Below the pieces are notes generated by a model that saw nothing but the letters and a program-made list of their open reading frames with translations, was not told the origin of the DNA and made no database searches. Below, one piece after another: positions 1-64,000 of a stretch of 64,000 nt of DNA. Source of the stretch: Actinomycetota bacterium (lineage in GTDB: Bacteria; Actinomycetota; Acidimicrobiia; IMCC26256; JAENVU01). The first letter of the stretch is position 1. The number at the start of each line of letters is the position of its first letter. A program made the translations under genes and the position numbers. Location of the stretch: assembly GCA_016870395.1 (NCBI GenBank), contig VGBT01000003.1, positions 1-64,000 of the forward strand, written 5' to 3'.

Positions 1-1435
1 GAAGGACGTCTTCACCCGGTACGAAGGATCGGGCGGCATCGGCCTGTCGAGTTGGGTGCGCCGGGCCGCGTTCGCGCTGCGGTTCAACGACGTGAACCTG
101 ATGATCTCCGGGCAGATCACCTCCGACACCAAGATCATGTACCTGCGCGGAATCGCGGAGCGCGTGAAGAAGGCCGCGCCGTTCCTGCGCATCGACGCCG
201 ATCCCTACCTGGTGATCGCGGACGGCCGACTGGTCTGGGTGCTCGACGGGTACACCACGAGCGACGCGTACCCGTACTCGCAGAGCTTCACGGGTCAAGG
301 CGGGCTCGACGGGTCGTTCAACTACGTGCGAAACTCGTTGAAGGCCACGGTCGACGCGTACGACGGGACCATCACCTTCTACGTGGTCGACCCCGACGAT
401 CCCGTGATAAAGGCGTACCGGGCGGCGTTCCCGCAGCTGTTCACCGACGGTTCGAAGATGCCCGAGGACGTGAGGGTGCACCTGCGGTACCCGCAGGACC
501 TGTTCCGCACGCAGACCGACATGTACCGCAAGTACCACGTGACCGACCCGACGACGTTCTTCCAGGGCTCGAACAACTGGGAGGTCTCGCCGGACCCCGG
601 CTCCGGGTACGTCGGGATCCCGAACATCGACGCAGCGACGACGAGCACCACGAACGCGCCGCAGGCCGCCGCCTCCACCGGACCGAGGATGGAGCCGCTC
701 TACGTGCTGATGCGCCTGCCGGGCGAGGAGCGCGAGGAGTTCGTGCTCATCCGACCCTTCGTGCCGGTATCGAAGGGCAACCTCCTCAACAACCTCGCGG
801 CGTTCATGGTGGCGAGGCCGCAGCCGACGGCGAGGGAGCCGCTGCGCAGCTACCCGATGCCCTCGGGCCGGTCGGTGTTCGGTCCGGTGCAGGTCGACGC
901 GACGATCAACACCACCGACGAGATCTCCTCGCAGTTCACGCTGCTCGGTCGTACCGGCTCGCGGGTGTACCAGGGGAGTCTGCAGCTCGTGCCGATCGAG
1001 AGCTCGCTCATCTACATCCGGCCGATCTACGTGGTCTCCCAGGACGGGCGCCAGCCCGCGTACCGGTTCGTGGTGGTCTTCTACGCCGGCCAGGCGGCGA
1101 TCGACACGTCGGTGCGTGACGCACTGGGACAGTTCGACGACTTCTCCGACTCGACGACGACGCCCACCACGACACCGGGCGGCCCGACGGAGCCGGACAC
1201 CGGGGACGAGACGGTGAGCGACCTGCTGCGCCAGGCCAGCGAGGCCTACAACGCGGCCGAGGCCGCCCGGAAGGCGGGGAACCTCGGCGAGTACCAGAAG
1301 CAGGTGACCAAGGTGGGCGAGCTGCTCGAGCGCGCCGCCGAGCTCTCCGGACGGGAGCCGGTCTCCGTGGCGCCCTCCACGACGACGACCACGACCCGCC
1401 CCCCGGCTGCCCAGGCTTCTGCCGCCCGGGGCTGA
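1..1435 (+). CDS. UPF0182 family membrane protein, C-terminal part
   Basis: The 5' end lies outside the window; the frame is open from base 2. The visible 477 residues match the soluble C-terminal half of the UPF0182 (COG1615) family, large actinobacterial integral membrane proteins of unknown function whose N-terminal transmembrane helices would lie upstream. Recognisable stretches are the [16 protein letters not shown] segment near the start and the [18 protein letters not shown] block after it. The tail becomes Thr/Pro-rich, then forms an Ala/Glu-rich likely helical segment ([20 protein letters not shown]), and ends in a Thr/Pro run, an arrangement common in this family. The gene ends 110 bases before sufB. 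Function is not established for the family. Confidence 0.85.
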
Positions 1436-1455
1436 CGCCGGCGCTCCCGGCGGTC

Positions 1456-1484
1456 TTGGCCCCGACGCCGGGGATTGTTACTAT
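1456..1484 (+). promoter_or_regulatory. Probable sufB promoter
   Basis: TTGGCC at 1456-1461 and TACTAT at 1479-1484 are separated by 17 bases, the expected spacing for a housekeeping sigma factor. The start codon is about 60 bases downstream. The -10 lies inside the palindrome at 1468-1505. Confidence 0.5.
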
Positions 1485-1505
1485 CTCCGTAGTGGAAATC
1501 CCCGG
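1468..1505. promoter_or_regulatory. Two nested inverted repeats over the sufB promoter (candidate operator)
   Basis: An outer perfect repeat (CCGGGGATT at 1468-1476 and AATCCCCGG at 1497-1505) and an inner imperfect repeat (TTACTAT, four bases, GTAGTGG; 1478-1495) share one centre at 1486.5. The inner half-site GTAGTGG recurs as a perfect inverted repeat in front of the other suf operon (10425-10442). The inner repeat covers the -10 and the probable transcription start, a repressor-like position. The outer arms could also form an RNA hairpin or end the upstream transcript. An iron-sulfur regulator such as SufR or another Rrf2-type protein is an inference; none is encoded in the window. Confidence 0.5.
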
Positions 1506-1545
1506 CCGTCCCCCCGACCGGGAACCTCGACACCGGAGCATCCCC

Positions 1546-4098
1546 ATGGCGGTCAAGGGCATCGACCTTGGCGGGTACCAGCTGGGCTGGCACGACTCGA
1601 CCGACGACTACGTCTACACGCCCAAGAAGGGCCTCAACGAGACGATCGTCCGTGACATCTCCGGCCACAAGGACGAGCCGGAGTGGATGACGAAGTTCCG
1701 GCTGAACGCGCTGAAGCGCTTCGAGCGCAAGCCGATGCTCGACTGGTTCGCGCGCAACATGCCCGACATCGACTTCGACGACATCTACTACTACCTCAAG
1801 CCCACCGAGGGGCAAGTGTCCGACTGGGATGACCTCCCGGACGACATGAAGAACACCTACGAGAAGCTCGGAATCCCCGAGGCCGAGCGCAAGTTCCTCG
1901 CGGGCGTCACTGCGCAGTTCGAGTGTCTGCGGGGCTCGACGCTCGTGTGGACCGATCTCGGCATGCGCCCCATCAAGGAGCTCGAGCCCGGAGACGTCGT
2001 CTTCTCGCTCGACGAAGCGACCAAGCAGGTCGTGCCCGCGCCGGTGAACGCGGTCGGTTGTTCGGGAGACAAAGAGGTCTTCGAGATCACGGCGCGCGGC
2101 CGAACGATCGGTGCATCGGCGAACCATCCGTTCCTCGTGCTGCGCGACGAGCGCGAGCCGGGTCGACAGCGAGCGCGGTTCGCTACCAGTTGGGTCCCGG
2201 TCGAGGACCTGCGCGTCGGGGACTTCGTCGCGGTCGCAACCGACCTGCCTGCGTTCGGCCAGCACGCACCGCTGCTCATTCCCGAGCGGACAGACGCCTT
2301 CAGGGTGCCTCACTACACGAACGTCGACCTGTGCTGGTGGGCCGGGCTCTTCATCGGCGCTGGGTACCTGAAGCACTCCGAGGGCTACACCACCGTGCAG
2401 ATCGCGGTCGACCACACCGATGCCGAGCTCGTCGACGAGATCATCAGGGTCAGCCGTGAGCTCTTCAGCTTGGACTTCACGCTTGCGCGCGACGGGCAAC
2501 GCCTGACCGCGAGGGGAACTGCTGCACTCGCAGAGTTCATCGAGATGAACGGCCTCGGTGGCACTGCGCACACGAAGCGGATCCCTGACTGGGCCTTCGG
2601 GCTGACGCAGCCGGAGCGGCTGGCCCTTCTGGCCGGTTACGTCGACGCAGACGGGTACGTACGCGACGACGCGACATCGAAGGACGTGACGCTTTCGAGC
2701 GCCAGCCCGTCTCTCCTCGAGGACGCTCGTCGGCTTGGCGCGCTCTGCGGCATCCACTCGAGCACCGTGATCGAGGTCAAGAGTCGTCACTCACTCGACC
2801 CGACCCGCATCATGACCCGCTACCACCTCCACTTCAGCGGGAGGTCCGATCGCATCCCCTGCCGGTCACCGCGTCGCGTCGCACGGATGGGGCGTCGAAG
2901 CTTTGTGCATACGTATCGCTCCGTCGATGGCACGACGCTCCGCGCGCACACCAGCGACATGCTCGGCTTCGTGCGGATCGAGGGGATCCAGTCCGTGGGT
3001 GTCGAGCCCACGTACGACATCGAGGTGGCCGGACATCACAACTTCGTGGCCGAGGGCTTCGTGGTCCACAACTCCGAGGTCGTGTACCACAAGAACCGCG
3101 AGGACCTCGAGAAGCAGGGGGTGTTCTTCACGTCGATGGACCAGGCGGTGAAGGACTACCCGGACCTCGTGCGCGAGCATTTCGGCACCGTCATCCCACC
3201 GGGTGACAACAAGTTCGCCGCGCTCAACTCGGCTACCTGGAGTGGTGGGTCGTTCATCTACGTGCCGCCGGGCGTGCACGTCGAGATGCCGCTGCAGGCG
3301 TACTTCCGGATCAACGCGGAGAACGCCGGGCAGTTCGAGCGGACCTTGATCATCGCCGACGAAGGCGCGTCGGTGCACTACGTGGAGGGCTGTTCGGCGC
3401 CCGTGTACTCCACCGACTCGCTGCACTCCGCGGTCGTCGAGCTCATCGCGAAGCCTGGCGCGCGCATCCGCTACACCACGATCCAGAACTGGTCGCCCAA
3501 CGTCTACAACCTCGTCACCAAGCGGGCGCGGGCCGAGACCGAGTCGACGGTCGAGTGGATCGACGGCAACCTCGGCTCCAAGCTCACCATGAAGTACCCG
3601 GCGGTGGTGATGACCGGTCCGAAGGCGCACGGCGAGGTGCTCTCCGTGGCGTACGCGGGAGCGGGCCAGCACCAGGACGCCGGGGCGAAGATGACCCACG
3701 CCGCGCCCGAGACCACGTCGATCATCGACAGCAAGTCGATCTCGAAGGACGGCGGCCGCACCACGTACCGGGGCCTCGTGCGGGTGGAGGAGGGCGCGCA
3801 CCATGTCAAGAGCCATGTGCGTTGCGACGCGCTGATCCTCGACGACGACTCCCGCTCCGACACGTACCCGTACATGGAGGTCGACGAAAAGGACGCCCGG
3901 ATCGGCCACGAGGCGACGGTCTCGAAGGTCGGCGACGACCAGCTCTTCTACCTGATGAGCCGCGGCCTCTCCGAGCAGCAGGCCACCGCGATGATCGTCA
4001 ACGGCTTCATCGAACCGGTCACCAAGACGCTCCCGATGGAGTACGCGGTCGAGCTGTCCCGCCTTATCGAGCTCAACATGGAGGGCGCGGTCGGTTGA
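1546..4098 (+). CDS. sufB: SufB, Fe-S cluster scaffold subunit, interrupted by an intein
   Basis: SufB forms the SufBC2D scaffold on which Fe-S clusters are built in the cytosol. The product has 850 residues, but residues 127-509 are an intein, so the spliced protein is about 467 residues, normal for SufB. The N-extein ends in LAGVTAQFE and the C-extein resumes with [10 protein letters not shown], the well-conserved SufB junction. Near the C-terminus are the conserved cysteine in VRCDALIL and the glutamate in GHEATVSK that correspond to scaffold residues of known SufB proteins. The ATG at 1546 is chosen because [10 protein letters not shown] is a normal SufB start and CGGAG lies seven bases before it; the frame is open further upstream. 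It heads the sufB-sufD-Rieske-sufC operon. Confidence 0.95.
1924..3072 (+). other. Intein in SufB with LAGLIDADG endonuclease domain
   Basis: This 383-residue in-frame insertion starts with Cys in a block A motif ([13 protein letters not shown]) and ends with VVHN before a +1 Ser, so it keeps the residues needed for splicing. Block B is [10 protein letters not shown], with the conserved His; block F is [16 protein letters not shown]. The centre holds a LAGLIDADG homing endonuclease domain: the second motif, [10 protein letters not shown] at about 2632-2661, is intact, but in the first, [10 protein letters not shown], the catalytic Asp is Ala (GCT at 2359-2361). Splicing therefore looks functional and DNA cleavage looks impaired. 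Inteins at this general position are known in mycobacterial SufB. Confidence 0.93.
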
Positions 4099-4114
4099 CC
4101 GTGCACGCAGCTCG

Positions 4115-5425
4115 ATGACCGGACGATTCACGGTGGATGGCGCGCGAGCCCTCGGCGGCCCTGCTTGGTTGCTCGACCGCCGCATGGCAGCCGCCGAGCG
4201 GCTGGCGACCACGGCATGGCCGACCGACACCGAGGAGATCTGGCGGTACAGCCGCATCGGCGAGTTGGACGTCGACCGCTTCCGGCCTCTGACCGACTCC
4301 GAGCTGGGCGCGGTCGGGGCGGAGTCCGTTCCCGGCGGCGGCCCGGTCGCGGCCGAGGCCGGGGAACGCGCCGGGCTCATGGTGGTTCGCGACGGCCGGG
4401 TGGTGCACCACGAGGTCGACGACGCGTTTGCGGCCAAGGGCGTGCGGGTATGCGATCTCGCCACGTGCGATCGCGACGAGGTCGCTAGCTGGCTCGGGTC
4501 CACCTCGGACGCGTCCCCCGACGCGTTCACCGTCCTGCACGACGCGTTCCTCGCCGGTGGCGCGTGCGTGATCGTGCCCGACGGCGTCGTCGTCGACCGA
4601 CCGCTCGTCGTGCTGCACTGGTCGGACCTCGACGGCGTCGCGACCTTCCCGCACACGTTGGTGGTGGCCGGGGAGCAAGCCGAGGTCTCCGTGGTCGAAC
4701 GACACGGGTCGCCCGACGTGGAGCACCTCGTCGACGGCGTCACTGAGATCGTCGCGCGAGACGACGCGCATGTCCGGCACCTCGCGGTGCAGGAGCACGG
4801 CCCGTGGACCTGGTCGGTCATGCTGCAGCGCGCGCACCTCGGTCGCGATGCGACCCTGCGCTCGTCGACCGTGGCGCTCGGCGGCGACTACGCCCGCCTG
4901 CGCGTGGAGTCGTACCTGGGCGGGAAGGGCGCGGAGAGCGACCTGCTTGCGGTCTATTTCGGCGACCGGGGCCAGATGCACGACTTCCGCACGCTTCAGG
5001 ATCATGCCGCGCCGCGCACCCGCAGCGACCTGCTGTTCAAGGGCGCCGTGGAAGACGAGGCCCGCTCCGTGTACAGCGGGATGGTCCACCTGCGGCCGGT
5101 CGCGCAGAAGTCAGAGGCGTACCAGACGAACCGCAACCTGGTGCTCACCGAGGGCGCGGGTGCCGAGTCGATTCCCAACCTGGAGATCGAGGCTGACGAC
5201 GTGCGCTGCTCGCACGCCTCCACTGTCGGCCCGACCGACGACGACCAGCGCTACTACCTCGAGACCCGGGGCATCCGGCCCGAGGACGCCGAGCGGCTCA
5301 TCGTCCTGGGGTTCTTCGAGGACGTGTTCGCCCGGTTGGCGATCCCGTCGCTGGCCGGCGCGCTGCGGCGCTCGGTGCACGAGAAGGTGGGGCACCTGCA
5401 CTCGGAGGGCGGGGCCGGTGTCTGA
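4115..5425 (+). CDS. sufD: SufD, Fe-S cluster assembly scaffold subunit
   Basis: Partner of SufB and SufC in the SufBC2D complex, needed for iron entry and cluster assembly. The 436-residue product has the usual SufD length. The C-terminal core carries the family motifs NLEIEADDVRCSHASTVG and YYLETRGIRPEDAERLIVLGFF; the His of CSHAST corresponds to the conserved SufD histidine. The N-terminal third is variable, as expected. It starts 17 bases after sufB and its end overlaps the Rieske gene by eight bases, so translation is probably coupled. No strong ribosome site is visible before the ATG; a GTG at 4100 is an in-frame alternative. Confidence 0.93.
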   Translation: MTGRFTVDGARALGGPAWLLDRRMAAAERLATTAWPTDTEEIWRYSRIGELDVDRFRPLTDSELGAVGAESVPGGGPVAAEAGERAGLMVVRDGRVVHHEVDDAFAAKGVRVCDLATCDRDEVASWLGSTSDASPDAFTVLHDAFLAGGACVIVPDGVVVDRPLVVLHWSDLDGVATFPHTLVVAGEQAEVSVVERHGSPDVEHLVDGVTEIVARDDAHVRHLAVQEHGPWTWSVMLQRAHLGRDATLRSSTVALGGDYARLRVESYLGGKGAESDLLAVYFGDRGQMHDFRTLQDHAAPRTRSDLLFKGAVEDEARSVYSGMVHLRPVAQKSEAYQTNRNLVLTEGAGAESIPNLEIEADDVRCSHASTVGPTDDDQRYYLETRGIRPEDAERLIVLGFFEDVFARLAIPSLAGALRRSVHEKVGHLHSEGGAGV

Positions 5426-5765
5426 GGTGCGGGTGTGCGCGGTCGGCGACGTGCCGGTGCCTTCGGCGTGTCGCTTCGACCTCGAAGGCCATCGGCTCTG
5501 CGTCGTGCACCTCCCGCCGGCCGCCGGCGCCGAATCCCACGGGTGGTACGCCATCGGTGACGAGTGCTCGCACGCCGACTACTCCCTCTCGGAGGGCGAG
5601 GTTTGGGTCGACGAGTGCGAGATCGAGTGTCCCAAGCACGGTTCGACGTTCAGCCTTGTCACCGGCGAGCCCCAGACTCTGCCGGCGACCAAGCCGGTAT
5701 CCGTCTACTCGGTGCGCGTCGACGGCGATGACGTGCTGGTGACCCTCCCCGGGGAGGGCGAATGA
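5418..5765 (+). CDS. Rieske-type [2Fe-2S] ferredoxin of the suf operon
   Basis: A 115-residue protein with the Rieske ligands C-x-H (ECSHAD) and C-x2-H (ECPKHG) about 20 residues apart, the signature of a [2Fe-2S] Rieske domain bound by two Cys and two His. It resembles the non-haem ferredoxin subunits of dioxygenases (NirD/BphF type). A Rieske gene between sufD and sufC is a known actinobacterial arrangement and suggests an electron-transfer role in cluster assembly, but the exact job is unproven. The GTG start overlaps sufD by eight bases and the stop overlaps the sufC ATG by four. Confidence 0.9.
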   Translation: MSEVRVCAVGDVPVPSACRFDLEGHRLCVVHLPPAAGAESHGWYAIGDECSHADYSLSEGEVWVDECEIECPKHGSTFSLVTGEPQTLPATKPVSVYSVRVDGDDVLVTLPGEGE

Positions 5766-6538
5766 GCGCGCTGACGATCCGAGGCCTGCGAGTGTCGGTG
5801 GAAGGCGTCGAGATCCTGCGTGGCGTCGACCTCGAGCTCCACTCCGGTGAGGTGCACGCGCTGATGGGCCCGAACGGTTCGGGCAAGTCGACGCTGAGTC
5901 ACGCACTGATGGGGCGCGGCGGCTATGTCGTCACCGGCGGATCGGTGACGCTCGACGGCGAGGAGCTGCTCGGGCAGCCGACGTGGGAGCGCGCCGCCGC
6001 GGGTCTCTTCCTGACCCACCAGTACCCGGTCGAGGTGCCGGGCGTGCGACTGCTCGACCTGCTCGACGCCGCCGCGGGCGTCGACGAGGTCGCGCTGCGC
6101 GCCGAGGCGCAACGTCTGCGGGTCGCCGACGATTTCCTGGGGCGCGGGGTCAACGTGGAGTTCTCGGGTGGTGAGCAGAAGCGGGCGGAGACACTGCAGC
6201 TTGCGCTGTTGCGACCCAAGTTCGCGATCCTCGACGAGATCGACTCGGGTCTCGACGTCGACGCGCTGCGCGACGTGTCCCGCCGCATCGAGGTGATGTC
6301 CACCGAGGACGGGCTCGGGGTGCTTGCCATCACGCACTACTCGCGGCTGCTCACCGAGCTGCGTCCCGACCGGGTGCACGTGTTCATGGACGGCCGTGTG
6401 GTCACGAGCGGAGGCCCGGAGCTCGCCGACGAGCTGGAGCGCAGCGGTTACGAAGGGCTCGCCGAGGGCCTCGGTGTCGAGTCGCTGCGCGTCACCGTCC
6501 CCGAGGAGTCCGACCCCTTCGCCGACCCCGGCTTCTGA
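5762..6538 (+). CDS. sufC: SufC-like ATPase, first copy
   Basis: ABC-type ATPase that energises SufBD. The 258 residues show Walker A GPNGSGKST, signature FSGGEQKR, Walker B FAILDEIDSGLDVDAL and an H-loop ITHYSRLL. Compared with the second copy at 9650-10408 it diverges from the family norm: DEIDSG replaces DETDSG, the segment between the Q-loop and the signature is shorter, and there is an acidic C-terminal extension ending in PEESDPFADPGF. It overlaps the Rieske gene by four bases and is the last gene of the sufBD operon, so it is the natural partner of this SufB and SufD. Confidence 0.92.
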   Translation: MSALTIRGLRVSVEGVEILRGVDLELHSGEVHALMGPNGSGKSTLSHALMGRGGYVVTGGSVTLDGEELLGQPTWERAAAGLFLTHQYPVEVPGVRLLDLLDAAAGVDEVALRAEAQRLRVADDFLGRGVNVEFSGGEQKRAETLQLALLRPKFAILDEIDSGLDVDALRDVSRRIEVMSTEDGLGVLAITHYSRLLTELRPDRVHVFMDGRVVTSGGPELADELERSGYEGLAEGLGVESLRVTVPEESDPFADPGF

Positions 6539-6602
6539 CCAGAGCCCGATCTCGGCACGCTCCGGTCCGCAGAGCGAGCAAATTCGTTCCGAGAACGGGC
6601 GG

Positions 6603-7622
6603 TTAGGGGCCGGGCGGGGCCGTGGTGGTGGTGGTCACTGGCGCGGCCGTGGTGGTGGTCGTCGCCTCGGTGGCCGGGGGCGTGGTCGCCGGAGGCGCGG
6701 TCGCGGGTGGCGCGGTGGTGACCGGCGCAGCCGAGATCGGGCTCGACGAGATGATCTGGGCCGGCTTCCCGCCGAACACGTACACCGCGTCGCCGACCTT
6801 CACCAGGTTGTGGAAGTAATCGGCGATGTGCATCGGGATACGCGTGCAGCCGTGCGACGCGGGTGACGTCGGCACCGACTGGTAACCGTGCACCGCGATG
6901 CCGCCGTTGAAGTAGAAGGGGTTGTAGAGCTGGCCGAGCGGCGACTTGTCCCAGCCGCGGCGGAACTCGCGGAACGTGTACCGACCCGACGGGGTGTTCG
7001 CGTACTCGCACACCCGTCGTGTCGGGTTCACCCGCGGCGTGTTGTAGCAGTACGACTCGCCCGACCCGGTGGACACGGTGGTGATGAGGCGCACCTGGTA
7101 GCCCTCGTAGAGCGTCATCACCTGCTTGGTGATGTCGATCTCCGCGCGTTGCGCTTCGCCGTCGGGTTGGAGCGGGGTGGGGTACTGGAACGTAGCGAGC
7201 GCCGCGGCCTCCGCACCCGTGAGTCGTCCGGTGCGCTCGGTGCCGAGGATCTTCTGGAGCGCCTGCACCGCGTAGACCATCGCGGTGCCGTAGTTCCCGT
7301 CGATCGGGCCCGGGTCGAAGTGCACGTCGGCGAGGCGCTGCTGGTAGGCCTTCACGACGTCGCCGGAGCTACCGGGCCCCATCGGGTCGCTCGGCAGCGG
7401 CGGGAGCAGAACCTCCGGGGGCTGGGTCAGGCCGGGGATCGTCGTCGTGGTGGTGGGGGGCTCGGTGGTCGTGGTGGTGTGCCGGGCGGCCACGGTGTGC
7501 CGGCCGGAGGCGGACGGGGCGGTCGGGTCGGTGCGGGTGAGCGCGACCACGCCGACGGTGACGAGACCGACGACCGCGCCGAGCGTCACCCAGATCCAGG
7601 TCCTGCCGAACACCCGCTGCAC
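6603..7622 (-). CDS. L,D-transpeptidase with peptidoglycan-binding domain
   Basis: Envelope enzyme that makes 3-3 cross-links in peptidoglycan. The 339-residue product has an N-terminal membrane anchor (about residues 9-28), a Thr/Pro-rich linker, a peptidoglycan-binding domain (about 85-150: GDVVKAYQQRLADVHFDPGP), and a YkuD domain with the catalytic motif HGYQSVPTSPASHGCTR, whose Cys is the nucleophile. The last 50 residues are a second Thr/Pro/Ala tail, unusual after YkuD. It starts at GTG seven bases after a TAGACT -10, so the message is probably leaderless. It is convergent with sufC and sits between the two suf operons without an obvious link to them. Confidence 0.9.
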   Translation of the reverse strand: MQRVFGRTWIWVTLGAVVGLVTVGVVALTRTDPTAPSASGRHTVAARHTTTTTEPPTTTTTIPGLTQPPEVLLPPLPSDPMGPGSSGDVVKAYQQRLADVHFDPGPIDGNYGTAMVYAVQALQKILGTERTGRLTGAEAAALATFQYPTPLQPDGEAQRAEIDITKQVMTLYEGYQVRLITTVSTGSGESYCYNTPRVNPTRRVCEYANTPSGRYTFREFRRGWDKSPLGQLYNPFYFNGGIAVHGYQSVPTSPASHGCTRIPMHIADYFHNLVKVGDAVYVFGGKPAQIISSSPISAAPVTTAPPATAPPATTPPATEATTTTTAAPVTTTTTAPPGP

Positions 7623-7629
7623 GCCTTCG

Positions 7630-7635
7630 AGTCTA
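7630..7635 (-). promoter_or_regulatory. Leaderless -10 element for the L,D-transpeptidase
   Basis: TAGACT on the minus strand, seven bases before the GTG start at 7622. Confidence 0.5.
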
Positions 7636-7670
7636 GGGTGCGCGTACCCCGCGTTTCGGACGCTGCGCGC

Positions 7671-7850
7671 TCAACCGGTGGGCTGGCGCTCCTGCTCGAG
7701 GAGCGCCTCGAGCTCGGCGTCGGCCGCGATCACGGCGAGGCGGAGGTCCAACAGGAAGTCGAGCACCTCGGCGCCCGAGACCAGGTCGCGCTGGCCGAAG
7801 CGCTCGAGTGCCTGGTCGATCAAGGTCACGAAATCGGTCTGCTCGGGCAT
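7671..7850 (-). CDS. Small hypothetical protein, 59 residues
   Basis: Open frame encoding MPEQTDFVTLIDQALERF onward, ending in EALLEQERQPTG. It is acidic and predicted helical throughout, with no Cys and no membrane segment. The ATG at 7850 is preferred because GGGGAGG lies three bases before it; an in-frame ATG at 7871 would add seven residues but has no ribosome site. The LID-x-AL start and the amphipathic pattern are faintly like gas-vesicle GvpA-type proteins, but the match is too weak to assign. It lies between sufU and the L,D-transpeptidase, on the same strand as both. Function unknown. Confidence 0.6.
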   Translation of the reverse strand: MPEQTDFVTLIDQALERFGQRDLVSGAEVLDFLLDLRLAVIAADAELEALLEQERQPTG

Positions 7851-7923
7851 GTGCCTCCCCTTCTCTGTCAAGTACCAACGTACTCGCCGGAGGGTGTTCC
7901 CGGGCGCGGTTGGCGATTTCGGG

Positions 7924-8403
7924 TCAGTCGGCGGCGGCCTCGTCGAGGCCCTGGGCCAGGGTGTTCCAGGCGAGCGTGGCGCACTTTATTCGCACGGGGA
8001 ACTTCACGACCCCCTGCAGCGCCTCAAGGTCGCCGAAACGCACGTTCTCGAGCTCGGCGGCCAGATCTGAGCCGTCGCCGACGCCGTCGAGCTTGGACTC
8101 GTGGATCGACATCAGCGCCTTGAACGCGCGGATCAGCTTTCGGGCCTCGGCAACGGGCTTGCCTTTCACCGCCGCGCTCATCATCGACGTCGACGCCTGG
8201 CTGATCGAGCAGCCCTGGCCGGCGATCTTGACGTCGGTCACGACGCCGTCGGTGACCATCAGGTACAGCACGACCTCGTCGCCGCAAAGCGGGTTGAACC
8301 CCTCGATCTTGTGGGCGGGGGGCACGGGCAGCTCCCCTCGGTTGCGTGGCGCGCGGTAGTGGTCGAGGATGATCTCGCGGTAGAGGTCTTCGTATTCGGC
8401 CAT
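7924..8403 (-). CDS. sufU: SufU, zinc-dependent sulfurtransferase partner of SufS
   Basis: SufU takes persulfide sulfur from SufS and passes it to the SufBCD scaffold. The 159-residue product has the three cysteines of the zinc/acceptor site in PLCGDEV, GQGCSIS and RIKCATLAW, plus the insertion between the second and third Cys that separates SufU from IscU. The ATG at 8403 gives MAEYEDLYREIILDHYRAP, a typical SufU start. It is the last gene of the sufC2-sufS-sufU operon, 13 bases after sufS. Confidence 0.94.
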   Translation of the reverse strand: MAEYEDLYREIILDHYRAPRNRGELPVPPAHKIEGFNPLCGDEVVLYLMVTDGVVTDVKIAGQGCSISQASTSMMSAAVKGKPVAEARKLIRAFKALMSIHESKLDGVGDGSDLAAELENVRFGDLEALQGVVKFPVRIKCATLAWNTLAQGLDEAAAD

Positions 8404-8416
8404 CGCTTCGGGAATC

Positions 8417-9649
8417 CTAGAGGGCGAAGAACTTCTCGGCCTTCTCCAAGGCCACCACGAGGGCGTCGACGTCGGCCTCGTCGTTGTAGACGTAGAACGA
8501 CGCCCGGCTGGTGGCCGGCACGCCGAGCACCCGCATAAGCGGCTTCGCGCAGTGGTGCCCGGCACGCACGCACACCCCGTCCTCGTCGAGCACCTGCGAC
8601 ACGTCGTGGGCGTGGATCCCGTCGAAGAGGAACGACACCGTGCCTCCCCTGACCGCCGTGTCGCAGGGCCCGTAGATCGTGAGCCGCTCGCCGAACCGAT
8701 CGGAGAGCGCGTCGAGGGCGTAGCCGGTGAGCTCCACCTCGTGCGCCCGCACGTCGGCCATCCCGATGGCCTCGAGGTAGTCGATCGCCGCGTGCCAGCC
8801 GATCGCCTCGGTGATCGCCGGGGTGCCGGCCTCGAACTTCCACGGCACGTCGTTCGTGGCGAACCCGGCCTTGGTGACGTCGCGGATCATCTCTCCGCCG
8901 CCGAGGAACGGCGGCATGGTCTCCAGCAGCTCGGCACGCGCCCACAGGGCGCCGATCCCGGAGGGGCCGAGCATCTTGTGTGCGGAGAAGGCCGCGAAGT
9001 CGGCGCCCCACTCCGCGACGTCGGTGGCCGAGTGGGGCACGTACTGGCACGCGTCGACCAGCACGAGGGCGCCGGCCGCGTGCGCGGCGCGGGCGAGCGG
9101 TCCGATCTCGTTGATCGTGCCGAGCACGTTCGACATCGCGCTGACGGTGAGCAGCTTGGCGCCGCGCAGCAGGTCGTCGGCGTGCGTGAGGTCGAGGCGG
9201 AAGTCGGGCGTGAGCGGGATCCAACGCAGCTCGACGCCGCGCTCCTCCGCGAGCATGAGCCACGGCACCACGTTCGCGTGGTGCTCCATCTCGGTGAGCA
9301 CGACCGCGTCGCCGGGCGCGAGGTTGGCGCGTCCCCAGGTATAGGCGACGAGATTGACGGCCTCGGTGGCGTTGCGGGTGAACACGATCTCACTCGACGC
9401 GCCCGCACCGACGAAGCGCGCGACCGCGGCGCGCGCCGCCTCGAACGCGGCCGTGGCCTCCTCGGCGATCGTGTACACGCCGCGATGGACGTTGGCGTAC
9501 GACGAGCGCTGGAACCGGTCCATCGCGTCCAGCACCGACACGGGCTTCTGAGCGCTAGCGGCGGAGTCGAGGAACACGATCCGGTTGCCGTGCACCTGGC
9601 GGCACAGGATCGGGAAGTCGCCCCTGATCCGGGCGACGTCGAGGCCCAC
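8417..9649 (-). CDS. sufS: SufS cysteine desulfurase
   Basis: PLP enzyme that converts cysteine to alanine and a protein persulfide for Fe-S assembly. The 410 residues carry the PLP lysine in FSAHKMLGPSG and the catalytic Cys in VRAGHHCAKPLM, the group II (SufS/CsdA) pattern. The N-terminus, VARIRGDFPILCRQVHGNRIVFLDSAASAQKP, is standard. The GTG start follows the sufC2 stop codon directly with no spacer. SufU, its sulfur acceptor, follows 13 bases downstream. Confidence 0.95.
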   Translation of the reverse strand: MGLDVARIRGDFPILCRQVHGNRIVFLDSAASAQKPVSVLDAMDRFQRSSYANVHRGVYTIAEEATAAFEAARAAVARFVGAGASSEIVFTRNATEAVNLVAYTWGRANLAPGDAVVLTEMEHHANVVPWLMLAEERGVELRWIPLTPDFRLDLTHADDLLRGAKLLTVSAMSNVLGTINEIGPLARAAHAAGALVLVDACQYVPHSATDVAEWGADFAAFSAHKMLGPSGIGALWARAELLETMPPFLGGGEMIRDVTKAGFATNDVPWKFEAGTPAITEAIGWHAAIDYLEAIGMADVRAHEVELTGYALDALSDRFGERLTIYGPCDTAVRGGTVSFLFDGIHAHDVSQVLDEDGVCVRAGHHCAKPLMRVLGVPATSRASFYVYNDEADVDALVVALEKAEKFFAL

Positions 9650-10408
9650 CTACGCCGCCCTGGCGCGGAACGCGTCGAACCCCTCGGCCTCGAGCCGCTC
9701 GGCGAGCTCGGGGCCCCCGGTCTCGACGATCCGGCCGTCGAGAAGGATGTGGACCAGGTCGGGGGTGAGGTGCTCGAGGATCCGCTGGTAGTGGGTGATC
9801 ACGAGGATGCCCATCTCGGGCCGATCCTTTCGCACTTCGTGGATCCCGTGCGCGACCACGCGCAGCGCGTCGATGTCGAGGCCCGAGTCGGTCTCATCGA
9901 GCACGGCGAAGTCGGGCTCCATCAACGCCATCTGGAGGATCTCGTTGCGCTTCTTCTCTCCGCCCGAGAAGCCCTCGTTGAGGTAGCGCTGCGTGAACCG
10001 GTCGTCCATGCCGAGCCGCTTGGTCCATGCCATGAGCGCCATTCGTACCTCGAGCACGGACAGGTCTGAGATGCCCTTGCGGACAGCCATCGCCTGGCGC
10101 AGGAAGTTGAGCACGCTGACGCCGGGGATCTCCTCGGGGTGCTGGAAGCCGAGGAACAGCCCCCGGGCGGCGCGCGCCGGCGTGTCGAGCGCGGTGATGT
10201 CCTCGCCCTTGAACAGGATCCGGCCCCGCGTGACCCCGTAGGCCGGGTTGGCCAGGAGGGTGTTGGCGAGGGTCGACTTGCCCGAGCCGTTAGGGCCCAT
10301 GAGCACGTGGACCCGACCGGCCTCGGCGGCGAGCGACAGGCCGCGCAGGATGGCAACGCCTCCGGCTTCGACGTGGAGGTCCTCGATGGCCAGGACGGGC
10401 TCGTTCAC
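9650..10408 (-). CDS. sufC: SufC ATPase, second (canonical) copy
   Basis: A 252-residue ABC ATPase with Walker A MGPNGSGKST, Q-loop FLGFQHPEEIPGVSV, signature FSGGEKKRNEI, Walker B DFAVLDETDSGLDIDAL and H-loop VITHYQRIL. These match the widely conserved SufC consensus more closely than the copy at 5762-6538. The GTG start lies seven bases after a TAGGAT -10, so the message is probably leaderless. It opens the sufC-sufS-sufU operon. With no second sufB or sufD nearby, it must act with the scaffold encoded 4 kb away, or on its own. Confidence 0.94.
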   Translation of the reverse strand: MNEPVLAIEDLHVEAGGVAILRGLSLAAEAGRVHVLMGPNGSGKSTLANTLLANPAYGVTRGRILFKGEDITALDTPARAARGLFLGFQHPEEIPGVSVLNFLRQAMAVRKGISDLSVLEVRMALMAWTKRLGMDDRFTQRYLNEGFSGGEKKRNEILQMALMEPDFAVLDETDSGLDIDALRVVAHGIHEVRKDRPEMGILVITHYQRILEHLTPDLVHILLDGRIVETGGPELAERLEAEGFDAFRARAA

Positions 10409-10415
10409 GACCCCA

Positions 10416-10421
10416 ATCCTA
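10416..10421 (-). promoter_or_regulatory. Leaderless -10 element for the sufC2-sufS-sufU operon
   Basis: TAGGAT on the minus strand, seven bases before the GTG start at 10408. A weak -35 (TTTCCA, 10440-10445) is 18 bases further upstream. Confidence 0.5.
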
Positions 10422-10424
10422 ATA

Positions 10425-10442
10425 CCACTACCCGCGTAGTGG
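10425..10442. promoter_or_regulatory. Perfect inverted repeat in the sufC2 promoter (candidate suf operator)
   Basis: CCACTAC, four bases, GTAGTGG: a perfect 7-bp inverted repeat between the predicted -35 and -10 of the sufC2 operon, a classic repressor position. It contains the stop codon of the upstream lipoprotein gene (10428-10430), so operator and coding end overlap. The same right half-site with the same spacer occurs over the sufB promoter at 1478-1495. No T-run follows on either strand, so it does not look like a terminator. Confidence 0.55.
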
Positions 10443-11372
10443 AAACTCGTCGTAGGCGTAGGTGCCGTCGAACCAGAGATCCGGGTCTGCGAGCGGGGAG
10501 GTGGGCTCCACCCGCAGGTCGCTCGTGCAGGGCCGGTATCGGTCGGTGCCCGTGTGGCAGAAGTAAGGCCGGTTGTCCGACGCGTCGATCACCAGCTGCC
10601 ACTGCGGCGGGTCGCAGGTCACGCCCGCGGCGGCCGAGCCGGCGAGCGCGTTGTCCACCTCGTTCATGTCCATCCCGGGGGCCAGCTCCGGGCGGTAGAG
10701 GAGCGAGAGCATCCGCCGGTCGAGCGGCGACAGCGACCAAAGGGGCGAGGCCCCGTTGGATCCCTCGGCGTACATCAGGCTCGACAGGCAGCTCGAGTGG
10801 TCGAGCCCGACCGCGTGGAGCAGCTCGTGGCTGACCACGTGGTTGCGCGCGTGCTGCGCGAGCCCCACGTCGACCACGATTGTGACCGACTGGATGCGCC
10901 CGTCCTCGTGGCCGCCGTCGCGCACGCGGGGTTGGGCGATCCCGTCGGCGTCGGCGGGGAAGTCGGTCGTGTCGAGGATCCGGGCGAACTGCTCACGCGC
11001 CACGAAGTGGACCGCGACGTCGGCGTCGTGCACGCGGTTGACGACCGTGACGCGCAGGGGGGCCATGAGCTCGGACAGGGTCGCGGCGTTCTCGTGGACG
11101 CGGGTGACGTCGTCGGCCGTCGGGCTTCCGGCGACGGCGAACGTGACGTCGTGGTCCCAGCGCTGCAGCGTCTGCACCGCGCGGGTGGCTTCCAGGTCAC
11201 CGCCGCCGTCGTGGACGGCCATCTCGAGGAAGGCCTGCTCCTCGTAGGCGGAGACCACGATCGGGGTCCGGTGGGCGGCCTGGCGCTCGCGGACCGCCCC
11301 CCGGTCGTCGCGTGCGCAGGCACCGAGGAGCGTGAGGACGACGACGCCGATCGCGCCGACGCGCTTGTTCAC
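10428..11372 (-). CDS. Lipoprotein with HExxHxxGxxH zinc metallopeptidase motif
   Basis: The 314-residue product starts (GTG) with [19 protein letters not shown], a lipoprotein signal with Cys19 as the lipidation site. The middle carries [14 protein letters not shown], which fits the HExxHxxGxxH zinc motif of metzincin-like peptidases, followed by a Met residue in [10 protein letters not shown] that could be the Met-turn. The protein is therefore probably a surface-anchored zinc protease; substrate unknown. It overlaps egtD by four bases and ends the egtABCD operon, though it has no obvious role in ergothioneine synthesis. Its last codons overlap the promoter of the sufC2 operon. Confidence 0.75.
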
Positions 11373-12349
11373 GTGCGCACCGACAGGGAGAGTGCGAAGT
11401 CGCCAGCCGGGTCGGTCCACCACCCCACGATTCGGAAGCCTGCCACGGCGAGCTCCTGTGTGATGCCCTCGCACCGGAACTTGGCGCTGATCTCGGTGCG
11501 CATCTCCTCGCCGTCGGCGAACGCCACCTGCATGCCGAGCGCGGGGACGTCGATCGTCTGCGCACCACGGGCTCGCAGCCGCATCTCGATCCACTCGGGT
11601 CCGGCGCACCAGGCCGCGACGTGCTCAAACCGGTCGGGGTCGAAGTCTGCCCCGAGCTCTCGGTTGAGCACGTGGAGCACGTTGCGGTTGAACGCGGCGG
11701 TCACGCCGGTCGCGTCGTCGTAGGTCGCCTTGAGGCGATCGACGTCCTTCACGAGGTCGGTGCCGAGCAGGAGCGACTCGCCGGGTGCGAGCGTGTCGGC
11801 CAGGTCCGCGAGGAAGACGGCACGGGCCGGGGGGTCGAGGTTGCCGATCGTGCCGCCGAGGAACGCGACGAGTCGCTCGCCGTGGGCGGGGATGCGGTCG
11901 AGGTGGTGCTCGAAGTCACCGACGACGGCGTGCACGGACGTGCCCGGGTACTCCACCGCGACCGCCGCGGCGGCAGCGCGCAGCGTGGTTTCGCTGACGT
12001 CGAAGGGGACGAAGCTCCGTAGCCTTCCCGCCTCCCGGAGGGCGTCCAACAGCTGCCGGGTCTTCTCCGAGGTGCCCGAGCCCAGCTCGACGAGCGTGTC
12101 GGCCCCGGAGCGCTCGGCGATCTCGGCGGCTCGTTGGTTGAGGATCGCGGCCTCGGCGCGGGTGGGGTAGTACTCGGGAAGTCGGGTGATCTCGTCGAAG
12201 AGCTGTGAGCCGCGGTCGTCGTAGAGCCACTTCGGCGGCAGGTCCTTCGGCATCGTGGTGAGGCCGCACCGAGCATCGGCCACGAGCGCGCAGCGCAGGT
12301 CTTCGGGCCCGAGGTGAACGTCGAAGTGTACGGCTGTTCCCGCGTTCAC
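11369..12349 (-). CDS. egtD: EgtD, histidine N-alpha-methyltransferase
   Basis: EgtD trimethylates histidine to hercynine with three SAM molecules, the first step of ergothioneine synthesis. The 326-residue product has family length and the landmarks [20 protein letters not shown] (substrate-side N-terminal domain), the SAM-binding loop [16 protein letters not shown], and [10 protein letters not shown]. The GTG at 12349 is chosen because it overlaps the egtC stop by four bases, as at the other junctions in this operon; the frame is open further upstream inside egtC. Confidence 0.95.
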
Positions 12350-13083
12350 AGCGCGAAGACCTCCAGCCGCTGGGGGGTGGCGACGAAGAGCGAGCGGTCG
12401 GGGAGCCGATGCCACGCCTCGGCGCGGTCCAGGGGCTCTGAGGCCACCGTCGTGGCCGCATCGGTGGCGAACAGGTACAAGGTGTGGTTCCAGGTCGTCC
12501 CCACGACGACGGCGCCGTCGGTCAACAGCATGTTGGCGTACACGTCGTCGTCTGCGTCGATCCGCGCGTGGGCCGCGGCGAGTGCATCGGGGAAGGACTC
12601 GCCGGCGTCGACCCGGTCACGTGTGATCGCGAAGAGGACTTCGCTGTCCGTGTCGCCCTCGAGGGCGTCGGTCCGTTCGGCGTCGAGCGCGGCACGCAAG
12701 CGCGGTTCGCGTCCCCCTGCGAACACGTAGCCGTTGAGCGAGAACGCGAGGCATCCCGCGGCGGTGTCGCCGACGAACGGTGCGTTGTTGCGCGGGTCGC
12801 CGGCCATGCCGGGTGATGCCCGTCGGACGGCGCCGATCGCAGCGACCGCGTCGCGGTCGGAGGCGCCGAACCCGTCGTCGTCCCACATGGCCGTCGCACT
12901 GCGGTAGCGCTGCGGCCCTCCGTCCGTCGGCGACCACCACGCCACGCCCCAGCCGTGCGGGTTCTCCGTCGCGACGATCATCTCCCTGGCCGCGCGGCCT
13001 TGCTCGACGAGCGCGTGCGGCGCGTCCCACAGCAGCGAGCGCAACGGTTGCGGCGGCCCGAGGTACGCGAGGTGGCGGCACAT
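12346..13083 (-). CDS. egtC: EgtC, glutamine-amidotransferase-type hydrolase
   Basis: EgtC removes glutamate from the gamma-glutamyl hercynylcysteine sulfoxide made by EgtB. The 245-residue product begins MCRHLAYLG; after Met removal Cys2 is the N-terminal nucleophile of this class II amidotransferase-like fold. Further motifs are [20 protein letters not shown] and [10 protein letters not shown]. It starts six bases after egtB and overlaps egtD by four bases. Presence of both egtA and egtC means the organism uses the mycobacterial gamma-glutamylcysteine route. Confidence 0.95.
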
Positions 13084-13088
13084 CGCGT

Positions 13089-14432
13089 TCAGGCGTCGGC
13101 GGCGCAGCGGAAGCCGGCGAAGATCTGGCGGCGGACGGGCAAGTCCCAGTTGCGGAACGTCGTGCTGATCGCACTCGGGTGCGTGGCCCACGACCCGCCC
13201 CGTAGCACCTTGTACTCGGTGCCGAAGAACACCTCCGAGTACTCGCGATAGGGGAACGCCGCGAACCCCGGATAGCCGCTGAAGTCGGACGCGGTCCACT
13301 CCCAAACGCCACCGACCATGTCGTGGCATCCCCAGGCGCTCACGCCTTCGGGGTGCGCGCCGACCTCGTCGGGTCCGAAGCGGCCTTCGCCGTCGGAGCA
13401 ACCGAGGAGGCAGGCGAGAGCCGCGGTGGCCGGCGCGTCTCCCCATGGCATCGGGTGGGTGAGGGCACTGCGCCCGCGGGGGTCCCAGGCCGCGGCCTTC
13501 TCCCACTCGGCCTCGGTCGGGAGTCGCTTGCCGCACCACCGCGCGTAGGCGTCGGCCTCGTACCAGCACACGTGCTGCACGGGCTCGCGTGGCGGGAGCC
13601 CCTCGATCCGGCCGAAGCGGCGCCGAGCCCACTCGTCGCCTTCGGCCAGCCAGAACAGCGGGTGCTCGAGCGTGGCCTGCTGCCGCCAGGCCCAGCCGGC
13701 TGGGTCCCACCAGCGGGGTTCCTCGTAGCCGCCGTCGGCGACGAACGCGGCGAAGGCCTCGTTGGTGACGGGCGTGGTGTCGATCCGGTACGCGGGGAGG
13801 TCGACCACGAGACGCGGCCGTTCGTTGTCGTAGGCCCAGGGATCGGTGTCGGTGCCCATCACGAACGGCCCGGCCTCGATCGCCACCTCGGCAGCCGCGA
13901 TGGGCCGGCCCGGCGCGCCGGGCCCGCCGCCCGCCGCCGGGTGGCGGCCTTCGGCCATGAGCTGGATCGTCGCCAGCATCGTCTCGTCGTGCTGGTGTTC
14001 GTGACGCAGCACCATCCCGTAGACGAAGCCCTCGGCGACGAGCGGGTCGGTTCCGGCGAGGTCCTGCTCCGCGAGCAGGTCGAGGGCGCGCTTGCGGACG
14101 TGGGCGGCGAAATCGCGAGCGTCGCCGGGGCCGAGCAGGTCGAGCGTCGGGCGTTCTGCGCGCGGATGGCGGAATGCGTCATACACGTCGTCGAGACGCG
14201 GATCCGTGGCGCCGGCCTCCGAGAGGGCCCGCACCAGCCAGAGCTCCTCGTAGTGCGCGATGTGGGCCAGATCCCAGACGAGCGGCGACATGAGCGGCGA
14301 GTGCTGCGCGGTGAGGTCGTCTTCGGCCAGCGGGTCGAGCAGCGCGAGCGTGCGGGCTCGGGCGACGCCCAGCTCCGCAACGATCTGCTCGCGCCTTGCC
14401 GCGCTCGGGATCGCCCCGCCCGTCACCGTCAT
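13089..14432 (-). CDS. egtB: EgtB, ergothioneine sulfoxide synthase
   Basis: Non-haem iron enzyme that joins hercynine and gamma-glutamylcysteine using oxygen. The 447 residues show an N-terminal DinB-like domain with the iron ligands in LAHIAHYEELWL and VLRHEHQHDETML, and a C-terminal formylglycine-generating-enzyme-type domain with VWEWTASDFSGYPGF and VLRGGSWATHP. The ATG at 14432 overlaps the egtA stop by four bases. Length and domain order are typical. Confidence 0.95.
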   Translation of the reverse strand: MTVTGGAIPSAARREQIVAELGVARARTLALLDPLAEDDLTAQHSPLMSPLVWDLAHIAHYEELWLVRALSEAGATDPRLDDVYDAFRHPRAERPTLDLLGPGDARDFAAHVRKRALDLLAEQDLAGTDPLVAEGFVYGMVLRHEHQHDETMLATIQLMAEGRHPAAGGGPGAPGRPIAAAEVAIEAGPFVMGTDTDPWAYDNERPRLVVDLPAYRIDTTPVTNEAFAAFVADGGYEEPRWWDPAGWAWRQQATLEHPLFWLAEGDEWARRRFGRIEGLPPREPVQHVCWYEADAYARWCGKRLPTEAEWEKAAAWDPRGRSALTHPMPWGDAPATAALACLLGCSDGEGRFGPDEVGAHPEGVSAWGCHDMVGGVWEWTASDFSGYPGFAAFPYREYSEVFFGTEYKVLRGGSWATHPSAISTTFRNWDLPVRRQIFAGFRCAADA

Positions 14433-15676
14433 TGGACAAGCTCCGTGACCGGCTCGGGGGCAGGCAGCAGCGCACCGGAGGCGGCCCACGCGTCGAGCCG
14501 ATCGTCGGCCGGGCAGCGTCCCCGCGCGACCGTGTCGTCGCGGAACGTGATCGCCGCGGCGATCGTGTCGTCGTCGATCCCGGTGCCGGGCATCGCGTCG
14601 ATGGCGACGTCGAGCACCGAAAGCGCGGCGTCTCGGAGCACGGGATGCCCCGGTCCGTGCCACGCCGCGTCGATCCAGTGCTCACGGATCTCCGCCGGGA
14701 GGACACACGACCCCGAGCAGTCGGTCAGCACCGTCGCGGTAACCGCCGCCGCCACCCGCCAGAGGGGGTCGGGGAGGGCGTCGAGCATGCGCAGCTCCAA
14801 CCAGCCCCGTGGGCGCACGGGAGGGAACAGCGTCGTGAGGTGGTACGAGAGGTCATCGGCCGTCGGGAACCCGAGGGGGTGGCCGTGCTCGACCCACTCG
14901 CCGAACCTCAGCGGTTCGCTCACGGGAGCGTAGCGGCGCTCGTCGAGGCGCACGAACATCACGCGCGCATCGAGCGCGTACTCGGCCCACGCGTCCCGCG
15001 GGTCCCGCCCGTGTTCGCGAACGACGGGCGCGGTGCGCGACGGGTCGAGTGCCGACCAGATCCCGAGCCGCGCCGATCTCCAACCGCTTCGCCGTCCGGC
15101 ACAGAGCGGTGAGTGTGCGAACATCGCTGCGAGCACCGGCCCGATGTCGTGGGCCAGCTCCCACCGACGCGCCGCCTCGGCGCCCTGTCCAAGCCCGACG
15201 TTCACCTGGAGCGCCGCGGAACTGCACATCATCCCGGCACCGGCGGTTCCTTGCGCGGCGAAGTAGCCGGCCATCGCGGCATAGCGCGGCGCGTCGAGAA
15301 CCCGCCGCCGCGGTCGCGCGGGGTCGAGCCCGAGCGCGACTGCTGCGAGCCCGGCGTCGTCGAGCCGCGCGAGCAGCTTGGCCGCGTCGATCGACGCGAG
15401 CCCGATGGCCTCGCCCGCGCTGTCGGCGCGCCGCGTGCTCAGCTCGACCTGCCCCCCCGGCTCGAACGTGATCCGGCTCTCGCCCGGAAGCGGCCCGGCG
15501 CCGCACGCGGCTGCGTGCAGCTCGGCGAACGGGACGGTTGCATCGGTATCGCGTGTGTCGTACACGAGCCACTCCAGCTCGAGCCCGACGCCGTGCGGCG
15601 TGTCGGTGTCGAAGCCGGCCGAACCGGCCTGGCTTCGGGCGTCGGAGAGCGAGAGCGTGGGACGCGGCGCCGGCAT
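14429..15676 (-). CDS. egtA: EgtA, glutamate-cysteine ligase
   Basis: Makes gamma-glutamylcysteine, the sulfur donor for EgtB. The 415-residue product belongs to the GCS2-like glutamate-cysteine ligases: GVGLELEWLVYD near the N-terminus, ESRITFEPGGQVELST, and GMMCSSAALQVNVGLG. It opens the egtABCD operon, but a 24-codon ORF with its own strong ribosome site ends only six bases before it. No egtE (sulfoxide lyase) is in the window; a cysteine-desulfurase-fold protein elsewhere would have to supply it. Confidence 0.94.
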   Translation of the reverse strand: MPAPRPTLSLSDARSQAGSAGFDTDTPHGVGLELEWLVYDTRDTDATVPFAELHAAACGAGPLPGESRITFEPGGQVELSTRRADSAGEAIGLASIDAAKLLARLDDAGLAAVALGLDPARPRRRVLDAPRYAAMAGYFAAQGTAGAGMMCSSAALQVNVGLGQGAEAARRWELAHDIGPVLAAMFAHSPLCAGRRSGWRSARLGIWSALDPSRTAPVVREHGRDPRDAWAEYALDARVMFVRLDERRYAPVSEPLRFGEWVEHGHPLGFPTADDLSYHLTTLFPPVRPRGWLELRMLDALPDPLWRVAAAVTATVLTDCSGSCVLPAEIREHWIDAAWHGPGHPVLRDAALSVLDVAIDAMPGTGIDDDTIAAAITFRDDTVARGRCPADDRLDAWAASGALLPAPEPVTELVQ

Positions 15677-15682
15677 CGTGCT

Positions 15683-15757
15683 CTACCCGCGGCCGCAGTG
15701 CGCGGCGACCCAGGTCATGTTCCGCACGGGTGCGCTCCACACCCCGATCGCCGGCAT
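15683..15757 (-). CDS. 24-residue small ORF just upstream of egtA
   Basis: ATG at 15757, TAG at 15683-15685. The product begins MPAIGVWSAPVRNMTW and ends VAAHCGRG. A strong Shine-Dalgarno, GGAGGTAGGA, ends directly before the ATG with GGAGG five bases from it, while egtA itself has no good site and starts six bases after the TAG. This layout fits a leader peptide whose translation feeds ribosomes to egtA. The peptide has one Cys and one His, the two amino acids that feed ergothioneine synthesis, but one of each is not enough for classic attenuation. Could be chance; conservation is the test. Confidence 0.45.
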   Translation of the reverse strand: MPAIGVWSAPVRNMTWVAAHCGRG

Positions 15758-15865
15758 TCCTACCTCCGGTCCTGGTCGTGTCGCTCGGGTCCGGCGCCGG
15801 CTCCGCGTCGTTGGTGTCGCCGCCGTCCGGCGTGGAACCCGACGGGCTCCGGATGCATTCCCGGC

Positions 15866-16504
15866 CTACCAGCCTCGCGCCACCCACTCGTCGAGATGCG
15901 GGCGCTCCGTGCCCACGGTCGTGTCGAGACCGTGGCCGGGCAGCACGAGCGTCTCGGTCGGCAGGGTGAGCAGGCGACGGTCGATCGAGGTGATGATCTG
16001 CTCGAAGCTAGCCCCTTCGAACGTGGTGTTCCCGGGGCCGCCGGGGAAGAGGGTGTCGCCGGTGAACACGACCGGGTGCTCTTCGAGCAGGAAGCTGGTG
16101 GATCCGGGCGTGTGGCCGGGGGTGTGGATCGCGTGGAGCCGGAGGTCCCCGACGGCTACGACGTCGTCGTCGGGGATCGTGAAGTCGTAGCTGGGCAGCA
16201 TCGCGGCGTCCTGCTCGGCGACTCCGACGTCGATACCCGCGTCACGCATCGCCGTCACGGCCTGGATGTGGTCCCAGTGGCCGTGGGTCGTGAGGACCCG
16301 GCGGACCCCCGTCGCCCGGCTCACCTCCAGCAGGAGCTCGTGCTCGTTGGCGGCGTCGACGATGACGGCCTCGCCGGTGCGCTTGCACCGCAGCACGAAG
16401 ACGTTGTTCTCGAAGGGACCGACGACGAGCTTGTCGATCCGCGCGTCGGCGGTCTCGTAGTGGGGGCGCCGGGCAAGCGGCGCGGGGTGCCGGAGCTCGG
16501 TCAT
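15866..16504 (-). CDS. Metallo-beta-lactamase-fold hydrolase (glyoxalase II-like)
   Basis: A 212-residue MBL-fold enzyme with the metal motif THGHWDH at about residues 73-79, followed by the ligands in HTPGHTPGSTSF and VFTGDTLF and a final LPGHGLDT. This is the pattern of binuclear zinc or iron hydrolases acting on thioesters such as S-lactoylglutathione; in actinobacteria the natural thiol would be mycothiol or bacillithiol-like, which is inference. It is divergent from the acyl-CoA dehydrogenase pair and probably transcribed leaderless from TAGCCT. Confidence 0.85.
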   Translation of the reverse strand: MTELRHPAPLARRPHYETADARIDKLVVGPFENNVFVLRCKRTGEAVIVDAANEHELLLEVSRATGVRRVLTTHGHWDHIQAVTAMRDAGIDVGVAEQDAAMLPSYDFTIPDDDVVAVGDLRLHAIHTPGHTPGSTSFLLEEHPVVFTGDTLFPGGPGNTTFEGASFEQIITSIDRRLLTLPTETLVLPGHGLDTTVGTERPHLDEWVARGW

Positions 16505-16511
16505 CGGGTGC

Positions 16512-16517
16512 AGGCTA
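16512..16517 (-). promoter_or_regulatory. Leaderless -10 element for the MBL-fold hydrolase
   Basis: TAGCCT on the minus strand, seven bases before the ATG at 16504. Confidence 0.5.
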
Positions 16518-16586
16518 CCGGTGCCGCGGGCTGTAGGCGGCGGGATGGAAACCCGACCGGGCGGTCAAGTACGGTCGCGCTCGCCT

Positions 16587-17774
16587 ATGGACTTCCGTGA
16601 CTCGCCCGAGGAGGCCGCGTTCCGCGACGAGGTGCGCGCCTGGCTCGACGAGCACCTCACCGCCGAATTCCGGGCGATCGGTGGGCGTGGTGGACCGGCC
16701 GACGAGGCCGACTGGGACCTGCGCCTCGAGTGGGAGCGCCTCCTCGGCAAGGACCGCTGGGTCGGCCTCTCGTGGCCCGAGGAGTACGGCGGGCGAGCCG
16801 CGAGCTTCGCCGAGCACGTGATCTTCTCGGAGGAGTACGCGAAGGCCGACGCGCCGGCCCGGATGTCGTTCTTCGGCGAGGGGCTGTTCTCGCCGACGCT
16901 GCTCGCGTACGGCACCGAGGACCAGAAGCGTCGCTACCTTCCGAAGATCCAGTCGGTCGAGGAGTTGTGGTGCCAGGGGTACTCGGAGCCTGACGCGGGC
17001 TCCGACCTGTCGAACGTGGCCACCCGCGCCGAGCTCGACGGCGACGAGTGGGTCGTCAACGGGCAGAAGGTCTGGACGACGCTGGCCCACCGGGCGCAGT
17101 GGTGCTTCGCGGTCGTGCGCACCGATCCCACCTCTACCGGCCACAAGGGGCTCTCGTACCTGCTGGTTCCGATGGATCAGCCGGGCATCGAGGTCCGGCC
17201 GCTGCACCAGATGACAGGCACCGCCGAGTTCAACGAGGTGTTCTTCTCCGACGCGCGCACCGCGAAGGAGAACGTGCTCGGCGAGGTGAACGACGGGTGG
17301 AAGGTCGCGATGGCCACGCTCGGCTTCGAGCGCGGCACCGCGTTCCTGAGCCAGCAGCTCGCCTTCCAGCGTGAGCTCGCCGGCATCGTCGAGGTGGCCC
17401 AGGTCAACGGCAAGGCGTCCGACGCGACGATCCGCCAGGAGCTCGCCGACTCGTACATCGGCGTCCAGATCATGAAGTACAACGGCCTGCGCATGCTCAC
17501 CGACCTGGTGCGCAAGGGCGTGCTCGGCCCATCGAGCAGCATTGGCAAGCTCTACTGGAGCAACTGGCACCGCACGCTCGGCGAGCGAGCGATGTACGTG
17601 ATGGGCACCGACGCGAGCGTCGTGGCCGGGGAGCCCGGCGGCGAGTACTCGCTCGACGAGCTCCACCGCATCTTCATGTTCAGCCGGTCGGAGACCATCT
17701 ACGCCGGCGCGAGCGAGATCCAACGAAACATCATCGGCGAGCGGGTGCTCGGGCTCCCGCGTGAACCCAGGTAA
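16587..17774 (+). CDS. Acyl-CoA dehydrogenase, subunit 1 of a likely heteromeric pair
   Basis: FAD-dependent dehydrogenase of 395 residues. FAD and substrate motifs are visible: WCQGYSEPDAGSDLSNV, LADSYIGVQIMKYNGLRM and the C-terminal SETIYAGASEIQRNIIGERVLGLPR. In the last motif the position of the catalytic Glu of MCAD-type enzymes (YEGT) is Ala (YAGA). Many mycobacterial FadE proteins that work as two-gene heterotetramers have a non-Glu residue here. The ATG at 16587 gives MDFRDSPEEAAFRDEVRAWL, a normal start; the frame is open further upstream. The stop overlaps the region of the next acyl-CoA dehydrogenase gene, 10 bases before its start. Confidence 0.92.
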   Translation: MDFRDSPEEAAFRDEVRAWLDEHLTAEFRAIGGRGGPADEADWDLRLEWERLLGKDRWVGLSWPEEYGGRAASFAEHVIFSEEYAKADAPARMSFFGEGLFSPTLLAYGTEDQKRRYLPKIQSVEELWCQGYSEPDAGSDLSNVATRAELDGDEWVVNGQKVWTTLAHRAQWCFAVVRTDPTSTGHKGLSYLLVPMDQPGIEVRPLHQMTGTAEFNEVFFSDARTAKENVLGEVNDGWKVAMATLGFERGTAFLSQQLAFQRELAGIVEVAQVNGKASDATIRQELADSYIGVQIMKYNGLRMLTDLVRKGVLGPSSSIGKLYWSNWHRTLGERAMYVMGTDASVVAGEPGGEYSLDELHRIFMFSRSETIYAGASEIQRNIIGERVLGLPREPR

Positions 17775-17784
17775 GGGAGCAACC

Positions 17785-18915
17785 GTGAACTTCGCCTTCT
17801 CCGAGGAGCAGGAGCAGCTGCGCGACGCCGTGCGGAAGTTCCTCGAGGCCAAGAGCCCCGAGTCCGAGGTGCGCACGCTGATGGAGACCACCGACGGCTA
17901 CGACCCCGCGGTGTGGTCCCAGATGGCCAAGGAGCTCGGCCTCCAGAGCCTGCACATCCCGGAGGCCTACGGCGGGCAGGGGTTCTCGTGGGTCGAGCTC
18001 GGCATCGTGCTCGAGGAGATGGGCCGGGCGCTGCTGTGCGCGCCGTACTTCTCCACCGTGGTGCTCGCGGCCAACGCCATCCTCAACGCCGGCACCGACG
18101 AGCAGAAGGCGGAGCTCCTTCCGGGCATCGCGAGTGGCGAGACGATCGCGACGCTGGCGTTCACCGAGCCGAACGGCAAGTGGGACGCGTCGGGCATCAC
18201 GATGGAGGCGAGCGGCTCCGGCGACGCGGTCACGCTGACCGGCGAGAAGATGTTCGTGATCGACGGACACAGCGTGGAGCTGATCGTGGTCGTCGCCCGC
18301 CAAGCCGGCACGAGCGGCGAGGACGGCATCGGCTTCTACACCGTCGCGGGTGATGCCGCGGGCCTCACCCGCACCGCACTCGCGACCATGGACCAGACCC
18401 GCAAGCAGGCGAAGCTGGAGTTCTCGAACGTCGCGGCCACCCCGCTCGGGGCTGCCGGCTCGGGCTGGGCGGCACTCTCGAAGACCCTCGACCAGGCCGC
18501 GGTCGGGCTCTGCAACGAGATGGCGGGCGGCGCGCAGTTCGTGCTCGAGGAGTCGGTGCAGTACGCGAAGGACCGGGTGCAGTTCGGTCGTCCGATCGGC
18601 TCGTTCCAGGCGATCAAGCACAAGTGCGCCGACATGCTGCTCGAGGTCGAGTCGGCGAAGTCCGCGGCGTACTACGCGTCGTGGTGCGCGGCCGAGGACA
18701 ACGACGAGCTGCCGGTGGTCGCCTCGCTGGCCAAGGCCTACTGCTCCGACGCCTACTTCCACTCGGCCGCGGAGAACATCCAGATCCACGGTGGCATCGG
18801 GTTCACCTGGGAGCACAACGCGCACCTGTACTTCAAGCGCGCGAAGAGCTCGGAGATCCTGCTCGGCGACGCGACGTACCACCGCGAGCTCCTCGCCCAG
18901 CGCATCGGCATCTGA
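17785..18915 (+). CDS. Acyl-CoA dehydrogenase, subunit 2 of a likely heteromeric pair
   Basis: A 376-residue acyl-CoA dehydrogenase, shorter and more divergent than its neighbour. Features are LGLQSLHIPEAYGGQGFSW, VQFGRPIGSFQAIKHKCADM and IQIHGGIGFTWEHNAHLYFKRAKSS, the last typical of the small FadE-type partner. The YEGT-type catalytic segment at the C-terminus is missing. The GTG at 17785 is preferred over one at 17761 because AGGGAG lies five bases before it. Adjacent genes encoding two unlike ACADs that form alpha2beta2 complexes are known in actinobacterial steroid side-chain degradation; the substrate here cannot be read from sequence. Confidence 0.9.
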   Translation: MNFAFSEEQEQLRDAVRKFLEAKSPESEVRTLMETTDGYDPAVWSQMAKELGLQSLHIPEAYGGQGFSWVELGIVLEEMGRALLCAPYFSTVVLAANAILNAGTDEQKAELLPGIASGETIATLAFTEPNGKWDASGITMEASGSGDAVTLTGEKMFVIDGHSVELIVVVARQAGTSGEDGIGFYTVAGDAAGLTRTALATMDQTRKQAKLEFSNVAATPLGAAGSGWAALSKTLDQAAVGLCNEMAGGAQFVLEESVQYAKDRVQFGRPIGSFQAIKHKCADMLLEVESAKSAAYYASWCAAEDNDELPVVASLAKAYCSDAYFHSAAENIQIHGGIGFTWEHNAHLYFKRAKSSEILLGDATYHRELLAQRIGI

Positions 18916-19003
18916 CCCCGACCCCACGCCGACGCCGACGCCCAGTTTGATGTTCCAGGAGCGCATGCGGCTCTTCGGTGCACAATCTCGGGGATTCCGT
19001 GGG

Positions 19004-19031
19004 GGTGACGGGTTGATGGTGACGGGTTGAT
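19004..19031 (+). repeat. 14-bp tandem duplication at a translation start
   Basis: GGTGACGGGTTGAT occurs twice in direct tandem (19004-19017, 19018-19031). Each copy supplies an ATG with the following G. The first ATG (19016) opens a four-codon frame, ATG GTG ACG GGT TGA, whose stop overlaps the second ATG (19030), the start of the next gene. Confidence 0.85.
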
Positions 19032-19476
19032 GGTCTGGGTGGTGGCGTTCCTCGTCGTCGGCGTGGTGCTGGCGATCGCGGCGGCCTTCGTGTTCCGCGA
19101 GGCGGCGCGCATGCGCGAGGAGCCGCCCCTCGCCGTCTTCGATCCCGACGACGCGTACCGGTGGGTCGTGGAGCACCTCGACGCCCTGGTCGCGGCCACG
19201 CTGACCCCCGACGACGTGCGCCGGATCCTCGACGTCGAGCTCGAGTTCTTCCGGCGCCGTGGCGTGTCGCGCAACGGCTCGGGCAACGAGCCCGACACGC
19301 CGGTGGTCTTCGACGTGGCGGAGGTCACCGGCTACATCGGGACCCGCTGTGCCGAGACGGGCGAGGCCTACCTCCCCGAGCAGGTGGAGGCGGTGGTCGA
19401 CTGCCAGCTCTCCTACCTGCGCTTTATCGGTGCACTCGGTCGTCCCGGTGACGATCCGGGTGAGTCGCCCGCCTGA
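19030..19476 (+). CDS. Membrane-anchored hypothetical protein
   Basis: A 148-residue product with one N-terminal membrane helix (VWVVAFLVVGVVLAIAAAFVF) followed by a charged soluble domain containing DPDDAYRWVVEHLDALVAATLTPDD. The topology suggests a cytoplasmic C-terminal domain tethered to the membrane. No enzyme motif is visible; it resembles short uncharacterised actinobacterial proteins. The ATG at 19030 overlaps the stop of a four-codon upstream frame, which could couple its translation. Confidence 0.75.
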   Translation: MVWVVAFLVVGVVLAIAAAFVFREAARMREEPPLAVFDPDDAYRWVVEHLDALVAATLTPDDVRRILDVELEFFRRRGVSRNGSGNEPDTPVVFDVAEVTGYIGTRCAETGEAYLPEQVEAVVDCQLSYLRFIGALGRPGDDPGESPA

Positions 19477-19531
19477 GAGCTGCGCGGCGTGCTACGAATT
19501 TCGGTACCAGGGAAAGGAGGTGGTCCAACAC

Positions 19532-19573
19532 ATGCATGATCAACATGGGACCCTGGAGGTGCGCGGCCGCTAG
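19532..19573 (+). CDS. 13-residue small ORF behind an extended Shine-Dalgarno
   Basis: Encodes MHDQHGTLEVRGR. It is preceded at 19512-19527 by GAAAGGAGGTGGTCCA, which pairs with nearly the whole 3' tail of 16S rRNA (one G where the exact complement has A), far longer than an ordinary ribosome site. Spacing from GGAGG to the ATG is 11 bases, slightly long. An overlapping ATG at 19536 opens a different frame that runs on into the 63-residue gene at 19773. A strong hairpin follows at 19691-19722. This looks like a translated leader or a microprotein; I do not recognise a described family with certainty. Confidence 0.5.
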   Translation: MHDQHGTLEVRGR

Positions 19574-19690
19574 GTCGGTTCGCTCCATCGGACCCCCGGC
19601 GGAATCTCACCGCCGCACCGCCGTCGACTGGTCGGGAGCTGGTCCCCCCCGAGCACTCCTTCCGACGGTACTTCTCTACCTGCTCGAACC

Positions 19691-19722
19691 CGAGGGGAGC
19701 GTGCACCTGCACGCTCCCCTCG
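19691..19722 (+). terminator. Perfect 15-bp hairpin downstream of the 13-codon ORF
   Basis: CGAGGGGAGCGTGCA pairs exactly with TGCACGCTCCCCTCG across two bases. It is followed by GC-rich sequence and not a T-run, so it would be a stem-only actinobacterial terminator or an RNA structural element ending a short transcript that begins near 19500. The next promoter (TAGCCT, 19760) lies downstream, which fits a transcript boundary here. Confidence 0.6.
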
Positions 19723-19759
19723 GCGCGCCTCGGAGCATGTCGAACCCGAGCGCGCGATC

Positions 19760-19765
19760 TAGCCT
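19760..19765 (+). promoter_or_regulatory. Leaderless -10 element for the 63-residue protein
   Basis: TAGCCT, seven bases before the ATG at 19773. Confidence 0.5.
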
Positions 19766-19772
19766 CTGGCGA

Positions 19773-19964
19773 ATGAGCCGTCCCACGAAGTTCGAGGAGT
19801 TCCGCTACGTCGGCGACAAGCGGAGCCAGCGCTACTACGACCTCGACGACCCGGATCTCGCCCCCGACGTGGTCGACGAGCTGATGAGGTCCGAGCAGTT
19901 CACGTGCTTCGCTCCGGACACGCCGGCCGAGGCCCGCAACCGCGGCTACCGGGCATCTTGCTGA
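19773..19964 (+). CDS. Small conserved-looking actinobacterial protein, 63 residues
   Basis: Encodes MSRPTKFEEFRYVGDKRSQR onward, with SEQFTCFAPDTPAEARNRGY near the end. Short proteins with the RYVGDKR and FAPDTxAEARNRGY motifs recur in actinobacteria in my memory of such genomes, without assigned function. It is charged, cytosolic and lacks obvious metal sites. A TAGCCT -10 seven bases before the ATG indicates a leaderless transcript. Its final codons lie inside the first copy of a 22-bp dispersed repeat, so the C-terminal Ala-Ser-Cys may be supplied by that repeat. Confidence 0.75.
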   Translation: MSRPTKFEEFRYVGDKRSQRYYDLDDPDLAPDVVDELMRSEQFTCFAPDTPAEARNRGYRASC

Positions 19965-19974
19965 GCGGCCCGGG
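19953..19974 (+). repeat. 22-bp dispersed repeat, copy 1
   Basis: GCATCTTGCTGAGCGG plus CCCGGG. It spans the stop codon of the preceding gene. Sister copies lie at 20046-20067 and 34451-34472, each in a convergent intergenic gap; GGCCCGG at its end can pair with CCGGGCC at about 19986-19992 to form a hairpin. Confidence 0.75.
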
Positions 19975-19996
19975 ATCGTCGTGGTCCGGGCCTGAA

Positions 19997-20010
19997 GCAT
20001 CGGCCTGAGG
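19997..20010 (+). repeat. Degenerate copy of the 22-bp repeat
   Basis: GCATCGGCCTGAGG followed by CGACC is a partial match to the repeat unit, 44 bases after copy 1 and 49 before copy 2, giving a rough tandem array. Confidence 0.35.
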
Positions 20011-20045
20011 CGACCGAGCGGTGAGCTCCGCCGCCGCCGCTCAGT

Positions 20046-20067
20046 GCATCTCGCTGAGCGGCCCGGG
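20046..20067 (+). repeat. 22-bp dispersed repeat, copy 2
   Basis: GCATCTCGCTGAGCGG plus CCCGGG, one mismatch from copy 1 and in the same orientation. It directly abuts the stop codon of the minus-strand DUF1802 gene (20068-20070). Confidence 0.75.
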
Positions 20068-20676
20068 CTAGACCTTGGGGGGCGCGAAGCCGCCGGGGAT
20101 CGCTTCGGCCGCGCGCTTGTACTTGGCTTCGAACGCGACGTCGGACAGCGCCGGCTCGGACGGCAATGATGCGGGGTCGTCGGGTAGGCCGTCGAGCATG
20201 ACCCACGACGTGCACCCGCCGTACGCGTCGCGGAACGGCACGACGAGGTGCTCGTGCAGGCGGTGCACCCGCAGCGCGAGCACCCAGAGGGGGTTCCGCC
20301 GCATCCACGAGAAGCGCGCCCCGACGTAGTCGCGGCTCCAGATCACCTGGCCGTCGAGAGTGTCGAGCACCTCCGGCTCCGTGACCTGCGCGACCCCGAC
20401 GACCTCGGCCCATCCGGCGATCTCGACGGCTCGATCGGGCGGCGCCGCGGCCTCGGTCTCGGCGACCCAGCGCGCGTAGGCCGGCTTGCACAGCTCGGCC
20501 CGCTGGTGCTCGGTGGTGGGGTAGAGCCAGCAGCGGTCGGACTGCAGGGCGAAGTGGCGCCCGTCCTCGCGGATCCCGCCCTTGCGCACGTCGAGGATCT
20601 GCTCACCCTCGAGCAGCGCCTGCACGACGACGGCCCATTCCTTGAACGCGGGCACACGAATACCGGTGGCGGGCAT
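20068..20676 (-). CDS. DUF1802 family protein
   Basis: A 202-residue protein matching the DUF1802 pattern: RVPAFKEWAVVVQALLEGEQILDVRKGGI near the N-terminus, then FALQSDRCWLYPTTEHQ. Family members are cytosolic, found in cyanobacteria and actinobacteria, and have no assigned function; the N-terminal region is faintly Nudix- or nuclease-regulator-like, which is not enough for a call. The ATG at 20676 lies 21 bases from the divergent alpha/beta-hydrolase gene and both appear to use overlapping -10 elements. Confidence 0.8.
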   Translation of the reverse strand: MPATGIRVPAFKEWAVVVQALLEGEQILDVRKGGIREDGRHFALQSDRCWLYPTTEHQRAELCKPAYARWVAETEAAAPPDRAVEIAGWAEVVGVAQVTEPEVLDTLDGQVIWSRDYVGARFSWMRRNPLWVLALRVHRLHEHLVVPFRDAYGGCTSWVMLDGLPDDPASLPSEPALSDVAFEAKYKRAAEAIPGGFAPPKV

Positions 20677-20683
20677 GGGGCCC

Positions 20684-20691
20684 AGGATAAT
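20684..20691. promoter_or_regulatory. Overlapping divergent -10 elements
   Basis: The plus strand reads GATAAT at 20686-20691, six bases before the GTG at 20698. The minus strand reads TATCCT at 20689-20684, seven bases before the ATG at 20676. The two -10 hexamers share four base pairs, so both genes appear to be leaderless and fired from one AT-rich core in a 21-base gap. Confidence 0.55.
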
Positions 20692-20697
20692 AGGGCC

Positions 20698-21441
20698 GTG
20701 GACGAGCAGATCGAGGTGGACGGTCTCAAGCTGGCGTGTCACCTGGCGCGTCCATCGGGCACCGGCGCGGCACCGGCGCTCGTGCTCACCCACGACTTCC
20801 CCGTGGCGCCGCGTGGATCGCTCGCCTCGGGCCTCACGTTCCCGGAGCTCGCCGACCGGCTCGCACGCGATGCCGGCTGGATCGTCTTCACCTTCAACCT
20901 GCGCGGCACCGGCGGCAGCGAGGGCGACTTCTCGATCTCGGGCTGGCTCGCCGACCAGCGCGCCGGTGTCGACCTGCTGCACGCGCGCGACGACGTCCTC
21001 GGCGTGTGGCTCGTCGGTACCGGAGTCGGTGGCTCGCTCTCACTGGTCAACGCGGCGCGTGACGAGCGCGTCCGCGGTACCGCGACGTTGGGCGCTCAGG
21101 CGAGCCTGCGTGACTGGGCCCGCGACCCGAACCGGTTCCTCGAGCACTGCCGGCGAATGGGGGTGTTTCGCACGCCGGGATTTCCCCACGACGCCGGTGC
21201 CTGGATCCGAGAGGTCGCCGCGGTCGACGCGCCGGCGGCCGCGCGGCTGCTCGCGCCGAGACCGCTGCTCGTGCTCCACGGCACGGAAGACGATGTGGCT
21301 CCGCTTGCCGACGCCCACGCGATCGCGGATGCCCACGGGGCCGCGGAGCTGCGGGTCGTGCAGACGGCGGCCCGTCGCCTCCGCCACGACCCACGCGCGG
21401 TGGCGAGCCTCCTCGGCTGGCTCGACCGTCAGGAGCTGTAG
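20698..21441 (+). CDS. Alpha/beta-hydrolase-fold protein lacking the serine nucleophile
   Basis: A 247-residue alpha/beta hydrolase: oxyanion-side LTHDFPVAPRG, strand FTFNLRGTGGSEGDFS, the nucleophile-elbow region LVGTGVGGSLSLV, the acid in LLVLHGTEDDVAPL and a late His in RRLRHDPRAV. In the elbow the usual G-x-S-x-G reads G-T-G-V-G, so the Ser is Gly and the enzyme should not hydrolyse esters by the normal mechanism. It may be a binding protein or use other chemistry. The GTG start lies six bases after a -10, so the message is leaderless, divergent from the DUF1802 gene. Confidence 0.8.
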   Translation: MDEQIEVDGLKLACHLARPSGTGAAPALVLTHDFPVAPRGSLASGLTFPELADRLARDAGWIVFTFNLRGTGGSEGDFSISGWLADQRAGVDLLHARDDVLGVWLVGTGVGGSLSLVNAARDERVRGTATLGAQASLRDWARDPNRFLEHCRRMGVFRTPGFPHDAGAWIREVAAVDAPAAARLLAPRPLLVLHGTEDDVAPLADAHAIADAHGAAELRVVQTAARRLRHDPRAVASLLGWLDRQEL

Positions 21442-21501
21442 CCGCGAGTCGAACGACCCGCTGACGTCGGCGTGATCGCTGTCGGGCCACGGCGCCGTCG
21501 G

Positions 21502-21507
21502 TAGCCT
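21502..21507 (+). promoter_or_regulatory. Leaderless -10 element of a decayed gene
   Basis: TAGCCT, seven bases before GTG at 21515. The GTG is followed by GGA and then a TAG stop, so the promoter now serves a broken frame. Confidence 0.4.
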
Positions 21508-21514
21508 GCCCCGC

Positions 21515-21905
21515 GTGGGATAGAGGGGATGGCCGCTGCGGGCATTCCGACCGGTGCCGGTGAGCAGAGGCGCCGGGCAGCCGGTCCGGCTCGCGGCCGT
21601 GCTGCGGACGCGGTTGTCGGCGCCGGGCCTCGTGGTGGCGTTCCTGTTCTCGTGCGCGTCGAACCTACCCGACCCTGCTCCCGCGATCCTGGCTCTCTCA
21701 GGGCGTGGTCAGCGCGCTCTCGATGTGCATCGGCCACGGCCTCGGCGTGCTCGGAACCGCGATCGTCCGGGCCGTCATGACCTGGCGGGGGTGGCGCGGA
21801 CCGGGCCCCGAGTTGCGCCACCGCACGCGCCGCGTCCTCGCGGTCGCGGGCGGCGTTGCCGGGCGCCCCACCACTGCTCGCTCACTGGGCGCTGAACAGC
21901 CTTAG
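21515..21905 (+). pseudogene. Remnant of an alpha/beta-hydrolase family 9-type membrane protein
   Basis: The frame starting at GTG 21515 hits TAG at codon 3, then continues as VLRTRLSAPGLVVAFLFSCAS to about 21662; the family's next segment appears in another frame as PTLLPRSWLSQGVVSAL and SMCIGHGLGVLGTAIVRAVM. Joined, these match the membrane-spanning N-terminal domain of the alpha/beta-hydrolase family 9 proteins (SLLPR-x-W-x2-QGVVSG pattern). The catalytic C-terminal domain is absent because the sequence runs straight into the minus-strand reductase gene. So there is a nonsense codon, a frameshift near 21663 and a 3' deletion. The rest of the gap 21442-21514 holds only the -10 element. Confidence 0.6.
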
Positions 21906-22882
21906 CTTCGCGTTCGCCTGGAGCCTGTCGCGTCGAGCGCCGGGTCGCGGCGTGCGAGCACCGCGCTAGGGGCTACGGGTGCGACGGCATCGCGCGCGAC
22001 CTCCAGCACGTCGGCGAGCGTCGTCTCCAGCGGTATCTGCGGTGTCCAGCGGGTGGCCTCCTGCAGGCGGCCGTTGGCGCCCACCAGCCGGGAGACGTCG
22101 ACCGACCGCACGAGTGTGGGGTCGGTGACCAGGCGTATCGGACGGGTGGCGCGAGCGAGGAGGAGGTCGGCGACCTCCTGGATGCTCACGCCCCGGCCCG
22201 AGCAGACGTTGTAGACCTCCCCCGGCTTGCCGTGCTCGGCGAGCAGCCGGTACGCGCGCACCACGTCGCGTACGTCGGTGAGGTCCCGGATCGCGTCGAG
22301 TGAGCCGACGGGGATCTCGTCGACGCCGTCGCGCTCTGCGGCCGCGATGCGAGCCGCGAGTGCCGGCACGACGAAGCGATCCGACTGGCCGGGCCCGGTG
22401 TGGCCGAACGGTCGTACCCGGATCGTGCCGAGCCCGTCGCCGAGGAACGCCTGCAGCGCGAGGAAATCGGCCGCCACCTTCGCGGCTCCGTACGGCGTGA
22501 CGGGGCGGAGCGGGGAGTCCTCGGTGAGGGGGAGATCCGCCTCGGCGACCTTGCCGTACTCCTCGCTCGACAGCACCACCACCACGCGGTGCACCGCGAG
22601 CTCGGTGCACGCCCGCAGCACGTTGAGGGTGCCTTCCGCGTTGACCCGGAAGGATGCCGCCGGGCTCTTCCAGCTCTCACCGACGTGGCTCAGCGCGGCG
22701 AGGTGGTACACGACGTCGGGTCGAGCGTCGTGGAAGGCGGCGTGCACCGCGTCGGCGTCGGTCACGTCGAACGCGTTCGGTCCGTGCCGATCCAGGGACA
22801 AGACGTCGTCGCCGCACGCCTCCAGGTGCGCGACGAGGTGGGGGCCGACGAAGCCGCGGGCACCGGTGACCGCGATCCTCAC
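21902..22882 (-). CDS. NAD(P)-dependent sugar-nucleotide epimerase/reductase (GDP-4-keto-6-deoxymannose reductase-like)
   Basis: Extended short-chain dehydrogenase of 326 residues. It has the nucleotide loop TGARGFVG at residues 6-13, the second-strand DVVYHLAALSHVGES, the catalytic Ser in VVLSSEEYG and the YGAAK (YxxxK) motif. Sequence around FRVNAEGTLNVLRAC and RPFGHTGPGQSDRFVVPALA is closest to the Rmd/GMD branch, which makes GDP-rhamnose or GDP-6-deoxy sugars; exact substrate is inference. The GTG start overlaps the upstream glycosyltransferase by four bases, so it is the last gene of the polysaccharide operon. Confidence 0.85.
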   Translation of the reverse strand: MRIAVTGARGFVGPHLVAHLEACGDDVLSLDRHGPNAFDVTDADAVHAAFHDARPDVVYHLAALSHVGESWKSPAASFRVNAEGTLNVLRACTELAVHRVVVVLSSEEYGKVAEADLPLTEDSPLRPVTPYGAAKVAADFLALQAFLGDGLGTIRVRPFGHTGPGQSDRFVVPALAARIAAAERDGVDEIPVGSLDAIRDLTDVRDVVRAYRLLAEHGKPGEVYNVCSGRGVSIQEVADLLLARATRPIRLVTDPTLVRSVDVSRLVGANGRLQEATRWTPQIPLETTLADVLEVARDAVAPVAPSAVLARRDPALDATGSRRTRS

Positions 22883-24006
22883 CCGGCCACCCCCACCGCC
22901 GCCCGGTATGCGTCGAGATGCCGGTCGACCGACCGGTCCCAGGTGTACGGGGCCGCCTGTTTCGGGCCCGCCGATCGCAGCTGCGGCGCGTCCGCGGCGT
23001 TGTCGAGCACGTAGCCGAGCGTATCGGCCAGGAGCCCCGGCTGTGCGGGTGGCACGAGCAGCGCCGCGTCGCCCACGACCTCGGCCGTTGCGGAGCCCGT
23101 CGTCGTCACGAGCACGGCGCCGCACGCGAGGGCCTCGAGCGCGGGGAGGCCGAAGCCTTCTTCGAGCGACGGATAGACCACCGCCGCGGCCTGGCGGAAC
23201 AGCGCTGGGAGCGCGGCCGACGGGACCCAGCCGGTGCGCAAGATGCGCGTGGTCACGCCGCTGTGCGCCGCCGCGTCTCCCACGGCCTCCGCTCCCCAGC
23301 CGTCGCGTCCCGCGATCACGAGGCGAAGGTCGCGGCGCTGGGGAGCCAGGCGGGCGAACGCGGCGATGAGCGACGGGACGTCCTTGCGTGGCTCGAGCAA
23401 GCCGGCGAAGGCCAGGTACGGGGGCGCGATCCCGACCCGAGCGAGGCGCATGAGGTCGTCGGGGTCGCCGACCGCGGCCGGCCGGAACCGATCGTGGTCG
23501 ACGCCGTGCGGCGCGACGACCACCGGTGTTGTGGGCGCGAGCACGCATTCGAGCCGCTCGCGGGTGTGCTCGCTGACCGCCACGACGGCGCTCGCGTGGT
23601 GGACGCTCCTGCGCATCATCGGCACGAAGAACGCGACCTTGGCGCGTTCGTGCCATTCGGGGTGGTCGAAGAAGGTGAGGTCGTGCACGGTGACGACCGT
23701 CGGTGTGTCGACGCGCAGCGGCAACGTGTAGTGGGGACCGTGCCACACGTCGACCGCGAGGCGCCGGGCCAGGCCGGGCGCGCGGAGCTGTTCCCACGCC
23801 AGGCGCGCGGGGCGGGCGGTGGGGACCTCCGGGTGCACCGAGGCGGTCGGGGCCAGCTCCGACCAGCGGTCCGCGTCGTCGCGCCGGGCGAGGAGGTGGA
23901 GCTCGAGCTCGTTGCGGGCGGCCAGTCCTCGGGCGAGCGCGACGGTGTAGACGCCGGCGCCTACGGGCCGTGCCGGGACCGCCGACACGTCGAGGAGGAT
24001 GCGCAC
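22879..24006 (-). CDS. GT4-family glycosyltransferase, first of three
   Basis: A 375-residue retaining glycosyltransferase of GT-B fold. The N-terminus MRILLDVSAVPARPVGAGVYTVALARGL is the donor-glycine loop, VVTVHDLTFFDHP and VAVSEHTRERLECVL mark the acceptor domain, and the C-terminal domain has FAGLLEPRKDVPSLIAAF and the EX7E motif in PSLEEGFGLPALEALACG. This is the pattern of mannosyl- and rhamnosyl-transferases that build cell-surface glycans. No membrane segment. It overlaps the reductase gene by four bases and lies 11 bases after the next glycosyltransferase. Confidence 0.9.
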   Translation of the reverse strand: MRILLDVSAVPARPVGAGVYTVALARGLAARNELELHLLARRDDADRWSELAPTASVHPEVPTARPARLAWEQLRAPGLARRLAVDVWHGPHYTLPLRVDTPTVVTVHDLTFFDHPEWHERAKVAFFVPMMRRSVHHASAVVAVSEHTRERLECVLAPTTPVVVAPHGVDHDRFRPAAVGDPDDLMRLARVGIAPPYLAFAGLLEPRKDVPSLIAAFARLAPQRRDLRLVIAGRDGWGAEAVGDAAAHSGVTTRILRTGWVPSAALPALFRQAAAVVYPSLEEGFGLPALEALACGAVLVTTTGSATAEVVGDAALLVPPAQPGLLADTLGYVLDNAADAPQLRSAGPKQAAPYTWDRSVDRHLDAYRAAVGVAG

Positions 24007-24017
24007 GGCCGGTGAGT

Positions 24018-25106
24018 CTACGGTCGCGGGAGGGCCAGAGCGGTCCGGTACGCGACCGCGTGCGCCGCCGCGGAAGCGCTCCAGGTGAACCTTTGCGCGC
24101 GCTGCCGACCGAGCTTCGCGAGCCCCTCGCGCGCGGAGGGATCGTCGAGCAGCCCCTCGAGCGCACAGGCCCAGGCGTCGACGTCGCCGGCGGGTACGAG
24201 CATCCCGGCATCGGCGACGACCTCGGGCAACGACGTCGTCGCGGAGGCGACCACCGGGCAGCCTCGCGCCATCGCCTCGAGTGCGGGCAGGCCGAAGCCC
24301 TCGTAGCGCGACGGCACCGCGCAGATCACCGCCCGCCGGTAGAGCGCGTCGAGGGTCGTGTCGTCGACGCGTCCGAGCTCGCGGATGCCGGGGCTGTCGA
24401 GCCCGGGCACCGCGAGCCAGCCCCGGGGGCCGACCACGACGAGCGCCAGGTCGGGGCGTCGCCGACGCAGCACGGTATACGCCGCGACGAGCGTGTCGAG
24501 GCCCTTGCGCGGCTCGATCGTTCCCACGAAGAGAAGGAACGGCGCGTGCACGCCGATGCGCCGGATCCGCGGGTCGACGACCTCGTCGGGCTCCGGCTCG
24601 GGCACGGTCACCCCGTGAGGTGCGAGGTGGATCCGGCCCGGGTCGAAGCCGATCCGGACGAGCTCGTCACACGCGAACTGCGATGCGGTGACGATGACCG
24701 CCGCCTCTCGATAGGTGATCGCGAGGCCGCGTCGGTGGAACTCGACCCCGCGGCGAGTGAACGCCTCCGGGTGGCGGAGAAAGGCGATGTCGTGCACGGT
24801 CACGACCAGCGGCGTGCGGCCGCCCGGTGGCACTGCGAGGCTCGGTGCATGCAGCACGTCGGTCCCGAGGTCGACCACCGGCCGCCGGGCGCGGTGCCAG
24901 AGCTCGTAGCGCCACGGAGCCGGCGGCCAACCGAGGTTCTGGTAGCCCCGGAACGAGTCGCTCCAGCGCGCCGGCGACGCACCGGCGGCGAAGGGCACCA
25001 CATCGACGTCGGCCTCGGGGAGTGCCTCTGCGAGCGACGACACGTAACGCCCGATCCCGCCGGGGACCGGTTGGAGGAGCTGGCCGACGTGCAGCGCGAC
25101 CTTCAC
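24018..25106 (-). CDS. GT4-family glycosyltransferase, second of three
   Basis: A 362-residue GT-B glycosyltransferase: VALHVGQLLQPVPGGIGRYVSSLAEAL at the N-terminus, VVTVHDIAFLRHPEAF, then FVGTIEPRKGLDTLVAAY and the EX7E motif in VPSRYEGFGLPALEAMARG. It is clearly paralogous to the genes on both sides, so the cluster probably grew by duplication and builds successive linkages of one glycan. The GTG start overlaps the upstream gene by four bases. Confidence 0.9.
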   Translation of the reverse strand: MKVALHVGQLLQPVPGGIGRYVSSLAEALPEADVDVVPFAAGASPARWSDSFRGYQNLGWPPAPWRYELWHRARRPVVDLGTDVLHAPSLAVPPGGRTPLVVTVHDIAFLRHPEAFTRRGVEFHRRGLAITYREAAVIVTASQFACDELVRIGFDPGRIHLAPHGVTVPEPEPDEVVDPRIRRIGVHAPFLLFVGTIEPRKGLDTLVAAYTVLRRRRPDLALVVVGPRGWLAVPGLDSPGIRELGRVDDTTLDALYRRAVICAVPSRYEGFGLPALEAMARGCPVVASATTSLPEVVADAGMLVPAGDVDAWACALEGLLDDPSAREGLAKLGRQRAQRFTWSASAAAHAVAYRTALALPRP

Positions 25107-26221
25107 CTGAGCACAGGGTAGCGCTCGACCAACGTCGCGGCCATCCGCTCCCACGTGTACCGGCGCGTGCGGGCGAGACCGGACGCGACCAGTCGCTGCC
25201 TCGTCGTGTCTGCGTGGAGCGCGTCGAGGAGCGCGGCGGCGATCGCGTCGTCGTCGTGCGGGTCGACGAAAAGAGCGGCGTCGCCGAGCACCTCGGGGAG
25301 CGCGCCGGCCCGGCCGGCCACGACAGGGACTCCGGCCGCCATTGCTTCGAGCGCCGGGAAGCCGAAGCCTTCGTAGATCGACGGGTAGGCGAACACCGAC
25401 GCGCCGGCCAGCAGATCGCGGCGCGCGGCGTCGCGCACGTAGCCGAGCCGCACGATGCGCTCGCGGGCCGGGGAGATGTCGACTGCGGCGGTGAAGCGCT
25501 CGCGATCCCACCCGTCGGGTCCGGCGACCACGAGCACGACGTCGGGGTCCGCCCGTGCGACGAGGCCGAAGGCTCGGACCAGCGCGGGCAGGTTCTTGCG
25601 GGGTTCGACGGTGCCGAGTGCGAGCACGTACCGCTCGGCACCTGCGAGGCGAGCACCGCCCGCTCGATCGCCCGCGCCCACGTCGGGCACGCCGCTGTGC
25701 ACCGCGACGATTCGGTCGGGCGCGAGCCCGAAGTGCTCCGCTACCTCGTCGGCCACGAAGCGGCTCGGGGTGTGGACGGTGGCGCCGCGGTCGACGGCCC
25801 GGCGCAGGAGCAGCGGATATCGGAGGGTGTCGGGCGTGCACAGCTCCGGGTACCGCACGAAGGTCAGGTCGTGGACCATCACCATCACGGGCGCGCGAGC
25901 CGGCGGTGCTACGTAGTTGAGCGCGTGCACGACATCGACCGGTCCGGTCCAGCGCTCGACCCGTGGCTCGACGCTGCCCCGTTCCCACAGGCCGCGCACG
26001 ACGCGCGCCGGAGCTGGCCGAGTTGCGCCGCGGACCCCGCGAGGCAGCACGGGAGCGAGGCCGCCGCGCCCGCGCCACGTGAGGGCGTACGCGATCGGCT
26101 CCACGTCAGGACGCGCGGCGAGGGCGCGGAGGAGGCCGGCGGCCACCTCGCCCACACCGGTGCGGTTGCCGAGAAGCGGCGTGCCGTCGACGGCAATGCG
26201 GAGGGCGCTGATCGAACGCAT
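25103..26221 (-). CDS. GT4-family glycosyltransferase, third of three
   Basis: A 372-residue GT-B glycosyltransferase. It starts at the ATG at 26221 with MRSISALRIAVDGTPLLGNRTGVGEVAAG; the frame is open further upstream but that part has no family match. Motifs are VMVHDLTFVRYPELCTP, LALGTVEPRKNLPALVRAF and the EX7E region in YPSIYEGFGFPALEAMAAG. It is the second gene of the operon, 31 bases after the flippase. Donor and acceptor sugars cannot be read from sequence. Confidence 0.9.
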   Translation of the reverse strand: MRSISALRIAVDGTPLLGNRTGVGEVAAGLLRALAARPDVEPIAYALTWRGRGGLAPVLPRGVRGATRPAPARVVRGLWERGSVEPRVERWTGPVDVVHALNYVAPPARAPVMVMVHDLTFVRYPELCTPDTLRYPLLLRRAVDRGATVHTPSRFVADEVAEHFGLAPDRIVAVHSGVPDVGAGDRAGGARLAGAERYVLALGTVEPRKNLPALVRAFGLVARADPDVVLVVAGPDGWDRERFTAAVDISPARERIVRLGYVRDAARRDLLAGASVFAYPSIYEGFGFPALEAMAAGVPVVAGRAGALPEVLGDAALFVDPHDDDAIAAALLDALHADTTRQRLVASGLARTRRYTWERMAATLVERYPVLR

Positions 26222-26252
26222 GCTACCGGCCGGGCGCGGGGTTCGTACGCGC

Positions 26253-27578
26253 TCAGAGCTCGAGTGGCTCGTGTCCGATTGCCGTGATGAGCGAGTCGAT
26301 GCTCTCGGAAACACCCTTGCGCATGCGGCCGATGAGCGCTGCCGCCATCACCGCGGTTGCGAGAGTCGAGCCGACCACGAAGCCGACCTCGACGCGCAAC
26401 GGCAAGCGGTCGATGGCCGCCGTGCCGATCAGGAAGCCGAGCACGCCGACTCCCCACGCGAAGGTCACGGTCCGGTGACCGTGCAGCGCGATCAGTGCCT
26501 GCGCGATCGTGAGGGCGACGATGAAGATGCCACTCCCCAGCGCGAGCAACCCCAGGTCGAGGTTGTCGATCGTGAAGTCCTCGAAGAGGATCTTGCCGGC
26601 GGCCGGCCCGATGGCGAAGGCCGCGAGGGTGCCGATGCCCGCGATCCCGACCACGACCAGCAGGAGCTGCTTGAAGCCGGTCCGGAAGTCGTCGTGGCGG
26701 CCCGCGCCGGCCAGGTTGGCGAGCTTCGGGAGCAAGGTGCCCTGTACGGCCTGGAAGAGGAGCACCGGGATGCGCGCCACGAAGAACGCCGACGTGAACG
26801 CGGCAGCTGCGGCCTTGCCGGTGCTTGATTCGAGGAAGTTGATGCCGAGGAGCGAGGAATAGGCGAGGAGCTGCATCAGCACGGAGCCGGCGAGGAGCCA
26901 GCCCAGCGCATTCGAGAGCTCGGAGTAGGGCGCGGGCGGACCGGGGGTGAGGAGCCCGTGTTGCTTGCGGAGCGCGAACAGCACGGCCGCGAACGGCGCC
27001 AGCGCGATGCACATCCCGTATGCGCCGGCCGTGTTGGCCCCGAGCGACGTGAGCACTATCGCGGCGCCGAGACGCACCGCGCCCTCGGTGGCGAGCATCT
27101 CCCCGTAGGGCCGGAAGCGAGCGTTCCCCGAGAGCGTTCCACGCACGGTGTGCATGCAGTAGAAGCCGACGAGGCCGACGGCGAGGCTCGCGACGAGGAG
27201 CCAGTCGTCGTCGAAGCGCTCGATGTACAGCGGCGACGTCGCGATCACGATCACCACCAACGCCGCCGTGAGGATCCCGCCGAGGCGGGCGGCGCGCACG
27301 ACCAGCGGCTTGCCGCCGAGACCCTGGGCCCGGCGGTGGGCGAGGGCCCTGCCAACCTCTTGCTCGAGCGGCAGGAAGAGCCCGGGCCCCGCGACGAAGA
27401 TGAAGCTCCAGAAGAGGCCGAACGCGGTCTCGCCGCCCTCGCCGAGGGAGTTCAGGGCGACGATGACGAAGACGTAGGCGGTGGCCGCGGCGACTGCGAG
27501 GCCCGCGCCGACCGCGAAGGTCCCCTCGGGGGCGACATCACGGACCTTGCCGATGAGCTTGCTCGCGTGGTCCCTCAC
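26253..27578 (-). CDS. Polysaccharide flippase-like membrane protein (MOP superfamily)
   Basis: A 441-residue integral membrane protein with about 12 predicted helices, the normal number for Wzx/MviN-type transporters of the MOP superfamily that move lipid-linked sugars across the membrane. Landmarks are FGLFWSFIFVAGPGLFLPLEQEVGRALAHRRAQG and RIPVLLFQAVQGTLLPKLANLAGAG, both characteristic of O-antigen export proteins. It is the first gene of the glycan operon, with a probable TATGCT -10 about 80 bases upstream of the GTG start. No polymerase, ligase or priming transferase is in the window. Confidence 0.8.
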   Translation of the reverse strand: MRDHASKLIGKVRDVAPEGTFAVGAGLAVAAATAYVFVIVALNSLGEGGETAFGLFWSFIFVAGPGLFLPLEQEVGRALAHRRAQGLGGKPLVVRAARLGGILTAALVVIVIATSPLYIERFDDDWLLVASLAVGLVGFYCMHTVRGTLSGNARFRPYGEMLATEGAVRLGAAIVLTSLGANTAGAYGMCIALAPFAAVLFALRKQHGLLTPGPPAPYSELSNALGWLLAGSVLMQLLAYSSLLGINFLESSTGKAAAAAFTSAFFVARIPVLLFQAVQGTLLPKLANLAGAGRHDDFRTGFKQLLLVVVGIAGIGTLAAFAIGPAAGKILFEDFTIDNLDLGLLALGSGIFIVALTIAQALIALHGHRTVTFAWGVGVLGFLIGTAAIDRLPLRVEVGFVVGSTLATAVMAAALIGRMRKGVSESIDSLITAIGHEPLEL

Positions 27579-27714
27579 AGGCGGACGTTCGATCCTGGGT
27601 CGGCGACGATGCTGGCGTGCGGTGCTGGCGTGCGTGCGGGTGAGCCGCCGCAGACGGGTTCGAGCATAGCGGCGGGATGGGCCGATCCCGGCTCCTTGGT
27701 GCGATCATCACGGG

Positions 27715-27804
27715 GTGAAGACGCGCACGCTCATGCTGCTCGCGCTGGTCACCGGGATGGCAATCCTGGCCGCCGGGGCGGTCCAGATCCTCATGGCCCG
27801 CTGA
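27715..27804 (+). CDS. 29-residue single-helix membrane peptide
   Basis: GTG-started frame encoding MKTRTLMLLALVTGMAIL, then AAGAVQILMAR. It is one basic N-terminus followed by one hydrophobic helix, the form of a membrane microprotein. Similar tiny proteins, with a KxRTL-x-LLAL start and VQ-x-L near the end, recur in actinobacterial genomes in my recollection, but none has an assigned role. It is the only frame in the 277-base gap between the flippase and lpdA and reads in the same direction as lpdA, 51 bases or so before it. Confidence 0.55.
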   Translation: MKTRTLMLLALVTGMAILAAGAVQILMAR

Positions 27805-27858
27805 GGGCGCGCGGAGGGGGAGAATGGCGCCGAGCACGAGCCCGTAGCCGACGAGGTG

Positions 27859-29250
27859 ATGAGCGTGGCCGAGCACTTCGACGTGGTGATCCTGGGCGGC
27901 GGCCCGGGTGGGTACGCGGCCGCGCTCTACGGGGCGGCGGCCGGCCTGCGGATCGCGCTGGTGGAGGAGTCCCGCGTCGGTGGCACCTGCCTGCACCGAG
28001 GTTGCATACCCGCCAAGGAGCTCCTCCAGACCGCGGAGGTGTTGCGAACGGTCCGCGACGCCGCCGAGTTCGGCGTCGGTGTGGGCGAGCCGACGCTCGA
28101 CCTTCCCGTCGCGCTCGCCCGCAAGCAGAAGGTCGTCGACAAGCTGACCAAGGGGCTCGAGTCGCTGCTCAAGGGGCGCCAGGTCACCGTGGTGCCGGGC
28201 ACCGGGATGATCGCCGATGCTGCCGATCGCCGGTTGCGCGTCGCAGACGGCACCGAGTGCACCGGTGACGCACTCGTGCTCGCCACCGGCTCCGCCCCGC
28301 GTTCGATCCCCGGCATCGATGTCGACGGTGAGCGTGTGCTCTCGTCCGATCACGTGCTCGCGCTCGACCGCGTCCCGGCGCGCACCGCGATCATCGGCGG
28401 AGGTGCGATCGGCTGCGAGTTCGCCTCCTACCTCCACGACGTGGGCAGCGAGGTCACCCTCCTCGAGGCGCTTCCCGCGATCCTCCCCGGAGTGGACGCC
28501 CAGGTCGCCGACGTGGTGTTCCGCGCCTTTCGTCGCCGCGGCATCTCGATGCACACCGGAGTGCACGTCGAGGGCGTCGAGGGCGTTGAGCCGACCGTCG
28601 TGCGCTTCACCGAAGCAGGGAACGTCTCCACGCTGGAGGTGGACGCGGTGGTCGTGAGCGTCGGGCGGCGGCCACGCTCCGAGGGCATCGGGCTCGAGGG
28701 ATCTGGAGTCGCGGTCGACCCCCACGGCTACGTCGTGGTCGACGGGTGCATGCGCACCGCCGTGCCCGGCGTCTATGCCGTCGGCGACCTCGTCGCGACC
28801 CCGGCGCTCGCGCACGTGGGGTTCGCGGAGGCGATCGTCGCGATCAAGTCCGTCTTGGGCGAGGACCCGGCCCCCCTCGACTACGACAAGGTGCCCTGGG
28901 GGATCTACTGCCACCCGGAGGTCGCGTTCAGCGGCCTCACCGAAGCCGTCGCGCGTGAGCGGGGCCACGACGTCGTGACCTCCGTACACCGGTTCGGCGG
29001 CAACAGCCGTGCAATCGTCCTCGGCGAGACCGACGGCATGGTGAAGATCGTGGCCGAGCGTGACGGCCCCGTCCTGGGGGTGCACCTCGCGGGACCGTGG
29101 GCCACCGAGCTGCTGGCCGAGGGGTACCTCGCGGTCAGCTGGGAGGCGACCGCAGCCGAGATCGGCGCGCTGATCCACGCGCACCCCACGCTCTCGGAGC
29201 TGTTCGGCGAGACCGCGCTCGCGCTCACCGGCCGCGGGCTGCACGGCTAG
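27859..29250 (+). CDS. lpdA: Dihydrolipoyl dehydrogenase (E3)
   Basis: FAD enzyme that reoxidises dihydrolipoyl groups of 2-oxoacid dehydrogenase complexes. The 463 residues have FAD loop ILGGGPGGYAAALY, redox disulfide GGTCLHRGCIPAK (C-x4-C), NAD loop AIIGGGAIGCEFASYL, ATGSAPRSIPG, VYAVGDLV, and the active-site His-Glu pair in IHAHPTLSELF. Three starts are close together: GTG 27856, ATG 27859 and GTG 27865; GAGG at 27853-27856 is best spaced for the last. It opens an operon with an E2 subunit and the LipB-LipA fusion, 16 bases before the E2 gene. Confidence 0.94.
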   Translation: MSVAEHFDVVILGGGPGGYAAALYGAAAGLRIALVEESRVGGTCLHRGCIPAKELLQTAEVLRTVRDAAEFGVGVGEPTLDLPVALARKQKVVDKLTKGLESLLKGRQVTVVPGTGMIADAADRRLRVADGTECTGDALVLATGSAPRSIPGIDVDGERVLSSDHVLALDRVPARTAIIGGGAIGCEFASYLHDVGSEVTLLEALPAILPGVDAQVADVVFRAFRRRGISMHTGVHVEGVEGVEPTVVRFTEAGNVSTLEVDAVVVSVGRRPRSEGIGLEGSGVAVDPHGYVVVDGCMRTAVPGVYAVGDLVATPALAHVGFAEAIVAIKSVLGEDPAPLDYDKVPWGIYCHPEVAFSGLTEAVARERGHDVVTSVHRFGGNSRAIVLGETDGMVKIVAERDGPVLGVHLAGPWATELLAEGYLAVSWEATAAEIGALIHAHPTLSELFGETALALTGRGLHG

Positions 29251-29266
29251 GACCATCGGAGCGCAC

Positions 29267-30517
29267 TTGGACGTCACCCTGCCCCAGCTCGGCGAGACCG
29301 TCACCGAGGGCACGATCACCCGCTGGTGCAAGCAGGTGGGGGAGTCGGTCGCGCTCGACGAACCGCTCTACGAGGTGTCCACCGACAAGGTCGACTCCGA
29401 GGTTCCCTCGCCCGCCGCCGGTGTGCTGACCGAGATCCTCGTCCCGGAGGGTGACACGGTGGAGGTGGGCGCGCGTCTCGCGGTGATCGCCGCGGTTGAC
29501 GTCGCCGCGGTTGACGTCGCCGCGGTGGCACCACCCACCGCGCCCGCGCCGGCGCCACGCACCCCGGATCCACCCGCACCCGCACCGGTTGCCACGCCGC
29601 CCTCGCCGCCGCCCCCCGTGGCCCCCGTGGCCGCCGATGTCAGGGTCACGTCCCCCGTCGTGCGGCGCCTCATGGCGGAGCGGGGCCTCGACCCGGCCCG
29701 GATCACCGGGACGGGAGAGGGCGGGCGCATCACGCGCCGCGACGTGTTGAACGCGCCCGGCGCCCCGGCGCGCACGCCGGGAGCCGCGCTAGCGCCCAAG
29801 GTCGGTGACGAGGTGCTCCCGTTCGACAACATCAGGCGGCGCACGGCCGAGCACATGGTGCGGTCGAAGGCCACGAGCGCGCACGTCTACACGTCGGTCG
29901 AGGTCGACTACGAGCGCGTCGACCGCGTCCGCCGCGCCCATCAGGCCGACTGGGTGGCCGAAGAGGGCTTCTCGCTCACCTACCTGCCGTTCATCGTCCG
30001 AGCGTTCTGCGACGCGGTGCGAGAGTTCCCCCGCGTCAACGCGAGCGTCGACGGGGACGCGCTCGTCATGCACCACGACCTCAACCTCGGCATCGCGGTC
30101 GACCTCGACTTCAACGGCCTGATCGCGCCCGTGGTCCGCGAGGCAGATGGCAAGCGGCTCCGGCTGGTGGCCCGGGAGATCCGTGACCTCGCGGGCCGGG
30201 CGCGTGCCAAGCAGCTCGGTCCCGACGAGGTCGTCGGCGGCACCTTCACGATCACCAACATGGGTCCGTTCGGCACGCTCATGACGCTTCCGATCATCAA
30301 CCAGCCTCAGGTGGCGATCCTGGCCACCGACGCGATCCGCAAGCGGCCGGTGGTGGTGGAGGGCCCCGACGGCGACGACGCGATCGCCGTCCATCCGGTC
30401 GGGGTGCTCGCGCTCACCTGGGACCACCGCGCCTTCGACGGTGCATACGCCGCGTCGTTCCTCCACGCGCTGCGCGAGATCCTCGAGACCCGCAACTGGG
30501 CGCCGGAGCTCGCATGA
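29267..30517 (+). CDS. 2-oxoacid dehydrogenase E2, dihydrolipoamide acyltransferase
   Basis: A 416-residue E2 with one lipoyl domain at the N-terminus (lipoylated Lys41 in [10 protein letters not shown]), an Ala/Pro-rich linker, an E1/E3-binding domain near residues 130-165 ([20 protein letters not shown]) and a catalytic domain ending in the active-site motif [11 protein letters not shown]. No E1 is present, so whether the complex acts on pyruvate, 2-oxoglutarate or branched-chain acids is unclear; one lipoyl domain and the TNMGPFG region fit SucB or branched-chain types. Start is TTG at 29267, five bases after CGGAG. It overlaps lipB-lipA by four bases. Confidence 0.92.
29495..29524 (+). 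repeat. 15-bp tandem repeat in the E2 linker
   Basis: GTTGACGTCGCCGCG occurs twice in tandem, adding a VDVAA unit after the lipoyl domain. It probably reflects slippage and lengthens the flexible linker. Confidence 0.8.
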
Positions 30518-32073
30518 CGCTGCGGGTTCGCTGGCTCGGACGGCTCCCGTACGCGGAGGCGCTCGACCTACAGCGTGCGCTGCATGCGCGCACGGAAGAC
30601 GACTACCTGCTGCTCCTCGAGCACCCGCACGTGTACACGCTCGGCAAGCGCGCAGATCCCGCCCACGTGCTCACGCCTCCCGCCGCCGTTGGAGCCGAGC
30701 TCGTGCGCACGGACCGGGGCGGCGACGTCACCTATCACGGTCCCGGGCAGCTCGTCGGCTACCCGATCGTCACGCTCGACGAGACCCCGGCGGGGATGCG
30801 CGACGTGGTCGCGCACGTGCGGCGCCTGGAGACCGCCCTCATCGACGTGTTGGCCGGATTCGGGCTCCGCGGCGCGCGCGAGGACGGGCTTGCCGGCGTG
30901 TGGGTGAACGGCGCGAAGATCGCCGCGATCGGCGTGCGGGTCGCCCGCGGGCGCACGATGCACGGCTTCGCGCTCAACGTCGACCCCGATCTCGCGATGT
31001 TCGGACACATCGTTCCTTGTGGCATCGCCGATCGGGGCGTGACCTCGCTCGCAGCGCAGCTCGGCGAGGCGCCACCGATGCGCGCGGTCGTCGACGCCTG
31101 CATCCAGGCCTTCTCGGAGCATCTGGGAGGCACGACGGTGGAGCGCGCCGACGTGGCCTGGGAGCGCGCGGCGGTACCGGTGGCGCTCGGGGCCGACCCC
31201 AGCGCGTTCCGGCGACCCGAGTGGATGAAGGTGCGCGCCGATCTCGGCCCGGGCTATCGCCGGCTCAAGCGCCTCGTGCGCGACGAGGCGCTCCACACGG
31301 TCTGCGAGGAGGCGGGCTGCCCGAACATCTTCGAGTGCTGGTCCCAGGGGACGGCGACCTTCATGATCCTCGGTGAGCGGTGCACGCGCGCGTGTGGCTA
31401 CTGCCTCGTCGACACCCGCAAGCCCCTCGCCGTGGATCCGGAGGAGCCCGAGCGCGTCGCCGACGCGGTCGGTCGTCTCGGGCTCGCGCACGCGGTCATC
31501 ACGAGCGTCGCACGCGACGACGTGGCCGATGGTGGCGCGTCGGCGTTCGCCGCGACCATCGGCGCAGTCCGCCGTCGCAACCCCACGACCACCGTCGAGG
31601 TGTTGATCCCGGACTGCAAGGGCGATCCCGAGTCGCTCGACGTGATCTTCGCCGCCCGTCCCGACGTCCTGAACCACAACCTCGAGACGGTCGCGCGGCT
31701 CCAGCGGTCGGCGCGGCCTTCCGCCGGGTACGCGCGCTCGCTCACCGTTCTCGCGCGCGCCAAGGACGCGGGCCTCGTCACCAAGTCCGGCCTCATCCTC
31801 GGCATGGGGGAGACCGACGACGAGGTGCGCGCTGCGCTGATCGACCTGCGGGCGGTCGGCACCGACATCGTCACGCTCGGCCAGTACCTGCGGCCGTCCC
31901 GGGCCCACCTGCCCGTCGCCCGCTGGTGGACCCCCGACGAGTTCGCCGCCCTGGGAGACCATGCGCGCGCCCTCGGCTTCGCCCACGTCGAGAGCGGACC
32001 GCTCGTACGGTCGAGCTACCACGCCCGCGATGGGGCGGCCGCCATCGAACCCTCGCGGGTCGAGGCGTCGTGA
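30514..32073 (+). CDS. LipB-LipA fusion: octanoyltransferase plus lipoyl synthase
   Basis: One 519-residue frame holds both steps of lipoate synthesis. Residues 1-215 are LipB, with [18 protein letters not shown], the catalytic Lys135 in [10 protein letters not shown] and the Cys169 nucleophile in [15 protein letters not shown]. Residues 233-519 are LipA, with [19 protein letters not shown], the auxiliary cluster cysteines 264, 269 and 275 (C-x4-C-x5-C), the radical-SAM cysteines 290, 294 and 297 (CTRACGYC) and the terminal RSSYHA. A linker of about 20 residues joins them. All catalytic residues are present, so both halves should work. The ATG overlaps the E2 stop by four bases, so the enzyme is made with its target protein. 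Confidence 0.93.
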
Positions 32074-32101
32074 CCCGCCCCGCCCGGCGCTGCTCGCCGC
32101 C

Positions 32102-32968
32102 GTGAGCCTCGATCTCGCCACGTTCCTGGTCCAGTGGGCCGCCGGCGGCCTGGCGTTCCTCTGGGTGACCTCGCGCCTGCGCGTGGTCAGCCTCGGCTAC
32201 GGGTGGCTGCTGCGCTCGGTGTACGGCGCCATGGGTGCCTTCGCCGTCTACGCCGAGACCCGCGCCGGGCATCACGGTGCGGCCGAGGCCGTGTTCGTCG
32301 CCGGAACTGCCGCGATGGTCGCGGCCACGGCGGTCGCGCTGTTCGTGAGCGTGGTGCGCCGCGGTGCCGGCGTGTCCGGAGCCCGCGCCGAGCGGGTGCG
32401 CCGGGCCGCGCGCGTCGCAGCGATGGTCGACGGGCCTCCGAGCACGCCGACCGAAGAGCCGGAGACGACGCCCGAGTTCCCTCCGGTGCTCGACCTGATC
32501 GCACCGGCGTTCGGGGTCGTCGCACTCCTGGGTGCGGCGGGGCTCAGCGGCGGCGCGTGGTGGCTCGCGGCGCTACGACTCCTGGCGGGGGCGGCGTTCC
32601 TCGGCTCCGTCACCGACGCGATGCTGCTGGGACACTGGTACCTCACCCAGCCCGGGCTCTCCCGCGCCCCGCTCAAGGACCTCGTGCTCGCGAGCGCGAT
32701 CGCGTGGCCTGTCGAGATCGTCGCGCTCTGCATCCCTGTCGGCATGCTCTCCGTACTCGCGGGCACGATCGACGACGGCTACGACGGCCTGCTCGGTTGG
32801 ATGTGGGTGGTGTGCGCGCTCGGGACGATCGCGCTCGTCGGCGTGACCTGGCTCGCGTTGCGCGAACGCGCGTACTCGGCGGTCATGGCCGCCACGGGGC
32901 TGCTGTACCTGGCGATCCTCACGGCCTTCGGCACCGACCTGGTCGCCCGGGCCTTGCTCGCGCCGTAG
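32102..32968 (+). CDS. Integral membrane protein of unknown function
   Basis: A 288-residue protein with about seven predicted helices: SLDLATFLVQWAAGGLAFLWV, then YGAMGAFAVYAETRAG, helix pairs around residues 60-85 and 140-175, and helices to the end. A hydrophilic, Pro/Thr/Glu-rich loop (PPSTPTEEPETTPEF) divides the first three helices from the rest. LGHWYLTQPGLSRAPLKDL is a striking polar stretch between helices and might be a functional site. The GTG at 32102 starts 28 bases after lipB-lipA and is in the same direction, so it may belong to that operon. I do not recognise the family. Confidence 0.75.
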   Translation: MSLDLATFLVQWAAGGLAFLWVTSRLRVVSLGYGWLLRSVYGAMGAFAVYAETRAGHHGAAEAVFVAGTAAMVAATAVALFVSVVRRGAGVSGARAERVRRAARVAAMVDGPPSTPTEEPETTPEFPPVLDLIAPAFGVVALLGAAGLSGGAWWLAALRLLAGAAFLGSVTDAMLLGHWYLTQPGLSRAPLKDLVLASAIAWPVEIVALCIPVGMLSVLAGTIDDGYDGLLGWMWVVCALGTIALVGVTWLALRERAYSAVMAATGLLYLAILTAFGTDLVARALLAP

Positions 32969-32985
32969 GCCCGCGACCCGGCGGT

Positions 32986-32991
32986 TAGCCT
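32986..32991 (+). promoter_or_regulatory. Leaderless -10 element for the secreted metallopeptidase
   Basis: TAGCCT, eight bases before the ATG at 33000. Confidence 0.5.
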
Positions 32992-32999
32992 GCCCCGCC

Positions 33000-34445
33000 A
33001 TGACTGCAGGGCGGGGCAGGACCATCTGGCTCGCGGCGGCGTTCGCAGCCGTGAGCACCGTGGTCGCACCGGTTCCGGCGGGTGCTGCGCCCGAGGCCGG
33101 CGACGAGTGGGACCCGAGGATCGAGGCCATCGCCGAGGAGGTCGCCGACCTGCGCGGCCTCGAGTTCGAGGAGCCGGTCGAGGCGCTGTTCCTCGGCGAC
33201 AAGGCGTTCCGCAAGCGCGTCACGTCCGAGGAGGACGACCTCACGAAGTCCGACAAGTTCGACCTGCGCTTCAGCGAGGCCGAGCTGCGCGCGCTCGGAT
33301 TGGTGGGCGGCGACATCGACCTCTTCGCAACCGTCAACGAGGAGGTGGGATCCGGCGTCGTCGCGTACTACAACCCCGACAACGGTCGCATCGTGATCCG
33401 CGGCAAGCGGCTCGACCCGTTCACCAAGGTGTCGGTCGCCCACGAGCTGACCCACGCACTCCAGGACCAGCACTTCGACCTCGCGGCGCTCGACGAGCAG
33501 GCGGCCGACAGCTCGGGCGCCACCGAGGCGGTCACGGCGCTGGTCGAGGGGGACGCCACCCGCATCGAGCTCGAGTACCTCGACACCCTCGACGACGACG
33601 AGCAGGACCGCTACTGGGAGCAGGCCGAGACCTTCGGGACCGATCCGGACGAGCCGGTGCTCGACGAGCCCGTGGACGCGAGCTCGGCGCTCGCCGGTGC
33701 GACCTTCGACGCCCCGTACGCGCTCGGGCCGTCGATGGTGAGCATCCTCGAGGTCGACGGCGGCAACCGCCGGGTCGACCGGGCGTTCCGCCACCCGCCC
33801 ACGACCCAGCGCCAGATCCTCGATCCGCTGACGGTCCTCGACCGGGCCCCCGAGGCGACCGTGCGGCCCCCTCGGAGGCCCGAGGGCACGAAGGCGGCGT
33901 GGCCCGATGACCTCCCGCACGACCTCGGCGCGCTCGACGTGTTCTTCCTCCTGGCGAGCCGGCTTCCCGCGCTCGATGCGCTCGCTGCGGCCGACGACGT
34001 GAAGGCGGGGGCTGCGAACGCGTACCGGGACGACGGCGCGCTGTGCTTCGACGTCGCGTTCCGCACGTTCGACGAGTCGGGCGCGGCGCGGCTCTCGGGC
34101 GCGCTGAAGATGTGGGCCGCGGCGATGCCGCCGGGCGCGGTGACCCAGCGCGCCAACGGGCTCGGATTCCGCGTGTGTGATCCCGGCGATGCGGCGGCGG
34201 CACCACCCAACTCGGTGCTCGACGCGTTGACCTTCGTATCCGGCCGATCGGACATCGAGTGGGCGCTCTACGACTCGGGTCTCGACGCCGAGGAGACCGA
34301 GTGCGTGGCGGGCGGCGTGGTGACCACGCCCGAGTTCGCGAAGATCGTCTCCGCACAGAACGCAGGTGAGGAGCCCGCGGACGCCGACTACGAGGCCATC
34401 TGGGACGTCGTGGACGACGCGACCGAGGCCTGCATCGACGACTGA
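33000..34445 (+). CDS. Secreted zinc metallopeptidase-like protein
   Basis: A 481-residue exported protein. Residues 1-29 are a Sec signal peptide (GRTIWLAAAFAAVSTVVAPV, cleavage likely after AGA). The catalytic motif is VSVAHELTHALQDQHFDL, where HExxH binds zinc, and a downstream Glu in TALVEGDATRIELEY is the probable third ligand, giving a gluzincin-type site. YYNPDNGRIVIRG precedes the motif as the expected edge strand. Proteins with HELTHALQDQHFDL are widespread in actinobacteria and uncharacterised. The rest is acidic, with two Cys pairs possible. It ends in a convergent gap with metH. Confidence 0.82.
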   Translation: MTAGRGRTIWLAAAFAAVSTVVAPVPAGAAPEAGDEWDPRIEAIAEEVADLRGLEFEEPVEALFLGDKAFRKRVTSEEDDLTKSDKFDLRFSEAELRALGLVGGDIDLFATVNEEVGSGVVAYYNPDNGRIVIRGKRLDPFTKVSVAHELTHALQDQHFDLAALDEQAADSSGATEAVTALVEGDATRIELEYLDTLDDDEQDRYWEQAETFGTDPDEPVLDEPVDASSALAGATFDAPYALGPSMVSILEVDGGNRRVDRAFRHPPTTQRQILDPLTVLDRAPEATVRPPRRPEGTKAAWPDDLPHDLGALDVFFLLASRLPALDALAAADDVKAGAANAYRDDGALCFDVAFRTFDESGAARLSGALKMWAAAMPPGAVTQRANGLGFRVCDPGDAAAAPPNSVLDALTFVSGRSDIEWALYDSGLDAEETECVAGGVVTTPEFAKIVSAQNAGEEPADADYEAIWDVVDDATEACIDD

Positions 34446-34450
34446 AGCCG

Positions 34451-34472
34451 GCATCTTGCTGAGCGTCCCGGG
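34451..34472 (+). repeat. 22-bp dispersed repeat, copy 3
   Basis: GCATCTTGCTGAGCGT plus CCCGGG, one mismatch from copy 1. It lies in the 42-base gap between the convergent metallopeptidase and metH genes, as copies 1 and 2 do in their own convergent gap. Confidence 0.75.
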
Positions 34473-34487
34473 CCGCTGGCGATCCTC

Positions 34488-37400
34488 TTAGGCCACGAAG
34501 TACTTGGCCTCGGGGTGCGGGACGACGATCGCGCTGGTCGACTGCTCGGGCTCGAGCTGGCGTTCCTCGGTGAGCGCCACGTCGATCCGGGCCAGCTCGA
34601 GCAGCTCGTCGAGCTTGACCTGGTCGTCGAGGTCGGGGCACGCGGGATAGCCCCACGAGTAGCGGGAGCCCCGGTACTGCTGGCGGAACAGGCCGGCGAG
34701 GGACGGGCCGTCCTCGTCGGCGAAGCCCCACTCCTCACGGATCCGGCGGTGCCACAGCTCGGCGAGCGCCTCGGTCATCTCCACGGAGAGGCCGTGGCAG
34801 AGCAGGTAGTCCTGGTACCGGTTCGCGGCGAAGAGCTCGCGCTCGCGCTCGCTCGCCCGCGCCCCGACGGTGACGACGTGGAACGCCGCGTAGTCGACCT
34901 CACCCGAGTCGGCGGGGCGGAAGAAATCGGAGATGCAGAGGAACCGGTCCTTGCGCTGGCGGGGGAAGTGGAACCGCAGCCGCTCGTCGCGGCGGTCCTC
35001 GTCGCGCCATACGACCAGGTCGTCGCCTTCGCTGTTGACCGGGAAGTAGCCCCAGACGACGGCCGGTACGAGCCACCCCTCGGCCTTGGCGGCGTCGAGC
35101 TCGGACCGCAGGGTGGGGCGGATCCGGGCCTTGAACTCGTCGTCGGGCTCACCGCCTTCCGGGCGGAACTGCCACTGGTTGCGGAACAGCGCCGTCTCGT
35201 TGACGTACGTGGCGATCTCGTCCAGTGAGATGCCCTTGGCCACGCGCGCGCCCGGGAACGGCGGCGCGAAGACCGGCACATCCGTGGCGACATCGGAACG
35301 GGCCGGGACGGCCACGGTCTCGTCGGTGGGCTGTGAGCGCCGTGGCGGTAGGCGGCGGCCTCCCGGTGCACGGCCAAAGTCGGCATCGAGCGCGCCGGTG
35401 CGCTTGCCGTCCATCAGCGCGTCCATCGTGCGCAGCCCCTCGAAGGCGTCCTTCCCGTAGAAGAGGCGACCGTCGTAGACCTCACGCAGGTCGACCTCCA
35501 CGTAGTTGCGGGTGAGGGCGGCGCCGCCGAGGAGCACCGGGGTCTCGGCGAGCCCCAGCTCGTTCATCTCCTGCAGGTTCTCGCGCATGATGAGCGTGCT
35601 CTTCACCAGCAGGCCGCTCATGCCGATCGCGTCGGCCTCGACCTCCTTGGCCTTGTCGACGAAGTCCTGCAGCGGAGCCTTGATCCCGATGTTGTGGACC
35701 TCGTAGCCGTTGTTGGTGAGGATGATGTCGACGAGGTTCTTCCCGATGTCGTGCACGTCGCCCTTGACGGTGCCGATCACCACGACGCCCTTGCCGCCGG
35801 CGTCGGCCTTCTCCATGTGCGGCTCGAGGTACGCGACCGCGGTCTTCATGGTCTCGGCGCTCTGGAGCACGAACGGCAGCTGCATCTCGCCGCGGCCGAA
35901 GAGGTCGCCGACCACCTTCATCCCCTCGAGCAGCACGTCGTTGACGATCGAGAGCGCGGGTCTCCCGCCGGCCAGTGCCTCGTCGATCTCCGCGTCGATG
36001 CCGTCGCGCTCGCCGTCGATGATGCGGTGCTTGAGGCGGTCCTCCACGGGCCAGCCCGAACGGTCCTCCCGCTCGACGGCGCCGGCTTCGACGCCCTCGA
36101 ACAGGGCCATGAGCTCGGTGAGCGGGTCGTAGCCGTCGCGGCGCCGGTCGTAGACGAGGTCGAGCGCGACCTCGCGGGCATGGTCGTCGATCTTGTGCAT
36201 CGGGAGGATGCGGGCGGCGTGGACGATGGCGGCGTCGAGGCCGGCCTCCCTGCACTCGTGCAGGAAGACGCTGTTCAGCACGTGCCGAACCGCGGGCTTG
36301 AGCCCGAAGCTCACGTTCGAGAGCCCGAGCACCGTGGACGCGCCGGGGAGCTCCGCCTTGATCCGGCGGATCGCGTCGATCGTCTCGATGCCGTCGCGGC
36401 GCAGGTCCTCCTGGCCCGATCCGAGCGGGAACGTGAGCGGGTCGAAGATCAGGTCGGTGGGGTCGATGCCGTAGCGCTGGGTCGCCAGGTCGTAGATGCG
36501 GTGGCAGACCCGGAGCTTCCAGTCGGCGTCGCGAGCCTGACCCTCCTCGTCGATCGCGAGGCAGATGACGGCCGCGCCGTACTCGCGGGCGAGCGAGAAC
36601 ACGCGGTCGAGGCGCGAACCCGGGTGCTCGCCGTCCTCGAGGTTGGCGGAGTTGAGGATGGCCTTGCCGCCGGAGTGGCGCAGCCCGACCTCCATCACCT
36701 GGGGCTCGGTCGAGTCGAACACCAGGGGTAGCGCGGCCTGGGTGGCGAACCGGGACGCGACCCGCTCCATGTCGACGGTCCCGTCGCGCCCCACGTAGTC
36801 GACGCAGACGTCGAGCACGTGCGCGCCTTCCTTCACCTGTTCGCGGGCCATCTGCACGCAGGTGTCCCAGTCCTCGGCGAGCATGGCCTCGCGGAACTTC
36901 TTCGAGCCGTTCGCGTTGGTGCGCTCGCCGACCGCGAGGTACGAGAGCTCCTGCGCGTAGGGGACGGCGCTGTAGATGCTCGAGCAGCCGGGTTCGAACA
37001 CGGGCTCGCGTGGCGCCGGGGCGCGCGTGCCGAGGCGCTCGACGACGGCGCGCAGGTGCTCGGGCGTCGTGCCGCAGCAGCCGCCGACCACGTTGAGCCC
37101 GAACTCGGACACGAACCGTTCGTGCGCGTCGGCGAGCTGGTCGGGGGTGAGGTCGTAGTGGGTGTGGCCGTCGACGACCGACGGGAGCCCGGCGTTGGGG
37201 AGGCACGACAGGTACGTTCGGGCATGGCGCGCCAGGTAGCGCAGGTGCTCGGTCATCTCGGTGGGGCCGGTCGCGCAGTTGAGCCCGATCACGTCGGGCT
37301 GCATCGCCTCGAGGGCGTTGAGCGCCGCGCCGATCTCGGATCCCACGAGCATGCGCCCCGTGGTCTCCATGGTGACCTGCACCATGAGGGGGACCTCGCG

Positions 37401-37946
37401 GCCGGCGTCGGTCATCGCCCGGCGGCACGCGATCAGCGCGGCCTTCGCCTGGAGGAGGTCGTAGACGGTCTCGACGAGGAGCACGTCGGCGCCACCCTCG
37501 AGGAGCCCGGTCGCCTGGAGCTGGTAGTCGTCGCGGAGCACGGCGAAGGGGATCGCTCCGAGCGAGGGGAGGCGGGTGCCGGGTCCGATCGAGCCGATCG
37601 CCCAGCGCGGCCGCGCCGGGGTGGAGGCGGCCGCGGCGGCCTCCCTGGCGATCCGGGCGGCCGACACGTTGAGCTCGAAGGTCCGATCCGCGATGCCGTA
37701 CTCGGCGAGCACGAGGCCGAACGCGCCGAACGTCGCCGTCTCGACGGCGTCGACGCCGGCGGCGAAGTAGTCGTCGTGCATCGCCCGGATCAGGTCGGGC
37801 CGGGTGAGCACGAGATGCTCGTTGCAGCCCTCGAGGTCGGGCCCGCCGAAGTCGTCGGCTGTCAGGTCGCGGGCCTGGACCCAGGTTCCGAACGCCCCGT
37901 CGAGCACGAGGACGCGGGTGGCAAGGGCGTCGAGGAAGGTGGACAT
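34488..37946 (-). CDS. metH: MetH, cobalamin-dependent methionine synthase
   Basis: Transfers a methyl group from methyltetrahydrofolate to homocysteine through cobalamin. The 1152 residues have all four modules in order: homocysteine-binding barrel (1-310) with zinc Cys in LNCATGP and VVGGCCGTTPEH; pterin barrel (about 330-620, AVGERTNANGSKKFREAM); cobalamin cap and Rossmann domain (about 650-900) with the base-off motif GDVHDIGKNLVDI, whose His binds cobalt; and a C-terminal activation domain (HRRIREEWGFADEDG) that uses SAM. Length is about 70 residues below E. coli MetH. It is divergent from a cobalamin adenosyltransferase, 79 bases away; that gap is too short for a cobalamin riboswitch. 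Confidence 0.96.
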   Translation of the reverse strand: MSTFLDALATRVLVLDGAFGTWVQARDLTADDFGGPDLEGCNEHLVLTRPDLIRAMHDDYFAAGVDAVETATFGAFGLVLAEYGIADRTFELNVSAARIAREAAAAASTPARPRWAIGSIGPGTRLPSLGAIPFAVLRDDYQLQATGLLEGGADVLLVETVYDLLQAKAALIACRRAMTDAGREVPLMVQVTMETTGRMLVGSEIGAALNALEAMQPDVIGLNCATGPTEMTEHLRYLARHARTYLSCLPNAGLPSVVDGHTHYDLTPDQLADAHERFVSEFGLNVVGGCCGTTPEHLRAVVERLGTRAPAPREPVFEPGCSSIYSAVPYAQELSYLAVGERTNANGSKKFREAMLAEDWDTCVQMAREQVKEGAHVLDVCVDYVGRDGTVDMERVASRFATQAALPLVFDSTEPQVMEVGLRHSGGKAILNSANLEDGEHPGSRLDRVFSLAREYGAAVICLAIDEEGQARDADWKLRVCHRIYDLATQRYGIDPTDLIFDPLTFPLGSGQEDLRRDGIETIDAIRRIKAELPGASTVLGLSNVSFGLKPAVRHVLNSVFLHECREAGLDAAIVHAARILPMHKIDDHAREVALDLVYDRRRDGYDPLTELMALFEGVEAGAVEREDRSGWPVEDRLKHRIIDGERDGIDAEIDEALAGGRPALSIVNDVLLEGMKVVGDLFGRGEMQLPFVLQSAETMKTAVAYLEPHMEKADAGGKGVVVIGTVKGDVHDIGKNLVDIILTNNGYEVHNIGIKAPLQDFVDKAKEVEADAIGMSGLLVKSTLIMRENLQEMNELGLAETPVLLGGAALTRNYVEVDLREVYDGRLFYGKDAFEGLRTMDALMDGKRTGALDADFGRAPGGRRLPPRRSQPTDETVAVPARSDVATDVPVFAPPFPGARVAKGISLDEIATYVNETALFRNQWQFRPEGGEPDDEFKARIRPTLRSELDAAKAEGWLVPAVVWGYFPVNSEGDDLVVWRDEDRRDERLRFHFPRQRKDRFLCISDFFRPADSGEVDYAAFHVVTVGARASERERELFAANRYQDYLLCHGLSVEMTEALAELWHRRIREEWGFADEDGPSLAGLFRQQYRGSRYSWGYPACPDLDDQVKLDELLELARIDVALTEERQLEPEQSTSAIVVPHPEAKYFVA

Positions 37947-37955
37947 CGCCGAATC

Positions 37956-37961
37956 AGGCTA
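37956..37961 (-). promoter_or_regulatory. -10 element for metH
   Basis: TAGCCT on the minus strand, nine bases before the ATG at 37946. Confidence 0.45.
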
Positions 37962-38011
37962 GTGGAGGATCCCGGGCGCCCACGGGGAGAAGCGGGGCCG
38001 CCGGCGACTCG

Positions 38012-38017
38012 TAGACT
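38012..38017 (+). promoter_or_regulatory. Leaderless -10 element for the cobalamin adenosyltransferase
   Basis: TAGACT, eight bases before the GTG at 38026. Confidence 0.5.
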
Positions 38018-38025
38018 CGCCCGCA

Positions 38026-38580
38026 GTGAAGGTCTACACGCGCACCGGCGACGACGGCACGACGGCGCTGCTCTACGGCGGCCGGGTGCCGAAGGACGCG
38101 CCCGGGCCCACGGCCTACGGGGCGACCGACGAGGCGGTGGCCGCGCTCGGACTCGCCCGCGCCGAGGTCGGCGAGACCGACGAGCTGTTCTCGATCCTCG
38201 TCCGACTCCAGCGCGAGCTCTTCGTCGTGGGTGCCGAGCTCGCCACCGCGCCGGAGAACCGTCGCAAGCTCACCGACGGGACCACGCGGGTGACCGGAGC
38301 CATGGTCGGCGCTCTCGAGCCCCTGATCGACGACGTGACCGAGCGCTTCGACGCGCCGACGGAGTTCGTGCTCCCCGGCGAGAACCGGGTGGCCGCGGCG
38401 CTCGACGTCGCCCGCACCGTCGTGCGCCGGGCCGAGCGCGAGTGCGTGACCGCGACCTCGGTCGGCTGGCTCGAGCCAGAGAGCTTCGTCGTCGCGTACC
38501 TCAATCGACTCGCCGACCTCTGCTGGACGCTCGCGCGCTGGCAGGAGCACGGCTACCGCCCCGCGCGCGAGCGCGACTGA
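38026..38580 (+). CDS. PduO-type ATP:cob(I)alamin adenosyltransferase
   Basis: Makes adenosylcobalamin, the cofactor of methylmalonyl-CoA mutase (a mutase subunit is at 55.9 kb). The 184-residue product begins MKVYTRTGDDGTTALLYGG, the ATP-binding loop of the PduO family, and carries VVRRAERECV and YLNRLADLCW, its other conserved blocks. It is a cytosolic trimer in known members. The GTG start is probably leaderless. pepA follows 15 bases downstream in the same direction, and metH, the other cobalamin user, is divergent. Confidence 0.93.
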   Translation: MKVYTRTGDDGTTALLYGGRVPKDAPGPTAYGATDEAVAALGLARAEVGETDELFSILVRLQRELFVVGAELATAPENRRKLTDGTTRVTGAMVGALEPLIDDVTERFDAPTEFVLPGENRVAAALDVARTVVRRAERECVTATSVGWLEPESFVVAYLNRLADLCWTLARWQEHGYRPARERD

Positions 38581-38595
38581 CCCCCGGAGGATCAA

Positions 38596-40092
38596 GTGCC
38601 CGTAGCGTTCGCCGTCTCGACCGCGCCCGCCGACCAGGTGAAGGCCGACCTGCTGGCCGTACCGGTCTTCGCCGGCAACCTGCTCGGGCCGGGCGCCGAC
38701 GCCGTCGACCGCGCGCTCGGAGGCGGCCTGGCCGCGTTCATGACCGAGGCCGGCTTCGAGGCCAAGACCGGCCAGACGCTCGCGGTGCCCACGAACGGCG
38801 CGCTCGGTGCCTCGGCCGCCGTGCTCGTCGGCCTCGGTGCACGCGACGAGCTCACCGTCGACGCGTTCCGGAAGGCGGGCGCAGCGCTCGCGAAAGGTGC
38901 GACCAAGGTCGCGTCGGTCGTGACGACGCTGGCCGAAGCCGCGCCCGCGGCACTGGACCGGGCCGAGGTCGGCCAGGCGGTGGTGGAGGGCGTGCTCCTC
39001 GGCGGCTACGAGTTCCTCGGGTACAAGTCGGCCCCGATGCCGTCCAAGCTCGCGGAGGTCACGCTCGTCAGCCGGGCAGCCGCCACCCTGCGCCGCGGGG
39101 TCGAGCGCGGCGCGACGGTGGGCAGCGCCGCGATCTGGGCGCGTGACATCGTCAACACGCCTGCGAAGGACCTCTCCCCGGTCGAGTTCGCGAAGTCCGC
39201 GCAGCGGCTGCTGCGCGGTAAGGGCGTAAAGGTCGACGTGCTCGACGAGGCCGCCCTCAAGCGCGAGCGGTGCGGTGGGATCCTCGGTGTGGGCATGGGC
39301 TCCCAGCAGCCCCCGCGCCTCGTGAAGATGACCTACGCCCCAACCGGAGCGCGGGGCACGCTCGCGCTCGTCGGCAAGGGCGTGGTCTTCGACTCGGGCG
39401 GGCTGTCGCTCAAGCCGGCCGGTGGGATGGAGACCATGAAGACCGACATGGCCGGCGCGGCCGCGGTGATCGCCACGATGTCGGTGCTGCGCGACCTCGG
39501 GGTGAAGGCGAAGGTCGTCGCATTCACCCCGATGGTGGAGAACATGCCGAGCGGCACCGCGATCCGACCCGGCGACGTCCTCACGTTCCGCAACGGGAAG
39601 ACGGCCGAAGTGCTCAACACCGACGCCGAGGGTCGGCTGATCCTCGCCGACGCCCTCGCGCTCGCCGCCGAGGCGAAGCCCGACGCGATCGTCGACCTCG
39701 CGACGCTCACCGGTGCCTGCATGGTGGCACTGGGCGAGCGGATCGCCGGTCTCATGACGAACGACGAGCCCTGGGGCGACCAGGTGCGAGCTGCGGCCGA
39801 CCAGGTCGGCGAGCCGGTCTGGCCGCTGCCGCTGCCGAAGGACTACGAGAAGCTCATCGAGTCCGAGCTGGCCGACATACGCAACACGGCGACCTCCACC
39901 TACGGCGGCGCGCTCACCGCCGGACTGTTCCTGCAGCACTTCGTGGGTGAGGTGCCGTGGGTCCACCTCGACATCGCCGGCCCGTCGAGGGCGCCGTCCG
40001 ACAACGGCTACGTCCGCAAGGGAGGCACCGGCTTCGGCGTGCGCACCCTGGCAGAGGTCGCGACCAGGTTCCGCAAGCCGCGCCGCAAGTAG
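38596..40092 (+). CDS. pepA: Leucyl aminopeptidase (M17)
   Basis: Cytosolic hexameric zinc or manganese aminopeptidase. The 498 residues have an N-terminal macrodomain-like region and a catalytic domain with GKGVVFDSGGLSLKP (metal-binding Lys and Asp), METMKTDMAGAAAV, the family signature NTDAEGRLILADAL and the catalytic Arg in it. The start is GTG at 38596, five bases after GGAGG. It lies 15 bases after the adenosyltransferase gene and is probably co-transcribed with it. A long open frame on the opposite strand is a GC-bias shadow. Confidence 0.95.
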   Translation: MPVAFAVSTAPADQVKADLLAVPVFAGNLLGPGADAVDRALGGGLAAFMTEAGFEAKTGQTLAVPTNGALGASAAVLVGLGARDELTVDAFRKAGAALAKGATKVASVVTTLAEAAPAALDRAEVGQAVVEGVLLGGYEFLGYKSAPMPSKLAEVTLVSRAAATLRRGVERGATVGSAAIWARDIVNTPAKDLSPVEFAKSAQRLLRGKGVKVDVLDEAALKRERCGGILGVGMGSQQPPRLVKMTYAPTGARGTLALVGKGVVFDSGGLSLKPAGGMETMKTDMAGAAAVIATMSVLRDLGVKAKVVAFTPMVENMPSGTAIRPGDVLTFRNGKTAEVLNTDAEGRLILADALALAAEAKPDAIVDLATLTGACMVALGERIAGLMTNDEPWGDQVRAAADQVGEPVWPLPLPKDYEKLIESELADIRNTATSTYGGALTAGLFLQHFVGEVPWVHLDIAGPSRAPSDNGYVRKGGTGFGVRTLAEVATRFRKPRRK

Positions 40093-40125
40093 GGTCTTTT
40101 CGTCGTAGGCGGAGGGGGCTCGTCG

Positions 40126-41715
40126 GTGCGAGTTCGAAGGATCGTCGTCATGCTCGCGGTTGGACTGGTCGCGGCGGCGCTCGGGGCGCCGCCTGCCGGC
40201 GCGGTGCAGCTGCCGGCCGACGAGTACGAGGAGGTCGACGTCCAGATGCTGGACAACGACTACATCCCTCAGACGCTCACCCTCGACGCGGGCACGAACG
40301 TCGTGTGGACCAACGACGGCCGTACCGAGCACAACGTGATCCCCGACGACTCGGACGCGGGGTGGAAGAGCAACACGATCAAGCCGGACAAGACCTACGA
40401 CCACCTCTTCGACCAGCCCGGGGTGTACGGCTACTTCTGCTCCTTCCACGGCGCGCCGAAGCGCGGGATGTACGGCACGGTGATCGTGAAGAACGCCGAC
40501 GGAACCGTGCCGAAGGCGGCCAAGGAGCGCGCGCCGAAGCCCCGCGTCAACGGCAAGCCTCGGGTGCTGCGCGTGGCCGAGGGTCAGCGCATCCAGAAGG
40601 CGGTCGACAAGGCCGCGCCGGGCGACATGGTGCTCATCGAGCCGGGGGTCTACGAGGAAGCGGTCACCGTCACCACGGATCGGCTCGTGCTGCGCGGGCT
40701 CGACCGGAACAAGGTGATCCTCGACGGCGGTTACACGCTCGACAACGGGGTCAAGGTGCTCGACGCCGACGGCGTCGCGGTGGAGAACATGACCGCGCGC
40801 CGGTATACGCGCAACGGCTTCTTCTGGACCGGTGTCACCGGGTATCGGGGGTCGTACCTCACGACGACGCGCACCGGCGACTACGGCGTGTACGCCTTCG
40901 ACTCGACCGACGGGATCTTCGAGCACAGCTTCGCGTCGGGATCACCCGACGCGGGTTACTACATCGGTCAGTGCAACCCGTGCAACGCGGTGATCCGCGA
41001 CGTCTTCGCGGAATGGAACGGGCTCGGCTACTCGGGCACCAACGCGAGCGGCAACCTCTACGTCATCGACTCGGTGTGGACGAAGAACCGGGCCGGCATC
41101 GTGCCGAACAGCGGTGACGGCGAGCTCCTCGCCCCGCAGCACGACGCAGTGTTCGCCGGGAACCTCGTGATCGACAACAACAACGACAAGACACCGGCGA
41201 TCGACGCCGCGGTGCTCGGCTCCTACAACGGGATCATCGCCGCCGGGGCCAACGGCAACCTGATCACCAAGAACCGCGTGATCGACCACGAATACGTGGG
41301 GATCGGTGCGCTGCCCAACCCCGACAAGACGTTCTGGTCGTCCAACGACAACACGTTCACCGACAACGTCGTCGAGGGCTCCGGGCTCGCCGACCTCGGC
41401 ACGCTCGGCGGTGACCGCAACTGCTTCGCCGGCAACACCTTCGAGACCTCACGCCCGGCGAACATCGAGCAGGTGTACCCGTGCCCCAACGCGGTCCCGG
41501 CGCCGCAGGACCAGCTGCCGCCCGACCCGTTCCTCGCGGACAAGCCGCCCTCGGTCGACTACCGCAAGGCCAAGACGCCGAAGCCGCCGAAGCTGCCGGG
41601 CATGCGGAACCCGGCGAAGGCCAGGCCGCGCTCGGCGGTCGACATCGTGATCGCGGTCGACGTCGACGCCGTCGAGCTCCCCGACGAAAACGCCATCGCG
41701 AGGTTCAAGCGCTAG
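40126..41715 (+). CDS. Secreted cupredoxin fused to a right-handed beta-helix domain
   Basis: A 529-residue exported protein. Residues 1-26 are a signal peptide ending near PAGAVQ. Residues 35-125 form a plastocyanin-like domain with blue-copper ligands: His in RTEHNVIP, and Cys, His and Met in YFCSFHGAPKRGM. Residues 145-440 resemble the NosD/carbohydrate-binding beta-helix repeat (IQKAVDKAAPGDMVLIEPGVYEEAV, then repeated turns such as NLITKNRVIDHEYVGIG). NosD-type helices bind sugars or help copper insertion, so a copper role is plausible. A Lys/Pro-rich tail ends the chain. Start is GTG, 33 bases after pepA. Confidence 0.82.
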   Translation: MRVRRIVVMLAVGLVAAALGAPPAGAVQLPADEYEEVDVQMLDNDYIPQTLTLDAGTNVVWTNDGRTEHNVIPDDSDAGWKSNTIKPDKTYDHLFDQPGVYGYFCSFHGAPKRGMYGTVIVKNADGTVPKAAKERAPKPRVNGKPRVLRVAEGQRIQKAVDKAAPGDMVLIEPGVYEEAVTVTTDRLVLRGLDRNKVILDGGYTLDNGVKVLDADGVAVENMTARRYTRNGFFWTGVTGYRGSYLTTTRTGDYGVYAFDSTDGIFEHSFASGSPDAGYYIGQCNPCNAVIRDVFAEWNGLGYSGTNASGNLYVIDSVWTKNRAGIVPNSGDGELLAPQHDAVFAGNLVIDNNNDKTPAIDAAVLGSYNGIIAAGANGNLITKNRVIDHEYVGIGALPNPDKTFWSSNDNTFTDNVVEGSGLADLGTLGGDRNCFAGNTFETSRPANIEQVYPCPNAVPAPQDQLPPDPFLADKPPSVDYRKAKTPKPPKLPGMRNPAKARPRSAVDIVIAVDVDAVELPDENAIARFKR

Positions 41716-41810
41716 CGAGATCCTGGGCGGCGGCGCCGGCGGTCCGTAGCCGGTTCCGGTTTACCGGTGCTCAGTGTCGAGCCGCGAGCGGTCCGGGCCG
41801 CCCAGCGGGT

Positions 41811-42449
41811 TCACGCGGTGACGATCACCGTGGTTCCTATCGGTGCCCAGTCGTAGAGGACCTTGGCGGTGAACTGCTGCTGGCGCACGCAGCCGGCGCT
41901 CAGGGGCCGGCCGAGCTGTTCGTCGCTCTGGATCGGCGCGCCGCTCGGCCGCAGCGGGATGCCGTGGAAGCCGATGTCGGTCGTGCTGCCGTAGGTGAAG
42001 CCGACGAACCACGGGAGTCGCAGACTCGGGTCCTTCTTCGAGTACCCGTTCTCGACTTTGCGGAACACCGAGTAGGTGCCGGGAGACGGGGTGTAGCGGC
42101 GGCCCGACACGAGGTACGACGTGAACGCGTACGTGTCGTCCTCCATGAGCCACACCCGCTGGCAAGAGTTGCAGTAGATGATGCGGCGGCCCGTACCGGC
42201 CTCGGGTGGTGGCGGCGGGTAGGCGGCGTTGACAGCAGGCCGCGTGGTCGTGGGTGGCAACGTCGTAGTGATGGTCGTCGCGGTGCGATGTCGACGCGCG
42301 GTGTCGGTACCTGCCGACGCGTTCTCGGGAGGTCCGAGGAGCGCGGCGATCGCAACCGCACCGCCGACGAGCGTCAGTGCCGCACCGAGCGACAGGCCGA
42401 TCCGCACCCGGCGGGCTCGACGCAAGCGGCGTTCGCGTCGACTCCCCAC
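41811..42449 (-). CDS. L,D-transpeptidase, compact form with YCNSCQ motif
   Basis: A 212-residue envelope protein with a basic N-terminus and one membrane helix (about residues 17-38), a Thr/Pro linker, then a short YkuD-type domain. Catalytic motifs are GFHGIPLRP and LSAGCVRQQQ, the latter holding the nucleophilic Cys. The linker-domain junction has RRIIYCNSCQRVWLMED, with two Cys three apart; the same motif occurs in the larger transpeptidase at 43852-45216. The two are close paralogues and share a gene (rhodanese-MoeB) between them. It is convergent with the cupredoxin gene and has a TAGCGT -10 about 45 bases upstream. Confidence 0.88.
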   Translation of the reverse strand: MGSRRERRLRRARRVRIGLSLGAALTLVGGAVAIAALLGPPENASAGTDTARRHRTATTITTTLPPTTTRPAVNAAYPPPPPEAGTGRRIIYCNSCQRVWLMEDDTYAFTSYLVSGRRYTPSPGTYSVFRKVENGYSKKDPSLRLPWFVGFTYGSTTDIGFHGIPLRPSGAPIQSDEQLGRPLSAGCVRQQQFTAKVLYDWAPIGTTVIVTA

Positions 42450-42574
42450 GAAACCACTCCCCTCGCCGCCGCCCGCACATCCCAGGGACCGAGCACGCTA
42501 TCGGCTCGCTGGCGCGGGTTGGTGAATACCCGATGTGTCCGGGCGGAAGGTCTCTCGGGAAGGGGGCACCCATA

Positions 42575-42591
42575 GCGGTCGCGAAGACCGC
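42575..42591 (-). terminator. Hairpin after the rhodanese-MoeB gene
   Basis: GCGGTC, five bases, GACCGC forms a 6-bp stem that begins three bases beyond the stop codon of the minus-strand gene. No T-run follows. Confidence 0.4.
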
Positions 42592-42593
42592 GG

Positions 42594-43778
42594 TCAGTGG
42601 CCGACGGGCTCGCCGGAGCGGAGGGTGGCGTGGGGGAGGCAGTGCTGGTCGTACTCGGCGATGACGATCTCGCCCGCGTGCTCACCGCAGGCCGGGCACT
42701 CGGGGTCGCGCCGCACCTTGAACGTGCGGAACGACTGCTCGAGCGCGTCGTACGCGAGGAGGCGACCGTTGAGCGACTCGCCGAGGTCGACCAGCAGCTT
42801 GATGGTCTCGAGCGCCTGCACCGAGCCGACGATGCCGGGCAGCACGCCGAGCACGCCGGCCTCGGCGCAGCTGGGCGCGAGCTCGGGGGGCGGCGGCTCG
42901 GGCAACAGGCAGCGGTAGCACGGCCCGTTGTAAGGCTCGAAGACCGTCACCTGGCCCTCGAAGCGGAAGATCGAGCCGTGTACGACGGGGATCTGCTTGA
43001 GCAGCGACGCGTCGTTGAGCAGGTACCGGGTGGGGAAGTTGTCGGTGCCGTCGAGGATGACGTCGTAGCCGTCGATGATGTCGAGCACGTTGTCGGCGCC
43101 GAAGCGCACGTCGTAGGTGACGACGTTGACGTCGGGGTTGAGCAGCGTGAGCGTCTTCTTCGCGCTGTCGACCTTGCGCTCGCCGACCCGGTCGATGTTG
43201 TGCAGCACCTGGCGCTGCAGGTTGGACGCGTCGACCACGTCCATGTCGACGATGCCGAGGGTGCCGACGCCGGCGGCCGCGAGGTACAGCGCGGCGGGGG
43301 AGCCCAGACCGCCCGCGCCGAGGAGCAGGACCTTCGACTCGAGGAGGCGCTGCTGGCCGGCCTCACCCACCTCGGGGAGCAGGATGTGGCGCTTGTAGCG
43401 GTGGCGCTGGTCGGTGGAGAGCACGGCCGGGGTGATCCAGGGCCGGTCCTCGTTCTTCCACTGCCCGAACCCGCCCGACATCGAGGCGACGTTGGTGTAG
43501 CCGAGCGCCGCGAGGGTCTCGACCGCGAACGCGGAGCGCACGCCGCCCGCGCAGTACACGATCAGCTCGCCGTCGCGCTGGGGGATCTTGGACTCGACCT
43601 GGCTCTCGAGGTGGCCGCGGGGGATGAAGATCGCGCCGGGGATCGTGCCGGCGTCGTGCTCGTCCTGCTCGCGCACGTCGAGGAAGGTGGCCTCGCCGAG
43701 GCGGGTCTCGGCGTCGGCCGGGGTGACCTCGGTGATGTTCGCCTTCGTGCGGGCGAGGAGCTCGCGGAAGCTGGCCAT
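42594..43778 (-). CDS. Rhodanese-MoeB/ThiF fusion with rhodanese at the N-terminus
   Basis: A 394-residue sulfur-carrier activating enzyme. Residues 15-115 form a rhodanese domain with the active Cys76 in LIVYCAGGVRSA. Residues 125-394 form the E1-like domain: RYKRHILLPEVGEAGQQRL, ATP loop LLGAGGLGSPAA, DGTDNFPTRYLLND, and zinc-binding Cys pairs in GPCYRCLLP and ECPACG. In the usual mycobacterial MoeZ/MoeBR the rhodanese domain is at the C-terminus, so the order here is reversed. It would adenylate and thiolate sulfur carriers such as MoaD, ThiS or CysO. The message has a short leader: TAGCAT lies 37 bases upstream and AGGAG near the ATG. Confidence 0.9.
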   Translation of the reverse strand: MASFRELLARTKANITEVTPADAETRLGEATFLDVREQDEHDAGTIPGAIFIPRGHLESQVESKIPQRDGELIVYCAGGVRSAFAVETLAALGYTNVASMSGGFGQWKNEDRPWITPAVLSTDQRHRYKRHILLPEVGEAGQQRLLESKVLLLGAGGLGSPAALYLAAAGVGTLGIVDMDVVDASNLQRQVLHNIDRVGERKVDSAKKTLTLLNPDVNVVTYDVRFGADNVLDIIDGYDVILDGTDNFPTRYLLNDASLLKQIPVVHGSIFRFEGQVTVFEPYNGPCYRCLLPEPPPPELAPSCAEAGVLGVLPGIVGSVQALETIKLLVDLGESLNGRLLAYDALEQSFRTFKVRRDPECPACGEHAGEIVIAEYDQHCLPHATLRSGEPVGH

Positions 43779-43851
43779 CGGTGCTCCTGGGAGGGTCCGT
43801 TCGGGAACACGTAAATGCTACCGCAGAGGTCGGATATTCCCAACCTGCGGG

Positions 43852-45216
43852 TCAGCGCGTGACGACCACCGGCGTGCCGAGCGAGCCGAAGTTCCAGGTG
43901 CGGATCGCGTCGGACTGGCTCTCGCGCACGCAGCCGCGGCTGCGGTACTGACCGAGCTCGGCGTCGCTCTGGATCGGGCTGCCGTCGGGCCGCAGCGGGA
44001 TCCCGTGGAGGCCGATGTCGGTGGTGCGCCCGTACGCGAAGCCCACGAAGTACGGCAGGCGCAGGTTGCCCGAGCCGCCCGGGTTGATGCGCCGGATGAC
44101 GCGGTAGGCCCCCGGTGGCGGCACCCCGGCGCGCCCCGAGACGGGGAACGTGTACCAGTCGCCGTTGTCCTCCACGTGCCACACAGCCTGGCAAGAGTTG
44201 CAGTACACGATGCGCCGGCCGGAGCCCGAGCCCGATGGCGGCCCGGAACCGTTGCCCGACGGCGGGTTGTCCCAGGTGTGCCAGAGGGCGCTGTCGGTGC
44301 CGCGCACGAACACGTCGATGCGCCCGGCGCGCCAGCTCGCGACCGCCGGGCCCGAGGTCGCCGCGCCGCCGACGCGCTTCCAGCCGTGCCAGCCGCCGAA
44401 GTTGGTGCCTCGGTACACCGCGCCGTCGGTGCCCACCACGAACGCGTCGAGGACCCCTAACGCCGACGACACGATGGCGGGCGGTGCGGTGAGGACGCCT
44501 CCCACCCAGGACCAGCCGGCCCAGCCCGACCGGTACGCGGCCTGGTGCATCGCGTTGTCGCTGCCGCGCACCACGACGTCGATCCGCTCGGGCGTCCACG
44601 CGGTGGCCGCGGGCGCGCCCACGAGCACGCCGCCGAGGCCCTCCCACGCTCCCCAGGTGCCCCACGCGTGGGCGTACGGTCGATGGAGGAGCTGGCTGTC
44701 GGTCGCGCTCGCCACGAACACGTCGATGCGGCCAAGCGCCCAGGAGGTCGCGCTCGGCGAAGAGCCGATCGTGCCCGGGTCGCTCAGCGACTCCCAGGCG
44801 CTCCAGCCGTTGTCGTAGTAGCGGTGGATGAGGTCGCCGGCCGCGCCTCGGGCGAAGACGTCGAGCCGCCCGGGGGCCCACGACGACACGGCGGGTGCCG
44901 ACGCGAGGACCCCGCCGAGCGACTCCCAGCCGCTCCAACCGTTGTCGTACCACTGGTGGTAAAGGCCGTTGTCGGTGCCCCGGGCGAACACGTCGATCCG
45001 GCCCTGCCCCCACGAGACGGCCGCGGGCTCGCCGACGAGGTTGCCGCCCAGCTGCTCCCAGTCACCCAGGGCCGGCGCCGCCGGTGGCACGGCGACCACC
45101 AGCGCGCCGAACACGAGCGTGAGCGCCACCAGCAGGTGGGCCGCGGCCCGACGCGTCCGATGCAGTCCCGCCCGCCCTGCGCGCCCCGCCCGCTGCGAGC
45201 TCCGCCGTCCCCGCAT
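43852..45216 (-). CDS. L,D-transpeptidase with six-repeat lectin-like propeller
   Basis: A 454-residue exported protein. After a basic N-terminus and signal helix come six repeats of about 47 residues (residues 47-330), with patterns such as SWGQGRIDVFARGTDNGLYH and YDNGWSGWESLGG. This unit matches the PLL-like, DUF346-type beta-propeller lectins that bind fucose or methylated sugars. A Gly/Ser/Pro linker leads to RRIVYCNSCQAVWHVED and then a YkuD domain with GLHGIPLRP and RSRGCVRE, the latter with the catalytic Cys. The architecture suggests a transpeptidase anchored to surface glycan. It is a paralogue of the compact enzyme at 41811-42449. Confidence 0.88.
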   Translation of the reverse strand: MRGRRSSQRAGRAGRAGLHRTRRAAAHLLVALTLVFGALVVAVPPAAPALGDWEQLGGNLVGEPAAVSWGQGRIDVFARGTDNGLYHQWYDNGWSGWESLGGVLASAPAVSSWAPGRLDVFARGAAGDLIHRYYDNGWSAWESLSDPGTIGSSPSATSWALGRIDVFVASATDSQLLHRPYAHAWGTWGAWEGLGGVLVGAPAATAWTPERIDVVVRGSDNAMHQAAYRSGWAGWSWVGGVLTAPPAIVSSALGVLDAFVVGTDGAVYRGTNFGGWHGWKRVGGAATSGPAVASWRAGRIDVFVRGTDSALWHTWDNPPSGNGSGPPSGSGSGRRIVYCNSCQAVWHVEDNGDWYTFPVSGRAGVPPPGAYRVIRRINPGGSGNLRLPYFVGFAYGRTTDIGLHGIPLRPDGSPIQSDAELGQYRSRGCVRESQSDAIRTWNFGSLGTPVVVTR

Positions 45217-45311
45217 GTCGTGTCCCCCGTTCGGCGGCCGGCTCCGCCCCGGTCGATCGAGCACGTCGAACGATAGCGCCGCGCGAACCGGGTCCCGGTC
45301 CTCGGCGGGTC

Positions 45312-46079
45312 TCAGACGCGCGCGACGAGCTCGGGGAGCAGGTCGCCGAGGGGTGCGTGGCTCACCGCGTCGGCGTGGGCGTCGAACGGGGTGTGCTGGG
45401 CGTTGGCGATCACCAGCCGCGCACCGCTCGCGAGCGCCACCTCGGGCAGCGCCGCGGCGGGGTAGACGCCGAGCGACGTGCCCAGCGCGACGAACACGTC
45501 GCAGGCGGCTGCGGCTCGCTGGGCCCGCTCGAGGTCCTCGGGCACGAGGTTCTCGCCGAAGCTGATGGTGGCCGACTTGAGCATCCCGCCGCATGCGAGG
45601 CAGGGCGGGTCCTCCTCGCCGGCGCGCACCCGCTCGAGGGTCTCGTCCATCGGCCCGCGCCAGGCGCACTGGAGGCACTTCGCCGCGTGCACGGTGCCGT
45701 GGATCTCGATGACGAGCTCGGGCGAGGTGCCGGCCGCGAGATGCAGCCCGTCGATGTTCTGGGTGACGAGGGTGTGCAGGTTGGCCTTGCGCTCCAGCTC
45801 GACGAGCGCCCGGTGGCCGGCGTTCGGTTGCGCCTGCCAGACCTCGCTGTGGAGCCGGTTCTGCCACGCCTGCTTGCGGACCGCGGGATCGGCCACGTAG
45901 TGCGAGAGCGTGGCGGTCTTCTCGGCCTCGGGGTTCTTGGTCCACACGCCGTTCGGCCCGCGGAAGTCGGGGATGCCCGACTCGGTGGAGATCCCGGCGC
46001 CGGTGAGGACCACGATCGCCTGGGCGTCGCGCAGCCAGTCCCCGATCGTGTCGAGCCCGTCGTCGCTCGCTTCGCGCAT
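45312..46079 (-). CDS. Sirtuin, NAD-dependent protein deacylase
   Basis: A 255-residue Sir2 protein. It has the NAD loop VLTGAGISTESGIPDFRGPNGVW, the central TQNIDGLHLAAG, the catalytic His in VIEIHGTVHAAKC, two zinc Cys pairs (KCLQC and CLACGG) and GTSLGVYPAAALPE. It removes acyl groups from lysines, for example on acyl-CoA synthetases and dehydrogenases; the several acyl-CoA enzymes in this window are plausible targets but that is inference. The ATG at 46079 is nine bases after TACCCT. Confidence 0.93.
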   Translation of the reverse strand: MREASDDGLDTIGDWLRDAQAIVVLTGAGISTESGIPDFRGPNGVWTKNPEAEKTATLSHYVADPAVRKQAWQNRLHSEVWQAQPNAGHRALVELERKANLHTLVTQNIDGLHLAAGTSPELVIEIHGTVHAAKCLQCAWRGPMDETLERVRAGEEDPPCLACGGMLKSATISFGENLVPEDLERAQRAAAACDVFVALGTSLGVYPAAALPEVALASGARLVIANAQHTPFDAHADAVSHAPLGDLLPELVARV

Positions 46080-46088
46080 CACCTGTCG

Positions 46089-46094
46089 AGGGTA
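46089..46094 (-). promoter_or_regulatory. -10 element for the sirtuin gene
   Basis: TACCCT on the minus strand, nine bases before the ATG at 46079, suggesting a leaderless or near-leaderless transcript. Confidence 0.4.
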
Positions 46095-46159
46095 CCGGTG
46101 GGACGGGTGACGGCGACGCGCCGGGGTGGAGGGGGCCCGACGCGTCGCCGCACCCGGAG

Positions 46160-46789
46160 CTACGCGGCCGGGTCGAACCCGGCCGCGGCGACACCGGCGC
46201 TCTCCTGCGCGACCGCGAACGCGATCCGGTGCCGCTCGGCGGCCCACTGCGCGCTGTCTCGGCAGATCGACGGGTGGAAGCCGAGGTCGTGGAGGGTCCG
46301 CTCGACGAGCTCGACGTCGTCACCCTGCTCGAGCAACGTGAAGGCGAGGCGCTTCGCGCGGCGTCGGGCGAGGGCGATCGGAGGCTCCGACAGCTGGACC
46401 TCGACCCAGGAGCGATGTTCGTGCTGGAGGGCGGCGGGGAGCCGGCGGATGTGGCGCTGGTTGACCGGAGGGACGTTGCGACGGACCGCGTACTGCCCGT
46501 CGCCGGTCGCGCAGGCCAGGTCGAACTGGGTGAGCCGGTCGAAGCTGCGCAGGAGAGGTGACGAGCTGCCGTCGCGGTAGCCGAGCCCGAGTGCCTGTGA
46601 GAGCTCCCCCACTTCGATGGTGATCCCGTCCTCGTGGCGCTGAAGGCCCGTCGCGAGGCGCCGGAGCAACAGCAGACTCGTAGGCCCGAGGGTCGGGAGC
46701 CAGAAGCGTTCCACGTACTCGGAGCGCGGATCGTGGCCGAGCGTGTCGATGATCGGATCGGGCCAGGGCTGGATCACGAGGGCAGTCAT
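46160..46789 (-). CDS. Hypothetical protein with possible winged-helix segment
   Basis: A 209-residue cytosolic protein. The stretch ITIEVGELSQALGLGYR followed by SPLLRSFDRLTQFDLA has the helix-turn-helix and wing-like spacing of a winged-helix DNA-binding domain, and NVPPVNQRHIRRLP follows it. No catalytic motif is visible. It has its own AGGAGG ribosome site five bases before the ATG, unlike the leaderless genes around it. It reads in the same direction as the LysM gene 22 bases upstream, so the two may form an operon. Family not recognised. Confidence 0.7.
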   Translation of the reverse strand: MTALVIQPWPDPIIDTLGHDPRSEYVERFWLPTLGPTSLLLLRRLATGLQRHEDGITIEVGELSQALGLGYRDGSSSPLLRSFDRLTQFDLACATGDGQYAVRRNVPPVNQRHIRRLPAALQHEHRSWVEVQLSEPPIALARRRAKRLAFTLLEQGDDVELVERTLHDLGFHPSICRDSAQWAAERHRIAFAVAQESAGVAAAGFDPAA

Positions 46790-46811
46790 CGGTGCCTCCT
46801 GTTGGGTTCGG

Positions 46812-47504
46812 TCAACGCGAGACGTCGAGCGGGGGCACCGAGAGCTCGGCGCCCACGAGGATCAGGTTCGGGTCCGCCCCGATCGCCGCACGGTTCGCGG
46901 CGTAGATGCGCCGCCACGCCGTGTCGATCGCGGAGGCGGGCGCTCCCGCGCCGAGTCGCGCTGCCGCGATCGACCAGAGGCAGTCACCCCGCTTCACCAC
47001 GTAGCGCTCTGCAGGTGCGGGCGGCGCGACGGTCCTGGCGTGCGTCGGCGGCGTCGTCGGAGGCACAAATGCGGGTGCGATCACGATCAGCGGGGGTGGA
47101 AGCTCGATCGGGACCGTGGCCGGCCCCGGCGCCGGGGGCACCGGCGCCGGGGGAGACGGGGCCGGGGGAGACGGTCCGGCTCCCGGGCTTGCGGGCGGCG
47201 CGCTGGTGGCCCTCATGGTGACTGACCCGCTGGTGCCGTGGAGCCAGTCCCGGACCGAGTCGTTTGCGGTCGCGGGGCGGGGGGCGAGCAGGGGGAGCGT
47301 GGCGAGCAGCGCCGTTGCCGCGAAGCCGAGGGGCGCGGGGACGATCCGACGGATCAGCGCGGTCGTCCTCGGTGCGCGCCGCCGGCGGCGGAGGCACTCG
47401 CCGAGGAGGGCGACGCCGAGCGCGGCGAGTGCCGCGCCGCCGACGACCGCGGCACCGAGCCCGACCATGTTCCGCAGCGGTCCTTCGAGCGGTTCCCGAA
47501 CCAT
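46812..47504 (-). CDS. Membrane-anchored LysM-domain protein
   Basis: A 230-residue protein with two membrane helices near the N-terminus (about residues 13-35 and 55-75), a long Pro/Ala-rich stalk (about 100-160) and a C-terminal LysM-like domain: RYVVKRGDCLWSIAAARLG, then WRRIYAANRAAIGADPNLILVGAEL. LysM binds peptidoglycan, so the protein probably spans from membrane to wall. It lies at the left edge of the Tad pilus locus and is divergent from it, consistent with a role in anchoring or opening the wall, which is inference. Confidence 0.82.
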   Translation of the reverse strand: MVREPLEGPLRNMVGLGAAVVGGAALAALGVALLGECLRRRRRAPRTTALIRRIVPAPLGFAATALLATLPLLAPRPATANDSVRDWLHGTSGSVTMRATSAPPASPGAGPSPPAPSPPAPVPPAPGPATVPIELPPPLIVIAPAFVPPTTPPTHARTVAPPAPAERYVVKRGDCLWSIAAARLGAGAPASAIDTAWRRIYAANRAAIGADPNLILVGAELSVPPLDVSR

Positions 47505-47549
47505 CCGTGGCTCCCGGGTGAGTGTGCAGGCACCGAAGTGGACGAAGAT

Positions 47550-47612
47550 CCAACGTAAATCGTTGGGTTTCGTTCTGATGCCTTCGTTACCATCACATAT
47601 GCCGGCGATGGT
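47550..47612. promoter_or_regulatory. AT-richer divergent region with two inverted repeats
   Basis: Between the LysM gene (minus) and the 111-residue gene (plus). CCAACG, five bases (TAAAT), CGTTGG forms a perfect 6-bp repeat at 47550-47566. ACCATC (47589-47594) and GATGGT (47607-47612) form a second, 12 bases apart. The base composition is visibly more AT-rich than the surroundings. Either repeat could be a regulator site for the pilus region. Nothing else was seen in 47505-47710. Confidence 0.35.
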
Positions 47613-47710
47613 GTCAACCCCATTGCGCTGAGATCGCCTCTCGACGGGAACGCGCGGCCACTGCTACGTTCCGTGCCCTCGCTTCCAAGGATGGAAGGGG
47701 TGGTCTAGGG

Positions 47711-48046
47711 ATGGACGACGCGTTCGACGCGTTCGACGCGATCGCCGAGGAGCTTCGACGGGAAGCCGCTTGGGAGCAGCGCGCCGAGGCGCGGGAGATC
47801 GTCGTCGCGGGTACCGCGAACCGTTGCTTCGTCGACGTGCTCGCCCGCATCCCGCGCGGCGAGGTCGTCGCGGTTGTCACGCTCGACGGCAGCGTCCTCG
47901 TCGGGCGGGTCCTGGCCCACGGTCGTGACTGGATTCGACTCGGCGAAGTCGCGGACCCCACCGGGACCTCGCGGGCGCGACTGCGGCGCGTTCACGAGGT
48001 CAGGGTCGACGCGATCGTCCGCATCGTGCGGGAGCAGGGCGCGTGA
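47711..48046 (+). CDS. Hypothetical protein with a possible small beta-barrel
   Basis: A 111-residue protein. The N-terminal 30 residues are acidic and helical (MDDAFDAFDAIAEELRREAAW), the middle, EVVAVVTLDGSVLVGRVLAHGRDWIRLG, has the strand-turn pattern of an Sm-like or similar small barrel, and the end is Arg/Val-rich. A nucleic-acid or protein docking role is possible. It is the first plus-strand gene before the Tad operon and is convergent with the small HTH gene, whose stop lies 20 bases away. Confidence 0.7.
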   Translation: MDDAFDAFDAIAEELRREAAWEQRAEAREIVVAGTANRCFVDVLARIPRGEVVAVVTLDGSVLVGRVLAHGRDWIRLGEVADPTGTSRARLRRVHEVRVDAIVRIVREQGA

Positions 48047-48065
48047 GCTCGCCGCGAGTCAAGTG

Positions 48066-48272
48066 CTACCGAGCTCGAGCTCGGGCGTCCGCCTCGAGCT
48101 CGGCCAGGTATGCCTCGAGCGCCTCGCGGCTCACGCGCCAGACGCCCTTGCGGCCGATCTTCAATGCGGGAAGCTCGCCGCTGCGCATGAGCGTGTACAC
48201 CTGCGACACGGTGACGCTGAGCACCTCCGCGACTTCGGCGGGGCGCAGGAGGGGCGGGGGCAGATCGTCCAC
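48066..48272 (-). CDS. Excisionase-family helix-turn-helix protein, 68 residues
   Basis: Small DNA-binding protein of the MerR-like excisionase group: LLRPAEVAEVLSVTVSQVYTLMRSGELPALKIGRKGVWRV is the complete domain. No integrase or phage gene is near, so it is more likely a transcription factor than a recombination factor; in actinobacteria such genes often sit beside Tad pilus operons. The GTG at 48272 is preferred because AGGAGG lies six bases before it; upstream in-frame codons have no family match. It is divergent from the cpaB-like gene, so it could control the pilus operon, which is inference. Confidence 0.85.
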   Translation of the reverse strand: MDDLPPPLLRPAEVAEVLSVTVSQVYTLMRSGELPALKIGRKGVWRVSREALEAYLAELEADARARAR

Positions 48273-48368
48273 GCTGATCCTCCTGGGTTCGTCGAACGCG
48301 GCCTCGCTGACCGCGGGTGCGTTGCACAGCGTAGCGAGCCGTGTGGTTGTCGCGGCTCGAGGTCCGTC

Positions 48369-49046
48369 GTGACGGCTCTGGCCGGGAGCATCCGGCGCAT
48401 CGGGGTCCGCCTGCCGCGGGTCGACGTTCGGCTGGTGGTCGGGATCGCCCTCATCGGTGTGTCGATCCTCGGTGGACTGCGACTCTCGAGCCGCGCGGAC
48501 GATTCGGTCGGGGTGTTCCGAGCTGCGGCGGACCTTCCGGCAGGCCATGCGCTGACCGGCGCCGACCTCGAGCCGACGCGCTTGACGGCCGAGGGCGTTG
48601 TGCTCGATCGACTGCAGCGCGCGGAATCCGGCCCCCCCGTCGGGCGCGTGCTGCGCCAGCCGCTCGCTGCGGGTGCCCTGCTCACCCGCGACGCGCTCGG
48701 TGCGACTGCTCCCGACGGGCGTGCGGTCACGGTGCCGATGAGCGCGGACCACGCGCTCGGTGGCGCGATCCGCCCGGGTGACCGCGTGGACGTGCTTGCC
48801 ACCTTCGACAAGGGAACCGAGGTGTCTCGCACGATCACCGTGGCCGCGGGCGCGCGGGTCGCTGACGTCCTGCGCGCCGAGGGCCTCTTCGGTCAGGACG
48901 AAGGTGCCCTCGGCGCCGTGACGCTCGTGGTGGCTCCGGACGAGGTGGTCGTGGTCGTGTTCGCGGCGAGAAACGGTGAGCTCGACGTGGTGGAGTCCGC
49001 AGCTCGAGGAGCCCGATCCGCCTTCGAAGCGGTGGAGCTGCCGTGA
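48369..49046 (+). CDS. CpaB/RcpC-type SAF-domain pilus assembly protein
   Basis: A 225-residue protein with one N-terminal membrane helix (VRLVVGIALIGVSILGGL), then an SAF domain: FRAAADLPAGHALTGADLEPTRLT, VGRVLRQPLAAGALLTRDAL and AVTVPMSADHALGGAIRPGDRVDVL. This matches CpaB/RcpC, the periplasmic-side component of Tad pili. It is shorter than the Gram-negative form. GTG at 48369 is the likely start, and its stop overlaps the next gene by four bases, so it heads the Tad operon that continues to 54733. Confidence 0.85.
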   Translation: MTALAGSIRRIGVRLPRVDVRLVVGIALIGVSILGGLRLSSRADDSVGVFRAAADLPAGHALTGADLEPTRLTAEGVVLDRLQRAESGPPVGRVLRQPLAAGALLTRDALGATAPDGRAVTVPMSADHALGGAIRPGDRVDVLATFDKGTEVSRTITVAAGARVADVLRAEGLFGQDEGALGAVTLVVAPDEVVVVVFAARNGELDVVESAARGARSAFEAVELP

Positions 49047-50215
49047 GTGAGGTGCGGATCGTCACGTGTGCCGGCGGTGCGGCATGGGAGGCCCCGCTCG
49101 TGCGTGGGCTCCAGCGTCGTGAGCTCGGCATCGAGCTCGTCCGACGCTGCGTCGACCACGGTGAGCTCCTCGGCATCGCGTTGCGCGACCGGCCGCGCGC
49201 AGCGTTGGTCGCGGCCGAGCTGCCCTGGCTGGATCGCGATCTCGTCGGCACGCTGCAGGATGCGGGAGTCGCGGTCGTGGCGATCGACTCGCTCGGCGGG
49301 CGACCGCTCGACCGTCTCGGGGTCAGCCGTGTCCTCGACGCGGATGCGACGGTCGAGGCAGTGGTAGCCCACCTGCACGGCATCGGCGGCGACAGCGCGC
49401 CGTCCGTTCGGCCCCCCGACGCCGACGAGGTTTCGGGTCTGAACGGTCGGGTCGTCGCGGTCTGGGGTGGCCCGGGAGCACCCGGGCGGACGACCGTCTC
49501 CGTGCACCTCGCGGTCGAAGCAGCGCGGTCCGGGGCGAAGGTCGTGCTCGTCGACGCGGATCCTTGGGCTCCGGCGGTGGCGCAGGTGCTCGGCCTGGCC
49601 GAGTCTCCGTCTGTAGCCCAGGCGGCGCGACTTGCCGCGGAGGGCTGGCCCGAGTCGCTGGCGTCCTGCCTCCAGGTGGGGCCCGACGGCGTCGCGGTCC
49701 TGGCGGGCCTCGCCCACCCCGACCTCTGGCCCGAGATCCGGGACCACGCGTGGCGCGCGGTCGTCGATGCAGCGCGGGCCCAGGCCGGCCTCGTGATCGT
49801 CGACGTCGGCGCGCCCGTCGAGGAGGACGAGGAGCTCGCGTTCGACCGCGTTCCCTATCGCCGCAACCTGATGACGCTCACTGCACTCGAGTCTGCGACC
49901 GACGTGTTTCTCGTCGCCGCCGCAGATCCCGTGGCGGTTCGACGCGCCGTCGTTGCCCATCGGGCGTTGCAGCAGGTCCGACCCGCGGTCGCGCGACGAA
50001 CGAAGGTGGTCCTCAACCGCGCGCCGCGATCGCCGCGGCGACTCCAGGAGTGCTCGACGCTGCTCGCGGAGTGGACAGGTGCACCCCCGCTCGCCTTCCT
50101 GCCCGTGGAACGAGCATTCGACCGCTGCGTCTGGGAGGGTCGCACCCTCCGCGCCGTCGCGCCGAGATCGGCCTGGTTGCGCGAGCTCCATGCCCTCGTG
50201 ACGGCGGTCGTATGA
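49043..50215 (+). CDS. TadZ/CpaE-like pilus localisation ATPase
   Basis: A 390-residue protein with an N-terminal receiver-like region (about 1-115) and a C-terminal ParA/MinD-type domain. The P-loop is GGPGAPGRTT at residues 142-151; Arg149 stands where ParA-family proteins have the Walker Lys (GK-T-T). VVLVDADPWAPAV is the Walker A-prime/switch region and LVIVDVGAP the Walker B strand. TadZ proteins place the pilus machinery at the cell pole and often have weak or no ATPase activity, which fits the substitution. It overlaps both neighbours by four bases. Confidence 0.85.
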   Translation: MSEVRIVTCAGGAAWEAPLVRGLQRRELGIELVRRCVDHGELLGIALRDRPRAALVAAELPWLDRDLVGTLQDAGVAVVAIDSLGGRPLDRLGVSRVLDADATVEAVVAHLHGIGGDSAPSVRPPDADEVSGLNGRVVAVWGGPGAPGRTTVSVHLAVEAARSGAKVVLVDADPWAPAVAQVLGLAESPSVAQAARLAAEGWPESLASCLQVGPDGVAVLAGLAHPDLWPEIRDHAWRAVVDAARAQAGLVIVDVGAPVEEDEELAFDRVPYRRNLMTLTALESATDVFLVAAADPVAVRRAVVAHRALQQVRPAVARRTKVVLNRAPRSPRRLQECSTLLAEWTGAPPLAFLPVERAFDRCVWEGRTLRAVAPRSAWLRELHALVTAVV

Positions 50216-51513
50216 GCAGCGCGCACGAGGCCGAGCGAGTGCGCCAACTCGGTCGCGATGCCTCCCTCCCCGACGAATGGCCCTCTCGTGCCGTGGGCCG
50301 CGACGTCAGTGCCTCCGAGATCGTCGAGCGGGAGATGCGGGAGGTGCTCGAACGCCGTGAGATCGCGCTCGACCATGACGCCGACCTCGGGCGGCTGCTC
50401 GAAGAGGTCGTGTCGGACTACCACGACCGGTACCTCGACGGAGGGTTGCCTCCCTTGAGGGGCGACGACGTGGAGAACCTGCGCCGAAGGATCCTGGCAC
50501 TCGGCCCGCTGACGCCACTCCTCGAGGACCCCGAGATCGAGGAGATCTGGGTCAACGAGCCGGGTCGGGTGTTCGCCGCGCGGCGCGGCGAACACGAGCT
50601 GACCAACGTCGTGCTGGGCCGTCGTGACGTCGAGGAGCTCGTCGAGCGGATGTTGGCCCGTAGCGGGCGACGCCTCGACCGATCGAGTCCCTTCGTCGAC
50701 GCACGGCTTCCTGACGGAAGCCGTCTTCACGTCGTGATCCCACCGATCACCGACGAATGGGCGGTGAACATCCGGAAGTTCGTGGGTCTGCGCGCCCGCC
50801 ATCTCGACGAGCTCGTGGAGCTCGGCTCACTGTCGAGGTCCGCGGCCGCGTTCCTCGATGCCGCGGTGCGGGCCGGGTTGACCATCGTCGTGGCCGGCGC
50901 CGTGGGCTCTGGCAAGACCACGATGCTCGGCTGCCTTGCGTCGAGCATCCCGGCCCGTGAGCGGCTCGTGACCTGCGAGGAGGTCTTCGAGCTGGGGCTC
51001 GAGCGCTCTGACGTCGTCGCGATGCAGTGTCGGCAGGCGAACCTCGAGGGGGAAGGTGCGGTGACACTCCGAGACCTCGTCCGCGAGAGCCTGCGCATGC
51101 GCCCCGATCGGATCATCGTCGGGGAGGTCCGAGGTGCGGAGAGCCTCGACATGCTCCTTGCGTTGAACAGCGGCGCCGCCGGCATGACGTCGGTGCACGC
51201 CAACTCGGCGCGCGAGGCCCTGAGGAAGCTGACGACCCTTCCGCTCCTGGCGGGGGAGAACGTCGATCGACGTTTCGTCGGGTCGACGGTCGCGGCATGC
51301 GTCGACCTCGTCGTCTTCGCCCGTCGAGATGGCGAGCAGCGCGCGGTGTCCGAGATCCTGGCCGTAGGAGACCAGCTCAATGACGGCGAGGAGCCGACGG
51401 CGGGCGCGGTCTTCACGGGCGTCGGTCGCGGCCTGGTTTGGACCGGGGAGCTCCCGCGCGGCACCGAGCGGTTCGAGGCGCGCGGCATCGACCTTCGTGA
51501 GGTCCTCGGATGA
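50212..51513 (+). CDS. tadA: TadA/CpaF secretion ATPase
   Basis: The motor ATPase of the Tad pilus. The 433 residues hold an N-terminal helical region, RLPDGSRLHVVIPPI (cap domain), Walker A GAVGSGKTT at 229-237, the Asp box around VTCEEVFELGL, Walker B RIIVGEVRGAE and the His box MTSVHANSAREAL. These are the hallmarks of the PilT/VirB11 family, CpaF branch. The ATG at 50212 overlaps the tadZ stop by four bases. Confidence 0.95.
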   Translation: MSSAHEAERVRQLGRDASLPDEWPSRAVGRDVSASEIVEREMREVLERREIALDHDADLGRLLEEVVSDYHDRYLDGGLPPLRGDDVENLRRRILALGPLTPLLEDPEIEEIWVNEPGRVFAARRGEHELTNVVLGRRDVEELVERMLARSGRRLDRSSPFVDARLPDGSRLHVVIPPITDEWAVNIRKFVGLRARHLDELVELGSLSRSAAAFLDAAVRAGLTIVVAGAVGSGKTTMLGCLASSIPARERLVTCEEVFELGLERSDVVAMQCRQANLEGEGAVTLRDLVRESLRMRPDRIIVGEVRGAESLDMLLALNSGAAGMTSVHANSAREALRKLTTLPLLAGENVDRRFVGSTVAACVDLVVFARRDGEQRAVSEILAVGDQLNDGEEPTAGAVFTGVGRGLVWTGELPRGTERFEARGIDLREVLG

Positions 51514-51544
51514 CACCGGCCGGACCGGCTTGGTCGACGGCGTC

Positions 51545-52426
51545 ATGAGCGTCCTCGTGGCCCTGGTGCTCGCGATCGGCGTCTTCGCCGTCTACGACGC
51601 TGCCACCGCTTCGGGCCGCGTGGCCGGAGCGAGGCTGTCGTGGTCGCTGCTGCTGCGTACGTGGCTGGCCGCGGGCGGGTTGGGACACGTCACCCCGGCC
51701 GCGTTCATCGGTGCCTGTGTGGGCTGTGGGCTGGGCGCGGCGGCCGTGTGCCTCGTGTTCGTGGGATCGCCGACGATCGCCGCAGCTGCGCTCCTGGGTG
51801 GATGTTGGATGCCGGCTCAGTTCCATGGTCGCCGTCGTCGCGAGATTCGAGCGCGGCGCCGCGAGGCCTGGCCCGAAGCGGTCGACCTATTGGCCGGTTC
51901 GGTACGGGCGGGCGACACCCTGCCGGCGGCCTTGGCGGTCCTCGCGGATCGCGGACCGAGCGTGCTGCAACCGGCGTTTCGCTCGGTCGTGTCCGATCAC
52001 CGCGTCTCGGGAGACCTCGTCGGCGCGCTCGTTCGACTCGGCGACCAGTTGGCGGACCCCGTGGCCGATCGCGTGGTCGCGACGCTCGTCGTCGCACACC
52101 GAGTCGGAGGCCGGGAGCTGGTCCGGGTGCTCGTCACGCTCGGCGCGTTCCTCCGGGAGGACCTCGCCGTCCGCAAGGAGGTCGCCGCGCGCCAGTCGTG
52201 GACGCTCGTGGCCGCCCGTGTTGCTGCCTCGGCACCTGTGCTCGTGCTGCTGCTGGTCGCCAGCCGTCCCGAGGGTGCTCACGCGTTCGACTCGTTCGCA
52301 GGCTTCGTCGTGGTCGCGGTCGGTGGCGCGATGACAATCTTCGGATACCGGCTCATGGTCGCGCTCGGGCGACTTCCTGAGGAACCCCGTGTCTTGCGGG
52401 TCGCGCGATCCGGATCGAGCGCGTGA
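51545..52426 (+). CDS. TadB-like pilus membrane platform protein
   Basis: A 293-residue membrane protein of the type II secretion F family. Two helices lie near the N-terminus, then the cytoplasmic domain REAWPEAVDLLAGSVRAGDTLPAAL, with the hydrophobic pair of helices at the C-terminus (ARVAASAPVLVLLLVA and GFVVVAVGGAMTIFGY). The QSWTLVAARVAASAP segment is typical of TadB. ATG at 51545 lacks a clear ribosome site; TTG at 51530 is an in-frame alternative. It follows tadA by 31 bases and overlaps tadC by four. Confidence 0.88.
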   Translation: MSVLVALVLAIGVFAVYDAATASGRVAGARLSWSLLLRTWLAAGGLGHVTPAAFIGACVGCGLGAAAVCLVFVGSPTIAAAALLGGCWMPAQFHGRRRREIRARRREAWPEAVDLLAGSVRAGDTLPAALAVLADRGPSVLQPAFRSVVSDHRVSGDLVGALVRLGDQLADPVADRVVATLVVAHRVGGRELVRVLVTLGAFLREDLAVRKEVAARQSWTLVAARVAASAPVLVLLLVASRPEGAHAFDSFAGFVVVAVGGAMTIFGYRLMVALGRLPEEPRVLRVARSGSSA

Positions 52427-53355
52427 ACGAGCTCCGAGCCATGTTGGTGGTCGCGGGCGCGGTCGGCGGTTGCATCCTGGTCGTGAGTGCACACCGGCGC
52501 CTGCGTCGGGTGTCGCTCGCGCGCCGGACGGTGCCGTATCTCGGCGCGCTGGGCCCACGCCGCTCGCTCCTGCTGGGCGGTGCGCATGCCGCAACCGGCG
52601 TTCGCGCCGTTGCGCAACCGACCCTCGACGCACTCGGCGCCGTGCTGGCCCGGGTCGTCGGCGACGAACGAGACCTCTCGGAACGGCTGGAGGCGGCCGG
52701 AGGCGATCTCGACGGCTCGGCGTTCCGTGCTGAGCAGGTGCTGTGGGGGCTCGTCGGCTTCGCGATCGGCCTGGGATGCGGACTCCCCCTCGGCCTGCTG
52801 GGCCGCGCCCCGTCGCCGGGCACGGTCCTGGTCCTTGCGCTGGTGTTCGGTTCGATCGGGATCGTAGCCAGGGACCGCCGGCTCAGTCGCGCCGTAGAAG
52901 CGCGGCGTGCCAGAGCGCGAGCGGAGCTGCCGACGGTGCTTGACATGGTGTGCATCGCGGCAACGGCGGGGGAGAGTCTCCGCGGCGCGCTGGACCTCGT
53001 CGCGGCAGACGGGTCCGGTCCGGTCGCGGTCGAGCTTCGAGCCGCGCTGCGAATGGCCCGAGGGGGGCGCTCACTCGGCGAAGCGTTGCACGATCGGGCG
53101 CGACGCCTCGGTCTTCCTGCCTTCGACCGCTTCGTGGATGCGGTGACGTTGGCGCACGAGCGCGGCGTGCCGCTCGGGGATGCACTTCGCTCCATGGCCT
53201 TCGACGAACGGGAGCGCGACAAGCGAGAGGTGATCGAGGCCGCGGGGCGGAAGCAGGTGTCGATGCTGGTGCCGGTGGTCGTCCTGATCCTCCCGGTGGC
53301 GATCGTCTTCGCGTTCTATCCAGGCATCGTGGCGATTCGGACGTTGGCCGGTTGA
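52423..53355 (+). CDS. TadC-like pilus membrane platform protein
   Basis: A 310-residue GspF-type membrane protein. Its cytoplasmic domain carries ARARAELPTVLDMVCIAATAGESLRGALDLV, the conserved TadC segment, then FDRFVDAVTLAHERGVPLGDALRSMAFDERERDKREVIEA, and two C-terminal helices (MLVPVVVLILPVAIVFAFYPGI). Together with TadB it forms the inner-membrane platform that TadA turns. GTG start, four-base overlap with tadB. Confidence 0.88.
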   Translation: MNELRAMLVVAGAVGGCILVVSAHRRLRRVSLARRTVPYLGALGPRRSLLLGGAHAATGVRAVAQPTLDALGAVLARVVGDERDLSERLEAAGGDLDGSAFRAEQVLWGLVGFAIGLGCGLPLGLLGRAPSPGTVLVLALVFGSIGIVARDRRLSRAVEARRARARAELPTVLDMVCIAATAGESLRGALDLVAADGSGPVAVELRAALRMARGGRSLGEALHDRARRLGLPAFDRFVDAVTLAHERGVPLGDALRSMAFDERERDKREVIEAAGRKQVSMLVPVVVLILPVAIVFAFYPGIVAIRTLAG

Positions 53356-53366
53356 GAGGAGCAAGG

Positions 53367-53519
53367 ATGCGTGCGTTCTGGGCCGATGAGCGGGGTTCGA
53401 TCCCCGAATGGGTGATGCTGCTGGTCATGGGCATCGGTGTCGTGATGGCCCTCTGGGCGATCGTCCAGCCGAGCCTCGGCGAGATCGTCACGGATGCGCT
53501 CGACCAGCTGCGCGGGTAG
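53367..53519 (+). CDS. Short Flp/Tad-type pilin, 50 residues
   Basis: Encodes MRAFWADERGSIPEWVMLLVM onward: a short charged leader, then one hydrophobic helix, then a short amphipathic tail ending DALDQLRG. This is the size and layout of the pilin subunit of actinobacterial Tad loci, which usually have a D-x-PGWV-type segment instead of the classic G-x-T-x-VEYGL. Cleavage after RG would leave SIPEWVML, with Glu at position 4 and not at the usual 5. AGAGGAG lies before the ATG. No prepilin peptidase gene is present, so processing must come from elsewhere. Confidence 0.75.
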   Translation: MRAFWADERGSIPEWVMLLVMGIGVVMALWAIVQPSLGEIVTDALDQLRG

Positions 53520-53901
53520 TGCGGACCGTCGCAAAGAGCACGGAGCCACGATCGTCGAGTTCCTCGGCGTCAGCGTGCTCACCGTCGCCTGCGTGTTGTC
53601 CGTCGCGCAGCTCGCGGTGTGGGTGTGGGCCCGCGACGTCGCGGTGACCGCTGCGCACGAAGGGGCGCGTACCGCCGCGGAATCGGGGCGTCCGCTCGAC
53701 GACGGCATCGGTCGGGCGCGAGCGCTGTTGCGTGATGGCCTCGGGGAGTCGGCCGCGCGGTTCGTGGTGGAGGCCGCGCAGGAGGGTGACGTCGTCGCGG
53801 TGCGCGCACACGGACGCGCGCCGGCGCTCGTGCCGTTCCTTCCGGCACTCGCCGTCGAGGCCAGGGCAACCGCCGCCGACGAGGATGCAGGGTTGCCGTG
53901 A
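53494..53901 (+). CDS. TadE-like pseudopilin
   Basis: A 135-residue protein. After a 16-residue leader, RKEHGATIVEFLGVSVLTVACVLS is a class III signal segment: cleavage after Gly leaves ATIVEF with Glu at position 5, followed by one hydrophobic helix. The rest is a periplasm-side domain rich in Ala and Val. TadE-type pseudopilins are minor subunits needed for pilus assembly. ATG at 53494 overlaps the pilin gene by 26 bases; it is the only good in-frame start. Stop overlaps the next gene by four bases. Confidence 0.82.
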   Translation: MRSTSCAGSADRRKEHGATIVEFLGVSVLTVACVLSVAQLAVWVWARDVAVTAAHEGARTAAESGRPLDDGIGRARALLRDGLGESAARFVVEAAQEGDVVAVRAHGRAPALVPFLPALAVEARATAADEDAGLP

Positions 53902-54317
53902 CCCGGGACGAGCGCGGGACCGCGATCGTCGAGCTCGCGGTGCTCGGGAGCCTCATCTTCGGGCTGCTGGTGCAAGCTGTCGTGCTGTTCGGCACCCTGC
54001 ACCGCGCCACGCTGGCCACGAGCGCCGCCGCTCGCGAGTACGGCCGGGCAGTGATGCTCGCCGACTCGGAGGCCGACGCGCTGGCGCGAGGTCGCCTGGT
54101 CGTTGCGCAGGCGGCGGGCAACCACGGCCTGGAGCCCGAGGCACTCGTGGCCACGGTGGAAGGACGTCGGGGTCGCGGCGAGCTGCTCGTCGTGCGGGTT
54201 CGGACGTCGGTGCCGATCGCACGGCTGCCGTTCGTCGGCGAGGTCTGGCCCTCGCTGGGCGTGCCCGTGGAGTCGACCCACGCGGTCCAGATCGACCGCT
54301 ACCGGGGCTTCGGGTGA
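53898..54317 (+). CDS. TadE-like pseudopilin, second copy
   Basis: A 139-residue protein starting (GTG) MTRDERGTAIVELAVLGSLIFG. Cleavage after RG would leave TAIVEL, again with Glu at position 5, then a hydrophobic helix and an Ala-rich extracytoplasmic domain with the family-typical AAREYGRAVMLADSEADALARG. It is a second TadE-type minor pilin, overlapping both neighbours by four bases. Confidence 0.85.
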   Translation: MTRDERGTAIVELAVLGSLIFGLLVQAVVLFGTLHRATLATSAAAREYGRAVMLADSEADALARGRLVVAQAAGNHGLEPEALVATVEGRRGRGELLVVRVRTSVPIARLPFVGEVWPSLGVPVESTHAVQIDRYRGFG

Positions 54318-54733
54318 GCAGCGGCCGTGGCGCGACGGGGCAGGCGTCGCCGATGCTGGTCGGTGCGTTGCTGCTCGCGCTGGCCTTCGCCGGCCTCGGC
54401 ATCGACGGTGCTCGGATGTTCACCGCTCGGCGCGATCTCCAGAACCAGGCCGACGCCGCGGCTCTCGCGGCGGCCTCCGCGCTCGACGCCGAGGTTTACC
54501 GGGCATCGGCCGGCGAGGTGACGCAGCTCGATCCGGCGGCCGCCCGGCAGGCCGCGGCGCGGGTGCTGGCAGCGTCGGGCGCGCGCTCGGATCTGGCGGT
54601 CGCGGTCGAGGTGACCCCGGAGCGAGTCACGGTGGGGTTGCGTCGGTCCGTGCCGACGACGTTCCTGCGGATCGTCGGGATGCGCGAGCAGCAGATCGGG
54701 GCGAGCGCGACGGCGGCGCCGCGCACCGGCTGA
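54314..54733 (+). CDS. TadG-like pilus protein, short form
   Basis: A 139-residue protein with a TadG-type N-terminal segment: GQASPMLVGALLLALAFAGLGIDGARMFTARRDLQNQADAAALAAASAL. The ARRDLQNQADAAALAAA segment after the helix is the diagnostic TadG/Flp region. Full TadG proteins carry a long C-terminal von Willebrand domain that is absent here, so it is a truncated or minimal form. GTG start, four-base overlap with TadE2. It ends the pilus operon three bases before the convergent broken GGDEF gene. Confidence 0.8.
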   Translation: MSSGRGATGQASPMLVGALLLALAFAGLGIDGARMFTARRDLQNQADAAALAAASALDAEVYRASAGEVTQLDPAAARQAAARVLAASGARSDLAVAVEVTPERVTVGLRRSVPTTFLRIVGMREQQIGASATAAPRTG

Positions 54734-54736
54734 TCG

Positions 54737-55816
54737 TCAGCTCGCGGCCCGCTCGTCGGCCGCGGCTGGCGCGCCGAGGCCCGCGAGGTCGATGCGCTCG
54801 GGCGGCTTGGGCTTGGAGAAGTAGAAGCCTTGCGCGTCGTCGCAGCCGAGCGTCATGAGCTCGGCGACCTGCAGGTCGGTCTCCACGCCCTCGGCGATCG
54901 CGCTCAGCCCGAGTGAGTGGGCGAGGCTCACCACCGCGGCGACGATGGCGCTGTCCTCGGGGTCGGTGCCGAGCCCGTCGACGAAGCTGCGGTGCACCTT
55001 CAGCGCGCTCACCGGGAATCGCTTGAGGTGCGAGAGCGCCGACTACCCGGTGCCGAAGTCGTCGACCGCGAGCCGCACCCCGAGGTCGCGCAGCGCCTGC
55101 AGTGCCAGGGCGGTGTGCTCCGGGTCCTGCATCAGCGCGGTCTCGGTGATCTCGAAGACGAGGCGCGCCGGATCGACCGAGGTCCGCTCGAGCACCGCGG
55201 CGACCCGCTGTGCGGCGGCGAGGGCTTCGTCCTCGTCGCCGATGTCTTCGAGGAGCAGCGTGAACTCGTCGCCGCCGAAGCGGGCGACGGTGTCGGTGGG
55301 GCGCACCGCGTGCCCGATCCGCCCGGCCACGATGGCGAGCAGCCGGTCGCCCACGGCGTGACCCATGCTGTTGTTCACCAGCTTGAACGGGTCGAGGTCC
55401 ACGAACACGACGGCCACGCGCGACCCGTGGCGCCGCCCCGGTCCCAGTGCCGTGCGCAGCCGGTCCATGAACAGCACCCGGTTGGGCAGCCCGGTGAGGG
55501 AGTCGTGGATCGCCTGGAACGCGAGGTCGGCAAGTCCCTCGGCCAGGTCGCGGAGCGCCCGCTCCGCGCGCTCCTGGCGCCGGACGAAAGTGAAGCCCGC
55601 GACGATCACGGCCGGGCCGAGCCCGACGGCGGCCAGGAAGAAGAGCGGGCCCGCGGGGCGCTCGAGCCAGGAGGTGGCGACGCCGATCGCCACGATCCCG
55701 ACCATCACGACGAGCAGCGCGACACGTTGGCGCCGGGTTTCCTGCAGGTTCACCGGCGCGGCGTTCGCGGGCTTCCCCCACGGATCGGAGCGCCGGTCGC
55801 CCGTGCAGGCTCCCAC
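54737..55816 (-). pseudogene. Broken GGDEF/EAL cyclic-di-GMP protein
   Basis: The frame starts (GTG 55816) with two membrane helices, then a GGDEF domain with HDSLTGLPNRVLFMDRL, FVDLDPFKLVNNSMGH and RFGGDEFTLLLED. At AAVLERTS it jumps directly to VDPARLVFEITETALMQD, which is the second half of an EAL domain. The end of GGDEF and the start of EAL, with the EAL motif itself, are missing, an internal deletion of nearly 200 residues. Then DDFGTG is followed by TAG at 55043-55045, where the family has Tyr (GTGYSSL); the same frame continues as SALSHLKRFPVSALKV and the rest of EAL to 54737. Two independent lesions make function unlikely. Confidence 0.75.
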
Positions 55817-55911
55817 GTCTCTGTGTCAGCCGCGGAAGGCGACGTCCTGAGGACGAACATCGGCGGGATCCGGGCCGGATCCGGGACCGGAGAGCGGGCG
55901 GATCGCCCCGG

Positions 55912-55917
55912 TACCAT
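55912..55917 (+). promoter_or_regulatory. Leaderless -10 element for the mutase
   Basis: TACCAT, six bases before the ATG at 55924. Confidence 0.45.
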
Positions 55918-55923
55918 GCGCCG

Positions 55924-57510
55924 ATGGCCGACGAGACCACCCGCCACACCGATTCCGGCATCGAGATCCGGCCCGTCTACACCGCCGACGACCTGGCCGG
56001 GTTCGACCCTGCCGAGCAGCTCGGCGAGCCCGGCCGGCCCCCGTACACCCGGGGCGTGTACGCGCAGATGTACCGGGCCCGGCCCTGGACGATGCGGCAG
56101 TACTCGGGCTTCGGGACCGCCGAGGAGACCAACCAGCGGTTCCACTTCCTGCTCGGCGCCGGCCAGACCGGGCTCTCGTGCGCGTTCGACCTTCCGACGC
56201 AGATGGGCTTCGACTCCGACCACCCCCGCGCGGAGGGCGAAGTCGGCAAGGTCGGCGTGGCCATCGACTCGCTCGAGGACATGGAGCTGCTGTTCGCCGG
56301 CATCCCGCTCGATCAGGTGACCACGTCGATGACCATCAACTCGACGGCGGCGATCCTGCTGCTGCTCTACGAGCTGGTTGCCGAGCAGCAGGGCGTCGGC
56401 GCCGATCGGATCGGCGGCACGATCCAGAACGACCTGCTCAAGGAGTACGTGGCGCGGGGCACCTACATCTACCCGCCGCGCCAGTCGATGCGGATCATCA
56501 CCGACATCTTCGCCTACTGCCGCGACCGCATTCCGCGCTGGAACACCATCTCGATCTCCGGCTACCACATCCGAGAGGCGGGCAGCACCGCGGTGCAGGA
56601 GATCGCGTTCACGCTCTCCAACGCGATCGCGTACGTGCAGGCCGCGATCGACACCGGCCTCGGAGTCGACGAGTTCGCGCCCCGCCTCTCGTTCTTCTGG
56701 AACGGGCACAACGACTTCTTCGAGGAAGTCGCGAAGTTCCGGGCCGCCCGGCGCATGTGGTATCGGATCATGACGGAGCGCTTCGGTGCGCAGGACGATC
56801 GCTCGAAGCTCCTCCGCTTCCATACCCAGACCGCCGGCTCGATGCTCACGGCCCAGCAACCCGAGAACAACATCGTGCGCGTCGCGCTGCAGGCGATGGC
56901 GGCCGCGCTCGGTGGCACCCAGAGCCTGCACACCAACGGCTTCGACGAGGCGCTCGGGCTGCCCACCGAGAAGGCGGCGAAGATCGCGCTGCGCACCCAG
57001 CAGATCGTGGCCTACGAGACAGGGATGACCGAGACCGTCGACCCGCTCGCGGGCTCCTACTTCGTCGAGGCGCTCACCGACGCGGTCGAGACGGAGGCCC
57101 GGCGCTACATCGACAAGATCGACGCCCTCGGCGGCTCGGTCGCTGCGATCGAGGCCGGCTACATGCAGGATGAGATCGAACGCGCCGCGTTCGAGTGGGC
57201 CAAGGCCGTCGACGACGGCGAGAAGGTCATCGTGGGCGTCAACCGCTTCGTTGACCCGGAGGCCGGTGAGCCCGAGGTGTTCCCCATCGACCCCGAGCTC
57301 GAGCGGCGCCAGGCCGAACGGTTGCGTGCCCTGCGTGCCCGGCGCGACCAGGCCGCTGCCGACGCGGCGCTCGCCGAGGTGCGCGCCGCGGCCCGCGGCA
57401 CCCAGAACCTGCTGCCGCCGATGAAGGAGGCCTTGCGCGCCTACGCGACGCTCGGCGAGGTCTCCGACGTGCTGCGCGAGGAGTTCGGCGTGTACCAACC
57501 CGCCCGGTAG
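55924..57510 (+). CDS. Methylmalonyl-CoA mutase, large (substrate-binding) subunit
   Basis: A 528-residue acyl-CoA mutase barrel without the C-terminal cobalamin domain, so a separate small B12-binding subunit must be encoded elsewhere. Motifs include [47 protein letters not shown] and [12 protein letters not shown]. The Tyr of MRQYSGF and the Arg of SMRII match the methylmalonyl-CoA type more than the isobutyryl type (Phe and Gln). DLPTQMG in place of DLPTHRG is common in the stand-alone, archaeal-type subunits. It reads alone, with its own leaderless promoter, convergent to nothing on the left. Confidence 0.9.
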
Positions 57511-57539
57511 CGGGCTGGCGGTCGGTGGAGACGGGGCTG

Positions 57540-57746
57540 TCAGCCGGCGCGGCGCAGCGCCCGGTCGGCGATGGGCTCCGGCGGCTGGATCGCGGCCAGG
57601 CGACGGCGGGCCTCCGCGATCCCCTGGCGGCCCGCTCGACGGGTTCGCGCGTCGAGCCGGGAGGGCATCGACCCGTGGTTGGTTCCGGGAACGAGACGTA
57701 GCTGGCGGGTCACGGCACCAGTATCGGTGAGGGGTGTGACACTCAT
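57540..57746 (-). CDS. Small basic hypothetical protein, 68 residues
   Basis: Encodes MSVTPLTDTGAVTRQLRLVP onward and ends PPEPIADRALRRAG. It is Arg-rich, without membrane segments or Cys. The ATG at 57746 has GGGAGG six bases upstream, the main reason to accept it; the frame is open a further 63 bases. A perfect 12-bp palindrome, CCGCACGTGCGG, lies at 57762-57773, just before the ribosome site. It is the only candidate gene in the 375-base gap between the mutase and iscS. Function unknown and existence uncertain. Confidence 0.45.
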   Translation of the reverse strand: MSVTPLTDTGAVTRQLRLVPGTNHGSMPSRLDARTRRAGRQGIAEARRRLAAIQPPEPIADRALRRAG

Positions 57747-57871
57747 CCGGGGCCTCCCTTCCGCACGTGCGGCTCCGCCCGCTCCGTTGTCCTGTCCAAC
57801 GCCCATCATCAGCGGCTGGTTCCCGGTCGGGCAGGGCCGTCGGTCGAAGCGGGCCTCGGGCGGACGGCCCG

Positions 57872-57877
57872 TACACT
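57872..57877 (+). promoter_or_regulatory. Leaderless -10 element for iscS
   Basis: TACACT, eight bases before the ATG at 57886. Confidence 0.5.
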
Positions 57878-57885
57878 CGGAGGTG

Positions 57886-59043
57886 ATGCACTACCTGGAT
57901 CACGCTGCGAGCACGCCGGTGCGGCCCGAGGCCGTCGAGGCGATGCTCCCGCTCCTCGCCGTGCACCCCGGCAACCCGTCGGGTGGCCACGCGGCCGCCC
58001 GCGAGGCCAAGACTGCGCTCGAGGAGGCCCGGGAGGCGGTGGCCGACGTTCTCGGGTGCGGGCCGGGTGAGGTCGTGTTCACGGGCGGTGGCACCGAGGG
58101 TGACAACCTCGCCGTGAAGGGCAGCGCCCGGGCCCGCCGTGCATCCGGCGACGGCGTGGTCGTGAGCGCGTTCGAGCACAAGGGCGTGCTTGCCCCGGCC
58201 CACCGGCTCGAGGGGGAGGGCTTCCGGGTCGGCGAGGTCCCGGTGACCCGCGCCGGCATCGTCGATCTCGACGGCCTGGCCGAGGCCCTCGACGACCGGA
58301 CGGTGGTCGCCTCCGTGATGCTCGTGAACAACGAGGTCGGCACGATCCAGCCACTGGGCGAGGTGGCCCGGCTCCTGCGGGAGCGGGCGCCTCGCGCGGT
58401 GCTGCACACCGACGCAGTGCAGGCGGTTCCCTGGATCGACGTCGCGGACGCAACGCGCGACTGTGACCTGGTCACGATCTCCGGCCACAAGTTCGGTGGG
58501 CCGAAGGGCATGGGCGTGCTCGTGGTGCGTGAGGGCATCGCGCTCGTCCCGGAGATCGAAGGCGGCGGCCAGGAGCGCGGCCTGCGGGCCGGGACGGTCA
58601 ACGTGGCCGGCGCCGTGGGGCTGGCGACCGCGCTGCGCGTCACCCATGAACGCCGGGTCGAGGAGACCACGCGCATCGCCGCGCTCCGCGACCGGTTGGC
58701 CGCGGGACTGCGGGCGGCTCTCCCCGACCTCTTCACGAACGGTGAGCAGGGCCGGAAGGTTGCCGGGAACCTGCACGTCGGGTTCCCGGGCGTCGAGGCC
58801 GAGGCGCTGCTCCTGATGCTCGACCAGGCGGGGATCTGTGGGGCTGCCGGGTCTTCGTGTTCCTCGGGCGCGACCGAGCAGTCCTACGTGCTCGCGGCGA
58901 TGGGGCTGCCCCGCGCGGACGCGCTCGCGTCGATCCGCCTCAGCCTCGGCTTCGCGTCAAGCGATGCCGACGTCGACGCCTGCCTCGCGGTGCTGCCCGG
59001 GCTGGTCCAACGGCTGCGCGACCGGACCGCGTCGGTCGCGTGA
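57886..59043 (+). CDS. iscS: Cysteine desulfurase, IscS/NifS type
   Basis: Group I PLP cysteine desulfurase of 385 residues: MHYLDHAASTPVRPEA at the start, FTGGGTEGDNLAVKG, HTDAVQAVPWIDVA, the PLP Lys in TISGHKFGGPKGMG, and the catalytic Cys in GSSCSSGATEQS on a flexible loop. It is distinct from SufS at 8.4 kb. Because mnmA follows with a four-base overlap, its main job is probably to supply sulfur for tRNA thiolation. A GGAGG two bases from the ATG is too close to be a useful ribosome site; a leaderless start fits better. Confidence 0.94.
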   Translation: MHYLDHAASTPVRPEAVEAMLPLLAVHPGNPSGGHAAAREAKTALEEAREAVADVLGCGPGEVVFTGGGTEGDNLAVKGSARARRASGDGVVVSAFEHKGVLAPAHRLEGEGFRVGEVPVTRAGIVDLDGLAEALDDRTVVASVMLVNNEVGTIQPLGEVARLLRERAPRAVLHTDAVQAVPWIDVADATRDCDLVTISGHKFGGPKGMGVLVVREGIALVPEIEGGGQERGLRAGTVNVAGAVGLATALRVTHERRVEETTRIAALRDRLAAGLRAALPDLFTNGEQGRKVAGNLHVGFPGVEAEALLLMLDQAGICGAAGSSCSSGATEQSYVLAAMGLPRADALASIRLSLGFASSDADVDACLAVLPGLVQRLRDRTASVA

Positions 59044-60065
59044 GCAGGGTCCTCGTGGCGATGAGCGGTGGCGTCGACTCGTCCGTCGCGGCCGCGCTGC
59101 TGCGCGACCAGGGCCATGACGTGACGGGTGTGACCCTGCGTCTGTGGGGCGGCGATGCCGACGCCGGGTGCTGCAGCGTCGCCGACGTCGAGGACGCCCG
59201 TCGGGTCGCAGCGCAGCTCGGCCTGCCGCACTACGTCTTCGACTTTGCGGACGACTTCGACGCGTCCGTGGTCTCGCCGTTCGTCGCCGCCTACGTCGCG
59301 GGCCACACCCCGAATCCATGCGTCGACTGCAACAACACCATGAAGTGGGGCCGACTGCTCGACCGCGCCCTCGCGATCGGCTTCGACGCGATCGCCACGG
59401 GCCATCACGCGCGGGTGGAGACGATGCACGGCGCGCTGGAGCTCCGACGGGGCGCCGACGCGGCCAAGGACCAGTCCTACGTGCTCGCCCGACTTGGGCC
59501 TCCGCAGCTGGCTCGGACCCTGCTGCCGGTCGGCGAGCTCACCAAGGCGGACGTTCGGGCGCACGCGACCCGGCTCGGGCTCCGCACTGCGGCCAAGGCC
59601 GAGAGCATGGACGTGTGCTTCGTGAAGCGGGGGGAGCGCCGGTCGTTCGTCGCGGGGCGCGCCGAGGAGCGGCCGGGCGTGATGGTGACCACGAACGGCC
59701 AGGTGGTCGGCGAGCACACCGGGGTCTCCGCGTTCACGATCGGCCAGCGTCGTGGACTCGGCGTGGCGCTCGGGGAGCGCCGCTTCGTCGTCGACGTCGA
59801 TGCCGACGCGGCAACGGTCACGATCGGCAGGCACGACGATCTGCTCTGTGACTCCCAGCCCCTGCGCGACCTCCGTGTGCTCGGCGGCGAGCTCGCTCCG
59901 GGATCGGAGGTGCTCGCCCAGGTGCGTGCACACGGCGAGGCACTTCCGGCGCGTTGGGAGGGCGGGTGCGTCGCCTGGCACCGGCCCCAGCCGCGGGTCG
60001 CTCCTGGTCAGGTGGTTGCGCTCTATCGGGACGACGTGGTGCTCGGCGGCGCGCTTGCGGCGTAG
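59040..60065 (+). CDS. mnmA: MnmA, tRNA-specific 2-thiouridylase
   Basis: ATP-dependent enzyme that makes 2-thiouridine at U34 of Lys, Glu and Gln tRNAs. The 341 residues have the PP-loop VAMSGGVDSSVAAALL, the first catalytic Cys in TPNPCVDCNNTMKWG, the second in SMDVCFVKRGE, and the tRNA-binding FTIGQRRGLGV. GTG at 59040 overlaps the iscS stop by four bases. The iscS-mnmA pair, followed by a MetE-like gene and ligA, matches the actinobacterial neighbourhood known from mycobacteria. Confidence 0.95.
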   Translation: MSRVLVAMSGGVDSSVAAALLRDQGHDVTGVTLRLWGGDADAGCCSVADVEDARRVAAQLGLPHYVFDFADDFDASVVSPFVAAYVAGHTPNPCVDCNNTMKWGRLLDRALAIGFDAIATGHHARVETMHGALELRRGADAAKDQSYVLARLGPPQLARTLLPVGELTKADVRAHATRLGLRTAAKAESMDVCFVKRGERRSFVAGRAEERPGVMVTTNGQVVGEHTGVSAFTIGQRRGLGVALGERRFVVDVDADAATVTIGRHDDLLCDSQPLRDLRVLGGELAPGSEVLAQVRAHGEALPARWEGGCVAWHRPQPRVAPGQVVALYRDDVVLGGALAA

Positions 60066-60071
60066 CGCCGT

Positions 60072-60624
60072 GTGAGCGACCTGCTCGGCGACGTCGCGAT
60101 CGTCGCGGGCGTGGCGGCGATCGTGTGGGGAGCGGAGACGTTCGCCGGTCACCTCGCCGCTGCCGCCGTCACGCGTCGCCGTGTCTGCCGGGAGCTTCTC
60201 CTCGTGGTCGCCGGGATGGCGGCCATGGGGGTCGGCGCATTCGTCCTGGTGGACAGCGTGGTCGCCATCACCGAGATCGAAGGCGAGCAGGCCGTGCTCG
60301 GCCTGACCCTCGTGGGGTTCGTCACCGCATTCGAGCTCGTCGTGGTCGCGTGGTCGGCTGCTCGCCGCGGTGACCGAGGCCGCGGTCGCCGGAGTTGCCG
60401 GCTCGTTCGCGTACAACGCGACGATGACGCTCGGCGCAGCGGCGTTGGTCCGGCCCCTCGTGGCGGTCGACGCCGCGCTCATGCGCGTCCCGTCGGTCGC
60501 GATGGTCGGGGCGCCCGGCATCGCCGCCGCGCTCGCGTGGCGACGGCAGCTGCTGGTCCGGCACGCCGGGATCCTTCTGGTCGCCCTGTACCCGGGCTTC
60601 GTGCTCGCGGTCGTGCTGCGCTGA
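60072..60624 (+). pseudogene. Truncated and frameshifted Na+/Ca2+ exchanger family protein
   Basis: The first frame (GTG 60072) gives VAGVAAIVWGAETFAGHLAAAA, then LVDSVVAITEIEGEQAVLGLTLVGFVTAFELVVVAWSAARRG, matching the alpha-repeat of the CaCA family with the Glu of the motif kept. At about 60370 the match moves to another frame: TEAAVAGVAGSFAYNATMTLGAAALVRPL, ending at 60624. A single-base frameshift explains this. The total is about 180 residues where the family has 320-350, so roughly half the protein is also gone. It starts six bases after mnmA. If the frameshift is a sequencing error it could still be only a half transporter. Confidence 0.6.
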
Positions 60625-60625
60625 T

Positions 60626-61546
60626 TCACGCGCGCTTGCGGGCCCGGTGACGCACGCTGATCCGGCGCGCCTCGGCGCGGGCGAGGACGCGTCGTGACGC
60701 GACCGGTGCGACGAGCAGAAGGTTCGTCCGGACGCCGACGCCCCGGTTGCGCGAACGGCGCTGGACGTCGGTCTCCTGGTCGAGCAGCAGCGCGAGCGAT
60801 CCCCGCGCCGCGCCGAGCCTGAGGTCCAGCGCCCGCTCGGGTGGCCGGGTGGCAGGATCGGCCGGGCCGAGGCCGGCGATGTGCTCGCGGGTGAAGAGAT
60901 AGGGATCGGTGAGCGTCATCGGGTCGTGCACGACGACGCCGGCGGGCACGAGCACCAGCCAGCGGCGCGACAGCTGGTGGAGCGGTCGCAGCGCGAGCGC
61001 CGCGAGGGGCAGGCCCACCAGGATGGCGGTGATCCCTGCAGCCCAGGCCCCCGCGGCCAGCAGCAGTGGCCCGGCCGCGAGGCCGGTCCCGACGGCGAGC
61101 ACCGCGAGGGGTAGCACCCCGAGGAACAGCGCTGGCGGCACCGCCAGCGGGAAGCGTTCCTCGTCGCCGTAAGCCGAGCCCTGCGCGCACGTGATGCCGA
61201 TCTCGGGCGATCCCCCGATGACGGCGCACGTGAGCGCGCCCATGACCGCGACGACCTCCGCGACCGTCGACGCGCGCCCCGAGACGACAACGAGGATCAC
61301 GACGACGAGGGCGAGCGGTGCCGCGGTGCGCACTGCGGTGAGGCTCAGCGGGTGCGGCGCGAGCACCGCGACGAGCACCACTCCCCACATCGCCCACAAG
61401 AGCACCGCGGCGACGACACGAGTCGGCGTCGACCAGGAAGCGACCGCCTCGGCGACAGCCCACCCGGCGGTGATGGGCAACGTGACCCACGCGACGCGTA
61501 ACCACCAGATGTTCACCGCGATGATCGGCTCCGGCTCGGAGAACAC
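60626..61546 (-). CDS. Integral membrane protein of unknown function
   Basis: A 306-residue protein with about six helices in the first two thirds (for example WWLRVAWVTLPITAGWAVAEAV, VRTAAPLALVVVILVVVSG and LFLGVLPLAVLAVGTGL), followed by a cytoplasmic, Arg-rich C-terminal domain containing VLVPAGVVVHDPMTLTDPYLF and ending RRISVRHRARKRA. The C-terminal strand-rich part resembles a PH-like domain, which is only suggestive. It is divergent from the MetE-like gene and its promoter overlaps a perfect inverted repeat. Start is GTG at 61546, 15 bases after TAGTAT. Confidence 0.78.
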   Translation of the reverse strand: MFSEPEPIIAVNIWWLRVAWVTLPITAGWAVAEAVASWSTPTRVVAAVLLWAMWGVVLVAVLAPHPLSLTAVRTAAPLALVVVILVVVSGRASTVAEVVAVMGALTCAVIGGSPEIGITCAQGSAYGDEERFPLAVPPALFLGVLPLAVLAVGTGLAAGPLLLAAGAWAAGITAILVGLPLAALALRPLHQLSRRWLVLVPAGVVVHDPMTLTDPYLFTREHIAGLGPADPATRPPERALDLRLGAARGSLALLLDQETDVQRRSRNRGVGVRTNLLLVAPVASRRVLARAEARRISVRHRARKRA

Positions 61547-61556
61547 GCGAGGGGTG

Positions 61557-61571
61557 TTCGTATACTACGAA
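61557..61571. promoter_or_regulatory. Inverted repeat over two divergent -10 elements
   Basis: TTCGTA, TAC, TACGAA is a perfect 6-bp inverted repeat. On the plus strand it contains TATACT (61561-61566), nine bases before the MetE-like ATG at 61576. On the minus strand it contains TAGTAT (61567-61562), 15 bases before the GTG at 61546. One bound repressor could silence both genes. Confidence 0.5.
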
Positions 61572-61575
61572 CCCA

Positions 61576-64000
<2,425 letters not shown>

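What the first reader, a model, noticed from the sequence alone, without database searches (positions are those of the whole stretch)
19512..19722. 13-codon ORF with near-complete 16S-tail complementarity and a 15-bp hairpin
GAAAGGAGGTGGTCCA pairs with almost the whole 3' end of 16S rRNA, then comes MHDQHGTLEVRGR, then non-coding sequence, then a perfect hairpin. Such strong ribosome binding for a 13-residue product, on a short self-contained transcript between other genes, fits a regulatory leader, a ribosome-trapping RNA or an abundant microprotein. It does not correspond to any RNA family I can name.
Basis: partly seen in the sequence, partly recalled or inferred. Interest (0 to 1): 0.62.

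Follow-up and report, generated by a model that had tools for sequence, protein, structure and literature searches.

The report
Phylum-wide actinobacterial RNA with mini-ORF
This is a small stand-alone RNA gene, a distant relative of a little-known 'non-coding' RNA of mycobacteria and Streptomyces, and comparison across Actinomycetota shows that it carries a tiny reading frame, kept with its stop codon in all 191 relatives examined, whose codons also pair with the rest of the RNA, which suggests that ribosomes reshape it.

Summary
Window 19512-19528 is a 17-nt (one G-U) complement of this organism's own 16S 3' tail; the next best start codon in the window has 12 nt. It is followed by a 13-codon ORF (19532-19573) and a perfect 15-bp hairpin.

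The segment is conserved. DNA and covariance searches found it in 37 of 61 relatives, 109 of 296 genomes of the class and 50 of 296 of the phylum, usually one copy. It is a divergent relative of Rfam RF02471 (Ms_IGR-5, an actinobacterial sRNA of unknown function): other members of the set pass that family's cut-off, the window itself does not.

In 191 distinct homologues the stop lies at the same codon (TAG 139, TGA 41, TAA 11). An in-frame start is present in 188, often CTG, ATT or ATC at one fixed spacing. ORF codons pair with downstream RNA with strong covariation. Peptide residues outside those pairings show no selection. A promoter position and a terminator hairpin are conserved; neighbouring genes are not.

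Best reading: an autonomous structured RNA whose conformation is set by ribosome loading on, and passage through, a mini-ORF. A functional microprotein and a gene-specific leader are less likely. The output is unknown.

The parts
19490..19499 (+). Extended -10-like element TGCTACGAAT of the RNA's own promoter
   Evidence: Conserved cgTGnTAcaA block upstream of ACCAG in the order; in 190 homologues TAnnnT occurs almost only at -20/-19 from the SD (85 cases, at most 1 elsewhere per position). Inference from position; the sigma-70 scan finds nothing.
19506..19689 (+). Structured RNA body, probable 5' end at A19506
   Evidence: ACC start of the block: A 96%, C 98%, C 83% of 190 homologues. CM R1 matches 19506-19671 with 159 bits; the model was built from this and 24 relatives.
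19512..19528 (+). Extended Shine-Dalgarno, 17-nt complement of the 16S 3' tail
   Evidence: Own 16S tail read in L002; 16-20 nt contiguous complementarity in 189 of 191 homologues; outlier among start codons of the window.
19532..19573 (+). 13-codon ORF MHDQHGTLEVRGR with TAG stop
   Evidence: Stop at the same codon in 191 of 191 homologues with TAG/TGA/TAA interchange; in-frame start in 188; length change of whole codons in L014 and L023.
19547..19552 (+). Helix a, 5' strand GGGACC (codons Gly-Thr), pairs with 19641-19646
   Evidence: Pairs in 85% of cells, 69 cells changed on both sides against 8-28 for slid controls; own beats swapped partner, p = 9e-21.
19558..19566 (+). Helix b, 5' strand GGTGCGCGG (end of Glu codon to Gly codon), pairs with 19610-19619
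   Evidence: 95% of cells paired, 188 cells changed on both sides against 9-25 for slid controls; swap test p = 1e-9.
19565..19576 (+). P2 hairpin GGCC-GCTA-GGTC with the stop codon at its loop; alternative to helix b
   Evidence: 90% of cells paired over 25 sequences of the order.
19590..19597 (+). GGACCCCC, anti-SD-like strand (P1) that can pair with SD 19519-19526; mismatched here
   Evidence: 92% of cells paired in 25 sequences of the order, only one-sided changes; lost in L007 and L013 and not general in other classes.
19610..19619 (+). Helix b, 3' strand CCGCCGCACC
   Evidence: As helix b.
19621..19668 (+). P4 hairpin: outer 19621-19626/19663-19668, inner 19632-19636/19648-19652
   Evidence: Outer stem: 5 of 5 pairs with changes on both sides; inner stem 98% paired, 3 of 4 pairs with changes on both sides; 0 of 500 shuffles for the whole structure.
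19641..19646 (+). Helix a, 3' strand GGTCCC in the apical loop of P4 (pseudoknot with the ORF)
19690..19723 (+). 15-bp perfect hairpin, intrinsic-type terminator without U tract
   Evidence: Sequence; in 185 homologues the best 36-nt hairpin downstream has median -28.8 kcal/mol, 92% below -18, against -17.7 and 46% in control DNA.

Best explanation
It is an autonomous RNA gene (own promoter, about 220-nt transcript, own terminator hairpin) and a divergent member of an RNA group spread over Actinomycetota that includes Rfam Ms_IGR-5. A 30S subunit is recruited near the 5' end by an SD that covers the whole single-stranded 16S tail; a mini-ORF of about 12-18 codons (13 here) is translated and terminated at a fixed place. 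The Gly-Thr and Glu-Val-x-Gly codons pair with downstream RNA (helix a into the P4 loop, helix b), so an initiating, elongating or terminating ribosome must open those helices. The RNA therefore has an untranslated, pseudoknotted state and a ribosome-opened state, and its activity or lifetime is read from that state. Shown: conservation, frame and stop, helices, stand-alone layout. Inferred: that ribosomes switch the RNA, and that the RNA rather than the peptide is the effector. Unknown: the output or target.
For: Conserved DNA and covariance. Stop at the same codon in 191 of 191, three different stops, none earlier in frame. In 112 loci found with a pattern that says nothing of a stop: TAG 70, TGA 32, TAA 10. 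In-frame canonical starts 118 against 3 and 56 in the other frames; near-cognate starts CTG/ATC/ATT/ATA in 70, 69 of them at one spacing. Helices a, b and P5 by covariation and swap tests, control segments null or weak. No excess of synonymous change in N-terminal codons. Conserved promoter position and terminator hairpin; neighbours not conserved. Ribosome footprints on MS_IGR-5 in M. abscessus and M. smegmatis (PMC4974804); transcription in S. lividans (PMC8079986), S. avermitilis (PMC8780764) and M. smegmatis (PMC10454040).
Against: No expression data for this organism. Ribosome-dependent switching is inferred from the overlap of ORF and helices only. The published Ribo-seq authors say that such RNAs 'lack clear evidence of translation' (PMC4974804). 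Two same-genus genomes (80-86% complete) and several small genomes of the order have no match, so it is dispensable or lost there. No target or output is known.
Confidence: 0.55

Rival explanations
1. Ribosome decoy: the RNA titrates free 30S subunits through a 16-20-nt duplex with the 16S tail, and weak start codons plus a pseudoknotted ORF slow clearance; the short ORF lets the ribosome leave.
For: Complementarity far longer than needed for initiation in 189 of 191; near-cognate starts in 70 of 191; footprints in Ribo-seq.
Against: A decoy needs neither a stop fixed at one codon in all homologues nor covarying pairs with downstream RNA. ATG is used almost throughout the window's own order (32 of 33).
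Confidence: 0.17
2. Dual-function RNA or mRNA for a functional 12- to 18-residue peptide ending [G/R]TxEVxGR.
For: Frame, start and stop kept; Thr, Glu and Val nearly invariant.
Against: The invariant residues coincide with helices a and b; GAG-GTG was also part of the search pattern. N-terminal codons and the codon after Val change mostly non-synonymously (synonymous 0-34% and 10%). Only the Arg codon shows an excess of synonymous change (72%).
Confidence: 0.12
3. Cis-acting leader or attenuator of the downstream small gene (19774-19964 here), with the 15-bp hairpin as conditional terminator.
For: In this order 25 of 31 loci have the same downstream gene on the same strand, about 260-375 nt from the SD.
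Against: Most other loci have other genes or opposite-strand genes downstream (124 of 176 without it). The mycobacterial and Streptomyces relatives are reported as sRNA units.
Confidence: 0.1
4. A guide or chaperone for the 16S rRNA 3' end (maturation or quality control), pairing with the whole mature tail.
For: Pairing covers the complete tail and reaches the edge of h45.
Against: The conserved start, stop and frame point to initiation; no such RNA is known to me in bacteria.
Confidence: 0.03

Closest known systems
Rfam RF02471, Ms_IGR-5 (actinobacterial sRNA; Li et al. 2013 as cited in PMC6789036)
   Same: Same layout: 5' GGAAGGAGGUGGUCC, a mini-ORF ending ..EV..R-stop, a GCGAAUUCC motif, and a last hairpin with GUCC in its loop. 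Homologous loci match both models (G495: R1 85.7 bits, RF02471 45.5 bits).
   Different: The window itself does not match RF02471. The Rfam record is an sRNA gene of 184 positions; its structure line does not contain helices a and b, and no ORF is described in the papers read. Start codon, ORF length and neighbours differ here.
Translation-responsive leader peptides and attenuators (for example mycobacterial uORFs; S. aureus rbfL, PMC13009471)
   Same: A short ORF with strong SD whose codons take part in alternative RNA pairing, followed by a terminator-like hairpin.
   Different: No conserved regulated gene downstream, no run of a sensed amino acid, and a transcript that seems to end at the hairpin.
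Dual-function sRNAs with a small ORF (SgrS/SgrT, RNAIII; from own knowledge)
   Same: A regulatory RNA that is also translated.
   Different: Here the ORF lies inside the conserved fold and its amino-acid sequence seems not to be selected outside the paired codons.
S. aureus STAR repeats, which recruit ribosomes (PMC13009471)
   Same: Short elements with an extended SD that bind ribosomes wherever expressed.
   Different: STAR is a dispersed repeat; this is a structured RNA, usually single-copy, with its own promoter.

Membership tests
RF02471 Ms_IGR-5 | Score at or above the gathering score (45 bits) | tested here: not met
   Window 19400-19800: no RF02471 match at E <= 10; own genome: none. 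Relatives in the same R1 set pass: G495 45.5, G370 49.9, G121 45.9 bits.
RF02471 Ms_IGR-5 | Homology through shared intermediates, same strand, full length | tested here: met
   G495:C18 scores 85.7 bits with R1 and 45.5 with RF02471 (1-184/184) at the same place; likewise G121 and G370.
RF02471 Ms_IGR-5 | Extended SD near the 5' end, mini-ORF with fixed stop, GUCC-loop terminal hairpin | tested here: met
   19 RF02471 loci have the stop at the same codon.
RF02471 Ms_IGR-5 | Expressed as an sRNA | not testable with these tools
   Reported for M. smegmatis, S. lividans and S. avermitilis; no data for this organism.
Cis-acting leader/attenuator | Conserved regulated gene immediately downstream | tested here: not met
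   25 of 31 in the order, but 124 of 176 loci overall lack it and contexts differ by class.
Cis-acting leader/attenuator | Terminator and antiterminator as mutually exclusive folds | tested here: inconclusive
   Strong hairpin conserved. P5 pairs the region before the terminator with the P3 strand (p = 1.5e-8), not the terminator arm itself.
Dual-function sRNA / microprotein gene | Amino-acid sequence under purifying selection | tested here: not met
   N-terminal codons 0-34% synonymous among single differences, codon after Val 10%; Arg codon 72% is the exception.
Translated short ORF | Conserved start, frame and stop | tested here: met

The most novel reading that the evidence does not exclude
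A riboregulator spread across Actinomycetota whose on/off state is set by translation of an embedded mini-ORF whose peptide is irrelevant: a sensor of initiation capacity (30S/IF3 supply), made sensitive by an over-long SD combined with near-cognate start codons (CTG, AUU, AUC, AUA) held at one fixed spacing in many lineages.
Probability: 0.28. Interest if true: 0.87.

Novelty: new variant of a known kind. Interest (0 to 1): 0.66.

Why it matters
An sRNA family filed as non-coding in Rfam turns out, by comparison across several classes, to be built around a translated mini-ORF with an extreme SD and, in many lineages, near-cognate start codons, which are very rare as bacterial starts. It gives the published ribosome footprints on MS_IGR-5 a concrete explanation, extends the group to Acidimicrobiia, Thermoleophilia and Nitriliruptoria, and makes the function of an old orphan sRNA testable in M. 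smegmatis or Streptomyces.

Tried and rejected
Rfam at gathering score on the whole window gave nothing and a permissive search of the segment gave only chance hits; the family appeared only through distant relatives. P1 (SD with GGACCGCC, resembling the 16S tail) looked like the key sequestering helix in the order, but it is absent in L007 and L013, mismatched in the window and not general in other classes, so it is kept as lineage-specific. A leader for the conserved downstream gene was dropped when neighbours changed between classes. Pfam and NCBIfam find nothing for that gene. A selected microprotein was tested by synonymous change and not supported. A first complementarity scan of start codons used too narrow a range of offsets and was redone. 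Literature searches found no function for MS_IGR-5; the founding paper is not held.

Full report
What is there. The only other GAAAGGAGGTGRTCC in the 3-Mb genome is the reverse complement of its own 16S 3' end, which shows the complementarity directly: 17 nt in a row with one G-U. Over all 4235 ATG/GTG/TTG codons of the window the next best upstream run is 12. The RNA folds better than shuffles (z = -2.86). Rfam at curated thresholds is silent.

Conservation. A DNA search with 19480-19730 hit 37 of 61 related genomes at 73-87% identity, over about 19487-19660. Aligned, the relatives share an extended -10-like box, an ACCAG start, the SD, the ORF, a GGCGGAATCC block, a GGTCCC block and a terminator-like hairpin. 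The ORF reads MHD(Q/K/R/D)xGT(L/S)EVRGR; two relatives carry an extra whole codon. A covariance model R1 from 25 sequences has 13 pairs with changes on both sides and 60 such cells, reached by 0 of 500 shuffles. R1 finds the element in 109 of 296 genomes of the class and 50 of 296 of the phylum, nearly always once per genome.

The known relative. A permissive Rfam search of distant loci returned RF02471, Ms_IGR-5, same strand, full length, above the cut-off for L084 and L067. Searched through the phylum, RF02471 rings in 67 of 296 genomes, 25 above the cut-off, up to 176 bits. G495, G121 and G370 match both models at the same place, so homology is established by intermediates although the window itself does not match RF02471. 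The Rfam consensus and the strong hits contain the same SD and an in-frame short ORF such as LIASWTCEVTAR or MCDSRTREVAAG. Published facts: transcribed in S. lividans (PMC8079986), S. avermitilis (PMC8780764) and M. smegmatis (PMC10454040); ribosome-protected in M. abscessus and M. smegmatis (PMC4974804), whose authors saw no clear evidence that such RNAs are translated. No function was found.

Evidence that the ORF is read. Elements were collected by the SD and GAx..GAGGT(G/A) only. In 191 distinct ones the codon five after GAG is a stop every time, TAG 139, TGA 41, TAA 11, with no earlier in-frame stop. Of these, 112 came from a pattern scan that says nothing of the stop, and they show TAG 70, TGA 32, TAA 10. 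Canonical starts in the right window lie 118 times in frame against 3 and 56 in the other frames, the latter mostly overlapping ATG/GTG just inside the ORF. In 70 elements the only start in the window is CTG, ATC, ATT or ATA, and 69 of the 70 sit at the same spacing, while ATG sits 2-3 nt further. Complementarity to the 16S tail is 16-20 nt in 189 of 191.

What is selected. The invariant codons are those that pair. Helix b joins GGUGnnnGG of the ORF to CCnnnCACC downstream: 95% of cells paired, 188 cells with both sides changed, against 31-50% and 9-25 for partners slid by 1-3 columns. Helix a joins GGGAC(C) to (G)GUCCC in the loop of P4: 85% and 69 cells, against 36-51% and 8-28. Giving each RNA another RNA's ORF segment lowers the best pairing (p = 1e-9 for b, 9e-21 for a), while control segments give p = 0.46 and 0.03. 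A third long-range pairing, GCTGGA with UCCAGC before the terminator, has p = 1.5e-8; it is not clear in the window's own sequence. Sequences are related, so the p-values are indications. N-terminal codons change as freely at first and second as at third positions, and the codon after Val changes amino acid along with its RNA partner. So frame and termination are kept, the amino-acid sequence hardly.

Layout. TAnnnT occurs at one position upstream (85 of 190, almost never elsewhere), the presumed first base is A in 96%, and 92% have a hairpin below -18 kcal/mol at the end against 46% in control DNA. It is therefore a stand-alone RNA gene.

Mechanism. Shown: an autonomous, structured RNA with a conserved, terminating mini-ORF whose codons pair with downstream RNA. 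Inferred: since a ribosome at the start covers or reaches helix a and one at the stop covers helix b, translation opens the fold, and the RNA has two states. I consider the RNA, not the peptide, the effector (0.55 for the whole statement; about 0.9 for identity and homology alone). A 30S decoy is the main rival. The output is unknown.

Placement. It works like a translation-responsive attenuator, but the attenuator's defining downstream gene is not conserved. It is a divergent relative of Ms_IGR-5 by transitive homology, not a member by Rfam's own cut-off. New here, as far as the searched library shows: the frame, stop and start rules, the ORF-embedded pseudoknot, and the extension to deep-branching classes.

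Noticed in passing
window 19774-19964 (+): Small conserved protein MSRPTKFEEFRYVGDKRSQRYYDLDD...EARNRGYRASC, found downstream of the RNA in 52 loci; no Pfam or NCBIfam match.
   Followed up: partly
window 19519-19526 with 19590-19597: In this order the strand CUGGACCGCCU after the ORF resembles the 16S 3' tail and can pair with the SD (P1); degraded in the window's own family.
   Followed up: partly
after the terminator hairpin, e.g. L007, L013, L015-L017: A short motif (T)CGCGTC follows the U-less terminator hairpin in many relatives of the order.
   Followed up: no
G023:C3 and G023:C1: One genome of the order carries two copies of the element.
   Followed up: no
G001, G002, G016, G021, G027 and others: Same-genus and several small genomes of the order have no match even with lax filters; some are only 80-86% complete.
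   Followed up: partly
L067, L068, L072, L073, L076, L079, L090: In Thermoleophilia-type loci the element lies just downstream of a gyrA-like gene, a different but internally stable context.
   Followed up: no

Follow-up and report, generated by a model that had tools for sequence, protein, structure and literature searches.

lipB and lipA of other actinobacteria and of Pseudomonas lie in the order seen here, lipB first and both on one strand, but they code for two proteins and a stop codon stands between them. The teamwork of LipB and LipA on a lipoyl domain is hard to test, any contact between the two being transient. The window (the whole stretch of 64,000 nucleotides that was analysed, from a genome of the class Acidimicrobiia) contains both in one gene. 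This locus raises the question whether one chain can carry out both steps of lipoylation, how the join arose and what it could do for the two enzymes. The reading that we favour, with a probability of about 0.8, is that a single chain does both lipoylation steps, that it descends from one ancestral fusion which was kept, and that the halves probably dock, with the synthase near the octanoylated domain.

The fused gene and its E3-E2 neighbourhood

Translation of the open reading frame gave a single frame of 519 residues at 30514-32073 on the plus strand, with no internal stop. The gene, its parts and the genes ahead of it are as follows.

27859..29250, plus strand: E3, dihydrolipoyl dehydrogenase, 463 residues (TIGR01350; Pfam Pyr_redox_2, Pyr_redox_dim)
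29267..30517, plus strand: E2, 2-oxoacid dehydrogenase acyltransferase, 416 residues (Pfam Biotin_lipoyl, E3_binding, 2-oxoacid_dh)
30514..30517, plus strand: ATGA overlap of the fusion start codon with the E2 stop, read at the junction from the frame ends
30514..31146, plus strand: LipB half, residues 1-211 (TIGR00214 at 26-202, NF010925 at 2-211)
31147..31200, plus strand: linker, about residues 212-229 (pLDDT down to 54 in block 221-230)
31201..32073, plus strand: LipA half, residues 230-519 and stop (TIGR00510 at 231-506, NF004019 at 234-510)

The LipB half scored 155.7 bits against the NCBIfam model TIGR00214 (cut-off 83.55) and 217.8 bits against NF010925 (cut-off 155); the LipB models NF010921-NF010923 scored under their own cut-offs. 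For the LipA half the scores were 348.7 bits against TIGR00510 (cut-off 310.25) and 399.7 bits against NF004019 (cut-off 203), and Pfam LplA-B_cat, LIAS_N and Radical_SAM were all above cut-off in the fusion. The LipB half has the catalytic pair K135 and C169 (codon of the latter at 31018-31020). The LipA half has the auxiliary-cluster motif CX4CX5C at C264/C269/C275, the radical-SAM motif CX3CX2C at C290/C294/C297 and the C-terminal RSSY at 499-502. A preliminary description of this DNA had named all of these residues at the same positions, and its claim of one continuous LipB-LipA frame is borne out by the translation and by matches above curated cut-offs for both halves. At the level of sequence the window fusion is confirmed as a complete LipB octanoyltransferase and a complete LipA lipoyl synthase in one frame, and the single chain is most likely bifunctional; we infer both reactions from the family membership of the halves.

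Conservation was followed over 168 aligned fusion sequences, which include the separate fusion L182 described below and cover some genomes twice (L029 = G002, L030 = G046, L041 = G464). It was found that C169, H150, G151 and all six LipA cysteines are present in every sequence, K135 in 167 (the remaining row is gapped) and S501 in 166, with two gaps. The complete or almost complete conservation of K135, C169 and the LipA cysteines points to constraint on both activities.

The preliminary description had also placed E3 and E2 directly upstream, with a four-base overlap to E2, and the shared ATGA agrees with this. E3 scored 466.6 bits against TIGR01350 (cut-off 408.8), and its frame has an alternative start one codon 5', at 27856. 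E2 consists of a single lipoyl domain, an E3-binding domain and a catalytic core. The best NCBIfam model for it, SucB_Actino, scored 353.2 bits, below the cut-off of 423.45, and E2 is therefore not assigned to the pyruvate or the 2-oxoglutarate complex. The neighbourhood is common among fused loci: of the 114 that have at least 2.2 kb of upstream DNA, 104 have an E2 whose end is no more than 900 nt away, and E2 and E3 both lie in the searched span in 80 of the 104 with at least 3.6 kb. An E2 that close was seen at 2 of 26 unfused loci, one being the class member L146, in counts that are not de-duplicated and were made with the window's own E2 and E3 as queries, so that distant copies at unfused loci may escape notice. 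In f22, a group of low G+C, other DNA intervenes between E2 and E3, the latter being about 3.3 kb upstream. Joint expression of the fusion gene with E3 and E2 is probable. A scan of 27400-33100 for promoter and terminator patterns found none, which is little informative because less than one site was expected by chance.

Distribution and origin of the fusion

The class sample comprised 134 genomes, namely 100 that include the window's own and 34 class members from a phylum sample of 396 genomes, in which up to three first-look candidates were scored per genome and 53 matchless genomes are unlisted. A match was found in 130 of the 134; G019, G030, G055 and G363 had none, the last being the only class member among the listed matchless genomes of the phylum sample. 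LipB and LipA stand in one stop-free frame in 125 of these 130. A single match spans both halves in 40 genomes (25 from the 100-genome set and 15 from the phylum sample), fetched regions revealed the fusion in 83 (65 and 18, respectively), and in G027 and G035 a partial LipA at the contig end lies in LipB's frame; contig ends also cut some of the other fused cases, such as G006, G012 and G031. As to the unfused remainder, LipA lies against a contig end with no LipB ahead on that contig in G011, G039 and G053. A lone LipB with no adjoining LipA found occurs in G047 (L139/L222) and, on a separate contig, in G053 (L148). In G057 (locus L146; G057:C1, about 768415-769946) LipA continues in a different frame, through an error or a real split, and this is the sole broken fusion seen in the class sample.

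The assembly of the window genome is fragmented (97 contigs), and an error of sequencing or assembly that deleted the stop between lipB and lipA would mimic a fusion. The same architecture is however present in the 125 class genomes, seven of them on a single contig (G021, G059, G069, G075, G079, G377 and G431); this recurrence rules out chance or sequencing error as its cause, and the probability of an artefact is vanishingly small. For G021, G059, G069 and G075, where every first-look candidate was scored, the only query matches are the fused gene or its halves. A search for both domains in one protein across actinobacteria had been proposed as a check, and the fusion so found is, among the sampled genomes, the normal state of the class Acidimicrobiia. 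Its spread had been understated: it is class-wide in the sample, with a single ancestral origin and one independent case.

The class is recognised as Acidimicrobiia by its relatives among named public records. From at least 597 pattern matches to these, the best 80 loci were kept; 56 were fused and 24 split, a ratio which by that selection is no frequency. Within these best 80, the fused records include Acidimicrobiia, Acidimicrobiales, Acidimicrobiaceae and Microthrix; the split ones include Mycobacterium, Nocardia, Streptomyces, Cellulomonas, Arthrobacter and others, and lipB and lipA adjoin in all 24 of them. Two fused records carry unexpected titles. L029, titled Bifidobacterium breve, has a class-type fusion with the query identities of G002, a member of the window's genus, and its title is probably wrong. 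L074, titled Acidobacteria, likewise has a class-type fusion and was placed amid class rows in the tree.

Phylogenies were built from LipB and LipA together. The first tree had 130 rows, from a set that excluded L209, L210 and L221 as repeats of other loci; L182 was lost to the redundancy filter and was added by hand to a tree of 50 rows. In the latter, a single clade (bootstrap 99, SH-aLRT 98) unites the 27 class fusions with the frameshifted L146, and the fused or split label needs three changes. When each half was analysed by itself, the class also fell on one side of a branch, but support was weaker (86 and 61). L182 (4354-6096) belongs to genome G452, of another class of the phylum; its LipB and LipA are fused, its congener L183 is split, and the eight other non-class loci fetched alongside it are all split. 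Of 151 genomes sampled from the order around G452, 144 had a match, and among the matches listed G452 alone was stop-free and full-length; the others were judged from table rows, by which a fusion split over two rows would be missed. Because of the class clade, the split L183 and the eight split non-class loci, we read the data as one old fusion, retained, in the ancestor of the sampled Acidimicrobiia, and an independent one in L182. By this sequence-based reading the class fusion would have arisen once, from adjacent lipB and lipA.

An origin from a mobile element was considered and rejected, as exact peptide patterns, which detect close relatives only, had no match in viral contigs and the plasmid matches that cover most of the query are all in two pieces. 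A viral fold library gave partial, low-identity matches only (ligases, radical-SAM proteins and others). Plasmids gave 214 matching records; in 8 of them the match reaches at least 80% of the query, always in two pieces. Of these eight, two have lipA and lipB annotated as separate genes under the match, and six have no gene annotated there.

The join and its possible role

The span between reference residues 198 and 236, which contains the linker, ranges from 34 to 181 amino acids (median 63, n=168). This span is 38 in the window protein, whose linker is short for the class. Several of the longer linkers inspected have an RLLGRLAEAGV-like segment shortly ahead of an RKP/RRP motif, and the window protein is without it. 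For sixteen of the 168 fused loci the surrounding DNA has a G+C content of about 34-45%, at which the chance of an open linker of that length is 0.001 to 0.06 each. The linker could also hold internal translation starts, from which LipA would also or mainly be made as a separate protein. An in-frame ATG, GTG or TTG does occur in the linker region of 166 of the 168 fusion genes, but a Shine-Dalgarno-like match accompanies one in 48 (29%) against 23% for random stretches of equal length from the same genes, and an ATG with such a match is found in 6. Linker starts are thus little enriched over the control, and we hold separate synthesis of LipA to be very improbable.

AlphaFold2, run with 75 fusion sequences, predicted the window fusion with a mean pLDDT of 93.6 and a pTM of 0.93. 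L192, a fusion with some 60 more residues in its linker, was modelled to test the effect of the short linker; it gave a mean pLDDT of 90.1 and a pTM of 0.91, with block means of 47 to 68 across residues 221-270. These pTM values exceed the expectation for two freely moving domains. The LipB half of the model superposes on the solved LipB structures 2qhs (Z 31.3) and 1w66 (Z 30.6), and the LipA half on M. tuberculosis LipA 5exk (Z 44.5). When LplA structures are superposed on the LipB half of the window model, most extend to 412-420 in LipA and one to 450; in the L192 model they extend to 475-484, and two to 507 and 513. Since the LplA ends fall on the same LipA helix (offset 63 residues), the two predicted arrangements agree there. 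The models thus suggest that the halves probably dock on each other and do not hang loose; as this is drawn from pTM and superposition ranges, and both models come from nearly identical alignments, it is support and not proof.

For the proposed course of the reaction, the LipB half would take octanoyl from acyl carrier protein by means of Cys169 and Lys135 and pass it to the lipoyl-domain lysine of E2, and would likewise octanoylate the H protein encoded elsewhere in the genome. The LipA half would then put two sulfurs into the same octanoyl chain, using two [4Fe-4S] clusters, and docking may keep the synthase near each newly octanoylated domain. The preliminary description had proposed that the octanoylated domain could pass from transferase to synthase without release; this is plausible, and the predicted docking would be compatible with it. 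Hassan and Cronan are said to have found in 2011 that LipA and LipB of E. coli co-purify with dehydrogenase complexes.

It could also be that the chain is bifunctional and the join fixes no more than a one-to-one expression, the halves working independently on a flexible tether with no hand-off. We give this somewhat less than an even chance. The wide variation of the linker is what such a tether would permit. The lipB and lipA genes already adjoin in the unfused loci noted above (all 24 among the best 80 of at least 597 matches), so that loss of the stop is a small step, and the independent fusion L182 has an unfused congener. The two pTM values, on the other hand, are higher than freely moving domains would give. 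The fusion has moreover been kept almost without reversal in the class sample, and around G452, with 144 matching genomes, that genome holds the sole stop-free full-length match among the rows listed.

A more demanding version of docking is that of a true two-site enzyme, in which the lipoyl domain, once octanoylated, moves over to the LipA site of that molecule and receives its sulfurs before it departs. E2 would then be lipoylated in one encounter, and the surface near LipA 394-418 could be a transient contact for LipB where the enzymes are separate. We regard this version as rather unlikely.

Some points speak against the favoured reading itself: the length of the linker is not conserved, as would hold for a mere tether, and other actinobacteria do well with two separate proteins. 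The class-specific LipA residues Q397, R398, A404 and R415 do cluster in 394-418, near the helix that the LplA ends reach. This stretch contains 4 of the 6 signature columns of LipA (by hypergeometric test p 0.0007, by rank test p 0.001), but it is also favoured by three control comparisons between unfused clades (p 0.04 to 0.08 and p 0.001 to 0.014 in the two tests, respectively). L182, the pair on contig C83 of the window genome described below and most loci of that genome were assigned to none of the groups compared, and at least three genomes are represented twice (L183/L230, L184/L245, L186/L228) among the 27 of the other-class group. The signature residues were dropped as proof of an interface, for 394-418 also separates two unfused LipA clades; it may be a surface that generally varies between clades, or one that touches LipB in every clade. 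For the favoured reading, that of one retained bifunctional chain with probably docked halves, a class with a permanent join is a stable object for tests of the hand-off, and the unfused relatives and the one independent fusion can serve as controls.

Other lipoylation genes and known systems

E2 had been described as the protein that the fusion must lipoylate. An E2 with a lipoyl domain does adjoin the fusion, but it is not the sole client, as contig C46 of the same genome codes for a glycine-cleavage H protein (TIGR00527, 158.4 bits, cut-off 115.85). Other matches to biotin/lipoyl domains are on contigs C5, C66 and C2, each with an MKM motif, and in our reading of the sequences these proteins look like biotin carriers. 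The 5,026-base contig C83 (locus L216, 1-5026) carries an unfused E2-lipB-lipA cluster of distant sequence, its LipA being 55% identical; in the tree this pair sits on a long branch and groups with unfused pairs of other classes, and the cluster may be contamination or an acquired second set. Contig C33 (locus L225, 1042-2262, minus strand) codes for a 407-residue protein that scored 59.5 bits against LplA-B_cat (cut-off 27) and has weak matches to NCBIfam LplA/LplB ligase models, all below cut-off; it is possibly a lipoate-protein ligase for salvage. Because of the C83 pair and this probable ligase, lipoylation in the genome may have sources besides the fusion.

The window protein can be compared with three known families. 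With LipB (TIGR00214, NF010925; structures 1w66 from M. tuberculosis and 2qhs) it shares the full domain, the Lys/Cys pair and the fold. It differs in being joined to LipA and in D71, which lies in a loop (12 protein letters not shown) and is found in most class rows, whereas the residue is K or R in most of the unfused LipB proteins of actinobacteria that were compared. With LipA (TIGR00510; 5exk from M. tuberculosis) it shares the full domain, both cysteine triads, RSSY and the fold; the N-terminus of its LipA half is however joined to LipB, and Q397, R398 and A404, present in nearly all class rows, are absent from the unfused groups. The closest precedent is the NCBIfam family NF053790 (LplA_LipA_fuse, bifunctional lipoate-protein ligase/lipoyl synthase), in which, judged by name and profile, an acyl-attaching enzyme likewise stands ahead of LipA, but its first half is the ligase LplA and that of the window protein is LipB. 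The window protein scored 356.6 bits against this model, below the cut-off of 800, the best stretch being profile positions 328-604 of 606, in the LipA half only. With no match to the LplA half, it was not taken as a member of that family.

Protein databases label some such LipB-LipA genes as multifunctional fusion proteins. Annotation may be affected, since a pipeline could name one half only. In the titles and abstract openings covered by the literature search, with most subscription journals outside its scope, no description of a LipB-LipA fusion was found; the matched passages of PMC12246082 and PMC9307952 belong to this search. In its matched passages, PMC10332631 deals with fusions of lipoate-ligase units, none of them joining LipB with LipA. 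The matched text of PMC4398509 concerns the lipBA operon in Shewanella, where "fusion" refers to reporter or PCR constructs, and that of PMC7240109 an unrelated subject. The window protein is probably a bifunctional lipoyl-assembly enzyme. Its chemistry is ordinary; unusual is the arrangement, which has been well kept across the sampled class.

The window also contains other genes beyond the fusion. The frame at 32095-32968 has no NCBIfam match. It precedes a gene on the plus strand at 33000-34445 whose product scored 119 bits against the Hvo_1808 surface-protein family, below the cut-off of 200. Further on, a cobalamin-dependent methionine synthase, MetH (34488-37946, minus strand), stands back to back with a PduO-type cobalamin adenosyltransferase (38026-38580, plus strand).
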